Part shown: positions 1-64,000 of the stretch, in pieces | Layout: each line of letters starts with the position of its first letter | Position numbering within the stretch: position 1 is the stretch's first letter | DNA from: Thioalkalivibrio sp. ALJ12 | Lineage (GTDB): Bacteria; Pseudomonadota; Gammaproteobacteria; Ectothiorhodospirales; Ectothiorhodospiraceae | Reading direction: 5' to 3' | DNA length: 64,000 nt | Assembly (NCBI RefSeq): GCF_000378305.1 | Contig: NZ_KB899540.1 | Span: 129,924 to 193,923, forward strand | Made by a program: the position numbers and the translations under genes | The notes under the pieces: generated by a model | Database searches by the model: none | What the model saw: the letters and a program-made list of their open reading frames with translations, nothing else | Told to the model about the DNA's origin: nothing

Positions 1-1
1 C

Positions 2-184
2 GAGGCCAAGCAGATCCTGCATGTGGGGGATGACAGCACCAGCGACGTCCTGGGAGCCCTGAACGCGGGGTTTCAGGCCGCCTGGTTCAATCCCGACGCG
101 CTGCCCTGGGAACACGGGCGCCCCCGACCAATACTGACACTGGGCCGCCTGGGCCAGCTGCCGCGGCATCTCGGGATCGACTAG
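2..184 (+). CDS. HAD-family hydrolase, C-terminal fragment (cut by window edge)
   Basis: The reading frame enters from the left edge and gives 60 residues before a TAG stop. It begins with HVGDDSTSDVLGA and then NAGFQAAWFN. This is the motif-IV signature (GDD...SD) of haloacid-dehalogenase hydrolases of the YjjG/YigB phosphatase type, in which the paired aspartates bind Mg2+. The C-terminus (LGRLGQLPRHLGID) resembles the usual tail that follows the Rossmann core in these small-molecule phosphatases. The nucleophile motif DxD and the cap domain lie outside the window, so the substrate cannot be inferred. It converges with the leftward arfB gene, 26 bases away. Confidence 0.75.
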   Translation, partial: EAKQILHVGDDSTSDVLGALNAGFQAAWFNPDALPWEHGRPRPILTLGRLGQLPRHLGID

Positions 185-210
185 GCGTCTATCGCCGCAG
201 CCCCACCCTC

Positions 211-630
211 TCAGTCGGGATCGACGCGGCCGCGCAGGGCCTTCTTGCGGCCACGGTGGGTCTTGCCCTCTAGCCGACGCAGCTTGGAGGCACGTGTGGG
301 CCGGGTCGGCTTGCGCGTCTTGATCGGGCGGCCCGCCTCGCGCAGGAGCTCGGCCAGGCGCTCCAGCGCATCCTCGCGATTGGCCTCCTGGGCACGGTAC
401 TGCTGCGCCTTGATCACCACCACGCCGTCCTTGCTGATGCGCTGATCACGGCGGCGCAGCAGGCGCTGCTTGTAGACCTCCGGGAGACTGGAGGCATGGA
501 TATCGAAACGAAGATGGATGGCCGAGGCCACCTTGTTCACATTCTGCCCGCCCGCGCCCTGGGCCCGGATCGCGGTCAGTTCGATCTCGTCGTCCGGCAC
601 CGTAACGCTGTTGGAGATACGCAGGGTCAT
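211..630 (-). CDS. arfB: Alternative ribosome-rescue factor ArfB (YaeJ), peptidyl-tRNA hydrolase
   Basis: This 139-residue protein has the GGQ catalytic motif at residues 27-29 within [12 protein letters not shown], as in class I release factors. It lacks a codon-recognition domain and ends in a long Lys/Arg-rich tail ([16 protein letters not shown]). In ArfB that tail enters the empty mRNA channel of stalled ribosomes, and the GGQ then hydrolyses the peptidyl-tRNA. Length matches the family (about 140). The frame is open for 17 more codons upstream, but the ATG at 630 gives the canonical start (MTLRISNSV). It lies 13 bases downstream of a lipoprotein gene on the same strand, so the two may be co-transcribed. 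Confidence 0.9.
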
Positions 631-643
631 GGCAGCGTATTCG

Positions 644-955
644 CTAGCGAAAGTCGCCGTCCTGGATTCGACCCTCGTCATCCAGCTCGGCGAAGAAGCG
701 CGAGTTGTCCTGGCGGTACTCGTGGGTCGCGATCTCGCCCGGCAGCACCAGCGTCACGTCCGGGTAGACGCGCTCGAACTCCTCGGGGCTCGGCCGGGTT
801 TCCAGGAAGTGCAGAAACGGGTTCATCTGCTTGACCGTCCCCGGACGCGGCTCCGGCCCGTCGGGCCGCGTCTCGGTCTTGTGGACCGCGCAGCCGCTAA
901 CCCCCAGCGCCAGCATCACTGCCACTACGGACATCCATCGAAGTACTCGTGACAT
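644..955 (-). CDS. Small predicted outer-membrane lipoprotein, function unknown
   Basis: This 103-residue protein starts with a short basic region and a hydrophobic stretch ending in a lipobox (VSGC), with the lipidated cysteine at residue 22. The mature part is polar, and is rich in Glu, Asp and Arg with no recognised domain. It ends in an acidic segment ([12 protein letters not shown]). Residues +2 and +3 after the cysteine are Ala and Val, with no Asp at +2, so Lol sorting to the outer membrane is plausible. It sits directly upstream of arfB on the same strand. No family name can be assigned from the sequence alone. Confidence 0.7.
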
Positions 956-984
956 GCATCCCTCCGGCGTCAGTCGTATGCAAC

Positions 985-1092
985 TTTATTGCGAGGCACC
1001 GCAGGCGCCGCAGCAGTCGCAAACTGGCATCAAGCCACGAACCACTGGTTTCGGATGGAGGTCCCCAGGTCGCTACGCTCCTCGCGATGACG
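985..1092. repeat. Dispersed ATTGCGAGG...CCTCGCGATGA repeat
   Basis: The gap between the lipoprotein and prfC starts with ATTGCGAGG (988-996) and ends with CCTCGCGATGACGG (1080-1093). These form imperfect inverted arms around an unrelated middle. The same arms occur at 38851-38960, so this is a dispersed intergenic palindrome family. It probably also acts as spacing or a weak terminator between two leftward genes. Confidence 0.6.
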
Positions 1093-1120
1093 GTGCCAAC
1101 GCAGGGCTCCGGGGTCGCCC

Positions 1121-2713
<1,593 letters not shown>

Positions 2714-2790
2714 GGTCTTGGGCCGCCTGAGTGAAGCGCGGGAGTTTAACGCGAAAACGGGGCAGGCGTTGCGTTTCCCGGTGCCCGTAA

Positions 2791-2828
2791 TGCAAACGGC
2801 CCCGGATCAAGATCCGGGGCCGTTTGCA
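2791..2828 (-). terminator. Perfect 18-bp hairpin downstream of the Sel1 gene
   Basis: TGCAAACGGCCCCGGATC (2791-2808) is followed after AA by its exact reverse complement (2811-2828). Read leftward it lies 27 bases past the stop of the Sel1-repeat gene and is followed by a short T-containing run (TTTGCATTA). It likely ends that transcript and insulates prfC. The U-tract is weak, so terminator function is probable rather than certain. Confidence 0.7.
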
Positions 2829-2855
2829 GCAGGCCCTGAACAATAATGGCTCGCG

Positions 2856-3659
2856 CTAGCGTGCAGAGGCTCGCTGGATCGCGGAGGACTGTTCGTCCAG
2901 CCGGCTCTGGGCCAGGTCCAGATCACGCTGGCTCATGCGCGTCTTCACGGCCTCCATGCGCTCGCGGTCCTCGGCCAGGGAATACCAGACATAGGCCTCG
3001 ACCAGATCACGTTCCACGCCCTGTCCGTTCTGGTGCAGGCGCCCGAGACCGATCTGCGCATTACGATCGCCTCGCTCCGCGGCCTTGGTGTACCAGCGGG
3101 CGGCCTCACCGGGATTCCGGTTCGTCCCGCGACCCGTCTCGTGCAGGAAACCGTAGTAGTACTTGGCCGAAACCTGGCCCTGCTCGGCCGCCTTGCCCAG
3201 CCACTCCAGGGCCTCGCCATTCGACTGCTCGTTACGGGCATAGTGGCTGCCCAGCCAGTACTGCGCATTGGCGTAGCCGAGTTCGGCCGAGCGGGTGTAG
3301 TGCTCGAGGGCCTTGTCTTCATCGGCAGCCGTGCCACGGCCGGCGGCAAACATGAAACCAAGGTAGTAGTGGGCGCCCGCATGGTCGTCGTCCGCCGCAC
3401 GCGCGAACCAGTGCAGCGCCGCGTCGTAATCCACGTCAGTGCCACGGCCGACATAGTTGGCCATACCCACGTCGAACATGGCGCGGGTGTCACCGCGCTG
3501 GGCGTTGCCTTCACGAATCTCGTACCAGACGCCGAGCAACTCCTGTTGCCGCTCGACTTCGTCGTAGCCGAAATCCTGGGCCTGAGCCGCACCGACCCCA
3601 AAGGCCAGGGGCAATGTCAGGGGAAGAGAGAAAAACAACGCACGCAGGGATCGGGACAT
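2856..3659 (-). CDS. Secreted Sel1-like (TPR-type) repeat protein
   Basis: This 267-residue protein has a clear signal peptide (hydrophobic core LPLTLPLAFGVGAAQA with an Ala-x-Ala cleavage site near residue 27). It then has about five Sel1 repeats of 36 residues. Each carries the pattern A..WY/F.KAAE.G...A...LG..Y..G.G, seen for example in AARWYTKAAERGDRNAQIGLG. Sel1 repeats are alpha-helical hairpins that mediate protein-protein contacts. The protein should act in the periplasm or envelope as an adaptor, but no partner is evident. A coiled, charged tail follows the repeats. Confidence 0.88.
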   Translation of the reverse strand: MSRSLRALFFSLPLTLPLAFGVGAAQAQDFGYDEVERQQELLGVWYEIREGNAQRGDTRAMFDVGMANYVGRGTDVDYDAALHWFARAADDDHAGAHYYLGFMFAAGRGTAADEDKALEHYTRSAELGYANAQYWLGSHYARNEQSNGEALEWLGKAAEQGQVSAKYYYGFLHETGRGTNRNPGEAARWYTKAAERGDRNAQIGLGRLHQNGQGVERDLVEAYVWYSLAEDRERMEAVKTRMSQRDLDLAQSRLDEQSSAIQRASAR

Positions 3660-3815
3660 GGGGCAGCCTCGCAGGGAATTCCGGCATCAATGCCGGTTAC
3701 GATCATAGACCGCCCCCCATCCGCGCGCAAAACCCGTCCACGGGTACGAGAACCGCTGGCCGCAAAACGCCCTCCGAACGCCGAAAAAACGTGGCGGACG
3801 TCACACTGTGTCGCG

Positions 3816-4295
3816 TCACGCCCCGGCCGGGGCGTCGCAACGGCAACTCAGCACCCAGGCATCCTCGCGGCCGCTGTGCAACGGGTAGTAGCGCGGCCGG
3901 GTGCCGATGTGCTCGAAGCCCTCCGAACGATAAAGCTGGACCGCCGCGACATTGGAGGGACGCACCTCCAGAAGCAGGGCCTCGGCCCTCTGGTCGCAGG
4001 CATAGTCGAGCAGGCGGCGCAGCATGAAGCGACCCAGCCCGTAGCCCTGCCAGCGTCGGTCCACGGTCAGATTCAGAAGATGCGCCTCGCCGGCCGCCAC
4101 GGTCAGCACGGCGTGTCCCACCTGGCGTTCATCCACCTCCAGCACCCAGCAGTCGTATCCGACCCGGATGCAGTCCTCGAAGATGCGCGCGGTCCACGGA
4201 TAGTGATACGCCTCGCGCTCGATGCCCATCACACACTCGACATCCTCGGCCAGCATGCGGCGCATCCGGGGTTGTACTTGCGGCTCGGCACTCAT
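3816..4295 (-). CDS. rimI: Ribosomal protein S18-alanine N-acetyltransferase RimI
   Basis: This is a 159-residue GNAT acetyltransferase. The acetyl-CoA binding loop is seen as RRWQGYGLGRFMLRRLL (motif A, R/Q-x-x-G-x-G/A), preceded by the core strand EAHLLNLTV. The family-typical LLLEVRPSNVAAVQLYRSEGFEHIGTR segment supports RimI, which acetylates the N-terminal Ala of ribosomal protein S18. It lies 79 bases downstream of the uracil-DNA glycosylase gene on the same strand, an arrangement common in gammaproteobacteria. Its 3' end contains a GC palindrome (CGCCCCGGCCGGGGCG). Confidence 0.9.
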   Translation of the reverse strand: MSAEPQVQPRMRRMLAEDVECVMGIEREAYHYPWTARIFEDCIRVGYDCWVLEVDERQVGHAVLTVAAGEAHLLNLTVDRRWQGYGLGRFMLRRLLDYACDQRAEALLLEVRPSNVAAVQLYRSEGFEHIGTRPRYYPLHSGREDAWVLSCRCDAPAGA

Positions 4296-4374
4296 GGCGT
4301 CGGGCTGGATCTCCTGAGTTTATTACCTGGGCTGAACATATAGGCGAGTCCGCGTTCGCTGCGTTCCCTAACAC

Positions 4375-5193
4375 CTACACTCTGCAGGGTTGCCCTCCGG
4401 GCGCACTCGTCAGACAGGCCCGCGCGCGCTGCAGATCCTGCCAGGCCCTGGCCTTGTCCTGCGGCTTCCGCAAAAGGTAGGCCGGATGATAGGTCACGAC
4501 CAGCGGGACCTCACGATACCGGTGCAGGCTGCCCCGCAGGGATCCCAGCGGCTGGTCGGTCTCCAGCAGTTGCTGGGCGGCGACACGCCCCAGCGCCACG
4601 ATCACCTCCGGCTGCACCAGTGCGATCTGCCGGTCCAGGAAGCCACGGCAGGCCCGGGATTCCTCCGGACTGGGGTCGCGGTTGTTCGGCGGACGACACT
4701 TGAGGACATTCGCGATAAAGACATCCTGCCGTCGATCGAGTCCCAGCGCGGCGAGCATGCTGTCCAGCAACTGGCCGGCACGCCCGACAAACGGTTCGCC
4801 TCGGCGGTCCTCCTCGGCCCCGGGTGCCTCGCCCACGAACAGCCACCGGGCACGGCGGTCGCCCACGCCAAACACGGTCTGCGTACGCTGGGCCGCCAGT
4901 TCGGCGCAGGCCGTGCAGTCGCGCACACGGGCTTCGAGCTCGGGCCAGTCCAGAGCCGCAACTTCGACTTCCACCGGCCCGCTCGCGGGGGGCACGAGCG
5001 GCTCGGGTATCTCGGGTGTCTCGGGGGGCGCACTGGTCGCTTGAGCCGACGCGGCCTCGGGCATTAGCGGGGCAGTGGGAGGCTCGACGGTCGGGGCTGC
5101 GGCCGGCACGCCAGGAAAGGCGCCGTCCCGGGCACGCCAAACGGGGATCCCCATATCGGCCAGGATACGGCGTTTGCGCGCCGACAGGTCCAC
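4375..5193 (-). CDS. Family 4 (Fe-S) uracil-DNA glycosylase
   Basis: This 272-residue protein has a 75-residue Pro/Ala-rich N-terminal extension and then a UDG superfamily core. Motif 1 is GEAPGAEED and motif 2 is TYHPAYLLR. Four cysteines (93, 96, 166, 182) occupy the positions of the [4Fe-4S] ligands of family 4 enzymes. The fold removes uracil from deaminated DNA. The N-terminus (SARKRRILADMGIPVW) is the one seen in proteobacterial homologues fused to low-complexity linkers. The start is 3 bases after the pssA stop, suggesting translational coupling. Confidence 0.9.
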   Translation of the reverse strand: MDLSARKRRILADMGIPVWRARDGAFPGVPAAAPTVEPPTAPLMPEAASAQATSAPPETPEIPEPLVPPASGPVEVEVAALDWPELEARVRDCTACAELAAQRTQTVFGVGDRRARWLFVGEAPGAEEDRRGEPFVGRAGQLLDSMLAALGLDRRQDVFIANVLKCRPPNNRDPSPEESRACRGFLDRQIALVQPEVIVALGRVAAQQLLETDQPLGSLRGSLHRYREVPLVVTYHPAYLLRKPQDKARAWQDLQRARACLTSAPGGQPCRV

Positions 5194-5196
5194 GCC

Positions 5197-6006
5197 TCAA
5201 TCCCCCGAGGGCGTACGGCGACGGTGGCGGCGCCAGCGCTCCAGCGTCAGCAGGGGTCCGGACAGGGCGTAAATCACGAAGCCCGCCCAAAGGACCTTGG
5301 GCGGATCCAGCGCCAGCAGCATCAGTGCGCCCACCACCCCGACGATCGCCAGGAAGGGCACCCGATGCTTGAAGTCCATGTCCTTGAAGCTGAAGTAGGT
5401 CAGATTGCTGACCATCGCCGCACCCGCCAGAACCGTCACGATCAGGATCGCCACCACGTACGGATCGGCCAGATCCGCCGGAATGCCAAGATCCTCGAGC
5501 ACCCAGACCATCCCCACCACCAGCGCGGCGGCGGCAGGGCTCGGCAGCCCCTGGAAGAAACGTTTGTCGACCACGGCCAGTCGGCTGTTGAAGCGCGCGA
5601 GACGCAATGCCGCGGCCGTGGCAAAGAAGAAGGCCGCCACCCAGCCGAGATTGCCCAGATCCTGCAGCTGCCACAGGTACACGACGAGGGCCGGGGCCAC
5701 GCCGAAGGAGACCAGGTCGGAGAGCGAGTCGTACTGCGCCCCGAACTCGCTTTGCGTGTCCGTCATACGCGCCACGCGGCCATCGAGGGTATCCAGGACC
5801 ATGGCCACGAATACCGCGATCGCGGCGGTCGTAAATTCGCCATTGATCGCGGAGACAATCGCGAAGAAGCCGGAGAACAGCACCCCGGTCGTGAACAGGT
5901 TGGGCAGCAGAAAGATCCCGCGGCGACGCCGGGAACGGCCCTCGTGCCGCTCGTCGGCCCCGTTCATCTCGTCGATATCGCTTGATCTCTCGTCATCCGG
6001 CGTCAC
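5197..6006 (-). CDS. pssA: CDP-diacylglycerol-serine O-phosphatidyltransferase
   Basis: This is a 269-residue polytopic membrane protein of the CDP-alcohol phosphatidyltransferase family. The diagnostic D..DG..AR........G...D...D motif is seen as DTLDGRVARMTD followed by EFGAQYDSLSD. It makes phosphatidylserine from CDP-diacylglycerol and L-serine. About eight hydrophobic segments follow a short basic, charged N-terminus. It is the membrane (type II, Bacillus-like) enzyme and not the E. coli peripheral form. Its start overlaps the psd-like gene by 4 bases (ATGA), so the pair is translationally coupled. Confidence 0.94.
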   Translation of the reverse strand: MTPDDERSSDIDEMNGADERHEGRSRRRRGIFLLPNLFTTGVLFSGFFAIVSAINGEFTTAAIAVFVAMVLDTLDGRVARMTDTQSEFGAQYDSLSDLVSFGVAPALVVYLWQLQDLGNLGWVAAFFFATAAALRLARFNSRLAVVDKRFFQGLPSPAAAALVVGMVWVLEDLGIPADLADPYVVAILIVTVLAGAAMVSNLTYFSFKDMDFKHRVPFLAIVGVVGALMLLALDPPKVLWAGFVIYALSGPLLTLERWRRHRRRTPSGD

Positions 6007-6671
6007 TCCAGCACCTCCACGGTCGCTTCCTCGTCGCCACTGGCCTCCGGCAGCCCACCGATCACGGTGGAGCCCGCCAGCACCTTCTGGCCGACCTGGG
6101 CCATGACCTGCGACCCGGCCGGCAGCCAGACCTCGAAGGTAGCACCGAACCCGGCAAAACCCATGCGTTTGCCGCGCCCGAGTCGATTCCCGGGCACCAC
6201 ATTCTGCAGGCGGATCATGCGCGGCCAGTGATTGACCGACAGCGCGAGCGTCAGGCGCGTGCCCTCGTCGGTCGCCAGCGCAAATGCCAGGCGGTGATCG
6301 AGCTGCCCGTCCGGCGGGCTATCCGTCTCCTTACCCGGCCAGACCCGCTCCACCACCTTCGATTCCTGCGGGGCATGGACGTTGTATTCCCCCAGGCGTC
6401 GCTGACGAATGCGAATCCGCAGGGCTGACTTGCCCGTGAACGGATCGGTCGTCTCGTCGATCGCCTCCACCGTGCCATCGGCCGGGGCAATCACGCCCAG
6501 CGCGGGGGCCGCCGCCTTGCGCCGAAGGTCGCGGAAAAGCCCCATCAGCGCCACGGTCAGCAGCACCATGAACAGGCCCAGCTCCGCCTCCCCGACTAGC
6601 AGCGAGATCACCGCCATCCAGGCGGAGATGATCACGAACAGACGGCCTTCGGGGGCAAGCGGAAACAGCAT
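6003..6671 (-). CDS. psd: Short-form phosphatidylserine decarboxylase homologue lacking the pyruvoyl serine
   Basis: This 222-residue protein has two N-terminal hydrophobic segments, the PADG motif (APADGTVEAID) and the NVH motif (GEYNVHAP) of short-form phosphatidylserine decarboxylases. In that family the proenzyme cleaves itself at Gly-Ser in a motif like FGSRVDVYLP, and the serine becomes the pyruvoyl cofactor. Here the same place reads GFGATFEVWLP, so Ala replaces Ser (codon GCT, checked on the minus strand). The family's LDKAS.EN.R segment is also diverged. It may therefore be non-processing or have another role. Gene order with pssA is the expected one. The next residue is Thr, but it is out of register. 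Confidence 0.8.
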   Translation of the reverse strand: MLFPLAPEGRLFVIISAWMAVISLLVGEAELGLFMVLLTVALMGLFRDLRRKAAAPALGVIAPADGTVEAIDETTDPFTGKSALRIRIRQRRLGEYNVHAPQESKVVERVWPGKETDSPPDGQLDHRLAFALATDEGTRLTLALSVNHWPRMIRLQNVVPGNRLGRGKRMGFAGFGATFEVWLPAGSQVMAQVGQKVLAGSTVIGGLPEASGDEEATVEVLE

Positions 6672-6697
6672 GGGGTTCTCGGAGGGGGTGCGGGTGC

Positions 6698-6725
6698 GCG
6701 ACCCGGGGTCTGTGCCCCGGGTCGC
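6698..6725. other. Perfect 11-bp hairpin between ilvC and psd
   Basis: GCGACCCGGGG (6698-6708) pairs exactly with CCCCGGGTCGC (6715-6725) around a 6-base loop. It lies 9 bases past the ilvC stop in the operon. No T-run follows, so it looks more like an mRNA-stabilising or processing hairpin than an intrinsic terminator. Confidence 0.55.
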
Positions 6726-6734
6726 CCCGACGGA

Positions 6735-8337
<1,603 letters not shown>

Positions 8338-8359
8338 ACGGCTCTTCCCTGTACCCGGT

Positions 8360-10078
8360 TCAGACCAGGATCATTTCGTTCTGGCCGGCGCCGGCCGGGA
8401 TCATCGGATAGACGTTCTCGGACTGGTCGGTGAGGAAGTCCAGGAACACCAGGCGCTCCTTCTGCGCGAGGGCCTCCTTGATCGCGCCCTCGACGTCGCC
8501 CGGCTTGTCGATACGCATGCCCACATGGCCATACGCCTCGGCCAGCTTCACGAAGTCCGGCAGCGCGTCCATGTAGGACATCGCGTAACGGCCCTGGTAG
8601 AAGAATTCCTGCCACTGCCGGACCATGCCCAGGTAGCGGTTGTTCAGGTTCAGGATCTTGATCGGGAGCTGGTACTGGTAGCAGGTCGACAGCTCCTGGA
8701 TGCACATCTGGATGCTGGCCTCGCCGGTGATGCAGCCGACCGTCGCGTCCGGGTGCGCGAACTGCACGCCCATCGCAAACGGCAGGCCCACGCCCATCGT
8801 CCCCAGGCCACCCGAGTTGATCCATCGGTTGGGCTTGTCGAAGCCGTAGAACTGCGCGGCCCACATCTGGTGCTGGCCGACGTCGGAGGTCACGAAGGCA
8901 TCGCCCTGCGTCAGCTCCCAGAACTTCTGCACCACGTACTGCGGCTTGATCAGTTCGGACTCGCGGTCGTATTTCAGGCAGTCCTGCGACTGCCACTCGC
9001 GGATCTGCTTCCACCAGGCATCCAGCGCCGCCGGGTCCGGCTTCGCGTTGGCGGCGTCCAGCGCCTTGATCAGCTCGCGCAGCACCGGCTCCACCTCGCC
9101 AACGATGGGCACGTCGACCTTCACGTTCTTGGAAATCGAGGATGGGTCGACATCGACATGCACGATCTTCGCGTGCGGGCAGAACTTCTCGATGTTGCCG
9201 GTCACGCGGTCGTCGAAGCGCGCGCCGATCGCAATCAGCACGTCGGCGTGGTGCATGGCCATGTTGGCCTCGTAGGTCCCGTGCATGCCCAGCATGCCGA
9301 GGAACTGCTTGTCCGACGCCGGATAGCCACCCAGCCCCATCAGGGTGTTGGTGATCGGGTAGCCCAGCTTGCGGGTGAACTCGGTCAGTGCCTCGGAACC
9401 CCTGCCCAGGATCACGCCCCCACCGGTGTAGATCATCGGCTGCTTCGCCGACAGGATCAGGTCCACCGCCTTGTCGATCTGGCCTGTATAGCCGCCAAAG
9501 GTCGGGTTGTACGAGCGCATGTGGATGGACTCGGGATATTCGAACTCGCAGCTCGCCGCGGTCACATCCTTCGGGATATCCACGACCACGGGGCCGGGGC
9601 GGCCGGTGGTCGCCACGTAGAAGGCCTTCTTGATCGTGGTCGCCAGGTCCTTCACGTCCTTGACCAGGAAGTTGTGCTTCACGCAGGGGCGGGTAATCCC
9701 CACGGTATCCACTTCCTGGAAGGCATCGTTGCCGATCAGGCTGGTCGGCACCTGGCCGGTGAACACCACCAGCGGCACCGAATCCATGTAGGCATCGGCG
9801 ATCCCGGTAATCGCATTGGTCGCACCGGGGCCGGAGGTGACCAGCGCGACACCCGGCTTGTCGGAGGACTTGGCATAGCCCTCGGCCGCGTGCACCGCAC
9901 CCTGCTCGTGACGCACCAGTACGTGCGAGACTTTGTCCTGGCGATACAGCGCATCATAGATGTGCAGTACCGCCCCGCCGGGATACCCGAATACGACATC
10001 GACACCCTCGGCCTGCAGGCTGCGGCAGAAGATTTCGGCGCCGGTGATGGCGGTGGAGGAACTTGAGGTCTCGGACAT
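8360..10078 (-). CDS. ilvB: Acetolactate synthase catalytic (large) subunit, biosynthetic
   Basis: This 572-residue thiamine-diphosphate enzyme condenses pyruvate with pyruvate or 2-oxobutyrate. The N-terminal PYR domain includes GYPGGAVLHIYDAL and the catalytic Glu in RHEQGAVHAAEGYA. The C-terminal ThDP/Mg2+ motif is GCITGEASIQMCIQEL...NNRYLGMVRQWQ, though the usual GDGS reads GEAS here. The length is that of IlvI/IlvB biosynthetic enzymes. It is the first gene of the leftward ilvB-ilvN-ilvC-psd-pssA cluster. The 165-base region upstream has no convincing leader peptide, so control by classical attenuation is not apparent. Confidence 0.95.
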   Translation of the reverse strand: MSETSSSSTAITGAEIFCRSLQAEGVDVVFGYPGGAVLHIYDALYRQDKVSHVLVRHEQGAVHAAEGYAKSSDKPGVALVTSGPGATNAITGIADAYMDSVPLVVFTGQVPTSLIGNDAFQEVDTVGITRPCVKHNFLVKDVKDLATTIKKAFYVATTGRPGPVVVDIPKDVTAASCEFEYPESIHMRSYNPTFGGYTGQIDKAVDLILSAKQPMIYTGGGVILGRGSEALTEFTRKLGYPITNTLMGLGGYPASDKQFLGMLGMHGTYEANMAMHHADVLIAIGARFDDRVTGNIEKFCPHAKIVHVDVDPSSISKNVKVDVPIVGEVEPVLRELIKALDAANAKPDPAALDAWWKQIREWQSQDCLKYDRESELIKPQYVVQKFWELTQGDAFVTSDVGQHQMWAAQFYGFDKPNRWINSGGLGTMGVGLPFAMGVQFAHPDATVGCITGEASIQMCIQELSTCYQYQLPIKILNLNNRYLGMVRQWQEFFYQGRYAMSYMDALPDFVKLAEAYGHVGMRIDKPGDVEGAIKEALAQKERLVFLDFLTDQSENVYPMIPAGAGQNEMILV

Positions 10079-10173
10079 GGTGGTCGACTTCCTTACCTAA
10101 GGGCTCGTGCGTGATCGTGACGGGATCACCCAGCAGGAATCAAAATAGCCCAACATCCTAATATGAAATGACG

Positions 10174-10202
10174 ATTTTTCCCAGCACCGGGGTGCGGAAA
10201 AG
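10174..10202. other. Imperfect hairpin upstream of ilvB
   Basis: TTTTCC at 10176-10181 pairs with GGAAAA at 10196-10201 around a GCACC/GGTGC core, with a 2-base bulge. It lies between the stop of the small lipoprotein and the ilvB promoter region and may serve as the lipoprotein terminator. There is no clear U-tract leftward. The rest of the 10079-10243 gap is comparatively AT-rich and should hold the ilv promoter, but no convincing -35/-10 pair was found. Confidence 0.35.
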
Positions 10203-10243
10203 CCATCCCGGGAGGCGGCCCAGCATTGTGCAGACAGCCGGCT

Positions 10244-10453
10244 TCAGTCGTCCGACTTCTTCACGTCCGCCGCGGGCAGACCGGGATTGGTCGGGCGGCG
10301 GGCATCGTCGCTGGACATGTCCTGCGGCGCCATCTGCTGTTCCAGCCCTTGCGGCGGGTTCACCTCTTCTTCCTCGCCTCCGCAACCGGCCAGCACAAGC
10401 GTGGCGGCAACCGACAGAACGAGGAATCCAGTGATTCGGGCATGGCGGTACAT
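10244..10453 (-). CDS. Small predicted lipoprotein
   Basis: This is a 69-residue protein. The start at the ATG at 10453 is chosen because AAGGAAG lies 6 bases upstream, and because it puts a normal signal sequence (TGFLVLSVAATLVLAGC) at the N-terminus. The lipobox is LAGC. The mature part is very acidic after the cysteine (GGEEEEVNPP) and then Pro/Asp-rich with no recognised domain. Gly at +2 suggests outer-membrane sorting. It resembles the many tiny lipoproteins of gammaproteobacteria with unknown roles. Confidence 0.65.
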   Translation of the reverse strand: MYRHARITGFLVLSVAATLVLAGCGGEEEEVNPPQGLEQQMAPQDMSSDDARRPTNPGLPAADVKKSDD

Positions 10454-10563
10454 AGCATTCTTCCTTGCAAGACAGGGGCGTGAACTGGCGAGCTTGCCGT
10501 GGCGCCAATGGCTTGGCAACAATCCACCACGGCGAGACGCTGATTCCCGCGCGGGCCCGGACC

Positions 10564-11469
10564 CTACGACATCCCAACCGGCAGTATCCGCGTCCCGGCC
10601 CGCCCCGCAATAATCGCGGCAGCGTCCTCGAGCGCCCCGATCCCGGCACGGGCACCGTATTCCGCGACGCGCCGCGCGGCCTCCATCTTCGGGCCCATCG
10701 AACCGGCCGGGAACGACGCGGGGTCGACCGCGCTCACCAGCAATGCCTTCAAGCGCGTGGCGTCAGGCTCGCCCCAGTTCCAGTAGACGCCGTCGACGTC
10801 CGTCAGCATCAACAGCCAGTCCGCGCCCAGTTCCACTGCGAGGCGTGCGGCGGTCAGGTCCTTGTCCACCACCGCCTCGATACCGTACAGCCTTCCCTCA
10901 GCGTCTCGCGCGACCGGCACACCGCCGCCGCCCGCGCAGATCGCGAGGGACCCGCCGTCGACCAGGGTCCGTACGGCCTCCACGCCCAGCACCTTCTGCG
11001 GCTCCGGCGAGGCCACCACGCGCCGCCAGCCGTCACCGTCGCGGGCGATATCCCAGCCGCGTGCCTCGGCCAGTGCACGCGCCCGGGATTCACCCCAGAC
11101 CGGGCCGATGAATTTCTCGGGGCGGGCGAACGCCGGATCGTCCGGGTCGACCTCGGTCTGCGTCAGGAGGCTGGCAACCCGGTCATGGCCCAGGGCGTTG
11201 TGCAGTTCCTGCGCAAGGATGTAGCCGATCATCCCGTGGCTCTCGGCGCCGACCACATCCAGTGGCCAGTGGATGGAGTCGGCCTCCGCCTGGCTGGCGA
11301 GCAGGCCCACCTGCGGGCCATTGCCGTGGGTCACAACGACCTCGTGCTCGTTTGCGACTGCGGCGACAGCCCGCGCCGCGGCACGGGCGTTGCGCCGCTG
11401 GGCCTCGGCCGACGGCGTCTCGCCGCGTTGCAGCAGGGCGTTTCCGCCCAGCGCGATCACGATGCGCAT
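10564..11469 (-). CDS. arcC: Carbamate kinase
   Basis: This is a 301-residue amino-acid-kinase-fold protein. It has the N-terminal IALGGNALL, the THGNGPQVGLLA carbamate site, ICAGGGGVPV, and KDLTAARLAVELGADWLLMLTDVDGVY. These match carbamate kinase, which makes ATP from carbamoyl phosphate and ADP, or the reverse. Unlike arginine-deiminase clusters, there is no arcA, arcB or transporter nearby, so the source of carbamoyl phosphate is not evident here. It is on the same strand as dcd and lies 30 bases downstream of it. Confidence 0.93.
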   Translation of the reverse strand: MRIVIALGGNALLQRGETPSAEAQRRNARAAARAVAAVANEHEVVVTHGNGPQVGLLASQAEADSIHWPLDVVGAESHGMIGYILAQELHNALGHDRVASLLTQTEVDPDDPAFARPEKFIGPVWGESRARALAEARGWDIARDGDGWRRVVASPEPQKVLGVEAVRTLVDGGSLAICAGGGGVPVARDAEGRLYGIEAVVDKDLTAARLAVELGADWLLMLTDVDGVYWNWGEPDATRLKALLVSAVDPASFPAGSMGPKMEAARRVAEYGARAGIGALEDAAAIIAGRAGTRILPVGMS

Positions 11470-11499
11470 GGCGGCCTCCTGGGTAGAAGGGTGAGTGCG

Positions 11500-12066
11500 T
11501 CAGGTACGGGGCAGTGTTACGCCGCGCTGGCCCTGATACTTGCCGCCGCGGTCCTTGTAGGACGTCTCGCAGACCTCGTCGGACTGCAGGAACAGCATCT
11601 GCGCCACACCCTCGTTGGCGTAGATCTTGGCTGGCAGCGGCGTGGTGTTGGAGAACTCCAGGGTCACGTGGCCTTCCCACTCGGGTTCCAGCGGGGTCAC
11701 GTTCACGATGATGCCGCAGCGCGCGTAGGTCGATTTGCCGAGGCAGATGGTCAGCACGTCACGCGGGATGCGGAAGTACTCGACGGTATGCGCCAGCGCA
11801 AACGAGTTGGGCGGGATGATGCAGACATCGGAATGCACGTCCACAAAGCTGCCCTCGTCGAAGCCCTTGGGGTCGACGATGCTCGAGTTGATGTTGGTGA
11901 AGATCTTGAAGTGCTCCGAGCAGCGCACGTCATAGCCATAGCTGGACGTGCCGTAGGAGACGATGCGCTGCTCGTCGCGATAGCGGACCTGACCGGGCTC
12001 GAAGGGCTCGATCATGCCCTTCGTCTCGGCCATCTCCCGGATCCAGCGGTCCGACTTGATGCTCAT
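11500..12066 (-). CDS. dcd: dCTP deaminase
   Basis: This 188-residue trimeric enzyme deaminates dCTP to dUTP for thymidylate synthesis. Family markers include the N-terminal [29 protein letters not shown], and the conserved [29 protein letters not shown] region split around the nucleotide site. The C-terminal [10 protein letters not shown] loop closes over the triphosphate. Length equals the family norm (188-193). It lies 29 bases downstream of apbC and upstream of arcC, probably as one transcript. Confidence 0.97.
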
Positions 12067-12095
12067 CTGCCCTGTCCCTGGTTGTGATCGCCGGA

Positions 12096-13187
12096 TCAGT
12101 TGTTCTGGATGACGATATTGGGGAATTTGCTGCTGTAGTCCTTCGCCTGCTCCGCGAGCTTGGCGCCGGTACGGCGGGCGATCTCGCGATAGATCTCTGT
12201 GATGCGGCCGTCCGGATCGGCGATCACGGTCGGTTCACCACCGTCGGCCTGCTCGCGAATGCGAATATCCAGCGGCAGCGCGCCGAGCATGTCCACGCCA
12301 TACTCTTCGGCCATGCCCTGGGCACCGCCCTGGCCGAAGATGTGCTCCTCGTGGCCACAGCTCGAGCAGATATGAATGCTCATGTTCTCGATGATGCCCA
12401 GTACCGGCACCTCCACCTTCTCGAACATGCGCAGGCCCTTGCGCGCATCCAGAAGTGCGATGTCCTGCGGGGTGGTGACGATCACCGCGCCGGAGACCGG
12501 GATCTTCTGCGACAGGGTCAGCTGGATATCACCGGTGCCCGGCGGCAGGTCGATCACCAGGTAGTCGAGATCCTTCCAGTTGGTCTCGTTCAGCAGCTGC
12601 TCAAGGGCCTGGGTGACCATCGGGCCACGCCAGATCATCGGCGTGTCCTCGTCGATCAGGAAGCCGATGGACATCGCCTGCACGCCGTGGCGTTCCAGCG
12701 GCTCCATGGACTTGCCGTCTTTCGACTCCGGGCGGTCCTTGATGCCCAGCATGCGCGGCTGGCTGGGGCCATAGATATCCGCATCCAGGATGCCGACCTG
12801 CGCGCCTTCGGCCGCCAGGCCCAAGGCCAGGTTGACCGCGGTGGTGGACTTGCCCACCCCGCCCTTGCCGGAGGCCACAGCGATGATGTTCTTGATGCCG
12901 GGCATCGGCTTCAGGCTCTTCTGCACCGCGTGGGCGGTCACCCTGGTGGTGATCGTCACTTCGGAGGACTCCAGCCCGGCGACGCCGGCCAGCGCCCCCT
13001 GGATCGCGGCGCGCAGCTCGTCGTGATAGCCGCTCGCGGAGTAGCCCATCTCGAGGGTGATGGCCGCCCGTGCGCCCTCCACACGGATGTCCTTGACCGC
13101 ACCGGCGGCCACCAAGTCCTGCTCCAGGTACTTGTCCTGAACGGTCTTCAGGGCGTTTTCGATCTGCTCGCGCGAGAGTTCGGCCAT
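12096..13187 (-). CDS. apbC: Iron-sulfur cluster carrier ApbC/Mrp
   Basis: This 363-residue P-loop ATPase has an N-terminal MIP18/DUF59-like domain (residues about 1-90). It then has the deviant Walker [12 protein letters not shown], the Mrp signature [15 protein letters not shown] and the CxxC cluster-binding motif in HICSSCG. Mrp proteins carry [4Fe-4S] clusters to apo-enzymes as dimers. The ATG at 13187 ([13 protein letters not shown]) is preferred over a longer open frame because it matches the family start. The gene is divergent from metG across a 461-base region. Confidence 0.94.
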
Positions 13188-13648
13188 GGCGTTCGTTCCA
13201 TCCGGCAGTTGGGAGTGATCGCGCGATTCTACTGGGCCGCAATCAGCACGCCAATGGCACCACCACACGCCAGCCCTTTACCCATGCCGCAAGAGGCGCC
13301 ACAGATGATCTGTCAACCCCTATTCGCGACTTTTATACACATGAATCTTCGCTGCCCCTGAAAACGCCCCAGATAGCAGCCAAAACACCGAAAGCACTAC
13401 ACAAAGAACCTTCATGTATTTGTTTTTTCGGTATAAAAAGAAATTGAACGTTTTTTGACCAATCTGTACAAGGCCCTTGCGTGACAAGGCCTGACGATGA
13501 ATTCCACTGGGTTGCCCACAGAGTTATCCACAGCTTCTGTGGAAAAGCCCGTGGCGGACTTTTCCACGCCTCGACAACCCGGCTGGCAGCCCCGACAATA
13601 GCGCCCCTGCATGCCACCGCCCGCCGCTACCGACGCACGAGTCCGACG
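13188..13648. promoter_or_regulatory. 461-base apbC-metG divergent region with an AT-rich block and a DnaA-box-like site
   Basis: No gene is seen here. 13318-13470 is unusually AT-rich for this window and contains TATAAA (13432-13437) and a TTGACC hexamer (13455-13460), so promoters for both genes probably lie here. A perfect DnaA-box sequence TTATCCACA is at 13524-13532. It overlaps the hairpin CCACAG-CTT-CTGTGG (13529-13543), which is followed by a 9-bp inverted repeat GTGGAAAAG/CTTTTCCAC (13539-13567). Only one DnaA box is present, so an origin is not claimed. Confidence 0.5.
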
Positions 13649-15685
13649 ATGACTGACACGCCGCGCAAGATCCTGGTCACCAGCGCCCTGCCCTACGCCA
13701 ACGGGCCGATCCATCTGGGGCACCTGGTCGAGTACATCCAGACCGATATCTGGGTGCGCTTCCAGCGTGCGCGCGGCCACGAGGTGATCTACGTCTGCGC
13801 GGATGACGCCCACGGCACGCCGATCATGCTGAAGGCCCGCGCCGAGGGCATCGAACCCGAAGAGTTGATCACGCGCGTACGCCAGGAGCACGAGGCCGAC
13901 TTCAGCGAGTTCCTGGTGGATTTCGACCACTACCACTCGACCCACTCGGACGAAAACCGCGAACTGGCCGCCCACATCTACACCGCGCTGCGCGACGCCG
14001 GGCACATCGAGACGCGCACCATCGACCAGGCCTACGACCCCGAGGCCGGGATGTTCCTGCCCGACCGCTTCATCAAGGGCACCTGCCCCAACTGCGGCGC
14101 CGAGGAGCAGTACGGCGATTCCTGCGAGGCCTGCGGAGCCACCTACAGCCCGCTGGACCTGAAAGACCCGGTTTCCGCGATCAGCGGCGCCCGTCCCGAG
14201 TCGCGCCAGTCCGAGCACTACTTCTTCAAACTCGGCGACTTCGAGGCCTTCCTGCGCGAGTGGACCGGCTCCGGCCGTCTGCAGGATGCGATCCGCAACA
14301 AGCTGGACGAGTGGTTCGACGCGGGCCTGACCGACTGGGACATCTCGCGCGACGCCCCCTACTTCGGCTTCGAGATCCCCGACGCCCCGGGCAAGTACTT
14401 CTACGTCTGGCTGGACGCGCCGATCGGCTACATGGCGAGCTTTCGCGCCTACGCCGAGAAGCAGGGCCTGAACTTTGATGCCTGGTGGGGCGCGGATTCC
14501 GATGCCGAGCTGTATCACTTCATCGGCAAGGACATCGCGTATTTCCATACGCTGTTCTGGCCGGCGATGCTGCACGGCGCGGGCTTTCGCACGCCCAGCG
14601 CGGTGTTCTGCCACGGCTTCCTGACCGTCAACGGGCAGAAGATGTCCAAATCGCGCGGGACCTTCATCCGCGCGCGCGACTACCTGGACCACCTGAACCC
14701 CGAATCCCTGCGCTACTACCTCGCCGCCAAGCTGGGTGCCGGGGTCGACGACCTCGACCTCAACCTGGACGACTTCGTCCAGCGTGTGAACTCCGATCTG
14801 GTCGGCAAGCTGGTCAACATCGCCAGCCGCTGCGCCGGCTTCATTACCAAGCGCTCGAACGGCGAACTGGCGGCCGAGCTGCCACGTCCGGACCTGCACG
14901 AGGCCTTCGTCGCCGAGGGCGACGCCATCGCGGCCGCGTTCGAGAACCGCGAATACGCCCAGGCCATCCGCCGCATCATGGCGCTGTCCGATCAGGCCAA
15001 CCAATACATCGACGAGGCCCAGCCCTGGGTGCTGGCGAAGCAGGAGGGCCGCGAGGCCGAGGTACAGGCCATCTCCACCCAGGGCCTGGACCTGTTCCGC
15101 ATCCTGATCGTCTACCTCGCCCCGGTGCTGCCGCGACTGGCGGCCGACGCTGCGGCCTTCCTCCGGCTGGACAGCCTGGCCTGGGACACGCGCGCGCCGC
15201 TGGTCGGGCGCTCGATCGAGAAGTTCAAGCCGCTGATGACCCGCATCGAAGGCGAGACCGTCGACAAGCTGCTGGAGGCCTCGAAGGCCACCCTGGCCGC
15301 GACCGCGCAAACGCCCACCCCCAGCACCAAAGCGGAGCCCGACGTGGACCCCATCGCCGAGACCATCGACTTCGACACCTTTGCAAAGGTGGACCTGCGC
15401 ATCGCCCGCATCGCCAGTGCCGAGCACGTGGAAGGTGCCGACAAGCTGCTGAAGCTCACCCTCGATATCGGCTCGGAGACGCGCCAGGTGTTTGCCGGGA
15501 TCAAGTCGGCCTACGCGCCGGAGGACCTGGTCGGCCGGCATACTGTGATGGTCGCCAACCTCGCGCCGCGCAAGATGCGCTTTGGCGTATCCGAGGGCAT
15601 GGTCCTGGCGGCCGGCCCCGGCGGCTCGGAGCTGTACATCCTGAACCCGGACGACGGCGCCCAAGCCGGGATGCGGGTCAAATAG
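13649..15685 (+). CDS. metG: Methionyl-tRNA synthetase
   Basis: This 678-residue class I synthetase has the HIGH-type motif in [11 protein letters not shown], a four-cysteine zinc knuckle ([18 protein letters not shown]) in the connective peptide, and KMSKSRG. A C-terminal EMAP-like tRNA-binding domain (about residues 575-678, with DLRIARI and GMVLAAG) is fused, as in E. coli-type dimeric MetRS. The start at 13649 gives the family N-terminus [15 protein letters not shown]; codons upstream are non-homologous. A long antisense open frame across it is a GC-bias shadow. Confidence 0.98.
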
Positions 15686-15754
15686 GCCGCCCGCGTCATG
15701 GATTTGCACCCACGGCTCGCGTAAGCTGCCGCTCTTTTGTCGATACCCGGACGC

Positions 15755-16375
15755 ATGGACCAAAGCCCCGAATTCCTGGCGCAGGTACGCCTGCTGGCCG
15801 AAGCAGGCCGCGATCTCTCGGCGCGCGGCTGGCTGCCCGCGCGCACCGGCCACTTCTCCGCGCGCCTGGACGACCGGCATATCGCCGTCACCGCGCCCAA
15901 TCGCGAGAAGAGCTTTCTCGACCGCCACGACTTCCTGGTGGTCGATCTCGACGGCCACGTGGTCGCCGGCAGCGAAGAGCCGGCCCCGGAGACCTTCCTG
16001 CACATCATCATGTACCGCCACGATGTCCAGCTGGGCGCCGTGCTGCACACGCATTCCGTACATGCGACCGTACTGTCGCGCCAGTTCACCGGCACGCTTG
16101 CCCTGCGCGACTACGAGGTCCTGCGCGAACTGCCCGGCGTGAAGAATCCCGCGCGGGGCCTGGACCTGCCCGTGTTCGCGAACGACCCCGACGTACAGCA
16201 ACTGGCCGCGCGGGTCGACGCCGCCATGACCCGCGAGCCGAATCTCGCCGGGTTCCTGATCGGCGGCCACGGCCTCTATACCTGGGGCGCGAGCGTGGAG
16301 CTGGCACTGCACCGGGTCGAGGCCTTCGAATTCATGTTCCAGTGCGAGACGCTTGCACACCAGATGAGCCGATGA
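15755..16375 (+). CDS. mtnB: Methylthioribulose-1-phosphate dehydratase
   Basis: This 206-residue protein belongs to the class II aldolase/adducin family. The zinc site is seen as LHTHSVHATVLSR (paired His) and the later GGHGLYTWG. LRDYEVLRELPGVK matches the family position of the catalytic region. MtnB dehydrates methylthioribulose-1-phosphate in the methionine salvage pathway. The ATG at 15755 is used; an in-frame TTG 18 bases upstream is less likely. The stop overlaps the next start (ATGA), so it is coupled to the MtnC homologue. No mtnD (acireductone dioxygenase) lies between them. Confidence 0.93.
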   Translation: MDQSPEFLAQVRLLAEAGRDLSARGWLPARTGHFSARLDDRHIAVTAPNREKSFLDRHDFLVVDLDGHVVAGSEEPAPETFLHIIMYRHDVQLGAVLHTHSVHATVLSRQFTGTLALRDYEVLRELPGVKNPARGLDLPVFANDPDVQQLAARVDAAMTREPNLAGFLIGGHGLYTWGASVELALHRVEAFEFMFQCETLAHQMSR

Positions 16376-17067
16376 ACATGTCACCGAATCCCGCGCCCCA
16401 GGCCCTGATCCTCGCGTTCGAGGGGGTGCTGGCGCCGCCCGGCGTACTGCGCGACACGCTCGAGCCCTATTCCCTGGAGGCCTTGCCGGGCTTTCTCGAG
16501 CGCCACGCGGAGAGTACCGCGGTGCAACGCGTGCTCGCGGATATCCTCGCCTATTCCGGCCGCGAGCTGGACGTCGACGGGCTGCTCGCGCAGATCCGCG
16601 CCTGGATTCGCGGCGGACAGGACATCACGCCCCTGCGCCAGCTACAGGGGCTGATCTGGGCCGACGCCCTGGAGGCCTCGATGCTGCGCCCTGAGCTGTC
16701 GGACGACACGGCCCGCGCCCTGATGGCGCTGGACGATGCCAGCGTGGCCCTGTACAGCTTTGGTGCGAGCCCGGCCCCGGTCCAGCGCGACTGGCTGCGT
16801 CACGGCCCGTATCCGGAGGTGGAGCAGCGTCTGACCGGGCTGTTCGACACCCGCATCGGCGGTCGCCGCGATGCCGGCAGCTACCGCCGTCTGGCCGACG
16901 AGATCGGCATCGCGCCGGAGGCGATCATGCTGCTGTCGGTGCGCGGCGAGGAGCTGGATGCCGCACACCAGGCCTGGCTGCAGACCGCCCGCCCGTTCAC
17001 CGACCCGGCGGCTACCGACCAACACCCACTGCGCAGCCTGGAATCGCTCATCCCGGCAGGCGACTAG
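16372..17067 (+). CDS. mtnC: MtnC (enolase-phosphatase E1) homologue with lost catalytic residues
   Basis: This 231-residue protein aligns end to end with enolase-phosphatase E1 of the HAD superfamily. It has TPLRQLQGLIWADAL, a YSFGAS motif II, GSYRRLADEIGI and EELDAA. The catalytic positions are changed. Motif I DIEGT reads AFEGV, so the nucleophilic Asp is Ala. The motif III Lys (GPKREA in relatives) is Arg in GGRRDA. The motif IV Asp (FLSD) is Val in LLSV. The frame is intact and coupled to mtnB, so this looks like a maintained pseudoenzyme rather than decay. A role as a partner of MtnB is possible but unproven. Confidence 0.82.
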   Translation: MNMSPNPAPQALILAFEGVLAPPGVLRDTLEPYSLEALPGFLERHAESTAVQRVLADILAYSGRELDVDGLLAQIRAWIRGGQDITPLRQLQGLIWADALEASMLRPELSDDTARALMALDDASVALYSFGASPAPVQRDWLRHGPYPEVEQRLTGLFDTRIGGRRDAGSYRRLADEIGIAPEAIMLLSVRGEELDAAHQAWLQTARPFTDPAATDQHPLRSLESLIPAGD

Positions 17068-17079
17068 ACTCTATCCTGC

Positions 17080-17160
17080 AGGGGCAAGCCTGTCCGCGAA
17101 TGCCGCCCGCCAAGGTCCGGCTATTGCAGGGGCTTCGCGGGCAGGCCCGCTCCCACGCAA
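17080..17160. repeat. REP-like palindrome (TTCGCGGGCAGGCCCGCTCCCAC)
   Basis: The mtnC-rnfA gap contains GCTTCGCGGGCAGGCCCGC followed by TCCCACGC (about 17129-17158), preceded by a partial inverted copy around 17082-17100 (CAAGCCTGTCCGCGAA). The same consensus, TTCGCGGsCAAGsCCGCTCCCAC, is present at 42133-42155 after zapA. It matches the general form of Pseudomonas-type REP sequences. Confidence 0.6.
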
Positions 17161-17238
17161 AACCAGCGCCCCGGAAGGGTTGAGTCGGGATAAGCAGTCC
17201 CTGATACTATTTTGTTGACCTGACGACTCGGAATTAAC

Positions 17239-17817
17239 GTGGAATACGTCCTGATCCTCATCAGTACGATCCTCGTGAACAACTTCGTACTGGTGAAGTT
17301 TCTGGGCCTGTGCCCGTTCATGGGGGTCTCGCGCAAGGTCGAGACGGCCACCGGCATGGGCCTGGCCACGACCTTCGTGCTGACGTTGTCCGCGGTCAGT
17401 TCCTACGTGATCAACGAATACCTGCTGACCCCACTGGGGCTCGAGTACCTGCGCACCATCGCGTTCATCCTCGTGATCGCCGCCGTGGTCCAGTTCACCG
17501 AGCTGGTGGTGCGCAAGACCAGCCCGCTGCTCTACAACGTGCTGGGCATCTTCCTGCCGCTGATCACCACCAACTGCGCGGTGCTGGGCGTGGCCCTGCT
17601 GAACGTCCAGGAGGCACACAACTTCGTCGAATCCGCGCTCTACGGCTTCGGCGCCGCGGTCGGCTTCTCCCTGGTGCTGATCCTGTTCTCCGCCATTCGT
17701 GAACGCATCGCGGTGGCCGATGTGCCCGTGGTCTTTCGCGGCAGCGCGGTCGCCATGGTCACCGCGGGCCTGATGTCGCTGGCGTTCATGGGCTTCTCCG
17801 GGCTGGTGCGGCTGTGA
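17239..17817 (+). CDS. rnfA: Rnf electron transport complex subunit RnfA
   Basis: This 192-residue integral membrane subunit has six hydrophobic segments, starting at GTG with [19 protein letters not shown]. The conserved [10 protein letters not shown] and [12 protein letters not shown] carry the cysteines (CP and NCA) that coordinate an intramembrane Fe-S cluster shared with RnfE. Rnf couples ferredoxin:NAD+ electron transfer to Na+ or H+ translocation. It is first in rnfABCDGE and overlaps rnfB by 4 bases. Confidence 0.97.
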
Positions 17818-18398
17818 GTGTCGTCTACGCCATCCTCGCGATCGGCGGTCTGGCCGCCGCGTTCGGACTGATCCTCGGCTTTGCCGCGCAGCGCTTTCGC
17901 GTCGAGGCGGATCCGGTCGTCGACCAGATCGACGCCCTGCTGCCCCAGACCCAGTGCGGCCAGTGCTCCTACCCTGGCTGCCGCCCTTATGCCGAGGCGA
18001 TCGCTGCAGGCGAAGCCGACATCAACCGCTGCCCGCCCGGTGGCCAGGCCACGGTCCAGGCGCTGGCGGACCTGCTGGACCGCGAGCCGACCCCGCTGGA
18101 AGAAGAGGAACAGGAAAAGGCCGTCGCGGTGATCGACGAAAACATCTGCATCGGCTGCACCCTGTGCATCCAGGCCTGCCCGGTGGACGCCATCCTGGGC
18201 GCAGCCAAGCAGATGCATACCGTGATCGAGGAGGAATGCACCGGCTGCGAACTGTGCATCGAACCCTGTCCAGTCGACTGCATCGACATGGTGCCGGTCC
18301 AGACCGATATCACCGAGTGGCGCTGGGCGGAGCCGGAACCCTCGCCCATCGAGCGGCCCATTTACGCGATTGCGGACGTCTCGCGCAGCGGCCATTAA
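17814..18398 (+). CDS. rnfB: Rnf electron transport complex ferredoxin subunit RnfB
   Basis: This 194-residue subunit has an N-terminal membrane anchor (residues 1-26), a [10 protein letters not shown] four-cysteine cluster motif, and then two [4Fe-4S] ferredoxin motifs ([12 protein letters not shown] and [12 protein letters not shown]). It passes electrons between ferredoxin and the membrane subunits. It starts at a GTG inside the rnfA stop (GTGA overlap). Length matches gammaproteobacterial RnfB (about 190) and lacks the extra clusters of clostridial forms. Confidence 0.97.
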
Positions 18399-18430
18399 GC
18401 CGCTTTTCCGCGAACCGTTAGAATACGCCG

Positions 18431-20056
18431 ATGCAGCTGCACCGCTTCCATGGAGGCCTGAAACTGGCCGACGAGACCGACGCCAGTACCGCCGAGCCGG
18501 TACTGGTGATGGGCGTGCCCGCGAAACTGACCGTGCCGCTCGGCCAGCACATCGGCGAGGCGACCGAGGCCTGTGTCCAGGTCGGCGATCACGTGACCAA
18601 GGGCCAGCGCATCGGCCAGTCCAAGGGCTACATCGCCGCCCACGTGCACGCGCCCACCTCCGGCAAGGTAGCGGACATCGACCTCTACCCGGTACCGCAT
18701 CCCTCGGGCCTCAACGCCCCCTGTGTGGTCATCGAGCCCGACGGGCGCGACGAATGGGGCGATGCCCGCATGGAACCCTGGCTGGACTGGGATACCCGCG
18801 ACCTGCGCGCACTGCGCCAGCGCCTGCGCGCCGGGGGCATCGTCGGGCTAGGCGGCGCGGCCTTCCCCACCGCGGTCAAGCTGAACCCGCGCGCCGGCCA
18901 GCGCATCCACACACTGATCGTCAACGGGGCAGAGTGCGAGCCCTACATCAGCGCCGATGACATGCTGCTGCGCACCGCCCCCGAGGCGGTATTCGAAGGC
19001 ATCCGCATCACCGCCCGCCTGCTGGGCGTGGAGCGCGTGCTGTTCGCGGTCGAGGACAACATGCCCGAGGCCATGCGGGCACTGACCGAGACCCTGCCGA
19101 CCGAGCTGCGCGACCTGATCGAGCTGGTATCGGTCCCCTCGATCTATCCCACCGGGGGCGAACGCCAGCTGATCAAGGTTCTGACCGGCCAGGAGGTCCC
19201 GAGCGGCGGACTGCCCGCGGATCTCGGGATGGTCTGCCACAACCCGGGCACCTTCAAGGCGATCTGCGACACGGTGATTCAGGGCCGTCCGCTGCTGTCC
19301 CGCATCGTCACGGTCACCGGCCCCGGCGTGAAACACCCGCGCAACGTGGAGGCCCTGCTCGGCACCCCGTTCGCCGACGTCATCGAGGCGGCCGGGGGCT
19401 ATGCCGAAGGCGTCGACCGGCTGGTGATGGGCGGCCCGATGATGGGCTTCGCGGTCCACGATGACTCCATCCCGGTGATCAAGGCCACCAACTGCCTGCT
19501 CGCCACACGCCCCCAGGACACGCCGTCCCCCGGCCCGGTCATGCCCTGCATCCGCTGCGCCGAGTGTGCGGCCGTCTGCCCGGCCCAGTTGCTGCCACAG
19601 CAGCTGTACTGGCAGGCGAAGGCGAAGGACTTCGACGCGATCCAGGACTACGGGCTGTTCGACTGCATCGAATGCGGCTGCTGCGCCTATGTCTGTCCCA
19701 GCAACATCCCGCTGGTGCAGTACTACCGCTATGCCAAGAACGAGATCTGGGCGCGGGAGAAGGAGCGCCAGAAGTCGGACATCGCGCGCGAGCGCTACGA
19801 ATTCCGCCAGGAACGCATCGAGCGCGAGGAGCGCGAGAAGGCCGAACGCCTGGCGAAAAAGAAGGCCGCGGTGAAGAACAAGGAAAACGACGGCGACAAG
19901 CAGGCGGCGATCCAGGCGGCACTGGAACGCGCGCAGAAGAAAAAGGCGGCCCGCGCGGAAGGCTCCGAGAAGAATAGCGAGAAGGGGACCGGCTCGGAGA
20001 CGAACGGCGAGGAAACGTCCACGACTAATGACACCCGGGACGGGGACGACCGCTGA
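18431..20056 (+). CDS. rnfC: Rnf electron transport complex subunit RnfC
   Basis: This 541-residue peripheral subunit binds NADH and FMN through a Complex I 51 kDa-like fold (LGGAAFPTAVKLNP, NGAECEPYI). It carries two [4Fe-4S] motifs, CIRCAECAAVCP and CIECGCCAYVCP. The C-terminus is a long Lys/Glu/Ala-rich charged helix with a low-complexity tail (residues about 450-541), as in E. coli RsxC but shorter. The stop overlaps the rnfD start (TGATG). Confidence 0.97.
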   Translation: MQLHRFHGGLKLADETDASTAEPVLVMGVPAKLTVPLGQHIGEATEACVQVGDHVTKGQRIGQSKGYIAAHVHAPTSGKVADIDLYPVPHPSGLNAPCVVIEPDGRDEWGDARMEPWLDWDTRDLRALRQRLRAGGIVGLGGAAFPTAVKLNPRAGQRIHTLIVNGAECEPYISADDMLLRTAPEAVFEGIRITARLLGVERVLFAVEDNMPEAMRALTETLPTELRDLIELVSVPSIYPTGGERQLIKVLTGQEVPSGGLPADLGMVCHNPGTFKAICDTVIQGRPLLSRIVTVTGPGVKHPRNVEALLGTPFADVIEAAGGYAEGVDRLVMGGPMMGFAVHDDSIPVIKATNCLLATRPQDTPSPGPVMPCIRCAECAAVCPAQLLPQQLYWQAKAKDFDAIQDYGLFDCIECGCCAYVCPSNIPLVQYYRYAKNEIWAREKERQKSDIARERYEFRQERIEREEREKAERLAKKKAAVKNKENDGDKQAAIQAALERAQKKKAARAEGSEKNSEKGTGSETNGEETSTTNDTRDGDDR

Positions 20057-21117
20057 TGCGCTTTCGTACGCAATCCTCGCCCCATGTAATCCCGGCGCAC
20101 TCCGTGGGCGGCGTGATGCAGCAGGTCCTGATGGCGCTGGTGCCTGGCACCCTGGCGATGACCTGGTTCTTCGGCTGGGGCGTGCTGGTCAACGTGCTGC
20201 TGGGCGTGCTGTTCGCGGTGGCCTTCGAGGCGGCGATGGTCGCCGCGCGCAAGCGGCCCGTCATGGCCACGCTGGCGGACAACTCCGCGATCGTTACCGG
20301 CTGGCTGTTCGCGCTGGCGATCCCGCCACTGGCGCCGTTCTGGGTCACGCTGATCGGGATCGCGTTCGCGATCATCGTCGCCAAACACCTGTACGGCGGG
20401 CTGGGCTACAACCCGTTCAATCCCGCGATGGTCGGCTATGTCGTCGTGCTGGTCTCGTTCCCGCGCGAGATGGCGCTCTGGCCGGCCGCCACCACGCTGC
20501 CGGAATCCCCCCTCACCCTGCTGCAAAGCCTGCAGACGGTGCTGACCGGCAGCCTCCCCGGCGCCCAGGAGTGGGACGCGGTCACGCGCGCAACCCCGCT
20601 CGACGCGATGCGCGAAGGGCTTGTTTCCGGACGCACGGTCGGCGAGATCACCGCCAGCCCGCTGTTCGGCACCTTCACCGAGACGGGCTGGGAATGGGTC
20701 GGCAATTTCTTCCTGCTCGGCGGGCTGTACCTGCTGTTCCGCCGCATCATCCACTGGCACATCCCGGTGGCGGTCATCCTCGGCGTGGCCATCCCGGCCG
20801 GCTTCTTCTGGCTGCTGGACCCGGACTCGTTCGCCTCGCCCGCCTTCCACGTGTTCTCCGGGGCGGTGATCATCGGCGCGTTCTTCATCGCCACCGATCC
20901 GGTCTCCGCGTCCACCACCCCGCTCGGACGCATCCTCTACGGGGCCGGGATCGGCGTGCTGATCTTCGTGATCCGCACCTGGGGCGGCTACCCGGACGCG
21001 GTCGCCTTTGCCGTACTGCTGATGAACATGGTCGCCCCGACGCTCGACCACCTGACGCGACCCCGAGTCTTCGGGCGCAGCCGCGGCGGGCCGCCGCCAG
21101 GCGACGGTCATGCTTAA
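20056..21117 (+). CDS. rnfD: Rnf electron transport complex subunit RnfD
   Basis: This 353-residue membrane protein has about ten hydrophobic helices, is related to NqrB, and carries a covalent FMN in the family. The N-terminal QSSPHVIPAHSVGGVMQQVL, the flavinylation-type Ser/Thr motif in TDPVSASTTPLGR, and YGGLGYNPFNPAMVGY support RnfD. It is translationally coupled to rnfC and overlaps rnfG by 8 bases. Ion movement is thought to depend on this subunit together with RnfG. Confidence 0.96.
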   Translation: MRFRTQSSPHVIPAHSVGGVMQQVLMALVPGTLAMTWFFGWGVLVNVLLGVLFAVAFEAAMVAARKRPVMATLADNSAIVTGWLFALAIPPLAPFWVTLIGIAFAIIVAKHLYGGLGYNPFNPAMVGYVVVLVSFPREMALWPAATTLPESPLTLLQSLQTVLTGSLPGAQEWDAVTRATPLDAMREGLVSGRTVGEITASPLFGTFTETGWEWVGNFFLLGGLYLLFRRIIHWHIPVAVILGVAIPAGFFWLLDPDSFASPAFHVFSGAVIIGAFFIATDPVSASTTPLGRILYGAGIGVLIFVIRTWGGYPDAVAFAVLLMNMVAPTLDHLTRPRVFGRSRGGPPPGDGHA

Positions 21118-21787
21118 CCTGAAACCGCGCGATATCCTGATCGCCACCGTCCTGCTGGCCGGCTTTGCAGCGGCCGGCGCCGGGCTGGTCGCGCTGGTGC
21201 AGGAAGGCACCGAGGCGCGCATCGCGGACAACCGCATGGAGGTCAACCGCAACCGCATCGCGGAGCTCACCGGCGATCTCGATTACGCCAATGACCCGGT
21301 GCACGACACGATGGCCCTGAGCGACGAGCGTCTGGGAGGCGACAACCTGCCGGCGTGGTTCGCCCGCGACACAGACGACAATGTCATGGGCATCGTGTTC
21401 TCGGCGGTCGCGCGCGACGGCTACAGCGGCAACATCCATCTGCTGATCGGCGTCGACCGCGACGGTGAACTGCTCGGCGTGCGCGTCTCCAGCCATCGCG
21501 AGACGCCGGGACTGGGCGATGCCATCGAGGCCGAGCGCTCCGACTGGATCCATGGCTTCGAAGGCCGCTCCCTGGGCGACCCCGAGCCTGGCGAGTGGGC
21601 GGTGCGCCGCGATGGCGGCGTGTTCGACCAGTTCACCGGCGCCACCATTACCCCGCGTGCGGTGGTTCGCGCCGTCCGCCGCACACTGGAATACTTCGAC
21701 GACTACCGCGACGACCTGCTCTCGACCGCGCCGAAGGAAGAGGAAGGCGCGGTGGTCGAGCCGCTCACGGAACAGGACGACCGATGA
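21110..21787 (+). CDS. rnfG: Rnf electron transport complex subunit RnfG
   Basis: This 225-residue subunit has one N-terminal transmembrane helix ([22 protein letters not shown]) and a periplasmic FMN-binding domain. The FMN-attachment motif is [15 protein letters not shown], in which the Thr after GA is the flavinylation site for ApbE. The family's HRETPGLGD segment is present. The acidic C-terminal tail is species-specific. The start overlaps rnfD and the stop overlaps rnfE (ATGA). Confidence 0.96.
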
Positions 21788-22476
21788 ACCCGACCCTGAC
21801 CGACATCATTCGCGACGGCCTGTGGAACAACAACCCGGGCCTGGTCCAGCTGCTCGGCCTGTGCCCGCTGCTGGCGATCTCCGGGACGATGGTCAACGCC
21901 ATCGGGCTGGGCATCGCGACCACCCTGACGCTGCTGCTGTCGAACGTGCTGGTCTCGATGATCCGCCGCCACGCCCGCCCGGAGATCCGCATCCCGGTCT
22001 ACGTGCTGATCATCGCCTCCATCGTGACCGCGATCGAGCTGGCGATGAACGCCTGGTTCCACGGCCTGTTCCTGATCCTCGGCATCTTCATCCCGCTGAT
22101 TGTCACCAACTGCGCGATCATCGGCCGCGCCGAGGCATTCGCCTCGCGCAACTCGGTCCCGCGCGCCGCGCTGGACGGGCTGATGATGGGGCTGGGCTTT
22201 ACCGGCGTACTGATTGCGCTGGGCGCACTGCGCGAGGTCCTGGGCCAGGGCACGCTGATGGACAACGCCCACCTGCTGTTCGGCGAGTGGGGCCACGCGA
22301 TGACCATCCAGATCTTCCCGTCCGAGCACGGCTTCCTGCTGGCCCTGCTGCCGCCTGGCGCGTTCATGGCCATGGGCCTGCTGATCGCCGCCAAGAACTG
22401 GATCGACCAGCACACGGCGACCGCGCCGGAGCCCGCTGCCGACGAATCCCGCGCCGAGGCTTCCGAGACCACCTGA
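21784..22476 (+). CDS. rnfE: Rnf electron transport complex subunit RnfE
   Basis: This 230-residue membrane subunit is paralogous to RnfA (NqrD type). It begins with [24 protein letters not shown] and carries [15 protein letters not shown], with the CP/NCA cysteines that complete the intramembrane Fe-S site with RnfA. The ATG at 21784 overlaps the rnfG stop. It is the last gene of the operon. The nth gene often found next to rnf clusters is not present here, and a bidirectional hairpin follows. Confidence 0.96.
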
Positions 22477-22508
22477 TCAGACGGACCGTACAGGCCCCAT
22501 CAACGAAA

Positions 22509-22538
22509 ACGCCCCACCGGGGCGCTCCGGCGGGGCGT
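22509..22538. terminator. Bidirectional terminator between rnfE and the YjfB-like gene
   Basis: ACGCCCC (22509-22515) pairs with GGGGCGT (22532-22538), with an inner CCGG/CCGG stem. Leftward the stem runs straight into TTTTCG (strong U-tract), 47 bases past the stop of the YjfB-like gene. Rightward it lies 33 bases after rnfE. It should serve both convergent units. Confidence 0.75.
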
Positions 22539-22540
22539 AA

Positions 22541-22565
22541 AGGGAACCACTGATCAGTGTTCCCC
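22541..22565. repeat. Short palindrome resembling the ends of the 280-bp element
   Basis: AGGGAACCACTGATCAGTG followed by TTCCCCT is an imperfect palindrome centred on ACTGATCAGT. The arms match the terminal sequence AGGAAACACTGATCA of the element at 49028-49294, as if the two ends were joined with the interior deleted. This is a similarity seen by eye and could be coincidental. Confidence 0.45.
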
Positions 22566-22584
22566 TGAGTGACCGTATGGGCAA

Positions 22585-22797
22585 TCAGGCGGTCGTGTCG
22601 ACGTTATTGCCCACGTGGTCGGGCAGGCCCTGGGAGGTCGCCTGCATCTCGCTGATGTTCGGCATGGCCTGCAACAGGCCCTGTGCCGCCATCTCTTCCG
22701 ATTCCATGGCCTTCTTCTGCACCGCCACATCCTTTTGCGCTGCGATATTCTGCTGGCTCATCTGCGTGGCCTGGCTGGCAATCGCACTGGCATCCAT
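22585..22797 (-). CDS. YjfB-like putative motility protein
   Basis: This is a 70-residue, Gln/Ala/Met-rich, helical protein. The N-terminus MDASAIASQATQMSQQNIAAQKDVAVQKKAM, here described in two parts (MDASAIASQATQMSQQNIA and QKDVAVQKKAMES), resembles the YjfB family. That family is a group of small proteins often found in flagellar regulons whose role is undefined. AGGAGTG lies 7 bases before the ATG. Upstream, TAAAGTCT-N11-GTCGTCAC resembles a sigma-28 flagellar promoter in its -35 part. No flagellar gene is nearby, so the motility link rests on family similarity. Confidence 0.65.
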   Translation of the reverse strand: MDASAIASQATQMSQQNIAAQKDVAVQKKAMESEEMAAQGLLQAMPNISEMQATSQGLPDHVGNNVDTTA

Positions 22798-22820
22798 CGT
22801 TCACTCCTGATTCGAATGTA

Positions 22821-22899
22821 GAGCCAGCCCGCCGGGTGTAATTAACACCGACTCGGACCTGGCTCTCCCGGGGTGACGACCACGCATGCTCAGACTTTA
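22821..22899 (-). promoter_or_regulatory. Possible sigma-28-type promoter and structured 5' leader of the YjfB-like gene
   Basis: Read leftward, TAAAGTCT (22899-22892, 7 of 8 matches to the sigma-28 -35) is followed after 11 bases by GTCGTCAC (22880-22873), a poor match to GCCGATAA. Downstream, GAGCCAG/CTGGCTC (22821-22827 with 22859-22865) encloses a second stem around GGTGT-TAATT-ACACC, so the leader should fold. The -35 overlaps the 3' end of the upstream methyltransferase gene. Confidence 0.3.
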
Positions 22900-23498
22900 G
22901 AGTTCGCCTCGAATTTTTTTGGATGGGCCACGAAGCGCCGCATGACCCCGCGCGACTCGCGATCCTCTGCCTCGATCGCGAACCCGGCGCGCTCCACCGC
23001 GGCCTCGGTATCACGGTTCGGGTGGCAGCCCCCGGTCACACAGGTCCAGGTCGGCTGTACGCGATCCTGTACCCAGGCCAGGCTCGGGCGCCGGTGCCGC
23101 ACGTGCTCGAGCATGCGTAACTGGCCCTCGGCGCCCAGCACACGGAGGATCTCCCCCAGCCCCCGCTCCGGGTCCTGAACCGAACAGAACACCAGCCCCG
23201 AGACGACCGTGTCGAACTGTCCATCGGCAAATGGCAATGCCTCGGCCCGGGCGACCACAAAAAGCGCCCCGGGTGCGCGTTCACGTGCCCGATGCAGGGC
23301 CGCCAGGTCTGGATCGAGTGCGACGAGCTGCGTCGGGTCGGAATACAGAGGAAGATTGCGGCCCGTGCCGCAGCCCAGCTCGAGGACACGACCCCGTGCC
23401 CTCACGACGAGACGCCGGCGCCAGCCACGGAAACCAAGCGCGTCCGCCAGCCCCATCAGAGCGTCATAAAGCCAGGGAATCTGTTCCACTCCGCGCAT
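22890..23498 (-). CDS. METTL7-like class I SAM-dependent methyltransferase
   Basis: This protein has 202 residues from the ATG at 23498; ATG at 23507 is an alternative. The SAM-binding motif I is VLELGCGTGRNLPLY, followed by LVALDPDLAAL and the FDTVVSGLVFCSV motif. The segment WVQDRVQPTWTCVTGGCHPNRD, seen near residue 155, resembles the GC(H/C)xxR(D/E)T region of METTL7-type methyltransferases, which act on small thiols or lipids. There is no strong ribosome-binding site at either start. The substrate is unknown. Confidence 0.8.
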   Translation of the reverse strand: MRGVEQIPWLYDALMGLADALGFRGWRRRLVVRARGRVLELGCGTGRNLPLYSDPTQLVALDPDLAALHRARERAPGALFVVARAEALPFADGQFDTVVSGLVFCSVQDPERGLGEILRVLGAEGQLRMLEHVRHRRPSLAWVQDRVQPTWTCVTGGCHPNRDTEAAVERAGFAIEAEDRESRGVMRRFVAHPKKFEANSKV

Positions 23499-23507
23499 GG
23501 AAACCAT

Positions 23508-23823
23508 TCTACGCGCCGCAAAGTGTGAACGCGTTCGCGTGATGCCCGAATCCGGAAGGAACCTGTGGGCAACACCCCTGTCCACCGAGGCAAGAGCGGA
23601 AAAATCGGCGCCTGGCAACGGCCGCCGCAGTTCCGCCGTTCAGACTAGAAGACTCCATCACACGGTTGTCTGAACGTTCGGCCCGGACTCCCACCGGGCC
23701 ATTTTTTTGTCCGGGCCCACGACCGGGGTCGGCGCGGGCCAACGCCTGACTCACGCCTGCGCGGTCACTCCCCCCTTACCCTGATACGATTCGGCGCTTT
23801 CGTGCTCCCCACGCGGTGATGCA
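23508..23823 (+). other. Gap with a two-hairpin unit ending in a strong terminator; candidate sRNA or leader
   Basis: This region upstream of the permease gene has no recognisable coding sequence. GTTCAGAC (23638-23645) pairs with GTCTGAAC (23668-23675), and five bases later an intrinsic terminator follows. No rightward gene ends nearby to use it, so it may terminate a small RNA starting around 23540-23600. Alternatively it may be a premature terminator in a leader of the permease. No known riboswitch consensus was recognised. Confidence 0.4.
23680..23708 (+). terminator. Intrinsic terminator with T7 run upstream of the permease gene
   Basis: GGCCCGG (23680-23686), loop ACTCCCA, CCGGGCC (23694-23700), then ATTTTTTT. 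This is a textbook rho-independent terminator on the plus strand. It lies 115 bases before the permease start and more than 1.2 kb after the nearest rightward gene (rnfE), so it must serve an unannotated transcript or act as an attenuator. Confidence 0.85.
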
Positions 23824-25566
23824 ATGACCGAACCCTCGCAATCGAAGATTCTCTACGAGGTGGATGACCATCCGCCGGTCGGGAAATGCGCGCTCAGCGC
23901 CCTTCAGAGTCTGATCCTGGTCGCCCCGACCATTATCCTCGCGCCCCTGATTCTGGCGCGCACCATCGGCCTCGACCTGGCCGCCACCCAGTGGACCGTC
24001 TTTGCCGCACTCATCGGCAGTGCGCTCGCCACGCTGGTCCAGGTTCGTCGCGTCGGGCCGGTCGGTTCGGGCTACCTGATCTTCATGGGCACCTCGACCG
24101 CGTATCTGGCCGTCGGCATCGAGGCGGCCATGGTCGGCGGCATGGCGCTGGTCGCGACGCTGGCCATCCTGTCCGCACCCGCACAGTTACTGTTCGCCCG
24201 CTACCTGGGCCTGTTCCGGCGCATCATAACGCCGACCGTCAGCGGGGTCGTGATCATGCTGCTGGTGCTGACCGTGATCCCGTCCACGGCCGACATGATG
24301 CATGGAGAAGGCGAGTACGAGGGCACCTGGCGCGCCCTGGTCGTCGCCCTGTTTACGCTCGGGTTCACCATCCTGCTGGCGATCTTCGGCGGTCGCATGC
24401 TGCGCCTTTGGGCACCCATCATCGGGCTCGGGGTTGGCGTCGCGGTGGCGGTTGCATTCAACATCACGGACTTTTCCAGGGTCGCGGACGCCGCCTGGCT
24501 GGGTCTGCCGCCACTGGAATGGCCGGGCTTCAACTTCGAGTTCTCGACCGCCTGGTTCACACTACTTCTGACCTTCATCATCGTCACCCTGGTCGGATCG
24601 GTCGAGTCAGTGGGCGACACCATGGTCGCGCAACGCAACTCCCACCGGACCCCGCGCAAGGTTGATTACGACCGCGTGCGCGGCGGCCTCTATGCGGACG
24701 GGGTCGGCAACATGATCGCCGGCGGCCTGGGTACGCTGCCGAACACCACCTACGGGATCGGCGTGTCCTCGATCGAGCTGACCGGCATGGCTGCGCGGCG
24801 TGTCGGCTACTACTTCGCCGGCTTCCTCGCCCTGGTCGCACTCATCCCCAAACTCAACATGGTGATGATCTCGCTCCCCGGCCCGGTCTTCGGAGCCTTC
24901 CTGCTGATCCTTCTGGCGCTGCTGTTCGTGGCCGGCATTCGCCTGTGCGCACAGGACGGCCTGAGCTACCAGAGCGGGCTGATCATCGGCGTGGCGTTCT
25001 CCACCGGCTTCCTGTTCCAGAACCAGTTGTTCTTCCATCACTTGATCCCGGACGCGCTGGGGCCGTTCATGAACAACAGCGTGACCACCGGCGGCACCGT
25101 CGCGGTCGCCATCAGCCTGATCTTCAACCTGCGCCCGCGCCCACGACGCCGCAGCACCTTCGCGCCCGAGGCCGAATCCCTGCCGCAGATCCAGGCCATG
25201 GCGCGGGAGTTCGGCGAGAGCCTGAGTCTGCCGGAGAAGCAGTCCGTCAAGCTGCAGGTGGCCTTGGAAGAGGTGTTCATGCACCTGTCCGAACAGGCCG
25301 CCAGCGAGCCGGGGCGCAGCCGCCCGGTGGATGTCCGTCTGGAACGCGAGGGCGAACACCTCGCGGTGGAGATGATCGACCGCAGTGCGGCGGCCGAAGT
25401 CGACGAGGCCTCGCTGCGCAAGGCCCGGCAATGGGGTCACAACGACGAGCAGTCCCTGCGCGAACTGGGGCTGTACCTGCTGAATAGCCTCGCGCAGGAT
25501 GTGCGACACCTGCGCATGGCCGGGGTCAACTACATCTCGTTCAGTATCCCGCTGCGCCCGATGTAA
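23824..25566 (+). CDS. NCS2 nucleobase:cation symporter fused to an RsbW-like HATPase domain
   Basis: This is a 580-residue protein. Residues 1-440 are a polytopic NCS2 (uracil/xanthine permease) transporter with about 14 hydrophobic segments. The family signature is seen in LVGSVESVGDTMVA and GNMIAGGLGTLPNTTYG. After a basic linker (RPRPRRRS), residues 452-580 form a soluble domain like anti-sigma-factor kinases. It has LQVALEEVFMHLSEQ at the N-box place (the Mg-binding Asn is His), EMIDRS at the G1 place and ELGLYLLNSLAQDV. The ATP-site residues look degenerate. The tail may regulate uptake or tie it to a phospho-relay. Both halves are in one uninterrupted frame. Confidence 0.85.
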   Translation: MTEPSQSKILYEVDDHPPVGKCALSALQSLILVAPTIILAPLILARTIGLDLAATQWTVFAALIGSALATLVQVRRVGPVGSGYLIFMGTSTAYLAVGIEAAMVGGMALVATLAILSAPAQLLFARYLGLFRRIITPTVSGVVIMLLVLTVIPSTADMMHGEGEYEGTWRALVVALFTLGFTILLAIFGGRMLRLWAPIIGLGVGVAVAVAFNITDFSRVADAAWLGLPPLEWPGFNFEFSTAWFTLLLTFIIVTLVGSVESVGDTMVAQRNSHRTPRKVDYDRVRGGLYADGVGNMIAGGLGTLPNTTYGIGVSSIELTGMAARRVGYYFAGFLALVALIPKLNMVMISLPGPVFGAFLLILLALLFVAGIRLCAQDGLSYQSGLIIGVAFSTGFLFQNQLFFHHLIPDALGPFMNNSVTTGGTVAVAISLIFNLRPRPRRRSTFAPEAESLPQIQAMAREFGESLSLPEKQSVKLQVALEEVFMHLSEQAASEPGRSRPVDVRLEREGEHLAVEMIDRSAAAEVDEASLRKARQWGHNDEQSLRELGLYLLNSLAQDVRHLRMAGVNYISFSIPLRPM

Positions 25567-25611
25567 TCACTCGACGCCGGTTCGCCGGTTCAGGGCCCCG
25601 CCGCCAGCGGT

Positions 25612-26241
25612 TCAGTCGCGGGAGCCGTGGATCAGGTTGAGGAACTCGCGACGGGTACGCGCATCTTCGCGGAAGGCACCCAGCATCACCGACGTCGCCA
25701 TCGAGGAGTGCTGCTTCTCCACCCCGCGCATGGTCATGCACATGTGCTTGGCGTCCACGACCACGCCCACGCCCTTGGCATTGGTGACCTGCTTCAGGGC
25801 CTCGGCGATCTGCCGCGTCATGTTTTCCTGGATCTGCAGGCGCGCGGCGAACATATCGACAATCCGCGCGATCTTGGAGAGGCCGATCACCTTGCCATTC
25901 GGCAGGTAGGCGACATGCACCTTGCCGATGATCGGCAGCAGGTGGTGCTCGCACAGCGAGTACAGCTCGATATCGCGCAGCAGCACCATCTCGTCGTTGT
26001 CGGAGCTGAACAGCGCGCCGTTGACGATCGTGTCGAGGTCCTGGTGATAGCCCCGGGTCAGGTACTGCATCGCCTTGGCCGCCCGCATCGGCGTATCCAG
26101 CAAACCCTCGCGGTTCGGGTCTTCATTCAGGCCGGCGAGGATCTCGCGATAATGACGGGCCAGGGCCTCGGGGGCCGGCAGCGGCCGCCCATCGGCTGCG
26201 CTGGTCACGGGTTCGTCCGCGGTACGGGCATCTGCTTGCAT
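25612..26241 (-). CDS. folE: GTP cyclohydrolase I, type IA
   Basis: This 209-residue enzyme makes dihydroneopterin triphosphate for folate. Zinc ligands are seen in [21 protein letters not shown] (Cys-His-His) and [26 protein letters not shown] and [10 protein letters not shown] are family markers. The start at 26241 ([11 protein letters not shown]) is favoured by AAGGA seven bases upstream. In-frame ATGs at 26262 and 26274 are possible. The presence of Zn ligands shows the Zn-dependent IA form. It converges with the NCS2 gene. Confidence 0.96.
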
Positions 26242-26295
26242 CGATAGGTCCTTGTTCTGTGCCATCTTCGGCATTCCTAGGGGCGTGCGGGCGCG

Positions 26296-27111
26296 TCAGC
26301 GCACCATGATAACGGCCAGCCCGGAGGCCAGCGAAACGATAGCCCCCGCAGTCAGCGCCATGCGCAGTCCCAGGTACCCGCGCGGCAACGGCCGCCCACG
26401 CAGGCTCAACCGGTCCACCCACAGCGCCCCCAAAAACAGCGCGGCCAGGGTCATCAGCGCCTCGGGCAGCGGTTGGAGCAACGCCAGCCAGGCGAGGATC
26501 GCCGGGACCACCGCCCACACGGGTGCCGACAGCGGGCCCACCCGGTGCTCACGATCCGCCAGGTAAAGGCCCCAGTGGATCGCTCCGAGAAACGACAGGA
26601 TGACGGCACCATAAAACGCCAGGGCCTCCAGCGCGAAAACCTGCCATTCCGGCTGGGCCATCCAGGCCCCGAAGCCCAGGACCACAAAGGGGATCAGACC
26701 TCCGTATCCCAGCACCTGAAGCATCGGTGCCGAGGCTTCCTGGGACTGTTGCGTCTGCCCTGCCCGTTCCGCGACGTCACGCGGACCTCGGTTGGCCCCG
26801 GCCGCGACAGCCCGCGCACCGAGGTACTCACGCAATTCGGGGAGCCCCCCGATTGCACCGTCCCGCGCAACGAAATAGGGCAATACATCGGCCCCGGTCG
26901 CCTGCTGCAGGGCATGAAACTGCTCGCGGTTGTGAGCAGAGCCCATGCCCCACTCCAGGCGCACCCAGCGACCGGGCAGCATTGCATCCAGCAGGGCCAC
27001 AGCATCGCGCACATCGGACAGCCCGGAGGTGATCGCGACGACCTCGTGCTCGACCAGTGCCTGGCGCACCTCGGCAGGCCAGCCGCTCATGGTCTGGGCG
27101 GTGTCGTTCAT
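26296..27111 (-). CDS. Glutaredoxin-like domain fused to DUF3429 membrane domain
   Basis: This is a 271-residue protein. Residues 23-98 look like a glutaredoxin fold, with strand VVAITSG in the place of the CxxC strand, then LPYFVARDGAIGGLPELREYL (the cis-Pro/IGG.x.L region). The redox cysteines are absent (TSGLSD). Residues 130-271 hold four to five transmembrane helices with the DUF3429 (TMEM69-like) pattern GAIHWGLYLAD. DUF3429 has no assigned function. The fusion suggests the Grx-like part is a binding module at the cytoplasmic face. Confidence 0.72.
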   Translation of the reverse strand: MNDTAQTMSGWPAEVRQALVEHEVVAITSGLSDVRDAVALLDAMLPGRWVRLEWGMGSAHNREQFHALQQATGADVLPYFVARDGAIGGLPELREYLGARAVAAGANRGPRDVAERAGQTQQSQEASAPMLQVLGYGGLIPFVVLGFGAWMAQPEWQVFALEALAFYGAVILSFLGAIHWGLYLADREHRVGPLSAPVWAVVPAILAWLALLQPLPEALMTLAALFLGALWVDRLSLRGRPLPRGYLGLRMALTAGAIVSLASGLAVIMVR

Positions 27112-27275
27112 AACGCGGCCTCAATCGCGGCGCGCAAACGCCGGTCCTCGGACGTCAGGCCTGCCCACAACAGCTCTATCACCACAAGCAACCGACTACC
27201 CCTACGCATCGCTGCACCCTCCGCGCCCCGGGCTGTGCGGGGCTCACTGTGCGCCGTATTCTGGACGACGACCAT

Positions 27276-27311
27276 TTGCAGGCATTGTACAGGTATTGTA
27301 TAAGATGTACA
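27276..27311 (+). promoter_or_regulatory. Sigma-70 promoter overlapped by CarH/LitR-like TGTACA repeats
   Basis: TTGCAG (27276-27281), 17-base spacer, TATAAG (27299-27304). Three direct TGTACA-type half-sites overlap it: TGTACA 27286-27291, TGTATA 27297-27302 and TGTACA 27306-27311. The first two are spaced exactly 11 bp. Direct TGTACA repeats at 11-bp spacing are the operator type of B12-dependent CarH/LitR light-responsive MerR repressors. The genes downstream are typical members of such photo-oxidative regulons. Confidence 0.6.
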
Positions 27312-27341
27312 TCACCCTTTGATGGAATCGGAACCGTCATC

Positions 27342-28715
27342 ATGAGCACCTCTCGCATCGCCGTCATCGGCGGCGGCATCGCCGGGCTGGCCAGCGGCTG
27401 GATCCTGCAGTCGCGTCACCAGGTGCGCCTGTTCGAGGCGGCGCCCGAACTGGGCGGTCACGCCCACACCATCGAGGTATCCGACCCGGAGGGCCCCACG
27501 CACCTCGATACCGGCTTCGTGGTGTACAACGAGCGCAACTACCCGCTGCTGACCCGCCTTTTTCGCGACCTGAGCGTGCCGACCCAGCCGACTGAAATGT
27601 CGTTCTCCTGTTCCCGGCATCCCCACGGCGTGGAATACGCCGGCAGCGACCTGAACACCCTGTTCGCGCAGCGGCGCAACCTGCTCAGCCCGCGCTTTCT
27701 GCGTATGGGCGCCGACATCCTGCGCTTCAACCGCCTGGGGCATCGACTGTTCGAGCGCGGCGAGACCCCGCAGGGCACCTTGGGCCATTTTCTGTCGCGG
27801 CACCGCTTTGGCCAGGGTTTCATCGAGGACTACCTGTTGCCGATGGCCGCCGCGATCTGGTCCGCGCCGCCGGAGTCCATCCGCGAGTTCCCGTCCGCGA
27901 GTTTCCTGCGGTTCTTTCGCAACCACGGGCTGCTGGACCTGCGCGACCGCCCGCAGTGGCGCACCGTGCGCGGTGGCAGCCGCGAATATGTGCAGCGCCT
28001 CGCCGCGCGGCTCGAGCCACGTAGCGTCATCCACGAGGCCGTCCGCGCCGTGATCCCCGAAGGCGGCCAGTGGCGTGTGCTGACCGCGGAGCGCTCCGAG
28101 GGATTCGATCAAGTCGTGTTCGCCTGTCATGCGAACGACGCCCGCCGCCTCCTGGGGCGAACCATGCCCGCGCTCGACGGCCTGCTGGCGGACTGCCGCT
28201 TCCAGGAAAACCGCGCCATCGTGCATACCGACGCCACCCTGATGCCCCGCTCACGCCGCGTCTGGTCCTCGTGGAACTACCTGAGCGGACGCACCACGCA
28301 GCCTGGTGAACGGGTTTCGGTCTCCTACTGGATGAACCGCCTGCACAACCTGGAGCGTCGCCGCGACTACGTGATCAGCCTGAATCCCTGGCGCGAGCCC
28401 CACCCCACCGCAGTGCTCGGAGAGCACCTTTGGGAACATCCCGTAATGGATGCCCCCGCCGAGACCGCCCGCCAGCGCCTGATGGACTGCCAGGGCCAGG
28501 ACGGACTCTATTTCGCCGGGGCCTGGATGGGCGACGGCTTCCACGAGGACGGGCTACGCTCCGCCGTCGTGATCGGCGAGGCGATGGGCATCGCGCCCCC
28601 TTGGGACTCCACGCCGAGTGCTACACCCGCGCCGGTGGCGGTGGATTCGGAGCCGGTCAACGGCGGCGGCGCGACGCCGACCGCGGCACCGGCTGCGCGC
28701 CCCGAGGATGCCTGA
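27342..28715 (+). CDS. FAD-dependent amine-oxidase-like oxidoreductase
   Basis: This is a 457-residue protein. The N-terminal dinucleotide-binding motif is IAVIGGGIAGLASGWIL followed by LFEAAPELGGHAHT. The C-terminal FAD motif is YFAGAWMGDGFHEDGLRSA. It is the family usually encoded with DUF1365 and a Cfa-type methyltransferase in membrane-lipid modification clusters. A cofactor-dependent oxidation or isomerisation of an unsaturated fatty acyl chain is inferred from the neighbours. A Pro/Ala/Thr-rich 40-residue tail is unusual. The ATG at 27342 is used; the frame upstream is non-homologous. Confidence 0.87.
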   Translation: MSTSRIAVIGGGIAGLASGWILQSRHQVRLFEAAPELGGHAHTIEVSDPEGPTHLDTGFVVYNERNYPLLTRLFRDLSVPTQPTEMSFSCSRHPHGVEYAGSDLNTLFAQRRNLLSPRFLRMGADILRFNRLGHRLFERGETPQGTLGHFLSRHRFGQGFIEDYLLPMAAAIWSAPPESIREFPSASFLRFFRNHGLLDLRDRPQWRTVRGGSREYVQRLAARLEPRSVIHEAVRAVIPEGGQWRVLTAERSEGFDQVVFACHANDARRLLGRTMPALDGLLADCRFQENRAIVHTDATLMPRSRRVWSSWNYLSGRTTQPGERVSVSYWMNRLHNLERRRDYVISLNPWREPHPTAVLGEHLWEHPVMDAPAETARQRLMDCQGQDGLYFAGAWMGDGFHEDGLRSAVVIGEAMGIAPPWDSTPSATPAPVAVDSEPVNGGGATPTAAPAARPEDA

Positions 28716-28724
28716 GGCACTGGC

Positions 28725-29495
28725 ATGGACGCGGCCCTGGTCTATACATCGGTCATGCACCAGCGCATTGCAACGCCGGCGTATCGCTTTCGCTACCCGG
28801 TAATCGCCGCGCTGTTCGACATTGATCGCCTGGAGACCACCGCAGAACGCTGCCGGCTGTTCTCGCTGGACCGTTTCAACCTGTTCAGCCTGCATACCCG
28901 CGACCACGGCCCGCGCGATGGCCGTCCCTGGCGGCCCTGGATCGAGTCCCATCTCGCGGAGCACGGCATTGAACTCGCGGGCGGCGCGATCCACCTGCTC
29001 GCGATGCCGCGCGTATTCGGGCACGCGTTCAACCCGCTCAGCGTCTGGTTCGCCTATCACGCGGATGGCGGGTTGCGTGGCGTGTTGCTGGAAGTCCGCA
29101 ACACCTTCGGCGAGCACCACCACTACCTGCTGCACGAAGGCGGTCGCACCTTGACTACGCCGGTACGCAAGGAGAAGGACAAGGCCTTTCATGTATCCCC
29201 GTTCATCGACATGGATGCGCGCTACGCCTTCACCATCTCGCCCGCACGGCTGGAACGCGGGGCCACCGTGCGGTTGGCAATCCGCGAGACCCAGGCGGGT
29301 TCACCATTCCTGGTCGCAACCCAGCACGGCCGCCTGCGCGACTTTGCCGACCGAACGCTGCTGGCCGCATTGATGCACCAGCCCTGGATGACCCTCAAGG
29401 TCCTGCCACTGATTCACTGGCAGGCACTCAAGATCTGGCTGCGCGGCGGACGCTACCACCCGCGCCCTGCGCCGCCGCAAAAGGAGATGCACTGA
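28725..29495 (+). CDS. DUF1365 domain protein
   Basis: This 256-residue protein shows all DUF1365 hallmarks: HQRIATPAYRFRYPV, LFSLDRFNLFSLH, MPRVFGHAFNPLSVWFAYH, EVRNTFGEHHHYLL, and KEKDKAFHVSPFIDMDARY. The function of the family is not settled. It nearly always lies between an FAD oxidoreductase and a cyclopropane-type fatty acid synthase, as here, so a role in fatty-acyl chain modification is inferred. It is 9 bases after the oxidoreductase and its stop overlaps the cfa start by one base. Confidence 0.9.
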   Translation: MDAALVYTSVMHQRIATPAYRFRYPVIAALFDIDRLETTAERCRLFSLDRFNLFSLHTRDHGPRDGRPWRPWIESHLAEHGIELAGGAIHLLAMPRVFGHAFNPLSVWFAYHADGGLRGVLLEVRNTFGEHHHYLLHEGGRTLTTPVRKEKDKAFHVSPFIDMDARYAFTISPARLERGATVRLAIRETQAGSPFLVATQHGRLRDFADRTLLAALMHQPWMTLKVLPLIHWQALKIWLRGGRYHPRPAPPQKEMH

Positions 29496-30748
29496 TGTCC
29501 GTCGAACAAGGAAGCGCGACGACCGGGTTCGGGACCCGCCGGCACTGGGCCCTGCAACTGATCGCCCGGGCCCTGCGCGGTCTCGAGCAGGGACAATTGA
29601 CGCTGGTCGGCCCACGCGGGGAACGGGAGGTCGTACAGGGCGAGCAACCCGGACGTGAAGTGATCTGGCACCTCAAGCGGCCCTGGCGGACGCTGCTGCG
29701 CATCCTGCGCCACGGCGATCTCGGCTTTGCCGAGGGCTATATTGCGGGGGACTGGAATACGCCGGACCTGAAGGGCCTGCTGCACCTCGCCACCGACAAC
29801 GAGGCGGCGCTGGCCGATCTTGCGGCTCGCCCCGTGGTCCAGCGTCAATTCGACGCCCTGCGCCACTGGTGGCACCGCAACAGCCGCCGCGGCAGTCGTG
29901 CCAACATCCGCTTCCACTACGATCTAGGCAACGACTTCTATCGCATGTGGCTGGATCCGAGCATGAGCTACTCCGCGGCCCTGTTCAGCCGCGGCGACGA
30001 GGCACTGGAAAGTGCCCAGCAGCGCAAGTACGAGCGCCTGCTGGATCAACTCGACGCCGCCCCCGGGTCCCACATCCTCGAGATCGGGTGCGGCTGGGGC
30101 GGCTTTGCCGAACTCGCCGCGCGTCGCGGCCATCAGGTCACGGCCATTACCCTGTCGCAAGAGCAGCTCGACTACGCTCGCGAGCGGATCGAGCGGGCCG
30201 GTCTCTCCGACCGTGTCGAACTGCGCCTGCAGGATTACCGGGATCTGCACGGCCAGTTCGATCACGTCGTCTCGATCGAGATGTTCGAGGCGGTCGGACA
30301 GCAATGGTGGCCCAGCTTCTTCGAGACCTTGCGTGCCTGCCTGCGCCCAGGCGGGCGCGCCGCACTGCAGGTCATCACCATCGACGAAGCCGCGTTCGAG
30401 TATTACCGCAACAACGCCGATTTCATCCAGATGTATGTCTTCCCGGGCGGGATGCTGCCGTCCGTCCCCCGCTTCAACGCCGCCGCCCGCCAGGCGGGCC
30501 TCGCGATCGGCGATCAGCAGTTCTTTGGGCAGGACTACGCCGAAACCCTGCGTCGCTGGGATCGCGAGGTGCGCCATGCCGAACCCGTTATCGAGGCCCT
30601 GGGATACTCGCCCGAGTTCCTCCGCATGTGGCGCTACTACCTCGCCTACTGCGAAGTCGGTTTCGAGCACCAGCGTGTCGACCTGATGCAGGTAGTCCTG
30701 GAGCCCCACGACCGGGACGAGCGCGTGCCCCACATAACTTCCCAATAA
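29495..30748 (+). CDS. cfa: Cyclopropane-fatty-acyl-phospholipid synthase family methyltransferase
   Basis: This 417-residue protein has a CFA N-terminal domain (GFAEGYIAGDWNTPDL) and a SAM-binding fold (ILEIGCGWGGFAELAA). It also has FHYDLGNDFYRMWLDPSMSYS, described here as two parts (FHYDLGNDFY and SMSYSAALF), and VSIEMFEAVGQQWWPSFF. It transfers a methylene or methyl group from SAM to unsaturated phospholipid chains. In this gene order the product could be a cyclopropane, methylated or furan-type fatty acid. The third-gene position in the light-type operon fits protection against singlet oxygen. Confidence 0.9.
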   Translation: MSVEQGSATTGFGTRRHWALQLIARALRGLEQGQLTLVGPRGEREVVQGEQPGREVIWHLKRPWRTLLRILRHGDLGFAEGYIAGDWNTPDLKGLLHLATDNEAALADLAARPVVQRQFDALRHWWHRNSRRGSRANIRFHYDLGNDFYRMWLDPSMSYSAALFSRGDEALESAQQRKYERLLDQLDAAPGSHILEIGCGWGGFAELAARRGHQVTAITLSQEQLDYARERIERAGLSDRVELRLQDYRDLHGQFDHVVSIEMFEAVGQQWWPSFFETLRACLRPGGRAALQVITIDEAAFEYYRNNADFIQMYVFPGGMLPSVPRFNAAARQAGLAIGDQQFFGQDYAETLRRWDREVRHAEPVIEALGYSPEFLRMWRYYLAYCEVGFEHQRVDLMQVVLEPHDRDERVPHITSQ

Positions 30749-30785
30749 TCCAAGATTCTCAAGACCCCTCCCCACCGATGAGCGC

Positions 30786-30809
30786 AAACTGGTACCCAAT
30801 CACCAGTTT
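30786..30809 (+). other. 8-bp hairpin after cfa
   Basis: AAACTGGT (30786-30793), loop ACCCAATC, ACCAGTTT (30802-30809). It lies 37 bases past the cfa stop and is followed by ATTGGG, not a U-tract. A weak terminator or 3' stabilising hairpin is possible. The remaining gap to 30939 has no gene; a TAGAAT hexamer at 30850 could be a -10. Confidence 0.4.
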
Positions 30810-30939
30810 ATTGGGACACCAGTCACAGGACGGTTCTGGATTCGTCGACTAGAATGCAAATTTCCGGGCTCATGGAAAGCGGGATCCGCGCACCACCCGC
30901 CCCGTGTGGTCGAGCCCCGATTGGTCGAGGACCCCAGCC

Positions 30940-31392
30940 ATGCAACAACGCATTCAGTTCCGCGAGGCCAGCTGGCCCGCCGACGCCGAAGCCATCTCCG
31001 CCGTCCGACGCGAGGTCTTCATCGACGAACAGGGCGTCCCCGAACCGCTGGAATTCGACGGTCTGGATGTGACCGCATTGCACTGGCTGGCCATCGGCCC
31101 CGGCGAAGAACCCATCGGTACCCTGCGCATGCTGCCCTCCGGTCAGATCGGGCGCATGGCCGTGCGCGAACCCTGGCGCGGCCACGGCATCGGCTCGCGG
31201 CTGCTCGACTACGCCGTCGAGGCCGCCATCCGCCATGGCTGGCGCGAGGTCTGGCTAAACGCCCAGAACACCCGCCTGGGCTTCTACGCCCAGCACGATT
31301 TCTTCATCATCTCCGACACCTTCGAGGACGCCGGCATCCCCCACCGCCGCATGCTCCGCCGCATCCGCCAGCCCCTGGCGCAGGCCAGGTAA
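30940..31392 (+). CDS. ElaA-like GNAT acetyltransferase
   Basis: This 150-residue protein has the GNAT motif A GQIGRMAVREPWRGHGIGSRLLDYAVEAA, seen as MAVREPWRGHGIGSRLL. It has an N-terminal ISAVRREVFIDEQGVPEPLEFD typical of the ElaA/YjdJ branch. Family members acetylate small amines or proteins, and the substrate cannot be inferred. The ATG at 30940 gives the family N-terminus; codons before it are not conserved. Confidence 0.85.
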   Translation: MQQRIQFREASWPADAEAISAVRREVFIDEQGVPEPLEFDGLDVTALHWLAIGPGEEPIGTLRMLPSGQIGRMAVREPWRGHGIGSRLLDYAVEAAIRHGWREVWLNAQNTRLGFYAQHDFFIISDTFEDAGIPHRRMLRRIRQPLAQAR

Positions 31393-31611
31393 CCAACACC
31401 TGCTCGCGAGTTGCGAGTCCTCCGAAAACACTCGGGACAATGGTCCCGTGCCGCACACCACGCTGTGGGTGACCACGATTGTTGGTACGGCCCCTTCCCG
31501 GCACAGCCGCTCGAACCGAATCATCCATCTCCATTGATTGCGCATGCGCGTAGATGCGCGATGGGCGGTAGTTGCCTATGCTGAGTAGAGACCCTGCCCG
31601 GAGGCGACTGC

Positions 31612-32094
31612 ATGGCCGAACCGACTACCGACCCCGTGATGGAAGATGCCGCCGTGCTTCTCGGGGAGCTGCTGGACCAAACCCGGCGGCGCTTCTGGCT
31701 GCATGCGCGCGTGGGACTCCTGGCGGAGTTTCGCGGGCTGCAGCTGGGCTCGTATCTGGCCAACATCGCGCGCCGCCACCGGCATACGGACATCCGCATT
31801 CTGGTAGACGACGATCTGGCGCTGCGCGATCGCATCCCTGGACTGGTCGAAACCATCAAGCGTCTGCCCACCGCCGTCACCGTGCGCCGGCTCGATGCCG
31901 CCGAGGAGAGCCCCCTGACGCTGACCGCAATCGCTGACCACAGCGGCTGGATGCAGCTGACGCAGGCTGGAGGGCAACGAATCCTTCGGGGGGATGTCGA
32001 TGATCGTGGGGGCACCCAGCGGGCCGCCCTGGATTTCGAGGCGAACTGGAGTCTCAGCGATGAAGCGATCGAACTGCGCCGGCTCATGGTCTAG
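31612..32094 (+). CDS. Conserved protein of unknown function (DUF7931-like)
   Basis: This is a 160-residue soluble protein without signal or membrane segments. The pattern LDQTRRRFWLHARVGL...ILVDDDLALRDRIPGLVETIKRLPTAVTVRRL resembles the domain that is often attached to GNAT acetyltransferases in gammaproteobacteria. In these the fold looks phospholipase-D-like but without the HKD motif. A GNAT gene lies just upstream, in keeping with that association. It overlaps the following gene by 35 bases, which suggests coupling. Confidence 0.6.
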   Translation: MAEPTTDPVMEDAAVLLGELLDQTRRRFWLHARVGLLAEFRGLQLGSYLANIARRHRHTDIRILVDDDLALRDRIPGLVETIKRLPTAVTVRRLDAAEESPLTLTAIADHSGWMQLTQAGGQRILRGDVDDRGGTQRAALDFEANWSLSDEAIELRRLMV

Positions 32095-32896
32095 GCGCCG
32101 CACCCTGCGCATCCTGGCGGGGAGCCTGCTACTGCCCGGACTCTCGGCACCCGCGTTGGCCCGCGACCCACAGGCCGAGGTCGCCGTGCTCCCGCTGCAA
32201 AATCGCCCGGCCGCCGAGATCCTGCCAGAGCTACAAGGCCTGTTCGGGAATGCCGCCACGCTGCGCGCCGATGGGTTCCGCCTCCTGGTTCGCGCCGACG
32301 CCCAGACCCTCGTGCAGATCCGCGAGGTCGTGGCCGAACTCGACCACAGCGCCCAGGATCTCGTCCTCTCGGTACGCCGCAGCAGCGAGCGCCCCCGGCA
32401 GGAAACCGGTGCAGGGATCGACATCGAATCCGGCCCGGATGGCACCCAGGCCCGCGGTACCGCCCGGCGCTGGACCACCACCCGCCACGACGACCAGACC
32501 CAGCAGATCCGCCTGCGCGAAGGCACCGAGGCCATCATCCTGGTCGGCGAGACCGAGGCCCACGGCTTCCGCGTATTCGCCGGCCGCGCCGGCTTCGGCA
32601 TGGAACCCGTCTTTCGCGACACCGCCCGCGGCTTCCGAGTGCAACCCCACACACAGCCCGACGGCCGCATCCGCGTGGATATTTATCAGCTGCACGAACA
32701 GCCACCCCACACCACCATGGGCCGCGTGGAACGCCAGTCCCTCGAATCCTCCATCACCATCGACCCCGGTGCATGGCACGAACTCGCCGGAGTGGGCCGC
32801 ACCCTCGACCTCGACGAACGCGGCATTGTCTCCCGTCGCACCACCCGCGAACGCGACGCCCTGCCCCTTCAGATCCGGGTCGACCCGATCGATTGA
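32060..32896 (+). CDS. Exported protein with a secretin-type N-domain but no secretin pore
   Basis: This 278-residue protein starts at ATG 32060, inside the previous gene. A twin-arginine-like basic N-terminus (SWSRRRTLRILAGSLLLPGL) precedes an Ala-x-Ala site. Residues about 45-105 (AVLPLQNRPAAEILPELQG and LRADGFRLLVRADAQTLVQIREVV) match the NolW-like secretin short domain (ring-forming KH-like fold) of type II/IV secretion systems. The C-terminal beta-barrel secretin domain is absent. The remaining part is beta-rich with conserved-looking Arg/Glu pairs. It may form a periplasmic ring or regulate one; no secretion genes are nearby. Confidence 0.65.
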   Translation: MKRSNCAGSWSRRRTLRILAGSLLLPGLSAPALARDPQAEVAVLPLQNRPAAEILPELQGLFGNAATLRADGFRLLVRADAQTLVQIREVVAELDHSAQDLVLSVRRSSERPRQETGAGIDIESGPDGTQARGTARRWTTTRHDDQTQQIRLREGTEAIILVGETEAHGFRVFAGRAGFGMEPVFRDTARGFRVQPHTQPDGRIRVDIYQLHEQPPHTTMGRVERQSLESSITIDPGAWHELAGVGRTLDLDERGIVSRRTTRERDALPLQIRVDPID

Positions 32897-32970
32897 CCGC
32901 CCGACCAAGGAACGCGGACCTTTCTTCGAGACCGTCGGCGCTCCGTGTAGCGCCCAGCGCCTCGCGATCG

Positions 32971-32995
32971 TCATTCCGGAAGCCGCGCAGGAATG
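32971..32995. repeat. TCATTCC...GGAATGA palindrome in the 32897-33261 gap
   Basis: TCATTCC (32971-32977) and GGAATGA (32989-32995) flank GGAAGCCGCGCA, nested in CGATCG/CGATCG. This is the common dispersed form seen in proteobacterial intergenic DNA. Apart from this and the terminator at 33208-33236, nothing was recognised in this 365-base gap. Confidence 0.4.
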
Positions 32996-33199
32996 ATCGG
33001 CGATCGGGGTGCGTCGCTCGTACCCACCACTTTGCCAATCTCGACGTTATGGATACTGGCCTACCGCTCCGCTACGGCCGGCGTGAGGCGATCCAACTGG
33101 GTTCCATCGGTGACCCAGGCCGCAGCAGGTCGGTCCAGCTTCGGTCGACGCTTCTGCGACAAGCGGCTTAAAGATAAGCCGGTTCCGGGGACATGTGGG

Positions 33200-33236
33200 G
33201 CAAAAAAAGAAGGCCCGCTGCTATGGCGGGCCTTCT
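33200..33236 (-). terminator. Intrinsic terminator of the outer-membrane beta-barrel gene
   Basis: Leftward, AGAAGGCCCGC (33236-33226) pairs with GCGGGCCTTCT (33218-33208) across a 7-base loop, and a run of seven T follows. It lies 25 bases after the stop of the beta-barrel gene. The 11-bp GC-rich stem and T7 make this a strong terminator. Confidence 0.9.
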
Positions 33237-33261
33237 GCGGTAGCACAACCGGCGGCGTCGG

Positions 33262-34227
33262 CTACTGGAACCGATAACGCATCCCGAGATTGAGCGCGGT
33301 CTCGTCTCCCGCGCGCACTTCGCCCACAAAGCTGAGGTTGTCGCTGACCAGCTGCTCCATGCCGCCCACGAACCCCAGCTCTCGCTGGTTTCGCATACTG
33401 AGCGTGTCGCTCTGACCATCCAGTTCACTCGACCACGAGCTGGAACGCACCACGTCATAGTCCGACTTGATCCGGCTGTACTTGATGCCGCCGTAAGGAC
33501 GGAAGCTGCCAGTCGTTCGCTCGACAACCAGCGCTGCATGCCACTCCTCGCTGGAATAGCCATCGATGTCCAGCCGATCTCCGCCGCCATTATCAGACGC
33601 GAGGTTCCAGCTCGCATCGGCATCACGCCACTGATACATCACATCCAGATTCAGCGCCGCGTTCTGCGCTTCCCATTCGTGAAGGTTGAACTTGCCGCCC
33701 ACTGCGGCCACCCAGCCCGTATTGGTGCGACCCGAGCTCAACTCATCTCCGGGCTGTCGCGTCGATTCACGCTGGGTGAATTCTCCCTCGCCAGACTGCA
33801 CTCGCGTGGTCCAATGGTTGTCGAAATCGCTGAATCCACTCAGCCGGGTCCGGCTGGCACCAAGACGGCCATACAGTTCGATCCTCGGCGTGACCGAAAA
33901 GTTGATCTGGGCGAACAGGTCCGAGTGATCTTCCCGGGCGTCAATACCACTGATGGATTCGTACTCCGTAGCAACCGGCACCTCGCCTACTTCGCTCACG
34001 AGGATGTCACGTTCTAACAGGGATTCCGATCCAACTCGCGTCTCGCCACGCTGCTCCATATCGCGCCGCGAGTGTTCCACCCCAATCGTCACACTCCAGC
34101 GGTTATCACTGGAGGTAGCAAAGTTACCAACCGGTGCGGCGGAACCAATGGACGGCGCTATCATCGCCGCCGAGCCCAAAGCGATTGCAGCCACGAGTGC
34201 GTTTCGCTTGAAAGCGGTGCTGGTCAT
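33262..34227 (-). CDS. Predicted outer-membrane beta-barrel protein
   Basis: This 321-residue protein has a signal peptide (LVAAIALGSAAMIAPSIGSAA). It then has alternating amphipathic strands ending in LNLGMRYRFQ, close to the terminal aromatic signal for BAM assembly (last residue Gln, Phe at -1). Segments such as IELYGRLGASRTRLSGF and FRPYGGIKYSRIKSDY look like barrel strands of an opacity-type or surface-antigen barrel of about 12 strands. It is not closely similar to the porin next to it. GGGGGAG precedes the ATG. The function is unknown. Confidence 0.72.
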   Translation of the reverse strand: MTSTAFKRNALVAAIALGSAAMIAPSIGSAAPVGNFATSSDNRWSVTIGVEHSRRDMEQRGETRVGSESLLERDILVSEVGEVPVATEYESISGIDAREDHSDLFAQINFSVTPRIELYGRLGASRTRLSGFSDFDNHWTTRVQSGEGEFTQRESTRQPGDELSSGRTNTGWVAAVGGKFNLHEWEAQNAALNLDVMYQWRDADASWNLASDNGGGDRLDIDGYSSEEWHAALVVERTTGSFRPYGGIKYSRIKSDYDVVRSSSWSSELDGQSDTLSMRNQRELGFVGGMEQLVSDNLSFVGEVRAGDETALNLGMRYRFQ

Positions 34228-34255
34228 ATTCTCCCCCTAGACAAACAAGATCGGA

Positions 34256-34279
34256 TCGGGCGTCGTATAAAAAGCCCGA
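34256..34279. other. Hairpin in the leader of the beta-barrel gene
   Basis: TCGGGC (34256-34261) pairs with GCCCGA (34274-34279) around a loop containing TTTTTATA on the leftward strand, 29 bases before the start. It may be a leader hairpin or a promoter element. The rest of the 480-base gap to the porin gene holds only the two tandem terminators at 34597-34658 and the hairpin at 34661-34678. Confidence 0.35.
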
Positions 34280-34596
34280 GACGTGTGCGTGAGCGAACCA
34301 TAAAGGTCCACCCAGAAGGGGATCAACGAATCTCGCGCGATTTATCTGCCCATCCGTTACCTGGGCGTGAGGTTGCAACGCATACGCCCGCCTTAGAGGG
34401 CCAACTCGGCACGGGGTTGCGCACGCTTCAAGATGGACCGCACGTCGCGCGTACCATTCGCCGCCACCAAGACATCACTTGAAACGCAGGCAGGAGAGTC
34501 ACTTCACTACGCGCCGTTGCGCGTCACTTGGGTCACACGGTGGTCACGCGTGTCCGCATCGCCTCGGCGCACTGCAGCCCTTCGGGAAAGCCTCAA

Positions 34597-34617
34597 CAAA
34601 AAAGTCCCGAACGGGGC
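34597..34617 (-). terminator. Second (backup) terminator downstream of the porin gene
   Basis: Leftward, GCCCCG-TT-CGGGAC (34617-34604) is a 6-bp stem including one G-T pair, followed by TTTTTTG. It lies 20 bases beyond the main terminator and probably catches readthrough from the highly expressed porin. Confidence 0.65.
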
Positions 34618-34630
34618 CGAAGGTCGTGCA

Positions 34631-34658
34631 TAAAAAACGGGGCCCCTGGGGGCCCCGT
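34631..34658 (-). terminator. Main intrinsic terminator of the porin gene
   Basis: ACGGGGCCCC (34637-34646) pairs perfectly with GGGGCCCCGT (34649-34658), and a T6 run follows leftward. A further perfect hairpin AACAAGC/GCTTGTT (34661-34678) sits between it and the stop codon, 29 bases downstream of the porin. Confidence 0.92.
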
Positions 34659-34707
34659 AAAACAAGCTAGTGCTTGTTGTTATACCGCTTGTAAGCAGTG
34701 CTCGGGC

Positions 34708-35796
34708 TTAGAAGGACACCCGCATCCCGGCGCCCACACCCGTGAAGGAAGTGGAGCTACTGCCGGTGAACACGCCACCCTCACCACCGAGCAGACCGGC
34801 GGTACCCGCATGGTTCGGGGCGTCGTTGTCGTAGTCGGCGTAGGAAACGCCGGCGTAGGCCATCACGCGGTTACTGAAGTTGTGCTTCACCGCGATGGCG
34901 GCGTAGTCGACGTTGCCGTCGTTACCGTCGTTCTTGTTGCGGGTGTGCCCCAGGTTCAGCACGAAGTCATTCCGGCCCATGGTGTAGGTGCCCGACAGGA
35001 AGTAGTTGTTGCCGTCACCTTCATCGATGCCGGCCTGAGAGTCCCATTTGAAGTCGGTCACTTCACCGACCAGACGGAACGGACCGGCGCGCCAGTCAGC
35101 CCCGATCTTGGTGGCGCGGAAATCTTCCCCGTCTTCATTGTAATCATTGGCATGGGTGTGCGCCACGTACAGTTCGACCGGGTCCAGATCGAAGTTCAGG
35201 CGCCCGGCGACCGCAGAATTGCTGTCATCAGCGTTGTTCACGATCACCGCAGCATTCAGACTGACAATGCCGAAACTGTTCGAGTAGGCAATCGCGCGAT
35301 CCAGGTAGGAACCTTCACCCAGGCCACCAATAACCTGCGGGTTCAGGCGGGCACCGTTGGTACGGGCCTGCATGAAGGTCGCGTTCAGCGGGTCTTTGCC
35401 GGCGGTGACGAAGGGCGAGGTCATGCGACCCATGGTCACACGGCCAAAGTTGCCTTCCAGACCAACGTACACGTCACGGGCGGACTGCCCGGAACCGAAT
35501 CCAGCACGGGTGGTTACGTCCTGCTCGATCTTGGCCAGCGCGGTCAGACCGTTGCCCAGGTCGTGGTTAACCATGACGCCAAGACGATTCGGGTTCGCAC
35601 CATCAGCGCGGGCATCGCCCTGGACGCCAGTGAAGCCGCCGTCGTGCACACGGAAGCCGCTGTCGAGATCGCCACCGCTATGGTGGACGACCTGCGTCTG
35701 CAGCTGGCCGAACAGGGTGACGGAGGAGTCAGCGGCGGCGAAGGCCGGGACCGCGAAGGCGCCGGCAACGGCGACTGCGAGAATCTGTTTTTTCAT
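34708..35796 (-). CDS. General Gram-negative trimeric porin
   Basis: This 362-residue protein has a signal peptide (KKQILAVAVAGAFAVPAFAA) and a mature start ADSSVTLFGQLQTQV typical of proteobacterial porin_4-type barrels. It includes GRVTMGRMTSPF and loop-rich strands, and ends in GAGMRVSF with the C-terminal Phe for BAM recognition. It should be an outer-membrane diffusion pore, and acidic loops fit a halo- or alkaliphile. A strong promoter, ribosome-binding site and double terminators suggest high expression. Base use is less GC-rich than in neighbours. Confidence 0.92.
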   Translation of the reverse strand: MKKQILAVAVAGAFAVPAFAAADSSVTLFGQLQTQVVHHSGGDLDSGFRVHDGGFTGVQGDARADGANPNRLGVMVNHDLGNGLTALAKIEQDVTTRAGFGSGQSARDVYVGLEGNFGRVTMGRMTSPFVTAGKDPLNATFMQARTNGARLNPQVIGGLGEGSYLDRAIAYSNSFGIVSLNAAVIVNNADDSNSAVAGRLNFDLDPVELYVAHTHANDYNEDGEDFRATKIGADWRAGPFRLVGEVTDFKWDSQAGIDEGDGNNYFLSGTYTMGRNDFVLNLGHTRNKNDGNDGNVDYAAIAVKHNFSNRVMAYAGVSYADYDNDAPNHAGTAGLLGGEGGVFTGSSSTSFTGVGAGMRVSF

Positions 35797-35873
35797 GTTG
35801 CGTATCTCCCAGGAGAGGTGTTTGGTTCGTTTCTACGCCTGCATCCACGGTCGATGCCGCGAATGACAGGTGT

Positions 35874-35902
35874 TTTATATACACCACGGTGTCGCATTTC
35901 AA
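35874..35902 (-). promoter_or_regulatory. Strong sigma-70 promoter of the porin gene
   Basis: On the leftward strand TTGAAA (35902-35897), a 17-base spacer and TATAAA (35879-35874). It lies about 78 bases before the porin start, giving a leader of roughly 70 nt. Near-consensus hexamers and perfect spacing agree with a highly expressed porin. From 35903 to 36290 the gap is relatively AT-rich with no gene or further element recognised. Confidence 0.75.
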
Positions 35903-36294
35903 CCCTTTGTGGCGAAAAAATGTCGAGTGCGTTGGAAGTTTGCGCCTCGGTAACCGGGAGGAACGCATGGATACGGGTGAAAGACAGTGCAGAACTGCAT
36001 CGCAAGGCACTGAATATTCGGAATAATGGCAACCGCCGAGAACGCACGGTAGTTGTGATGGAGCACCCATATAAGGATGATCTTATGTTGTAGAAAAGTG
36101 CGCTTTCAGGCGGGTTAGAGGATGGAATACGGCCGCCCTGAAGCTGTTGCATATGTGCAACGAAGCGGTACAGGGCAGGCGTTCGAGAGTATTTGTTGCG
36201 GGAAGGCGACAATTGAGGCGACGGCGCGAAGGCTGGAGTGATGCGTTTCGCTTGGTTCAACGCATCCTGCGGCGTGCAAGGCGGAAGATGGAGT

Positions 36295-36366
36295 TGTAGG
36301 AGGCCAGCCCTCTGGCCGATTGGGAGTCGCCCAATGCCCGATCGGCCAGAGGGCTGGCCTCCTACA
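36295..36366. repeat. Large perfect palindrome (26-bp arms) of the GTAGGAGGCC family
   Basis: Left arm 36295-36320 begins TGTAGGAGGCCAGCCC, and the right arm 36341-36366 is its exact reverse complement. The centre holds a second stem TGGG-AGTCG-CCCA. The left arm recurs almost unchanged at 53697-53720. It lies just after the leftward UbiH-family gene stop (36388) and probably acts as a dispersed REP-type element and terminator. Confidence 0.75.
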
Positions 36367-36387
36367 GGGGGTGTGGCAGCGATTGCG

Positions 36388-37578
36388 CTAGTCGAGGCCG
36401 AAGGCGCGGCGGGCGAGGCGCCGCTTGACGGGGTCGGCCTGGTCGACCAGGCGCAGGCCGAGGCCGCGCAGCTCCGGGAGGCCGGCGGCCTGGGTGCCGA
36501 ACAGGAGCTTGAAGCCGTCCATCGCGCGTTGCATGAGGGCGTTTTCCGGGCGGCGGGCGCGGGTGTAGGCGCGCAGGACGGCCTCCGTGCCCGGGTCGTG
36601 GCGGGCGGGGCCGCGCAGCCCGTCGACCAGGGTACGGGCGTCAGCCAGACCCAGGTTCAGGCCCTGCCCGGCCAGCGGGTGGATGGTGTGGGCGGCGTCG
36701 CCGGCCAGTACCACGCGGCCCGCATGGTAGGTTTTGGCGTGCCACGCGGTGAGCGGGAAGCTGGCGCGCGGGGACGTGGCGGTAATCGCGCCCAGGCAGC
36801 CATCGGTCTCCTGCTCCAGCGCCGCACAAAAGGCCTCGTCGTCCAGGGCCAGGGTGTCTTCGGCGGCGGGCCATTCCGGCTGTGACCAGACGATGGAACA
36901 GCGCCCGTCCGCCAGCGGCAGGAGCGCGATGATCCGGTCCTCGACGAAGCGCTGCCAGGCGGTGTCCTGGTGCGGGTGCTCGGTGGTAATGGTGGCGACA
37001 ACGCCGCGCGCGTCGTAGTCGTGTCCGGTAAACGGGATACCGACGTAGTCGCGGACACGCGAGCGCGCCCCGTCGGCCGCGACCAGCAGGCGGGCCGAGA
37101 CGATCGGGTGTCGGTGGTCGCCGTACACATCAACCCGATCCGGGCGGCGATCGAGGACTTTCCATTCGGTCTGCGGGTAGAGGACAACGCCCGCGGCCTC
37201 GCACTGGCTCCAGAGGACAGCTTCGAGCGCGGCGAGCTCGACCGTCCAGCCAAGCGCCGGGACACCCAGCGCGTCCGCATCGAAGCGGATATGGCCGGGG
37301 CCGTTCGCATCCCAGACGTACATGCCGGAGAACGCATGGGCGCGGCGCTGCTCCAGCGCCTTGCGCACGCCCAGCTCGTCGAGAAAGGCCATGGAGGCGG
37401 AGTTGAGCGTGGCAACCCGCGTGACCGGTGTCGTCTCCGGATCGAACTGGGGCGCGGCGTTGCGTTCCAGCACGCCAACCCGCAGGCCCTGCCGCGCGGC
37501 GCCCAGGGCGATCGCCCCGCCGACGGCGCCCGCGCCCACGACCAAGACGTCCAGCGTTTCGAGGGTGCCTTTCGTCAT
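36388..37578 (-). CDS. UbiH/UbiF/VisC-family FAD monooxygenase (likely UbiI-type)
   Basis: This is a 396-residue class A flavin hydroxylase. FAD motifs are VLVVGAGAVGGAIALGAARQG, seen as VGAGAVGGAIALG, the DG motif LLVAADGARSRVR, and GDAAHTIHPLAGQGLNLGL. The latter is the C-terminal hallmark of ubiquinone ring hydroxylases. It probably acts in ubiquinone biosynthesis together with the ubiH gene upstream; which ring position it hydroxylates cannot be told from sequence. The start overlaps the ubiH stop by 4 bases. Confidence 0.9.
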   Translation of the reverse strand: MTKGTLETLDVLVVGAGAVGGAIALGAARQGLRVGVLERNAAPQFDPETTPVTRVATLNSASMAFLDELGVRKALEQRRAHAFSGMYVWDANGPGHIRFDADALGVPALGWTVELAALEAVLWSQCEAAGVVLYPQTEWKVLDRRPDRVDVYGDHRHPIVSARLLVAADGARSRVRDYVGIPFTGHDYDARGVVATITTEHPHQDTAWQRFVEDRIIALLPLADGRCSIVWSQPEWPAAEDTLALDDEAFCAALEQETDGCLGAITATSPRASFPLTAWHAKTYHAGRVVLAGDAAHTIHPLAGQGLNLGLADARTLVDGLRGPARHDPGTEAVLRAYTRARRPENALMQRAMDGFKLLFGTQAAGLPELRGLGLRLVDQADPVKRRLARRAFGLD

Positions 37579-38834
37579 GGCGTGCCCTGCCCGGCTGCGG
37601 GTAGATGGGCGAGCGTATGGCGCGGCAGCGGACCCAGCCCCATTGCGGAGCGGGCCAGCGCATCGCGCGCAGGGCGCAGGCGATCGACCGCCATCATGCC
37701 GGCCCCCAGCCCGTGGCCGCGCAGCCCGGCGGCGTGCAGCAGGCCCCGGGCGAGGAAATCGGTGGCCGCGACCACGCTGCCCACATCCTGTCGCCGATCC
37801 TTTGCATAGGCCTCCAGAACGGCCGCCGCACCCGGGTCAGCGGCAAACGCGGGCGTGCCATCGACTTGCCGGCCCGTGCGCAGCGCACCAAGCAGGCCCG
37901 CCACGTCGCGCAGCGACAGGTTGAGCCCCTGCCCGGCGACTGGATGCACGGAGTGCGCGGCATTGCCGAGCAGCAGCGCACGCTCGGCGACCGGGTCCGG
38001 CGCGTGGACGCGCTCCAGCGGGAAACGCACGACCGGCCCCGCCGGACGCAGGCGCCCGAGTGTCCAGCCAAAGCGGGCCTGCAACTCGCGCAGGCGTTCC
38101 GCCTCGCCCTGCTCCAGGCGCTGTTCACAAGTCTGCGGCGGCGCCACCCAGACGACATTCATGCGGCCATCGGCCTGCGGCAGCAGGGCCAGTGGCCCCT
38201 CGTCGGTGAAACGCTCGAAGGCCTGGCCGTTGTGCGGACGGTCCGGGCGCACGTCGAACACCAAAGCATCGGCGTCGTAGCGCAGCCGCTGCACCGGCAA
38301 CCCTAGGGCCTTGCGGGTCGGGGAGCTCACGCCGTCCGCCGCGAGGATCAGACGGGCGGACCAGGTCGCCTCGTCCTTCGCCCCCTCAATATGCAGAGTG
38401 CGTCGATCCCCTTCGGCCGGATCGAGGCCGGCCAGGGTCGAGTCGTAATGCAGGTCCACACCGGCCGCGCGGCAGGCCTCGTTCAACATCGGGTCCAGGG
38501 CGGCGGCCGGAACGACCTGCCCGAGCGCGGCGCGGCCATGGTCGCGCGCGTTCAGGTGCACCCGCCCCAGCCCGCCGCGACGGCTGACCACGATGGATCG
38601 GATGGGGGTGGCCTGGTCGGCCACGGAGGACCAGTAGCCGAGGTCGTCCAGGAGCTGGACGGAGCCAGCGGCCAGGGCGTAGCCGCGGGTGTCGGGGCGG
38701 GTGGTGTCCGGCTTCGGCGCGGCGCCCCGCTCGAACAGGGCCACGGAATAGCCGGCCCGGGAGAGGGTCGCGGCCGCCAGGCTGCCGACCGGGCCGCCGC
38801 CGATGATGGCGATGTCGGGGGTTTGCACGCTCAT
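37575..38834 (-). CDS. ubiH: 2-octaprenyl-6-methoxyphenol hydroxylase UbiH
   Basis: This is a 419-residue flavin monooxygenase of the same family as its downstream neighbour. It has DIAIIGGGPVGSLAAATL, the DG motif LILAADGVSSPTRKALG and LLGNAAHSVHPVAGQGLNLSLRD, seen as GNAAHSVHPVAGQGLNL. It likely hydroxylates a ubiquinone precursor ring using O2 and NADPH. The start at 38834 gives the family N-terminus (MSVQTPDIAIIGGG); the longer frame is from repeat DNA upstream. It is in tandem with the second hydroxylase. Confidence 0.88.
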   Translation of the reverse strand: MSVQTPDIAIIGGGPVGSLAAATLSRAGYSVALFERGAAPKPDTTRPDTRGYALAAGSVQLLDDLGYWSSVADQATPIRSIVVSRRGGLGRVHLNARDHGRAALGQVVPAAALDPMLNEACRAAGVDLHYDSTLAGLDPAEGDRRTLHIEGAKDEATWSARLILAADGVSSPTRKALGLPVQRLRYDADALVFDVRPDRPHNGQAFERFTDEGPLALLPQADGRMNVVWVAPPQTCEQRLEQGEAERLRELQARFGWTLGRLRPAGPVVRFPLERVHAPDPVAERALLLGNAAHSVHPVAGQGLNLSLRDVAGLLGALRTGRQVDGTPAFAADPGAAAVLEAYAKDRRQDVGSVVAATDFLARGLLHAAGLRGHGLGAGMMAVDRLRPARDALARSAMGLGPLPRHTLAHLPAAGQGTP

Positions 38835-38850
38835 CTCAGCGCCGCACCCG

Positions 38851-38960
38851 GTCATTGCGAGGCTCCGAAGGGGCCGTGGCAATCTCCGGACGCTGGCGCA
38901 GCGGCGAGGTCCGGTGGCTGCGGAAGGTGATCGCCGCGGCGCTGCGCACCTCGCGATGAC
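38851..38960. repeat. Dispersed palindrome GTCATTGCGAGG...CCTCGCGATGAC
   Basis: The arms at 38851-38862 and 38949-38960 are inverted copies with one mismatch. They enclose GC-rich DNA with a further hairpin. It is a second copy of the family at 985-1092, placed between pepP and ubiH. It likely forms a stem-loop in transcripts. It is adjacent to another repeat at 38982-39074. Confidence 0.65.
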
Positions 38961-38981
38961 GGCACCTGGGGCCACGAACCT

Positions 38982-39074
38982 TCGTAGGATGCGGATGAGC
39001 GTAGCGAATCGCATCGGGGGTGTGGGCACACCCCAGCGACCGGTGCGTTTTGCGGGGCTCCACGCACCCTACGA
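38982..39074. repeat. Dispersed palindrome CGTAGGATGCGGATGAGCG...CGCACCCTACG
   Basis: The left end CGTAGGATGCGGATGAGCG matches a repeat present also as direct copies at 42161-42245 and 42268-42332. The right end GCGCACCCTACG-like (39063-39073) is the inverted complement. This type (GTAGGATGGG...GGTGCGTT) is widespread in proteobacterial intergenic DNA. Confidence 0.65.
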
Positions 39075-39110
39075 ATTTTGGGTTGGCCGGGTTTGGGCGG
39101 GAGCGCATGG

Positions 39111-40475
39111 TCAGGTCCAGCCCGGGAGGTCGCCGGCCATGCAGGCTTCGATGTCGTCGGGGGTCTTGGGGCAGGCGGCGGTCAGGACTTCGTGTCCGTC
39201 GCGGGTGACGGCGACGTCGTCCTCGATGCGGATGCCGATGCCGCGCAGGGCCTTTGGGGCCTCGGAGTACGGGCCGAAGTAGAGGCCCGGCTCCACGGTG
39301 GTCACCATGCCCGGCTCCAGCAGGCGCCAGGCGTCGCCGACGCGGTAGTCGCCGACGTCGTGCACATCCAGCCCCAGCCAGTGGCCGGTGCGGTGCATAT
39401 AGAAAGGCCGGTAGGCGTGGTCCTTGAGCAGCTTGTCGAGCCGGCCCTTGAGCACGCCCAGATCCTTGAGCCCGCGGGTCAGCTCGCGTACGGCGGCATC
39501 GTGCGGGTCGTTCCAGTGGTTGCCCGGGCGGGTCTGCTCGATGGCCGCGTGCTGGGCGGCCAGCACGCACTCGTAGACCTCGCGCTGGGTGTCGCTGAAA
39601 CGGCCGGAGACCGGGAAGGTGCGGGTGATGTCGGAGGCGTAGCCCTGCACCTCGCAGCCGGCATCGATCAGCAGCAGGTCGCCGTCGTTCAGGACATCGC
39701 GGTTCTCGATGTAGTGCAGGATGCAGCCGTTCTCGCCACCGCCGACGATGGAGGGATATGCCGGCTCGGTGCCATGGCGGTGAAACTCGTGCAGCAGCTC
39801 GGCCTCGACCATGAACTCGGTCACGCCCGGTCGCGCCGCCTGCATCGCGCGGATATGGGCCTGGCACGAGATCGCCGCCGCGTGGCGCATCATGCGCAGT
39901 TCCGGGGCCTTCTTGAACAGGCGCTGTTCGTGCACGTAGTGCTCGACCGCGACGTATTCATGCGGGGCCCGCACGCCGTTGCGCGCCTTCGCGCGGACCC
40001 GATTGACCCAGCCGAACAGCCGCTGGTCCAGCGCCTCGTCACGCCCGAACGGGGCACACAGCACGCGCCGATTCTCCATCAGGCCCGGCAGGATCTCGTC
40101 GATGTCCTCGATCGGGAACGCGCACTCCGCGCCGTAATGTTCCATCGCCCCGTCCGGTCCGGCGCGCCGCCCCTGCCAGGTCTCCTGCGTGGGGTCGCGG
40201 TCGCGGCAGAACAGGATGTACTCCCCGGCCTCGCGTCCGGGGACGCACACGGCGACCGCATCCGGCTCCGGGAAGCCCGTCAGATAGAGGAAGTCGCTGT
40301 TCTGTCGAAACGGGTAGTCGACATCGCGATTGCGCACCTGCTCGTGCGCCGCGGGCACCACGATGATCGAGTCGCCACCCACGCCGCGCATCAGGCGCTG
40401 ACGCCGCCGGGCGAACTCGGCCAGGGTGATGGTCGGGGTCTTGCCGGGCAGCGGGGGGCGCGTGGGGGCATTCAT
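39111..40475 (-). CDS. pepP: Xaa-Pro aminopeptidase
   Basis: This 454-residue metallopeptidase removes the N-terminal residue before proline. The N-terminal substrate-recognition domain (YPFRQNSDFLYLTGFPEPDAV, seen as FRQNSDFLYLTGFPEPDA) precedes a pita-bread catalytic fold. Metal ligands are Asp and Asp in LIDAGCEVQGYASDITRTF, His in HRTGHWLGLDVHD, Glu in TTVEPGLYF and Glu in GIRIEDDV. It is coupled to the UPF0149 gene (4-base overlap) as in many gammaproteobacteria, upstream of the ubiH pair. Confidence 0.96.
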   Translation of the reverse strand: MNAPTRPPLPGKTPTITLAEFARRRQRLMRGVGGDSIIVVPAAHEQVRNRDVDYPFRQNSDFLYLTGFPEPDAVAVCVPGREAGEYILFCRDRDPTQETWQGRRAGPDGAMEHYGAECAFPIEDIDEILPGLMENRRVLCAPFGRDEALDQRLFGWVNRVRAKARNGVRAPHEYVAVEHYVHEQRLFKKAPELRMMRHAAAISCQAHIRAMQAARPGVTEFMVEAELLHEFHRHGTEPAYPSIVGGGENGCILHYIENRDVLNDGDLLLIDAGCEVQGYASDITRTFPVSGRFSDTQREVYECVLAAQHAAIEQTRPGNHWNDPHDAAVRELTRGLKDLGVLKGRLDKLLKDHAYRPFYMHRTGHWLGLDVHDVGDYRVGDAWRLLEPGMVTTVEPGLYFGPYSEAPKALRGIGIRIEDDVAVTRDGHEVLTAACPKTPDDIEACMAGDLPGWT

Positions 40476-41074
40476 TGCATCGGGATCCGTTTCGGGTCGT
40501 CCGGGGCGAGCTCGTCGGCGATCAGCAATACACCGACGCGCACGTATTCGTTGAGTTCCTCGAAGGCGGCGGCGTTGTCTTCGTCGTCCTCCGGCTCCAG
40601 TTCGATGCGCGCAATCTCGGCAAAGTCGCGCAGGATTTCACTGGCCTCGGCCGAGGGCTTCATCTGCTGTAGCCGGGGCATCTGCCCGAAACCCGAGATA
40701 AAGCCGTCGACCCACTCGGACAGGGCCTGGGCACGCGCCTCGATCGGCTCGTCTTCCGGCAGCAGGGGCCCGAAGCCGAGCTCGACGTCGTACAGCTGCG
40801 CCAGCAGTGCCCGGCGGATCGCCTCCACCGTCGCGCGGAAGTCGTCCGGCGCGGCATCGGTCAGCGGCAGCGCCTCGCCCAGGCTTTGTTCCAGCGCCTC
40901 GACATCCGCGCCGGGGTCCGCGACCACACAGCCGGTGAACAGCCCGTGGGCGGAGGCCGGCGTTTGCGCGAAGCCCATGCGGCGCAGGCCATGCGCGAGC
41001 TGCTCGGCCAGCGCGGTCGGGTCGGATTCAAGGCCGCCGCGCGCCTTGGTCGATTCGCCGGTCGGAGCAGCCAT
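40472..41074 (-). CDS. UPF0149 (YgfB) family protein
   Basis: This 200-residue all-helical protein matches the YgfB/YecA-like N-terminal family: GLFTGCVVADPG, SEWVDGFISGFGQMP, EILRDFAEIARIELEP and LNEYVRVGVLLIADEL. The C-terminal SEC-C zinc motif of YecA is absent. YgfB is found next to pepP and ubiH across gammaproteobacteria; its role is not established. It overlaps the upstream hypothetical gene by one base and pepP by four. Confidence 0.88.
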   Translation of the reverse strand: MAAPTGESTKARGGLESDPTALAEQLAHGLRRMGFAQTPASAHGLFTGCVVADPGADVEALEQSLGEALPLTDAAPDDFRATVEAIRRALLAQLYDVELGFGPLLPEDEPIEARAQALSEWVDGFISGFGQMPRLQQMKPSAEASEILRDFAEIARIELEPEDDEDNAAAFEELNEYVRVGVLLIADELAPDDPKRIPMQ

Positions 41075-41361
41075 CAGAAGGACTCCAGACGGGCTTCGTA
41101 CGGAAACAGCAGGAAGCGGTAGAGGTCGTCACCGACCTGCAGATGGGTGAACTGCGGCTCGCCCAGCTTGATCGCGCTGGACCCGGTGGCCGACAGCGCA
41201 TTCAGACCAAAGCGCTTCTCCGCGATCAGGTCCGCCAGCAGTTGCTCCAGATCCGCGCGCGGGATCGCCCCGGTATTGTCCACGATGCGGCAGGGCTTGC
41301 CGTTGTGGGCGGTGCCCTCGATCACGGTGGCCTGCGGGTCGGGTTCGGGGGGCTGAATCAT
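41074..41361 (-). CDS. Conserved hypothetical protein, 95 residues
   Basis: This is a small soluble protein with no signal or membrane segment. It begins with an acidic Pro-rich patch, then IVDNTGAIPRADLEQLLADLIAEKRFGLNAL and a C-terminal FTHLQVGDDLYRFLLFPYEARLESF half, seen here as LQVGDDLYRFLLFPYEARL. It is the first gene of the hypothetical-UPF0149-pepP string. No family was recognised. The one-base overlap with UPF0149 suggests it is a real co-translated gene. Confidence 0.65.
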   Translation of the reverse strand: MIQPPEPDPQATVIEGTAHNGKPCRIVDNTGAIPRADLEQLLADLIAEKRFGLNALSATGSSAIKLGEPQFTHLQVGDDLYRFLLFPYEARLESF

Positions 41362-41518
41362 GGGCGCGGCAGTTCCTGAGAAATGATATGCCGCCTATTG
41401 TGACCAGCCCGCCATAGGAGTCGCAACAAAGCGCCGTGTCCGCGCGCGTTTGGCCCTGTCGCCGCCGGCAGTCGCGGATGGCAATAGTGAAGGCGCTCCC
41501 GCAAAAAGGTCACACAAG

Positions 41519-41548
41519 TTGACGATTTGCGGGGGGGCCTCCTAGACT
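41519..41548 (+). promoter_or_regulatory. Sigma-70-like promoter of the coiled-coil/zapA unit
   Basis: TTGACG (41519-41524), 18-base spacer and TAGACT (41543-41548), 58 bases before the start of the coiled-coil gene. It is divergent from the hypothetical-UPF0149-pepP unit. Nothing else was recognised in the 245-base gap. Confidence 0.5.
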
Positions 41549-41606
41549 CCATGGACTGCGTCGCGCGCCGTGCGCGGTCGCCTTCACCGAACTGGGGCCT
41601 GTCGCC

Positions 41607-41831
41607 ATGTCGTCCGAGGATTCCAGCCACGATCCCGTCGAGCGCCTCGAGACCGCGATTACGCGGCTGCTCGATGAACATGCCGCCCTGCGCGAGGAGA
41701 ACAATCTGCTGCACGAGCAGATTCGTCAGCTCAAAAGCGAGCGCGCGGCCTTCAAGGAACGCAACGAACAGGCCCGCCACCGGGTCGAGACGATGATCGC
41801 CCGCCTGCGGTCGATGGAGCACAGCGAATGA
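41607..41831 (+). CDS. ZapB-like small coiled-coil protein (TIGR02449 type)
   Basis: This is a 74-residue protein predicted to be a single coiled coil. ITRLLDEHAALREENNLLHEQIRQLKSERAAFKERN shows heptad Leu/Ile spacing, seen here as LREENNLLHEQIRQLKSER. It belongs to the short family found directly upstream of zapA in gammaproteobacteria and is thought to be a cell-division accessory similar in style to ZapB. The stop overlaps the zapA start by 4 bases. Confidence 0.8.
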   Translation: MSSEDSSHDPVERLETAITRLLDEHAALREENNLLHEQIRQLKSERAAFKERNEQARHRVETMIARLRSMEHSE

Positions 41832-42130
41832 GCCAGTCCGAACCCGTACGCGTCTCGATCCTGGGCAAGGAATACCAGATCGCCTGCCCGCCCGAGGAAC
41901 GCGCCGACCTGTTTGCCTCCGCCTCCCTGGTCGACGAGCGCATGCGCGAACTGCGCGACACCGGCCGCGTGGTCGGCGCCGAGCGCATTGCCGTGATGGT
42001 GGCGCTGAACCTCGCTCACGAGATGCTCGAATGCCAGGAGCAGCTCAAGCGCGCCGAGCAGACCGGCCCGGCCCGCATCACCGCCATCGCCGACCGCATC
42101 GAACAGTCGCTGGGCACGCCCCGCTCCTGA
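41828..42130 (+). CDS. zapA: Cell division protein ZapA
   Basis: This 100-residue protein binds and bundles FtsZ at the Z ring. The N-terminal globular part has VRVSILGKEYQIACPPEERADLFASA, seen as SILGKEYQIACPPEE, and the helical tail has ERIAVMVALNLAHEML. It is ATGA-coupled to the coiled-coil gene. The 6S RNA and ygfA commonly found after zapA are not seen; repeat DNA follows instead. Confidence 0.92.
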   Translation: MSQSEPVRVSILGKEYQIACPPEERADLFASASLVDERMRELRDTGRVVGAERIAVMVALNLAHEMLECQEQLKRAEQTGPARITAIADRIEQSLGTPRS

Positions 42131-42155
42131 AGTTCGCGGCCAAGGCCGCTCCCAC
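42131..42155. repeat. REP-like palindrome directly after zapA
   Basis: AGTTCGCGGCCAAGGCCGC followed by TCCCAC starts on the base after the zapA stop. The core GCGGCC-AA-GGCCGC is a perfect palindrome. It is the same family as 17080-17160. Confidence 0.65.
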
Positions 42156-42160
42156 AGCGC

Positions 42161-42332
42161 CGTAGGATGGGATGAGCCAGGCGAATCCTATCAAGGGTTC
42201 CCACGGCGCACGGCACGGTGCGTTTCGCGGTGCTCAACCGCACCCTACTCCTGCCCCCACCCCGCACTGTAGGATGGGATGAGCCAGGCGAATCCCATCA
42301 AGGGTTCCCACGGCGCGGCGAATGGTGCGTTA
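42161..42332. repeat. Two direct copies of the GTAGGATGGGATGAGCCAGG repeat
   Basis: Copy 1 runs from 42161 to about 42245 and copy 2 from 42268 to 42332. They share CGAATCC.ATCAAGGGTTCC and CACGGCGC. Copy 2 runs into the stop codon of the leftward lolA (TAA at 42330-42332). Fills the zapA-lolA gap. Confidence 0.75.
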
Positions 42333-42989
42333 CGGCCGATAGATATCCACCCCGGATGGCGGATCGAAGGTAAACGCAGCCTCGTCGACCGGCGCATTGC
42401 GCTCGCTTCGCTCGAAGTGAATCTCGGTCTCCTGACCAAAGATGTCGCGAAAGGCCATGCGGGTCAGGTCACCATCCGGCGTCAGGTCCAGCTCGAGGTG
42501 CGTAAAGTCCGCCTGTTCGTTGCGCGGGATCAGCAGCAGGCGCAGGGCCGAGGCATCACCTACCGGCAGCACATCCATGCGGAAGTGTTCGTCCAGCCGC
42601 TCCGGCTGGGTGATCGCCGCGATCGGTGTCGCATCGAAGGCATCCCCCAGCGGGCGCACGGTCGCCTGCGCCAGGTCCGGGTCATAGGTCCACAGGTCCT
42701 CGCCATCGGACACGATCGTCTGCGGGAAGGGCTCGGTCACCTCCCAGCGCAGTCGATTCGGCATGCCCAGCTGCATCGAGCCGTCGGACTCCTGCAGCAC
42801 ATAGCCCGTCTCGTCGCGTACCGTCTGCGTGAACTCGGCCGTAAAGGTCTCCAGTCCCTCGACAAAACGGTCCAGCGCCGCGCGCGCATCCGGCGCCGGG
42901 CCGCGCTCGGCCGCCAGCGGCCCGGCGAACAGGAACATCGTCGTCGCGGCCAGGGCGAGCAACAGACGGGGGACAAGACGAACGATCAT
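42330..42989 (-). CDS. lolA: Outer-membrane lipoprotein chaperone LolA
   Basis: This is a 219-residue periplasmic carrier. A signal peptide (RLVPRLLLALAATTMFLFAGPLAA) is followed by LDRFVEGLETFTAEFTQTV and QESDGSMQLGMPNRLRWEV, seen as SDGSMQLGMPNRLRWEV. These and SDGEDLWTYDPDLAQ are LolA hallmarks. It shuttles outer-membrane lipoproteins from LolCDE to LolB. The ATG at 42989 is used because it creates the signal sequence. It lies 118 bases downstream of ftsK, the usual order. Confidence 0.95.
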   Translation of the reverse strand: MIVRLVPRLLLALAATTMFLFAGPLAAERGPAPDARAALDRFVEGLETFTAEFTQTVRDETGYVLQESDGSMQLGMPNRLRWEVTEPFPQTIVSDGEDLWTYDPDLAQATVRPLGDAFDATPIAAITQPERLDEHFRMDVLPVGDASALRLLLIPRNEQADFTHLELDLTPDGDLTRMAFRDIFGQETEIHFERSERNAPVDEAAFTFDPPSGVDIYRP

Positions 42990-43107
42990 GCGGACTCCGG
43001 TTGGGTGTTTACGATGATCCTGCGCCCGGTCGCTTAACCGGACGTGAATACCACAACAGAAAGGTCGAGCCGGATCACAGGATCCGGTACATGGACCCGG
43101 CCGAGCG

Positions 43108-45441
43108 TCAGTCGTTCGGCCCCGGGACCAGGACCTCGCGATTGCCATTGGACTGCACCGGGCTGACCAGCCCGGCGGCCTCCATGTCCTCGACCATGCG
43201 CGCGGCACGGTTGTAGCCGATCTTCAGGCGGCGCTGGATGAACGAGATCGAGGCCTTGCGCGTCTCGATCACGATCTGCACAGCCTGGTCGTAAAGCGGG
43301 TCGGTCTCCGCCTCGCCATCGCCCGGTGCCTCCAGCCCCGGGATCGCGGCGGCCCCGGCCTCCGGCTCGTCGAGGATCGCCTCGTTGTAGTTCGGCTCGC
43401 CGGTAGATTTCAGGTACTCCACCACCTGATGGACCTCGTTGTCGCCGACGAAGGCACCATGTACGCGCTCCGGCATCGCCTTGCCCGGCGGCAGGTAGAG
43501 CATGTCGCCGTGGCCCAGCAGGTGCTCGGCCCCCATCTGGTCGAGGATGGTGCGCGAGTCCACGCGCGAGGAGACCTGGAAGGCGATACGGCTGGGGATG
43601 TTCGCCTTGATCAGGCCGGTGATCACGTCCACCGACGGGCGCTGGGTGGCCAGGATCAGGTGGATACCGGCGGCGCGCGCCTTCTGCGCCAGGCGTGCGA
43701 TCAGCTCCTCCACCTTCTTGCCCACCACCATCATCATGTCGGCGAACTCGTCGACCACGATCACGATGAACGGCAACGGCTCTAGCTCCGGCGCCTCGGT
43801 CTCGGTCAGCGCCTCCTCCGGCTTGAACAGTGGGTCCTTCAACGGCTCGCCGGCGGCCTCGGCATCGCGCACCTTCTTGTTGAAGCCGCCGATATTGCGC
43901 ACGCCCATCGCCGACATCAGCTTGTAGCGCCGTTCCATCTCTGCCACCGCCCAGCGCAGGGCGTTGGAGGCATCCTTCATGTCGGTCACGACCTCGCACA
44001 GCAGGTGCGGGATGCCGTCGTACACCGACAGCTCCAGCATCTTCGGGTCGATCAGGATCAGGCGTACGTCGTCCGGCGTGGACTTGTACAACAGCGACAG
44101 CAGCATCGCGTTCACGCCGACCGATTTCCCGGAGCCGGTCGTCCCGGCCACCAGCAAATGCGGCATCTTCGCCAGATCCGCCATCACCGGGCCGCCACCG
44201 ATGTCCTTGCCGAGCGCCATGGTCAGCGGCGACTTGTTCGAATCGAACAGATCCGAACGCAGGATCTCGGAGAGCGCCACGATCTCGCGGTTCTCGTTGG
44301 GGATCTCCAGGCCCACGGTGGACTTGCCCGGGATCACCTCGACGATGCGCACCGCCATCACCGACAGCGAGCGCGCCAGATCGGTGGACAGCCCGGAGAT
44401 GCGCGAGGCCTTGACCCCGGCCGCCGGCTGCAGCTCGAAGCGCGTGATCACCGGGCCCGGCTGCACCGCGACCACCTCGACCTCCACGCCAAAGTCCTTC
44501 AGCTTCAGCTCGACCAGGCGCGAGAGTGCCTGCAGCGACTCCTCCGAGAAGCCATCCGGCGGGGGTGGCGCCTCGTCCAGCAGGGACAGCGGCGGACGCG
44601 GATCGGCCCCGGACCCTTCGGTGAACAGCGGGACCTGCTTTTCCTTCTGTACGCGCGGGCTGGGCGCGGGCGCCTCGATGCGCGGCTCCACGCGCGAGGG
44701 CGCGCGCTTCTCGGTGCGCTTGCGCTCCTTTTCCACCCGCGTCTCGCGCTCGGCCCGCTCGCGCGCGCCGATGCGGCGATCCCGGGCCGAATCCAGCTGA
44801 GCGCGAAGCCGCTCGAAGCCACGGATGGTCAACTGACCCAGCCGGTCCATCAGCAGGAACCAGGACAGGCCCGTGAACAGCGTCACCCCGGCCAGGAACA
44901 GCGCCAGCAGCACCAGCGTCGCCCCGACCAGGCTCAGCCCGGCCACGGCCCAGCCGGCAAACAAGTCTCCGAGGATGCCGCCCGCGTGCACCGGCATCCC
45001 GCCCGGGAGCAGGTGCAACGCGGCCAGCGCCGCGCCCGAGATCAGTGCCACAATCAGCGCGACCCCGCGCACGGTCAGTTCCATCGGGCTGGCGATCCGC
45101 GCCTCGCGGCGATGCCGGAACAGCCACCAGCCGATGCCGCCGACCGCCAGCGGAATCAGGTAGGCCAGATAGCCCAGCAGGTGAAACGCGATGTCCGCAA
45201 ACCAGGCGCCGGTGGTGCCACCCAGGTTGCGCAGGCTCTCGCCATCGCCGGTGGTGGACCAGGCCGCATCGCCCGGGTGATAGCTCACCAGGGCGACCAG
45301 CAGATAAAGCGCCAGCATGCCGAAGATCAGCAGCGCACCCTCGCGCAGCCCGCGCAGCAACTGCCCGCTCAGGCTGGGTGCCGCAGCCGGCTCTGCCGTC
45401 TTCCTGCCCTTGCCCCCGGATTTGGCCTTGCTTGCGGCCAT
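43108..45441 (-). CDS. ftsK: DNA translocase FtsK
   Basis: This 777-residue protein has four N-terminal membrane helices, a charged linker of about 150 residues ([19 protein letters not shown]), then the motor. Walker A is [16 protein letters not shown] and Walker [13 protein letters not shown]. The C-terminal gamma winged helix ([27 protein letters not shown], seen as [19 protein letters not shown]) reads KOPS. It pumps chromosomes at the septum and activates XerCD at dif. GGGGAG precedes the ATG at 45441; an ATG 36 bases upstream is less likely. Confidence 0.97.
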
Positions 45442-45502
45442 GCGCTCCCCATTGTGTTCGGCCCGCGACACGGGCATTGCGAATCATCGCGCAGTTTACC
45501 GA

Positions 45503-46258
45503 TTAAGACGTCGTTCGTGGGGGCCGATCTCCCTCCCTGCGAAACGGGTCCGGATCGGCCGACCAGATCCAGCCCTCGCGGCCCGCCAGCGCCGCCTCAT
45601 CCGCGGTCGGCGCGACTGCGTGTCCGGCCAGGAAATCGACCCCGGCCAGCACGCACAGCGCCGCATCCAGCGTATCGTCGGTGGCGACACTCAGGTCTGG
45701 CACGGGCCCCTCGAAGGCCTCGGGCAGCCGGGCCCGGACATCGACACGGGTATCCCAGCCACGGACCCTGCGCAGGGCGGCCGGATACACCTCGATCGCA
45801 GCTGAATCGGCAACCGGCCCAGCAACCCGGGGCAGCGGAAGCGCCCGTCCGCTCTGGTCGCGCAGCGCTTGCAGCAGATTGACCGCCGCCAGCGCAGTGC
45901 GCGCGATGAAGTTCGCCCCCACCTCCAGCGGGCGCTTGCCGAGGCGCTCCCGAATCACCCGGTCGGTATGGCGGTGGAACATCGCATCCGCGTCCGCCGT
46001 AATGCCCGCACCGGCCTGGTGCCCCGACAGTTCCCGCGCCAGGGCGCTGGGCCAGCCGAGCGGGGCATCCAGGCACAGCAGAACGGGTCCCGGCGTATCC
46101 ATCCAGCCGGCCACGATCGCGGCCGCCGGCTCGCTCGGGTGCGCGCGGCGGGCTTCCTCCAGGCGCAAGTCGTCGCCGGACCAGCGGGCACAGGCCAGCC
46201 CGGTCTTGCGCGGCTGGGTGGCACAGTCGACGCCGATGATGCGGATGGGGTTGCTCAC
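45503..46258 (-). CDS. DUF429 family protein (RNase H-like fold, predicted nuclease)
   Basis: This 251-residue protein starts at GTG 46258. The N-terminal IRIIGVDCATQPRKTGLACA, seen as IIGVDCATQPRKTGLA, and LLCLDAPLGWPSALARELSGH match the DUF429 pattern with RNase H-like Asp residues. AIEVYPAALRR and ATDDTLDAALCVLAG complete the usual motif set. The biochemical role is not known. It overlaps the upstream fusion gene by 4 bases (GTGA), so the two are translated together. Confidence 0.8.
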   Translation of the reverse strand: MSNPIRIIGVDCATQPRKTGLACARWSGDDLRLEEARRAHPSEPAAAIVAGWMDTPGPVLLCLDAPLGWPSALARELSGHQAGAGITADADAMFHRHTDRVIRERLGKRPLEVGANFIARTALAAVNLLQALRDQSGRALPLPRVAGPVADSAAIEVYPAALRRVRGWDTRVDVRARLPEAFEGPVPDLSVATDDTLDAALCVLAGVDFLAGHAVAPTADEAALAGREGWIWSADPDPFRREGDRPPRTTS

Positions 46259-47493
46259 GGACACCGGCCCCAGACCGCGAACACCGGGTCGGCATAATCC
46301 AGGCGCCCGGCATAAGGGTCGTCCGGCGGGCGCGGCAGGCCGCGCAGCGAGAGCGTGGAAAGGTCGTCGAACCCTGCGCGCAGGAACAAATCGAGCACCA
46401 GCCCCATGCGCTCGAAGTCGTACAACTGCTCCCAGACCGCGATCGCCTTGGTCGGGAAGCAGCGATCGGAGAACGCCACCACGAACACCCCACCCGGGCG
46501 CAGAAGCTCGCGCACCGAGGCGAATACCGCTTGGGGGCGCGTCAGGTATTCCACCGAGGCGGTGCACACCACCGCATCGAAGCTCGCGGGCGGCAGCGGA
46601 ATCGCCGGCTGCCGGTTCAGGTCGTGCACCAGGGCCTGATCCAGGGCCTCGTTGGCGGCCAGCTCCTCGTGGTTCATGCCCAGCCCGACAACCGCCTCGG
46701 GCCCTCGCAGCTGATCGAGGTGCGATGCCCAGCTGCTCATCAGGTCCAGCACCCGTGCACCCTGCGGGATCAGCGTGGCGTACAGCGCCGCGATCCGGGC
46801 ACGGGCCGTGGCATCCAGGTGATGCACCATGCATGGCCCGGCGTAGAACTCGCGATCGGGCGCGGGATCCTCGCGCTCACAGGCCTCCCCAGACCAGAAG
46901 TCCGTCGGCCGCCCGTGCCACCGCGCCTGCATCCCCGGGCCGCGCGCCGTCAGCATCCGGGTAACAGCCACCGCCCGATCGTCTTCGCGTCCCTGCTCGT
47001 GAAACGCCATTACCCGAGCGCGCAGCTGCAGGTCGTCCATGCCCGCCAGCGGATGGTTCAGGTCCGCGACGAGCCGCGCGTCTTCCAGCTTGCCGATGCG
47101 GAACAGCTCGCGGTCGCCGGCCTCGATGCCGGCATGGCCGGCGATGAACGCACGCGGATAGAAACGCCCGGCCCGGGGTTCCACCACCCGATGCCGGCGC
47201 AGGCGGCGATTGAACGCCGCCGGCGGCAGTTCGACCTCCCCGGCCGGGTCCCACCCCGGGACCAAAGGTGCCCCCGGAACGTCTACTGCCTCGCCGACAT
47301 CCACGCCGGCCAGCTGCGACCCGATGGCGCCCGGCCAGACGTCGTGCGCCGGCATCAGCCACGGCAGGAACAGGCACTCGCGATGCCGCACCTCGGCACT
47401 GCTCCAGTCCAGGGTAAAACCGACATCCAGCGCCGGGCGCGGCGTACCCATGGCCGTTGGCGCGCGTTCCGGGCAGGCAAAGGGGTCGTACAT
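46255..47493 (-). CDS. SlyD-like FKBP domain fused to a SAM methyltransferase
   Basis: This is a 412-residue protein. Residues 50-165 resemble SlyD/FKBP-type peptidyl-prolyl isomerases, ending in LVADLNHPLAGMDDLQLRA (143-158, compare the VDFNHPLAG of SlyD). Residues about 225-412 form a class I SAM-methyltransferase-like domain (ARVLDLMSSWASHL, VVGLGMNHEEL, FDAVVCTASVEYLTRP, LRPGGVFVVAFSDRCFPTKA). The SAM loop is atypical (DLMSSWAS for DxGCGxG). The combination suggests folding-coupled or prolyl-dependent protein methylation, but the substrate is unknown. It overlaps the DUF429 gene. Confidence 0.8.
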   Translation of the reverse strand: MYDPFACPERAPTAMGTPRPALDVGFTLDWSSAEVRHRECLFLPWLMPAHDVWPGAIGSQLAGVDVGEAVDVPGAPLVPGWDPAGEVELPPAAFNRRLRRHRVVEPRAGRFYPRAFIAGHAGIEAGDRELFRIGKLEDARLVADLNHPLAGMDDLQLRARVMAFHEQGREDDRAVAVTRMLTARGPGMQARWHGRPTDFWSGEACEREDPAPDREFYAGPCMVHHLDATARARIAALYATLIPQGARVLDLMSSWASHLDQLRGPEAVVGLGMNHEELAANEALDQALVHDLNRQPAIPLPPASFDAVVCTASVEYLTRPQAVFASVRELLRPGGVFVVAFSDRCFPTKAIAVWEQLYDFERMGLVLDLFLRAGFDDLSTLSLRGLPRPPDDPYAGRLDYADPVFAVWGRCP

Positions 47494-47556
47494 CCGTTGG
47501 TGTTTCCCTGTGGGCATTCCCGGTATGGTACGGCGAATCACCTTGAGGATATGCCC

Positions 47557-48675
47557 ATGCCCCGTAGCGGTCGCGCTCTGTTGTACCTGATCGTTCTGAC
47601 TGTGCTCGCGGGGCTGCTGGCTGCCCCTGCCGCGGCCCAGCCCCCCGGGGCCACGGCAGGCTCCGATCTCGGTGAGACGGAAACACTGCGGGTCGGCACC
47701 CGCTTCGTACCTCCCTTCGTGATCCCGCCGGACGATGCCGAGGGCCACCCCACCGGCATCGCGATCGAACTGTGGGAGCGGGTCGCGGAGCGCCTGGAGC
47801 TGGACTACGAGTACCGCGAGACCAGTCTCGAGGGGCTGATCGACGGGCTGGGGGACGGGCGTATCGATGTCTCGGTCGCCGCCCTGACCGCCACCTCGGA
47901 CCGCGCCGAGCGGGTCGATTTCACTCACCCCTATTACACTACCGGGCTGTCCATCGCCGTGCCTCAGCAGGGCAACCCGGTGGCCGGGGCGCTGCGGGCC
48001 TTCATCTCCGTTCCCTTTCTGATGGTGGTACTGGCCCTGGCCGGACTGCTCCTGCTGGTGGGCGCGCTGCTGTGGCTGTTCGAGCGTCGGCGCAACGCCG
48101 ACGAGTTCGGTGGCAACGCCGCCCAGGGGCTCGGCTCCGCGTTCTGGTGGGCCGCAGTCACCATGACCACGGTCGGCTATGGCGACAAGGCCCCGCGCAC
48201 CCTGCCAGGACGCATGATCGCGCTGGTCTGGATGTTCGCCGCGCTGATCCTCGTGTCTACATTTACTGCCGCGATCGCGACCACGCTGACGGTCAGCTCG
48301 CTGGATACCGGCATCCAGAATGTCTCCGACCTGGAGGGTCAGCGTATCGCCACCATCGGCGGCTCCAGTGCTGCCGCCTGGCTGAACGATCAGGGCTTTG
48401 CCTACCGCGACCACCAGGACCTGACATCCGCCCTCACGGCGGTGGCCGAGGGGCGCGCCGATGCGATGGTCTACGACGCCCCGCTGCTGCGCTACCAGAC
48501 GCGCGAACACTTCGCCGGCGAACTGGAGGTCCTGCCGGTGGAGTTCCTGCGCCAGGACTACGCCCTCGCCCTGCCCCAGGGCTCGCCCCTGCGCGCCCCG
48601 ATGAACGTTGCCATACTGGAGATTCTGGAATCCGACGACTGGCAGCGCGTGCTGCGCCGCTATCTCGGCAACTGA
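47557..48675 (+). CDS. GluR0-like ligand-gated potassium channel
   Basis: This is a 372-residue protein. A signal peptide (LLYLIVLTVLAGLLAAPAAA) precedes periplasmic ligand lobe S1 (LRVGTRFVPPFVIP, LTATSDRAERVDFTHPYY with the amino-acid-binding Thr/Arg). Then come TM1 (VPFLMVVLALAGLLLLVGALL), a pore with the potassium filter TVGYG (AVTMTTVGYGDKAP), TM2 and lobe S2 (DAMVYDAPLLRYQTR). This is the layout of Synechocystis GluR0. An amino acid or similar small ligand in the periplasm is expected to gate K+. The start at 47557 is favoured by GAGGAT spacing; 47551 is an alternative. Confidence 0.88.
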   Translation: MPRSGRALLYLIVLTVLAGLLAAPAAAQPPGATAGSDLGETETLRVGTRFVPPFVIPPDDAEGHPTGIAIELWERVAERLELDYEYRETSLEGLIDGLGDGRIDVSVAALTATSDRAERVDFTHPYYTTGLSIAVPQQGNPVAGALRAFISVPFLMVVLALAGLLLLVGALLWLFERRRNADEFGGNAAQGLGSAFWWAAVTMTTVGYGDKAPRTLPGRMIALVWMFAALILVSTFTAAIATTLTVSSLDTGIQNVSDLEGQRIATIGGSSAAAWLNDQGFAYRDHQDLTSALTAVAEGRADAMVYDAPLLRYQTREHFAGELEVLPVEFLRQDYALALPQGSPLRAPMNVAILEILESDDWQRVLRRYLGN

Positions 48676-48701
48676 CCAGCCGGGCGGGGAGTAAAGACAT
48701 C

Positions 48702-49028
48702 ATGGCTGAAACATTTCTGGTGGCCATCGTCGATCAGGATCGCGAGGACCTGGCGCTGGCGATCGCGGCCGAGGAAGGCGGCGCGGACGGCACGGTGATG
48801 CACGGCGCGGGGCTCGGCTTTCCGGACCACATGACCTTTCTCGGCGTGACCTACCAGGGCCGGGAGTCGATCTGCATCTGGGAGCTGGACGAGGAACGCG
48901 CCGAGCGCATCGCCCGCCGCCTGAACCTGGAACTGGACCTGCTGCAGCCGTACAACGGCCTGGCCTTCACACTGGATGCCCAGGCCCTGGCGGGCATGCA
49001 GTTCGCGGGTACCCCCGCCCAACCCTAA
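48702..49028 (+). CDS. PII-like signalling protein, paralogue 1
   Basis: This is a 108-residue protein. FLVAIVDQDREDLALAIAAEEG and DGTVMHGAGLGFPDH correspond to PII beta1-alpha1-beta2. A shortened T-loop and the C-terminal NGLAFTLDAQALAGMQF (compare the GDGKIFV.pVed. of GlnB) support a ferredoxin-like PII fold. The Tyr uridylylation site of GlnB is missing. It is similar to the gene at 49317 and follows the potassium-channel gene by 26 bases, so it may modulate the channel. Its TAA stop forms the start of the structured repeat. Confidence 0.68.
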   Translation: MAETFLVAIVDQDREDLALAIAAEEGGADGTVMHGAGLGFPDHMTFLGVTYQGRESICIWELDEERAERIARRLNLELDLLQPYNGLAFTLDAQALAGMQFAGTPAQP

Positions 49029-49294
49029 GGAAACACTGATCAATGTACACGCTCGCGTTGGTACCCCAGGTTTTCCGAGACAAGGCGCGGTGCGCAGCCG
49101 GTAGTGGTTCTACCGGCAAGGGCCGCAACGCAGGATCGGGGAACCTGGGGTACCAACCCCAAGGGGCTCGGCCGCTTTTGCGCGCGCACCGCGTTGCGGC
49201 TCCCTTGTGCAGAATGACTGCACGGCAGTCACCGCGCCTTGTTCGCACGCAAAAGCGACTCGAGCGCGAGCGTGTACATTGATCAGTGTTTCCT
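49028..49294. repeat. Structured palindromic element, copy A
   Basis: This 267-bp element has perfect 30-bp terminal inverted repeats (AGGAAACACTGATCAATGT..., 49028-49057 with 49265-49294). Inside are two arms: GTTGGTACCCCAGG/CCTGGGGTACCAAC (from 49057 to 49157) enclosing a GCCGGTAG-TGGTT-CTACCGGC hairpin, and a second arm with CGCTTTTGCG and TGTGCAG-AATGA-CTGCAC. Both arms share the loop ACAAGGCGCG. Copy B (62969-63255) is inverted and differs mainly by paired changes. It separates two PII-like genes. Confidence 0.85.
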
Positions 49295-49316
49295 AATCTT
49301 CTGCGCGAGGAACGCC

Positions 49317-49667
49317 ATGCAATTCGTACTGCTCGCCGCCGTGGTCCCGCGCAACCGGGCCGACCGTGCCATCGAGACCGTGCGCCGCGAGGGCGCCGCC
49401 GGCCTGACGCTGCTGGAGGGCCAGGGCATTGCCCAGCTGCGCCGCACACCGATCATGGATCTGAAGGACTCCGCGGCCCGCAACGTGCTGCTAATGGTCC
49501 TGGAGGCCAGCCTCGCCGAACGGCTGCTGAAACGCCTGGACGAAGAACTCGCTTTGAGCGAGGTCGGCAACGGCTTCGCGTTCACCCTGCCGATCAAGGA
49601 CATCGCCGGCATCAAGCCGGAGCAGATCGAGCACCTGCGCAAGACACTGGAGCAGGGCTCGCCTTAG
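49317..49667 (+). CDS. PII-like signalling protein, paralogue 2
   Basis: This is a 116-residue protein. FVLLAAVVPRNRADRAIETVRREG and GLTLLEGQGIAQLRR give beta1-alpha1-beta2 of the PII fold, and VGNGFAFTLPIKDIAGI matches the C-terminal PII beta strand (GDGKIFVLPVED in GlnB). The T-loop is short and has no uridylylation Tyr. It is paralogous to the upstream gene, from which it is split by the structured repeat. The GAGGAACGCC ribosome-binding site precedes the ATG. The ligand may be a nucleotide, as in other PII-like proteins. Confidence 0.72.
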   Translation: MQFVLLAAVVPRNRADRAIETVRREGAAGLTLLEGQGIAQLRRTPIMDLKDSAARNVLLMVLEASLAERLLKRLDEELALSEVGNGFAFTLPIKDIAGIKPEQIEHLRKTLEQGSP

Positions 49668-49683
49668 GGAAACACCGATCACG
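49665..49683. repeat. Relic end of the structured element at a stop codon
   Basis: TAGGGAAACACCGATCACG starts with the TAG stop of the second PII-like gene and matches the terminal sequence of copies A and B (TA-A/G-GGAAACAC.GATCA). No matching inverted end is seen before lexA. Confidence 0.5.
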
Positions 49684-49725
49684 AAGGCGCTTGCCGCTAC
49701 TTGCCTCGGACTTCGCCACGGAATA

Positions 49726-49741
49726 CTGTATTTATGAACAG
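49726..49741. promoter_or_regulatory. LexA (SOS) box upstream of lexA
   Basis: CTGTATTTATGAACAG matches the LexA consensus CTGT-N8-ACAG exactly. It lies 20 bases before the lexA GTG, so LexA should repress its own operon with imuA and imuB. TACTGTATT overlaps a possible -10 region. Confidence 0.93.
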
Positions 49742-49761
49742 TTATCCGTGGAGCACCCGCC

Positions 49762-50379
49762 GTGTCCCTGACCGCGCGCCAGCAGGCCATCCTCGACTAC
49801 ATCAGCGAGACCGTCGCCACCCAGGGCACGGCCCCAACGCGCAGCGAGATCGCCCGTGCATTTGGTTTCCGCTCGCCCTATGCGGCCGAATGCCACCTGA
49901 AGGCCCTGGAGAAAAAGGGCGCGATCGAACTGGTGGGCGGGGCCGCGCGCGGTATCCGCCTGGCCGGTACGCATGCGGCCCGACCGGCCGAACTACCTCT
50001 GGTCGGGCGCGTGGCCGCCGGCTCGCCGATCCTCGCCACCGAGCATATCGAACGCCACTACCGGATCGACGACAGCCTGTTCCGGGCCCGCCCGGACTAC
50101 CTGCTGCGCGTGCATGGAGAAAGCATGCGCGACGCCGGCATCCTCGATGGCGACCTGCTGGCCGTCCGCCAGACCCCGGAGGCCCGCCCCGGCCAGATCG
50201 TCGTGGCCCGCATCGAGGACGAGGTGACGGTCAAGCGCTTCGAGCAGGACGGTGCCCGCGTGCGCCTGCTGCCGGAGAACCCCGACTTCGCCCCGATCGA
50301 GATCGACCTGGAGCGCCAGGAGCTGGCGATCGAGGGTATCGGGGTCGGCGTACTGCGCGATCTTGAAGCGCAGGGCTAA
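49762..50379 (+). CDS. lexA: LexA repressor
   Basis: This is a 205-residue SOS repressor. The N-terminal winged helix-turn-helix ([19 protein letters not shown] and [12 protein letters not shown]) is followed by the autolysis region with the Ala-Gly cleavage bond ([10 protein letters not shown]). It has a Ser/Lys dyad in [12 protein letters not shown] (Ser) and DEVTVKRF (Lys). RecA-stimulated self-cleavage derepresses the operon. It starts at GTG 49762 downstream of an exact LexA box, and the stop is 4 bases before imuA. Confidence 0.97.
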
Positions 50380-50383
50380 GCCC

Positions 50384-51007
50384 GTGCCCGGCATTGATGC
50401 CCTGCTCGATCATCCGGCGCTGTGGCGCGGGCGCAGCGCCGCCCCTGCCGCGAATGCCCCGGTCTGGCCGAGTGGTCACCCGGCGCTGGACCGGGCCCTC
50501 GGGGGCGGCTGGCCGCGCGGCCAGCTGATCGAACTCCTGGGCTCCCCCTTTGGCTGTGGCGAGACCCGTCTGCTGGTCCCCATGCTCGAGGCCTGCGGTC
50601 GCGAGGGGTACTGGATCGCACTGCTGGCGCCGCCCGCCACGCCCTGGCTGCCGGGCTGGCAGCCGCTTGGCATCCCGCCGGAACGGTTGCTGCTGATCCG
50701 CACCGAACACAACCGCGACACCCTCTGGGCCGGCGAACAATGCCTGCGCGACCCGGCCTTCGGGGTCCTGCTGGCCTGGCTGGGCGGCCCGGTGGAAACC
50801 GCGTTGTTGCGTCGGCTGCGCCTGGCCGCGGCCGAAAGCCAGGCCTGCGCCATCCTGTACCGCCCGCCGCGCGCCGCGGAGCAGCCCTCCCCGGCCCATC
50901 AGCGCCTGCGCTGGCAGCCCGCCACCGACGGCCTCGAACTGAACTGCCTGAAGGGCATCGGCGACTGGGCCCGTTCCGGCCAGGCCCTGCACATCCCGGT
51001 GCCCTGA
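50384..51007 (+). CDS. imuA: Translesion-synthesis factor ImuA (RecA/SulA-like)
   Basis: This is a 207-residue protein. SGHPALDRALGGGWPRGQLIELLGSPFGCGETRLLVPML corresponds to the RecA-like N-terminus, seen as GGWPRGQLIELLGSPFG, but the Walker A Lys is missing (FGCGETR), as expected for ImuA. It starts at GTG 50384 and ends just before imuB (ATGG overlapping TGA region). ImuA works with ImuB and DnaE2 in DNA-damage-induced mutagenesis. Confidence 0.9.
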   Translation: MPGIDALLDHPALWRGRSAAPAANAPVWPSGHPALDRALGGGWPRGQLIELLGSPFGCGETRLLVPMLEACGREGYWIALLAPPATPWLPGWQPLGIPPERLLLIRTEHNRDTLWAGEQCLRDPAFGVLLAWLGGPVETALLRRLRLAAAESQACAILYRPPRAAEQPSPAHQRLRWQPATDGLELNCLKGIGDWARSGQALHIPVP

Positions 51008-51008
51008 G

Positions 51009-52628
51009 ATGGGCCATCCGGAGCGACCACAAGCCGTCCCGCACCCGCGTGCCTCGCGCCCGGCCCGCGCATGGCACCAGGCAGCACTGATTCCGCCCTC
51101 GATTGCACCCTCGGAGCATCCAGCGGAGTCCGGCCCTGCCCCACGGGTCGAACCGCGCTCGGCAAACGAACAGTGGATGGCGGTCGAGCTGCCGCATCTG
51201 GCGCTGGAGACCCTGGCGCGCGCCGAGGCGGACCGTTCACGGCTGACCGAGCGCCCCCTGCTGGTGGTCGAGGCCGGCGCTGCGCCGCGCGTGCATGCCA
51301 CCAACCGCGCAGCGCGGCGCGCCGGGGCCCGACCGGGCATGGCGCTGGCCGATGCCCTCGCCATCCTCGACACCCCGGAGCTCGTCGAGCACGACCCGCA
51401 GGCCCAGACCGCGCAGGTCAGCATGCTGGCCGGCGTACTGCTGCAGTTCTCCGATCACGTGCACCCGGAGCCGGAGACCCGGCGCATCCTGCTGGAGGTC
51501 GGCCGCAGCCGGCGCCTGTTCGGCGGGCTCGCCGCCCTGCGGGAACGGGTACGGGAGACCCTGAAGGGGCTGGGCTTCCACCCGCGCATCGGCGTGGCGC
51601 GCAGCCCGGCCGCCGCGCGCCTGCTCGCCACTCTGCGCAACCCCGCGATCCCCGAGGACGCCGAGGCCCTGCGCCGCACCCTGTCACCCGTCCCGCTGGA
51701 GGCCCTGCCACTGTCCGCCGCGACTCGGGAGGGCCTGCGGGCCATCGGCCTGCGCCGGCTCGGCGACCTGCTGCGGTTGGCGCGCCCCGAACTCGCGCGC
51801 CGTCACGGCCCGGAGTTGCTGGCACTGCTGGATCGGCTGCTGGGGCGGCGCACGGAGACCCTGCCGCGCTTTGACCCACCCCCGGAGCTGGACCTGTCGC
51901 TGCGCCTGGAACACGAGATTCACGCGACCGGGGCCCTGGCCTTCCCGCTCAAGCGCCTGCTGCGCCAGGCCGAGGCCCAGCTGCGCGGCCTGAACCGCAG
52001 CCTGCAGGGGATGACGCTGGAGCTGAAACACCGCGAGGCGCATTCACGTATTACCTCTACCCGAATAACGCTGGAGCGCGGCGATCCCGGTATCCGTGCG
52101 GAGGACTGGCTGCCCCTGTGGCAGACCCGGCTGGAACGCGAGGTCCTGCCCGCCCCGGTCATCGGCCTGCGCCTGCGGGCCACGCGGCTGCTCGACCCGC
52201 CCGCGCAGGGCGCCAGCCTGCTGGCCGAGACTCCGGGCCACCCGCCGCCGGATGCACAGTTACCGGCCGTGCTGGCCCGCCTGAGTGCCCGCCTGGGCGA
52301 GCAGGCAATCGTCCGGCTGACCGCCAGCGGCATCCCGCGCCCCGAGGCCGCCCAGGGCGCGCAACACGATCTCGACGCGGCGGCCTCGCCTCCGCCGCCG
52401 ACACCCGCGCAAATGATTTGCGGCACGGCGCTGTGGCTACAGGACCCGCAACCGATCCCGCCCCCACTGCAGGCGCACAGGCTGGGTCGACTGGAGGATG
52501 GCTGGTGGGACCGCGGGCAGGATGTGCGCCGCGATTACGCGGTCACGCGCGACCGGCAGGGGCGCAGGCTGTGGCTGTACCGCTGCCTGCGCAGCGGCCA
52601 GTGGTTCCGGCAGGGGTACTGGGGGTGA
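51009..52628 (+). CDS. imuB: ImuB, catalytically inactive Y-family polymerase-like protein
   Basis: This 539-residue protein aligns with DinB-type polymerases over the palm, little finger and C-terminal regions (WMAVELPHLALETL, LLVVEAGAAPRVHATN, LPRFDPPPELDLSLRLEHE). The acidic Mg2+ residues of active polymerases are absent, the ImuB signature. It acts as a hub linking the beta clamp and DnaE2. An unusual 55-residue Pro/Arg-rich N-terminal extension precedes the fold. No dnaE2 follows; the next gene is leftward and only 4 bases away. Confidence 0.9.
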   Translation: MGHPERPQAVPHPRASRPARAWHQAALIPPSIAPSEHPAESGPAPRVEPRSANEQWMAVELPHLALETLARAEADRSRLTERPLLVVEAGAAPRVHATNRAARRAGARPGMALADALAILDTPELVEHDPQAQTAQVSMLAGVLLQFSDHVHPEPETRRILLEVGRSRRLFGGLAALRERVRETLKGLGFHPRIGVARSPAAARLLATLRNPAIPEDAEALRRTLSPVPLEALPLSAATREGLRAIGLRRLGDLLRLARPELARRHGPELLALLDRLLGRRTETLPRFDPPPELDLSLRLEHEIHATGALAFPLKRLLRQAEAQLRGLNRSLQGMTLELKHREAHSRITSTRITLERGDPGIRAEDWLPLWQTRLEREVLPAPVIGLRLRATRLLDPPAQGASLLAETPGHPPPDAQLPAVLARLSARLGEQAIVRLTASGIPRPEAAQGAQHDLDAAASPPPPTPAQMICGTALWLQDPQPIPPPLQAHRLGRLEDGWWDRGQDVRRDYAVTRDRQGRRLWLYRCLRSGQWFRQGYWG

Positions 52629-52632
52629 CCCG

Positions 52633-53640
52633 TCAGACGCGGTAGTACTCGCGATACCACTCAACAAAGCGGGCGATACCGTCTTCCACCGCGGTCGCGG
52701 GGGCATAGCCCACGTCCTCGCGCAGGGCCTCGACGTCGGCGTAGGTGTCCGGCACATCGCCCGGCTGCAGGGGCAGGAGGTTTTTCTCGGCCTTCTTGCC
52801 CAGGCAGTCTTCCAGCACCTCGATGTAGCGCATCAGCTCCACCGGCTCGTGGTTGCCGATGTTGTACAGCCGGTAGGGGGCCGCACTCGTCGCCGAGTCG
52901 GGCTCGGCGCCGGTCCAGTCGAGGTTGGGCTGCGCCGGACGATCCAGCGTGCGGATCACGCCCTCGACGATGTCGTCGATGTAGGTGAAGTCGCGGCGGT
53001 GGTGGCCGTAGTTGAAGACGTCGATCGGCTCGCCCGCCAGGATCTTCTTCGTGAACAGGAACAGCGCCATGTCCGGCCGGCCCCAGGGGCCGTAGACGGT
53101 AAAGAAGCGCAGGCCCGTCACCGGGAGCTGGTACAGATGCGCATAGGTATGCGCCATCAGCTCGTTGGCCTTCTTGCTCGCGGCGTAGAGGCTCAGCGGG
53201 TGGTCGACGTTGTCGTGTACCGAGAACGGCATCGTGGTGTTGGCGCCGTAGACGGAGCTGGAGCTGGCGTAGACCAGGTGCTCCACGCCGTTGTGCCGGC
53301 AGCCCTCCAGGATGTTGCCGAACCCGACCAGGTTGGTGTCGACATAGGCCGCCGGGTTCTCCAGCGAGTAGCGCACCCCGGCCTGGGCCGCCAGGTTGAC
53401 CACCCGCTCCGGGCGATGCTCGCGAAACACCCGCTCCATCGCCGCGCGGTCGGCGATGTCCTCGCGGACCTCGGTATAGCTCGGGTGGTCCTGCGTGCGC
53501 GCCAGGCGTGCCTCTTTCAGCGAGACATCGTAGTAGTCGTTGAGGTTGTCGACGCCGATGACCTCGTCGCCCCGCTCCAGCAGGCGCAGGGAGAGGGCGC
53601 TGCCAATAAAACCGGCGCTGCCGGTGACCAGGATTCTCAT
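52633..53640 (-). CDS. NAD-dependent nucleotide-sugar epimerase (UDP-glucuronate 4-epimerase-like)
   Basis: This 335-residue extended SDR has [19 protein letters not shown] (Rossmann), [14 protein letters not shown] and [13 protein letters not shown] (YxxxK). The C-terminal regions [19 protein letters not shown] and [19 protein letters not shown] are characteristic of the capI/UDP-glucuronate 4-epimerase branch, producing UDP-galacturonate for surface polysaccharides. It is alone, with no glycan genes adjacent, and convergent with imuB. Confidence 0.9.
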
Positions 53641-53696
53641 GGACGGATCATGTGCCTTATGCCGATGTCAAGCCGATGGGGCCGGGGCAACCCACC

Positions 53697-53767
53697 GTAG
53701 GAGGCCAGCCCTCTGGCCGATGGGGGCCGGGCCTGGCTCCCCATCGCTCAGGGGGCTGAGCTCCTAC
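53697..53767. repeat. GTAGGAGGCCAGCCC palindrome, degenerate copy
   Basis: GTAGGAG (53697-53703) pairs with CTCCTAC (53761-53767). The left arm GTAGGAGGCCAGCCCTCTGG is identical to that at 36297-36316, whereas the right arm has diverged (CAGGGGGCTGAGCTCC). It lies between the minE and epimerase genes. Confidence 0.7.
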
Positions 53768-53791
53768 AGCGAGAGACGGGCTGAACATATG

Positions 53792-54049
53792 CTAGCCCCG
53801 ATCGTCGGGCAGGGTGATATTCAACTCCAGCACCTCGCAGTCGCCCTCACGGTCGACGTTCATCTGCACGGCGTCGTCGTTGACCTTCACGTACTTGCGG
53901 ATCACCTGCAAGAGCTCCTGCTGCATCGCGGGCAGATAATCCGGCCCGCCCCGGGCCGCACGTTCGCGCGCCACGATGATCTGCAGGCGTTCCTTGGCAA
54001 CACTGGCGCTTTTCTGCCGCGGCTGGCGGAAGTAGTCGAAGATGCCCAT
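53792..54049 (-). CDS. minE: Cell division topological specificity factor MinE
   Basis: This 85-residue protein has the membrane-targeting N-terminus [25 protein letters not shown], seen here as [16 protein letters not shown] (the MinD-contact helix), and a C-terminal dimerisation domain ending in NITLPDDRG. It drives MinD oscillation and relieves MinC/MinD at midcell. It is the last gene of minCDE, 2 bases from minD. Confidence 0.96.
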
Positions 54050-54051
54050 GG

Positions 54052-54861
54052 TCAGCCCCCGAACAGGCGTCCGAAGAAGCCCTTCTTCGGTACATCGACA
54101 AAGCGAAGCGGGCGCTCCTCGCCCAGGAAGCGATCCACTGCATCCTGGTAGGCCTGACCGGCGTCGGATTCCTCGTCCAGCACCACGGGCTGGCCGGCAT
54201 TCGAGGCGTTCAGCACGGCCTGCGACTCGGGGATCACACCCAGCAGGTCGATGGCCAGGATCTCGCCCACGTCCTCGATACTGAGCATCTCGCCGCGCGC
54301 GGCGCGCTCCGCGGCATAGCGGGTCAGTAACAGACGCCCCTGGATCGGCTCGCCGCCCTGTTCCACCTGCCGGGTCTTGCTGGCGAGGATGCCGAGGATG
54401 CGGTCGGAGTCACGCACCGAGGAGACTTCGGGGTTGGTGACCACGATGGCCTCGTCAGCAAAGTAGGCCGCCATCAGCGCGCCCCGCTCGATACCGGCCG
54501 GGCTGTCGCAGATGATGTACTCGAAGTCCTCGGACAGCTCGTTCAGCACGCGTTCCACGCCTTCCTGGCTCAGGGCATCCTTGTCGCGCGTCTGCGAGGC
54601 CGGGAGGATGTACAGGTTGTCCGCGCGCTTGTCGCGGATCAGCGCCTGTTTCAGGTTGGCGTCGCCATTGATCACGTTGACGAAGTCGTACACCACACGG
54701 CGCTCGCAGCCCATGATCAGGTCCAGGTTGCGCAGACCGACGTCGAAATCGATCACGGCCGTCTTGTGGCCGCGCAGGGCCAGACCGGTGGCGATCGCGG
54801 CAGAGGTGGTGGTCTTGCCGACCCCGCCCTTGCCCGAGGTAATCACTACGATGCGTGCCAT
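54052..54861 (-). CDS. minD: Septum site-determining ATPase MinD
   Basis: This 269-residue deviant-Walker ATPase has [34 protein letters not shown] and [12 protein letters not shown] at the C-terminus, an amphipathic membrane-targeting helix. It recruits MinC to the membrane and oscillates with MinE. The ATG at 54861 ([13 protein letters not shown]) is preferred over a longer open frame because it matches the family start. Confidence 0.97.
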
Positions 54862-54928
54862 GGTGGCTGCTTCTCCTTGGTCGTCGTGCGAGGGCATGTG
54901 CAAGGCCGAGCGGCCCCACGCCGCTCGC

Positions 54929-55708
54929 TCAGATTTCAGCGATCTTGAGGCTTTCGCCCGCGAGTGTCACCAGCCGGTTCTCGCCGCGCTCGGACTCGGC
55001 GATATCCTCGGCCACCCGGTAATGTCCCGCGATAGACAAAAGCTCTGCATCCAGTCGCCGGCAGAAGATCCGAGCCGTCTCCAGGCCCCGCACGCCGGCG
55101 AGTGCCCGCCCGCGCAGAGGACCCAGCACATGGATGTGGCCATCCGCGAGCAGTTCAGCACCGGCGGACACCGCCCCGGTCACCAGCAGGTCGCCGCCGC
55201 GGGCGTAGATCTGCTGCCCGGAACGGACAGGACGATCCACCACACGGGTCGCGCTGTGGACCGCGGGGGCGGCCTCGGCCAACCTGTCCGCGGATTTCTT
55301 GCCCTTCTTGCTCGGCGCCGGCTCCGGCGGCTCGCCTTCATCCAGGGGCACCTCGCCACTGGGCGCGCCACCGCGGCCACCCAGTTGCAGCACGGGCAAC
55401 ACATCGAATAGCTCGGAATAGCTCTGCAGACGCTCGGCGACCTCGCCGGCATGCAGGCCGATCAGCTTGAAGCCCTCGGCGCGCACCTGCTCGATGGTCG
55501 CCTGCAGGTCGCTCTCGGGGGCCTCGGCCACCGGCTCGAGGTCCAGCACGATGGGCATGTCGCGCATCAGATCCGGGGCCTGTTCCCGGTGTGCGATCAG
55601 CTGCTCGCCGAGCTGCCGGGGGTCGGTCTGGAACACCCGCAGCACCGACACCAGCATCATGCGCCCTTTCAGTTCAATGGTCTGGACGGGACTCGGCGTA
55701 GCGCTCAT
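54929..55708 (-). CDS. minC: Septum formation inhibitor MinC
   Basis: This is a 259-residue protein. The N-terminal domain ([20 protein letters not shown], seen as [16 protein letters not shown]) is joined by a Pro/Lys-rich linker to a C-terminal beta-helix ([35 protein letters not shown], seen as [19 protein letters not shown]). This contacts MinD and FtsZ. It starts at ATG 55708; codons upstream are not homologous. It is the first gene of minCDE. Confidence 0.95.
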
Positions 55709-55845
55709 GCGTGCGTAGGGCCCTGCTGTGAGATCGGCGATCGGGAAACTCGGCCTCCAACGCGCGTCGGAAGACCGGAAAGATGCGCGCTTTATAGCGC
55801 GGACGGGGAAAGCACAGCAAGGGAGTGCCACCGAAATCGGCGGCG

Positions 55846-55863
55846 GATCGGTGTTTCCTTAAG
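55846..55863. repeat. Relic end of the structured element at the DUF1295 gene stop
   Basis: On the leftward strand the DUF1295 gene ends CTTAAGGAAACACCGATCC: its TAA stop leads directly into GGAAACACCGATC, the terminal sequence of the structured element. No intact partner end is seen before minC. Confidence 0.5.
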
Positions 55864-56632
55864 ATCGTGGCGGACCCGGGATCAGCGTATTGGTGCGCCG
55901 CGCATAGTCCGCATAGCCCGGCCGCGAGGCATGCAGACGTTTTTCCAGTAACGTGACGCCCGACACACGCAGGATCAGCACGATCATCAGGATCGCCGAG
56001 GGCACCGCCCACCAGCCCCCGACGGCCAGCGCGAGCAAGCCGTAGCCCACCCAGACGACGATCTCGCCGAAGTAGTTCGGGTGGCGGCTGTAGCGCCACA
56101 AGCCCTGGTCCATGACCTCGCCCCGCCGTGCAGGGTCGGCCCGGAAGCGCGCCATCTGTGCGTCCGCGACCGATTCATACAGCGTGCCCAGCGCCCAGAC
56201 GGCCGCGCCCAGGGCGGCCAGCGGCCACCAGACACTCACGGCATTCGTCACCGCCAGCATCGGCAGGCCGATTACGGCCACCAGCGCACCCTGCAGCCAG
56301 AAGATCGTGACCAGGCTGCGCGCGGCGAACCCTCGTTCCGACAGCCCCTCGCGCATGTCGGTATAGCGCCCGTCCTCGCCGTGACCCCAGTTGCGCCAGG
56401 TAATGAACAGCGACAGCCGCAGCCCCCACAGCAGCACCGGGATCACGATCCAGAGGCCCTGCGCCGGCCAGCCCGCAAGCCCCCACCAGACCAGCGTCAC
56501 GACCACGAAGCCCAGGCCCCAGAAGCGGTCGACCAGGCTGGCGTCGTGGCGCCAGACGCTGCCGGCCCAGACCAGGGTCATCAGGAGCAGGCTGGCCATA
56601 AGGCCCCAGAGAAACGCCATCAGTGTCTCCAT
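55859..56632 (-). CDS. DUF1295 (steroid 5-alpha-reductase-like) membrane protein
   Basis: This 257-residue polytopic membrane protein has about seven hydrophobic segments. The DUF1295 hallmarks are VDRFWGLGFVVVTLVWWGL, LFITWRNWGHGEDGRY, DQGLWRYSRHPNYFGEI and LLEKRLHASRPGYADYARR. The C-terminal RHPNYFGE resembles sterol reductase/ICMT-type NADPH- or SAM-binding motifs. It is 5 bases after the Cfa-like gene; the two are commonly paired. A lipid-modifying reductase role is inferred. Confidence 0.87.
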   Translation of the reverse strand: METLMAFLWGLMASLLLMTLVWAGSVWRHDASLVDRFWGLGFVVVTLVWWGLAGWPAQGLWIVIPVLLWGLRLSLFITWRNWGHGEDGRYTDMREGLSERGFAARSLVTIFWLQGALVAVIGLPMLAVTNAVSVWWPLAALGAAVWALGTLYESVADAQMARFRADPARRGEVMDQGLWRYSRHPNYFGEIVVWVGYGLLALAVGGWWAVPSAILMIVLILRVSGVTLLEKRLHASRPGYADYARRTNTLIPGPPRS

Positions 56633-56637
56633 CGCGA

Positions 56638-57675
56638 TCAGTCTCCCGGCCGTTCGAACAGCACATGGGAGACGAACCACTCGTCCCCGCCGCTGTAGTC
56701 GAACAGCTCCGCGCAGGCCATGTAGAAGATCCGCCAGCGCTGGAACCAGAGTGCCGCCTGCTGTGCACCATAGGCCGTCTCGAACAGGGGCATCAGCGTG
56801 TCGCGGGCACGATCCTGGCGGGCCAGCCAGGCGTTGAGCGTGCGGGCATAGTGCTGCCCACCGACGCGCCACTGGCGGATCACACGCAGGTCCTCCTGGA
56901 AGTGCCGCGCGAGGTCGTCCGACGGCATCAGGCCGTCGCGGAAGAAGTGCCGCCCCATCCAGTCATGCTCGCCCTCGGACTCGAACACATACGCGTGTTC
57001 GCGATGGGCGAACACATGCATGAAGAAGCGCCCGCCGGGATTGAGCCACCCGGCAATGCGCCGCAGCAGTTCCGGCCAGTTGCGCATGTGCTCGAACATT
57101 TCGATCGAAACCGCCCGGTCAAAGCCCGGCGACGGTGGGGCGAACGTGTTCATGTCCGCGGTCAGGACCTCGAGATTGGCAAGCCCGAGGGCATCGCGCC
57201 GGGCCTCGATAAAGGCCCGCTGGGTATTGGAGTTGGAGACGGCGGTGATCCGTGCGCCGGGGTACTGCTCGGCCATCCACAGCGACAGCGACCCCCAGCC
57301 GCAGCCCAGCTCGAGCACCCGCTGGCCGTCGGCAATCCCCGCGCGCTCGCAGGTCAGGCGCAACATCGCGACCTCGGCCGCCTCCAGGGTGTCGACACCC
57401 TCCGGCCACCAGGCGCTGGAGTACTTGAGGCGCGGGCCCAGGCAATGCTCGAAGTAAGCGGTGGGGATCTCGTAGTGCTGCTCGTTGGCAATATCGGTGG
57501 ACAGGGCAACGGGAGAAGCGCGCATGGATTCGATCAGGGCGTAGCGCCGTTCCATGGTCTCCTCGGCCGTGCCGGAGACCTCTGCCAGGCGCTCCGCCAG
57601 CAGCAGGCGGATCCCCGCACGCACCAGCATATCCGGCACGCGTCCCTGCTCCGCCCACTCCATCATCCGCTGCAT
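56638..57675 (-). CDS. Cfa-like SAM-dependent methyltransferase
   Basis: This 345-residue protein belongs to the cyclopropane synthase-related methyltransferases. It has QHYEIPTAYFEHCLGPRLKYSSAWWP, seen as QHYEIPTAYFEHCLGPRL, VLELGCGWGSLSLWMAEQ, VSIEMFEHMRNWPELLRR and FMHVFAHREHAYVFE. It lacks the Cfa N-terminal domain and resembles the coclaurine N-methyltransferase branch. With DUF1295 downstream a lipid or amine methylation is plausible; the substrate is unknown. It differs from the cfa at 29.5 kb. Confidence 0.87.
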   Translation of the reverse strand: MQRMMEWAEQGRVPDMLVRAGIRLLLAERLAEVSGTAEETMERRYALIESMRASPVALSTDIANEQHYEIPTAYFEHCLGPRLKYSSAWWPEGVDTLEAAEVAMLRLTCERAGIADGQRVLELGCGWGSLSLWMAEQYPGARITAVSNSNTQRAFIEARRDALGLANLEVLTADMNTFAPPSPGFDRAVSIEMFEHMRNWPELLRRIAGWLNPGGRFFMHVFAHREHAYVFESEGEHDWMGRHFFRDGLMPSDDLARHFQEDLRVIRQWRVGGQHYARTLNAWLARQDRARDTLMPLFETAYGAQQAALWFQRWRIFYMACAELFDYSGGDEWFVSHVLFERPGD

Positions 57676-57740
57676 GCCGCATCTCCCCTTGAGTGCAACA
57701 TGGACCCCGGGAAGTGTGACCGGTTCCCGCGATTCAACGC

Positions 57741-60700
57741 CTACGCATCGCTGCGACGGTCTCCGTAGCCACCGCCGCCGGGTGTGCGTATCTCGATCGC
57801 ATCCCCTGGCTCTACATGGCGGCGATCGCAGGCGGACATCGGTTCGCGCGTGCCGTCGGCGCGCAGGATCGCATCATCCCCCGGCGCACCCGGCCCGCCA
57901 CCGGCGATCCCGAACGGCGGCACCCGGCGACGGTTGGACAACAGCACGACCTCCATCGCCTGGTCGAACCCGAGCCGGCGGATCACTCCATCACCGCCCG
58001 GATAATGCCCCTGCCCCCCTGAGCCGCGGCGGTAGGCGAAGCGCTCCACCCGCACCGGGAAGCGGCTCTCCAGCACCTCGGGGTCGGTCAGCCGCGAGTT
58101 GGTCATGTGGGTCTGCACCGCGCTGGCCCCGGCGTAACCCGGCCCCGCGCCGGCCCCGCCGGCGATCGTCTCGTAGCACTGGTAGTCGGCATTGCCGAAA
58201 GTCAGGTTGTTCATCGTGCCCTGGGCCGCCGCCTGCACCCCCAGCGCCCCGAACAGGGCATCGGTGACCACCTGCGAGGTCTCGACATTGCCGGCCACCA
58301 CCGCGGCGGGCGGCGCCGGGTTCAGCAGGCCGTCCTCCGGAATGACCAGGTCGACCGGCGCCAGGCAGCCATCGTTCAGCGGGATCGCATCCTCCAGCAG
58401 GGTACGCAGTACATACAGCACCGCCGCGCGCACGATGGAGCTCGGCGCGTTGAAGTTGTCCCCGCGTACCGCGCTGGTACCGGTGAAGTCGATGCGCAGG
58501 CGCCGGTCGGCGGGACCGGGGGCGACCTGTACCCGCACCTCGGCGCCGTTGTCCATCGGATACGCGAACGTGCCGGCCTCGAGCTGCGGGATCAGCCGTT
58601 CCACCGCCTCGGCCGCGTTGTCCAGCACGTGGCCCATATAGGCTGTCACCATGGCCGCGCCGTACTCATCCAGGAGCCGGCCCAGCTCCTCCAGTCCCTT
58701 GCGGTTGGCCGCGACCTGGGCCTCGAGATCGGCGAGGTTCTGATCGGGGTTGCGCGTCGGCCACGGCCCCTCGCCCAGCAGCGCGCGCATGCGGTCGCTG
58801 TCGAATACCCCGTCGCGCACCAGCCGGGTGGGCGGGATCAGCACGCCCTCCTCCTCAAGGCATGTGGAGAACGCGGGCATGGAGCCCGGGGTAATGCCGC
58901 CGACATCGGCGTGATGCCCGCGCGAGGCGACGAAGAACGCGGGGGCACCGGCCGCTGCAGACGGGTCTTCGGTCACCTGTTCACCCCCATCCAGGAACAC
59001 CGGCGTGACCACGGTGATGTCCGGCAGGTGGGTGCCGCCGTTGTAGGGGTCGTTCAGCACGAAGGCATCGCCCGGGCGCAGGTCGCCGGCGAACGCCTCC
59101 ACCACCGCGCGCACGCTGGCCCCCATGGAGCCGAGATGAACGGGCATGTGCGGGGCATTGGCGACCAGACGGCCCTCGGTGTCGAACAGTGCACAGGAGA
59201 AATCCAGGCGCTCCTTGATGTTCACCGAGTGCGCGGTGTTGCGCAGGGTGAAGCCCATCTGGTCGGCGATCGCCATGAAGCGGTTGTTGAACACCTCCAG
59301 CAGGATCGGATCGCGCGGGACGGCCTCGGGGCTTGTTGCCGCCGCGCCCGGACGCCGCGCGCTGCCCCGCTCGCGATCCAGCCGCAGGGTCCCGTCCGCC
59401 TCGATGCACCCGGCCCAGCCGGGCTCCAGCACCAGCGTCGCGGTCGGCTCGATCACGATGGCCGGACCGGCCAGGGTCATGCCGGGCTGCAGGGATTCCC
59501 GCCGGTACAGCGGCACATGGCGTTGGTCGCCGTCGATGACCATCGCGACCGTATCCGCCTCCGGCGCAGGCCCCTGGGCCGCCGCTGCCGCCATGCGCTC
59601 CGGTGCGGTCTCCCTCGGGGCGGCGATCGCCTCGGCCGTCGCGATCGCCACCACCAGCTCACGATCCGGCGGGGCAAAGCCGTAGCGCGCGCGGTAGGCC
59701 TCGGCAAAGGCCGCCATCAACGCCGCGGGCTCGCCCGCCGGGACCTCCAGCGCGGTGTCCGAACCGGCCAGGCGCAGATGCAGCCGCCGCTCGATGCGCA
59801 TGTCCGCTGCTGCCACGCCCTGATCCGTCAGCGCGGCGCGGGCAGCCGCGACCTGTTCCGCCAGGGCGGACTCGATCGCCCCGGCATGCGGCTCGTCCAG
59901 CGGCCACTCCAGGCTGCGTTCGCGCAGGGCGCGCAACTCGCCCAGCCCCATGCCGTAGGCGGACAGCACGCCACCGAGCGGATGAAACAGGATATGCCGC
60001 ATGCCCAGCTGCTCCGCCACGCGGCAGGCGTGCTGCCCCCCGGCGCCCCCGAAACAGACCAGCGCATAACGCGAGACGTCATGCCCGCGCTGCACCGATA
60101 TGGTCTTGATCGCCTGGGCCATATGCTCCACCGCGATCTGCAGCGCCCCCTCGGCCAGACTCTCCGGGGTCGCGGGTTCCCCGGTCGCGGCCGCCACCGC
60201 GGCGGCCAGCTCCGCGAACTGTCGGCGCACCGGCTCCGCATCCAGTGGCCGGTCGCGATCCGGCCCGAACACCGCCGGGAAGTACTCCGGGCGCAGCCGC
60301 CCCAGCAGCAGGTTGCAGTCGGTCACGGTCAGCGGCCCGCCCTGGCCGTAGCAGGCAGGTCCGGGCTGGGCGCCGGCGGACTCCGGTCCCACGCGCAGAC
60401 GGATGCCATCGAAGCGGCAGATCGATCCGCCCCCGGCCGCGACCGTATGGATATCGAGCATGGGCACACGCAGCCGCGCACCGGCCACCTCGCTCTCCTG
60501 GCGGCGCTCCAGCGCCCCCGCCAGATGCGCGACATCGGTAGAGGTGCCCCCCATGTCGAAGGTGATCAGGCGTTCGAAGCCGAGCGGACCGGCGGTCTTG
60601 AGTGCCCCGACGATCCCCCCGGCCGGCCCCGACAGGATCGCGTCGCGCCCGCGAAACCGGGCCGCGTCCACCAGCCCGCCATGCGACTGCATGAACCGCA

Positions 60701-61418
60701 GGGGTACACGGCCCAGCTCACCCGCCACCTGTTCGACATAACGGCGCAACACCGGCGAGAGATAGGCGTCGACCACCGTGGTTTCGCCGCGCGGGACCAG
60801 CTTGATCAGCGGGCTGGTCGCGTGGCTGGTCGCGACCTCGGCGAACCCCAGTTCGCGCGCCAGCGAGGCGATCGCCTGCTCGTGCGCCGGATAGCGATAG
60901 CCATGCAGGCAGACGATGGCCACACACCGGATGCCGTCCGCCAGCGCCGCCTGCAGCCGCGGCCTCAGCGCGTCCAGATCGACCGGGATGAGGACCTCGC
61001 CGGCCGCATTCACCCGTTCGTGCACCGGCTCCACCCGTGCGTAGACCGGGGACGGCAGGTGGATCTCGCGGGCGAAAAGATCGGGGCGCGCCTGATGGCC
61101 GATCGCCAGCGCATCCTCCAGCCCCTCAGTGATCACCAGGAGTGTGGGCTCCCCCTTGCGCTCGAGCAGGGCGTTGGTGGCCACGGTCGTGCCCATGCGC
61201 ACCTCGTGTACCACGCCCTCCGGAATGGGTGCTTCGGCCGGGAGCTCCAGCAGATCGCGAATACCCTGCACGGCCGCATCGCGGTAGGCCTCCGGGTTCT
61301 CCGACAGCAGTTTGCGGGTGTGCAGGCGCCCCGCCGGATCACGTGCGACCAGGTCGGTGAACGTCCCGCCCCGGTCCACCCAGAAATGCCAGTCTTTCGC
61401 CGCTGTGGCTTGAGTCAT
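57741..61418 (-). CDS. Fused 5-oxoprolinase/hydantoinase (HyuA-HyuB type)
   Basis: This is a 1225-residue protein. The N-terminal HyuA-like actin-fold ATPase half ([64 protein letters not shown]) is followed by a HyuB half (about 740-1225) with [37 protein letters not shown] and TPGGGGYG at the end. The length equals eukaryotic-type 5-oxoprolinase (about 1,280). It likely opens 5-oxoproline or hydantoins with ATP. It starts at ATG 61418. Confidence 0.93.
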
Positions 61419-61511
61419 GTCCACCGCTCTGGTTTGATCGCCCGAACTCGCGCCCCGTGACCCGGTCGCAGGCTCGTAATTCACGGGCCTTAAACAAAGG
61501 AATTATCGCGC

Positions 61512-62639
61512 ATGGACCCCATTACCCACGCCAGTCTCGGCGCCGTGATCGGCGGCCTCACCCTCGGCTCCCGCCTGGGGCGCAAGGCCGTGGTACTGGG
61601 CGCCGGTGTCGCGCTGCTGCCCGACCTGGACGCGTTCATAGCTTACGGGGACGCGGTATCGGAGTTCATCCACCACCGGGGCTTTACGCACTCCTGGCTG
61701 GTGCAGTTGCTGGTGGCCACCGGCGTCGCGGGGCTGCTCGCCAAGGTCCCGGCAACGCGGGAAATCGGCTTTGGCCGCTGGTGGCTGTTCTTCTTCCTGA
61801 TCTGGGCCACCCACTCGCTGAACGACCTGCTGACCACCTACGGCACCCAGGTACTCTGGCCATTGCCAGTCGGCCCCCTGTCCACGGGCTCGATCTTCGT
61901 GATCGACCCGTTCTACACCCTGCCGCTGCTGGTCGCGGCGATCGGCGCGCTGTTCTACCGCTTCGCCCCGCGCCTGCTGGTCGCCGGGCTCGTACTCTCG
62001 ACCGTCTATGCCGGCTCCGGCCTGGCATTGAAGGCCTGGATCGACCACCGCATCCAGCCCGTGCTGGCGGCGATGGAGCTGGAAGAGCAACCGCGAATGG
62101 TCCAGCCGACCCCGTTCAACCTGCTGCTGTGGCGTGTCACCGTGATCAACGGCGACGAGTTCCTGGATGCCTGGGTCGGCATCTTCGACGACCCGATCCG
62201 ACCCGACTTCGAACGCTTCGAGCGCGGTGACCCGGAACTGCGCGAGGCCGCGCTGGCGCTGGAAGACGGGCAGCGCCTGCAGTGGTTCTCCGGCGACTTC
62301 CTGCGCTTTCATCGCACCGCGCATGACGAGGGCCCCGACCGGCTCGTGGTCACCGACATCCGCCTGGGGGTCCCCGGCTTCTTCCCGTTCGGCTTCGAGA
62401 TCGCGGAGGAGCACAACGGCGACTGGGAGCCCATCACCTCGCGCCAGGTCGGCGAACTCCCCCGGCGCGACAGCCTCGACGCCCTCGGCGGCATGCTGCA
62501 GCGGATTGTCGATCCCGAGGGTGCGCCCTGCATTATGGACCTGGGCGATCCGGCCTACGCGATCACGGAGCCACCCCCGCGCTGCCGCATGGGTGGCCGC
62601 ACATCGCCTCCCGCCGGGGGCGCACACGACATGCCGTGA
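61512..62639 (+). CDS. Membrane-bound metal-dependent hydrolase (YdjM/DUF457-like)
   Basis: This is a 375-residue protein. The N-terminus DPITHASLGAVIGGLTLG and LLPDLDAFIAYGDAVSEFIHHRGFTHSWLVQ, seen as FIHHRGFTHSWLVQLL, carry the His/Asp metal motif. Four to five transmembrane helices with ATHSLNDLLTTYGTQV follow. It has a soluble C-terminal domain of about 180 residues. It matches inner-membrane YdjM-type hydrolases of unknown substrate. The stop overlaps the HNH gene start by 4 bases. Confidence 0.87.
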   Translation: MDPITHASLGAVIGGLTLGSRLGRKAVVLGAGVALLPDLDAFIAYGDAVSEFIHHRGFTHSWLVQLLVATGVAGLLAKVPATREIGFGRWWLFFFLIWATHSLNDLLTTYGTQVLWPLPVGPLSTGSIFVIDPFYTLPLLVAAIGALFYRFAPRLLVAGLVLSTVYAGSGLALKAWIDHRIQPVLAAMELEEQPRMVQPTPFNLLLWRVTVINGDEFLDAWVGIFDDPIRPDFERFERGDPELREAALALEDGQRLQWFSGDFLRFHRTAHDEGPDRLVVTDIRLGVPGFFPFGFEIAEEHNGDWEPITSRQVGELPRRDSLDALGGMLQRIVDPEGAPCIMDLGDPAYAITEPPPRCRMGGRTSPPAGGAHDMP

Positions 62640-62971
62640 GCCAGGACGAAGCCATGACGCCCGGGGTGCCCGGCCCGCCACCGGCCTGCGGGCTGTGCGG
62701 CCGGTCGATGGACGACCTGACGCGGCATCACCTGATCCCGCGCAAGCAGCACCGCCGCAAGCGCATCCGGCGCCTGTTCAGTCGGAGCGAGCGCGAACAG
62801 CGAATCCTCTGGGTCTGCCGCCCCTGCCACGACCACATCCACAAGCACTTTGACGAGCAGACCCTGGCCGAGCACCTGAACACCGCGGAGGCCCTGCTCG
62901 CCGAGCCGGTCGTGCAGGACTTCGTCGTCTGGATCGCGCGCCACCCGCCCGGCTTCAAGCCGCGTAGCTAG
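62636..62971 (+). CDS. Small HNH-like zinc-binding protein
   Basis: This 111-residue protein starts at GTG 62636 overlapping the previous stop. CGLCGRSMDDLTRHHLIPRKQHRRKRIRR, seen as CGLCGRSMDDLTRHHLIPRK, then WVCRPCHDHIHKHFDEQ form a two-CxxC zinc site with a His-His-x-Ile-Pro motif typical of HNH endonuclease-related folds. It might be a small nuclease or nucleic-acid-binding factor. It forms a pair with the membrane hydrolase, and its TAG stop begins the structured repeat. Confidence 0.78.
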   Translation: MSQDEAMTPGVPGPPPACGLCGRSMDDLTRHHLIPRKQHRRKRIRRLFSRSEREQRILWVCRPCHDHIHKHFDEQTLAEHLNTAEALLAEPVVQDFVVWIARHPPGFKPRS

Positions 62972-63255
62972 GGAGACGCTGACTTAATCGCACGTCCGCG
63001 CTCGAGTCGCTTTTGCGTGCGAACAAGGCGCGGTGACTGCCGTGCAGTCATTCTGCACAAGGGAACCGCAACGCCGTTCCCGCGCAAAAGCGGCCGAGCC
63101 CCTGCGTTCAATGGCTTGTGGGGTTGGTGCCCCCTGTTCCCCGATCCTTCGTTGCGCCGCTTGCGGGTAGAACCACTACCCGCTGCGCGACGCGCCTTGT
63201 CTCGGAAAACAGGGGGCACCAACGCGGACGTGCGATTAAATCAGCGTCTCCCTAA
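62969..63255. repeat. Structured palindromic element, copy B
   Basis: This is a 287-bp copy in the opposite orientation to copy A. The terminal repeats TAGGGAGACGCTGA... (62969-63000) and ...TCAGCGTCTCCCTAA (63223-63255) match with one G-T-type mismatch. Inside: CGCTTTTGCG arm, TGACTGCCGTGCAGTCATTC, and the GTTGGTGCCCCC/GGGGGCACCAAC arm enclosing GCGGGTAG-TGGTT-CTACCCGC. Stems covary with copy A while loops ACAAGGCGCG and GGATCGGGGAA are unchanged. It begins in the HNH gene stop and ends 13 bases before the dapB stop. Confidence 0.85.
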
Positions 63256-63267
63256 AGCAGCTGGATC

Positions 63268-64000
<733 letters not shown>

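Follow-up and report, generated by a model that had tools for sequence, protein, structure and literature searches.

Copies A and B, two structured repeats in the window (the whole stretch of DNA analysed, 64 kb), are non-autonomous mobile elements with ends like those of an IS5-family IS, and their interior, two inverted hairpin arms of ~105 nt, is a cargo common to elements with different outer ends across the Pseudomonadota. For these inner arms there is good support for selection acting on a folded single strand. The usual view of MITEs is of decayed transposons whose interiors carry no meaning; in this family the interior, which is the new part of the element, is also its most conserved part, with fold and loop letters kept throughout the phylum while stems and outer ends change, implying that the folded strand has a function in transposition, in replication or as RNA. 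The family is a clear case for separating structural selection, visible in a loop motif and in strand polarity, from palindrome correction that mimics covariation.

Mobility and ends of copies A and B

The sequence-only reading had located A and B correctly to within a few bases of the positions in Table 1. The stems, loops and paired changes that it quoted are present in the sequence, except that the left end of B is GCTGACTTAATC, with one mismatch to the right end. Mean column identity between A and reversed B is 89% in the alignment, and the predicted folding energies of −181.9 kcal/mol for A (z −15.46) and −196.2 kcal/mol for B (z −15.24) were equalled by none of 200 shuffles. The inner arms, suspected of being duplicates of each other, proved to be inverted relatives: a model built from arms matches arm 1 and then arm 2 on the opposite strand. 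Scanning the 64-kb window with covariance model R2 (described below) recovered the arms of both copies, and no other hit had an E-value below 0.46.

Table 1. Positions of copies A and B and of their parts in the window
Feature	Position	Strand	Basis
Copy A, two-armed element, 265 bp, both ends like IS5-family left end	49029..49293	+	sequence; empty site in relatives L240, L242; 40 places in genome
TAA target copy left of A; doubles as stop codon of gene ending 49028	49026..49028	.	sequence, ORFs, empty site
TAA target copy right of A	49294..49296	.	sequence, empty site
Outer stem of A, left half, 28 bp (29 pairs counting flanking A-T pair)	49029..49056	+	folding
Outer stem of A, right half	49266..49293	-	folding
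Arm 1 of A, motif strand +	49055..49159	+	105.4 bits to model R2
Arm 2 of A, motif strand -	49164..49267	-	75.0 bits to model R2 (A and B among the sequences used to build R2)
Copy B, two-armed element, 280 bp, both ends like IS5-family right end	62972..63251	-	sequence; empty site in L116, L118
CTAG flank left of B; holds TAG stop 62969-62971 of ORF 62636-62971	62968..62971	.	
CTAA flank right of B	63252..63255	.	
Arm 1 of B, motif strand -	63121..63225	-	104.6 bits to model R2
Arm 2 of B, motif strand +	62998..63101	+	73.1 bits to model R2 (A and B among the sequences used to build R2)

What had been taken for a two-copy element is far more abundant: BLASTN of the window's own genome (G000) with A matches at least 40 places, a lower bound in that 40 of 78 candidates were scored, and one of these places is a 101-base fragment. 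Full copies in this genome measure about 265–310 bp and are short sequences that carry no transposase gene. Matches were found in 12 of the 24 other genus genomes searched and were absent from the remaining 12, two single-contig genomes included; one of 15 genomes from other genera had matches (two, both weak).

Empty insertion sites, which the sequence-only reading had suggested looking for in sister strains, were found for both copies. The A site is CCTAATCTT or CCTAATCTC in two relatives and CCTAA-element-TAATCTT in the window, so that TAA is duplicated and the element has the limits given in Table 1. The empty site of B reads CTGA and the copy is flanked by CTAG and CTAA, and the target duplication of B is therefore imperfect. 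L117 and L118 have a copy between minC and minD that neither L116 nor the window has; CTAA flanks it at either end, and at L025 the target duplication is CTAG. The flanks of other copies are often CTAG, TTAA or close to these, and several are imperfect; the target is thus YTAR-like and duplicated, as in IS5-family MITEs, with imperfections at B and several other sites. At both A and B the stop codon of the upstream ORF falls within the target. A hairpin-type mobile element had been one of two possibilities raised from the sequence, and the empty sites and IS5-family ends bear it out.

An autonomous IS with the same ends (~1.2 kb, encoding DDE_Tnp_1) was present in eight copies in five relatives among 30 loci fetched in the genus, and DDE_Tnp_1 matches occurred in 15 of 30 genus genomes. 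The one transposase tested was assigned to the IS5 family (E 2.2e-95). In all eight copies the left end is GATCAATG, like both ends of A, and the right end is GATTTA, like the ends of B. By this resemblance A is a left-left palindrome and B a right-right palindrome, and much of the difference between their ends is explained by A copying the left end of the IS and B the right. Judged by eye, the likeness of the element to the IS stops after about the first 17 bp. No arms were found in the eight Thioalkalivibrio IS copies or in an IS5-family IS of Mycetohabitans, the matches at L199 belonging to a neighbouring element. An interior derived from the IS, one mark of an IS5-family MITE, is accordingly not seen, yet it is not strictly required of a MITE. 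The shared ends suggest that A and B are members of a MITE family moved in trans by IS5-family transposases. In the window's own genome, searched for DDE_Tnp_1 and Y1_Tnp, no DDE_Tnp_1 gene was detected, so the mover of the copies there would be absent or of another kind. A satellite copy in L199 (1001-1315) lies directly against a full IS5-family IS, the two sharing a CTAG.

REPIN/RAYT units are not known to make a target duplication. A REPIN-like element, moved as single-stranded hairpin DNA by a RAYT (a Y1 tyrosine transposase), is a highly improbable identity for A and B, even though 26 of 30 genus genomes have Y1_Tnp matches and REPs and REPINs are described in Thioalkalivibrio in the accessible parts of two sources (PMC3116915, PMC3733652). 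An origin of this kind is rejected on account of the target duplication, the ends held in common with an IS5-family IS and the RAYT regions themselves: in a scan to 4 mismatches, 14 of 15 regions lacked these ends at 0–3 mismatches and the fifteenth contained an ordinary copy. The resemblance lies in inverted hairpin units, high copy number and the occurrence of solo and paired forms, whereas REPINs and GTAG REPs are described in those same parts as GTAG-tagged units of 20–40 bp tied to RAYT genes (PMC3116915, PMC3733652), and the present element has 105-nt arms, IS5-family ends and a duplicated target. One Thioalkalivibrio region (G040:C1:1652462-1657093) holds four tandem Y1 (RAYT-like) genes with similar scores.

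Pairing in the outer stem

Self-complementarity of the ends was compared in 120 distinct copies, 102 of them A-type. The two ends of an A-type copy differ by 0.78 mismatches per 23 bp, against 2.42 when ends are re-paired at random, and uncommon variants often stand on both ends of one copy. With base pairs summed over 118 copies, mismatches at positions 1–21 comprise 32 G-T and 34 A-C, and positions 22, 24 and 25 add a further 68 A-C; because A-C is as frequent as G-T at positions 1–21, that part of the outer stem bears no sign of selection on one strand. Gene conversion is seen at the orthologous pairs L015/L250, L009/L254 and L003/L253, which have near-identical flanks and differ in multi-base patches that swap whole arm modules. 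Palindrome correction is seen in L016 and L032, each with one arm turned into a perfect hairpin (2 of 116 apical arms extracted whole, four further arms being truncated by the extraction pattern). Part of the covariation within the genome has thus been spread by these two processes.

At the orthologous sites L003, L007, L009, L015, L021 and L025, no clear paired change was found in the outer stem apart from one ambiguous position in L009/L246; this comparison left out L005 (non-homologous flanks), L013 (flank alone), L022 (relatives without a copy), and L264 and L265 (no copy at the L009 site). Selection on RNA is not supported as the source of the difference between the outermost stems of A and B, which needs none.

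Much of this is what would be expected if the fold were altogether unselected, an ordinary MITE palindrome whose halves stay paired through template switching, gene conversion and descent from a few symmetric sources. The matching ends of single copies, the lack of strand preference at positions 1–21, the perfectly corrected hairpins and the multi-base patches all agree with it, and the available part of PMC8794818 reports that hairpins are created and repaired by template switching, a route to paired change that needs no selection. For the outer stem this stands as the main explanation. It is disfavoured for the arms, and as an account of the fold in general we think it unlikely, since it leaves unexplained the loop motif that is near-invariant throughout the phylum (with the ascertainment caveat given below), the conserved arm length, the 3-nt spacing and the opposite polarity of the two arms of an element.

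Hairpin arms across the Pseudomonadota

The first distant loci with the same architecture and different stems were L145, from an Ectothiorhodospiraceae MAG, and L150, from Methylonatrum kenyense. Two covariance models were used, R1 from arm 1 of 22 sequences and R2 from the 65 rows of alignment A3; scored at 10 candidates per genome in the class scan and 9 in the phylum scan, with stricter filters, and with E-values that are rough owing to a shortened calibration, they returned R1 arms in 25 of 47 genomes of the order and in 62 of 370 genomes (49 of 272 genera) of the Gammaproteobacteria, and R2 arms in 104 of 397 genomes (64 of 232 genera) of the Pseudomonadota, 47 of the 104 lying outside the class. 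Two non-overlapping arms of ~105 nt were found at 22 of the 40 loci of A3 and at 24 of the 29 loci of a second alignment, A4, none of which is in A3. The gap between arms is 3 nt at 23 of the 24 two-arm A4 loci and mostly 1–5 nt in A3, and arm 2 lies on the strand opposite to arm 1 except at L354 and L359 (2 of the 20 second arms of A3).

Beyond A and B, these alignments hold 42 two-arm inverted elements, two of which (L326 and L330) come from same-genus genomes; their outer stems, 27–43 bp long, are of several unrelated sequences, and TA is present at both borders of 18 elements and at one or both borders of 33. In a second lineage (L383/L396), the first 18 bases after TA in the outer stem of L383 are those of both ends of the Mycetohabitans IS5-family IS, which has CTA at both borders, and in Azotobacter one end next to an IS5-family transposase is similar to the GGGCCTGTTGACG type. 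No full-size IS was visible for AGTACTCTTTCAAGG ends in two genomes searched, which are in many contigs, several ending near these repeats, or for AGTGTCCTGTCTGAC ends in two genomes searched, and none with a third end type (from L390) was found on plasmids. Plasmid carriers include Azotobacter chroococcum, Halomonas and Pseudomonas aeruginosa, the last known from its listing alone, in five records in all. Plasmid searches with A and L388 and a phage search with one distant copy, L366, gave no match. At L397 (305-406), an arm at 38% GC keeps most of the motif and has outer ends of yet another sequence, and between the arms of many elements lies a mini-hairpin, for example CCCGAAGGG (which reads CCCTTCGGG on the opposite strand).

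Paired changes around constant loops, noticed between A and B, hold across many copies. In counts that were judged against shuffles, ignore the kinship of the arms and include opposite-strand shadow hits (3 in A3 and 5 in A4, removed for the polarity count), standard pairs fill 95.2% of A3 cells against 58.8% shuffled, with 788 two-sided changes against 215, and 93.5% of A4 cells against 55.5% shuffled, with 733 against 215; because both alignments were fitted to the structure of the model, pairing is favoured and A-C perhaps disfavoured. As a control, partners in A3 slid by 1–3 columns are 35–44% paired. An internal-loop motif, CAAGGCGC .. GCAACGC, is near-invariant among the arms found, and its CAAGGC and AACGC columns are 93–100% identical across 58 arms from beyond the genus set L001, L033 (the 58 include a few loci from Thioalkalivibrio genomes without full A-like copies); the search models contain the motif, so they would overlook relatives that lack it, and ascertainment accounts for part of its invariance.

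The arms also have a polarity. When the arms are read along the motif strand, an excess of G-T over A-C is commoner than the reverse, by 33:0 for arm 1 and 16:1 for arm 2 in A3 (without L001 and L033), and by 21:1 and 20:1 in A4. The top-strand bias is opposite for the two arms of one element, and this polarity is therefore not what mutation biased towards one strand of the locus would produce. With ties omitted, RNA energies predict the motif strand to be the more stable in 34 of 39 first and 19 of 22 second arms; the same polarity is obtained with DNA parameters (36:3 and 16:6). In counts by alignment, ties likewise omitted, the motif strand has the less stable fold in 5 of 37 first and 3 of 20 second arms of A3 and in 7 of 28 and 2 of 24 of A4, and the difference in folding energy can come partly from the shared loops. 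Selection on the folded strand, as proposed from the two copies, is thus well supported by covariation and polarity for the inner arms and finds no such backing in the outermost stem.

Whether the arms act as RNA was weighed on the same data. Read-through transcripts or short RNAs would fold the sense arm, which could be bound by an RNA-binding protein or could leave the mRNA shielded or processed. We treat this as a possibility that falls short of the preferred account. With the arms duplicated in inverted orientation, one of them is always sense whichever way the element inserts, G-T (G-U) is tolerated on the motif strand, and the motif strand is the more stable by RNA energies; none of 30 copies lies inside an ORF and a stop codon is at most 10 bp away in 9 of 30, although these figures are rough because the crude ORF caller chose a different ORF beside A. 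Coxiella MITEs, moreover, are reported as a source of sRNA in the part of PMC5896051 available. Co-orientation with neighbouring genes, on the other hand, is only 14 of 20, and neither the 64-kb window nor six distant loci gave an Rfam match, which speaks against a known structured RNA (the best sub-threshold score around A was 15.3 bits, with 36 needed). The polarity does not single out RNA, since DNA parameters reproduce it.

Proposed mechanism and related elements

The account that we prefer, and consider probable, is that of IS5-family satellites with a conserved two-arm cargo selected as folded single strands. An IS5-family transposase would move the satellite in trans, and its interior cargo consists of the two ~105-nt hairpin arms in inverted orientation, as a rule separated by about 3 nt. 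Inversion of the arms places one correctly oriented arm on each strand, and either strand, when exposed or transcribed, would show one working hairpin whatever the orientation of insertion. A common host or replication factor may, with less certainty, bind the putative hairpin, and the binding would help the element to multiply or to be tolerated. The bound form could be single-stranded DNA during copying or RNA in read-through transcripts; we regard single-stranded DNA exposed during copying as slightly the more likely selected form, and the data do not separate the two. The outer stem would be symmetric mainly through origin from one IS end and palindrome correction. Palindrome correction alone could keep the stems of the arms paired, yet would keep neither the loop motif nor the polarity. 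Counting against the preferred account are the gene co-orientation of just 14 of 20, the exceptions to the folding-energy polarity and the two second arms on the same strand as the first. For the broader proposal, a mobile inverted hairpin pair found throughout the Pseudomonadota that has moved between IS5-family end types or persisted through them, its single-stranded fold acting via a conserved host factor with one working arm per strand, we judge the chances to be evenly balanced.

The element is like IS5-family MITEs in being short and without a transposase and in its IS5-family ends, its YTAR-like duplicated target and its many intergenic copies. It differs from them in that both of its ends copy one IS end and in that its interior is a conserved two-arm fold, found phylum-wide with unrelated ends, rather than IS-derived filler. 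The lengths and ends of ERIC and Correia elements differ from those of the A/B-type element. These are likewise MITEs, and they alter mRNA processing where transcribed, according to the accessible text of PMC10969869. QMITE1 and QMITE2 of Coxiella burnetii share a strong predicted fold with the present element and are described, in the available part of their source, as having about 50 copies each and as a source of sRNA, QMITE2 lying mainly in 3' untranslated and intergenic regions (PMC5896051). Unlike the present element, they have direct repeats of 2–3 or 7–11 nt of variable sequence, and the same part of that source describes neither a two-arm motif nor covariation, so that they are set apart by description (PMC5896051). 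None of the other MITEs, REPs and REPINs described in the accessible portions of PMC5896051, PMC4853749, PMC10969869, PMC3116915 and PMC3733652 matches the element. In the literature searched, which took in few subscription papers, no description of it was found, and one may be in print.

Reduced forms with the same ends occur in the same genome as the full copies, among them a one-arm form (L070, 158 bp) and a short hairpin (L069, 80 bp), and L081 and L083 are bare end-to-end palindromes of about 28 bp, again with the same ends. Modules are swapped in the arms of L021, L030 and L037, and in L017 and L025: the AAG loop gives way to a hairpin near CCGTTTTTGATNNATTCGG and TTTT to a hairpin like CCCGTTGTTATCAAAAACGGG.
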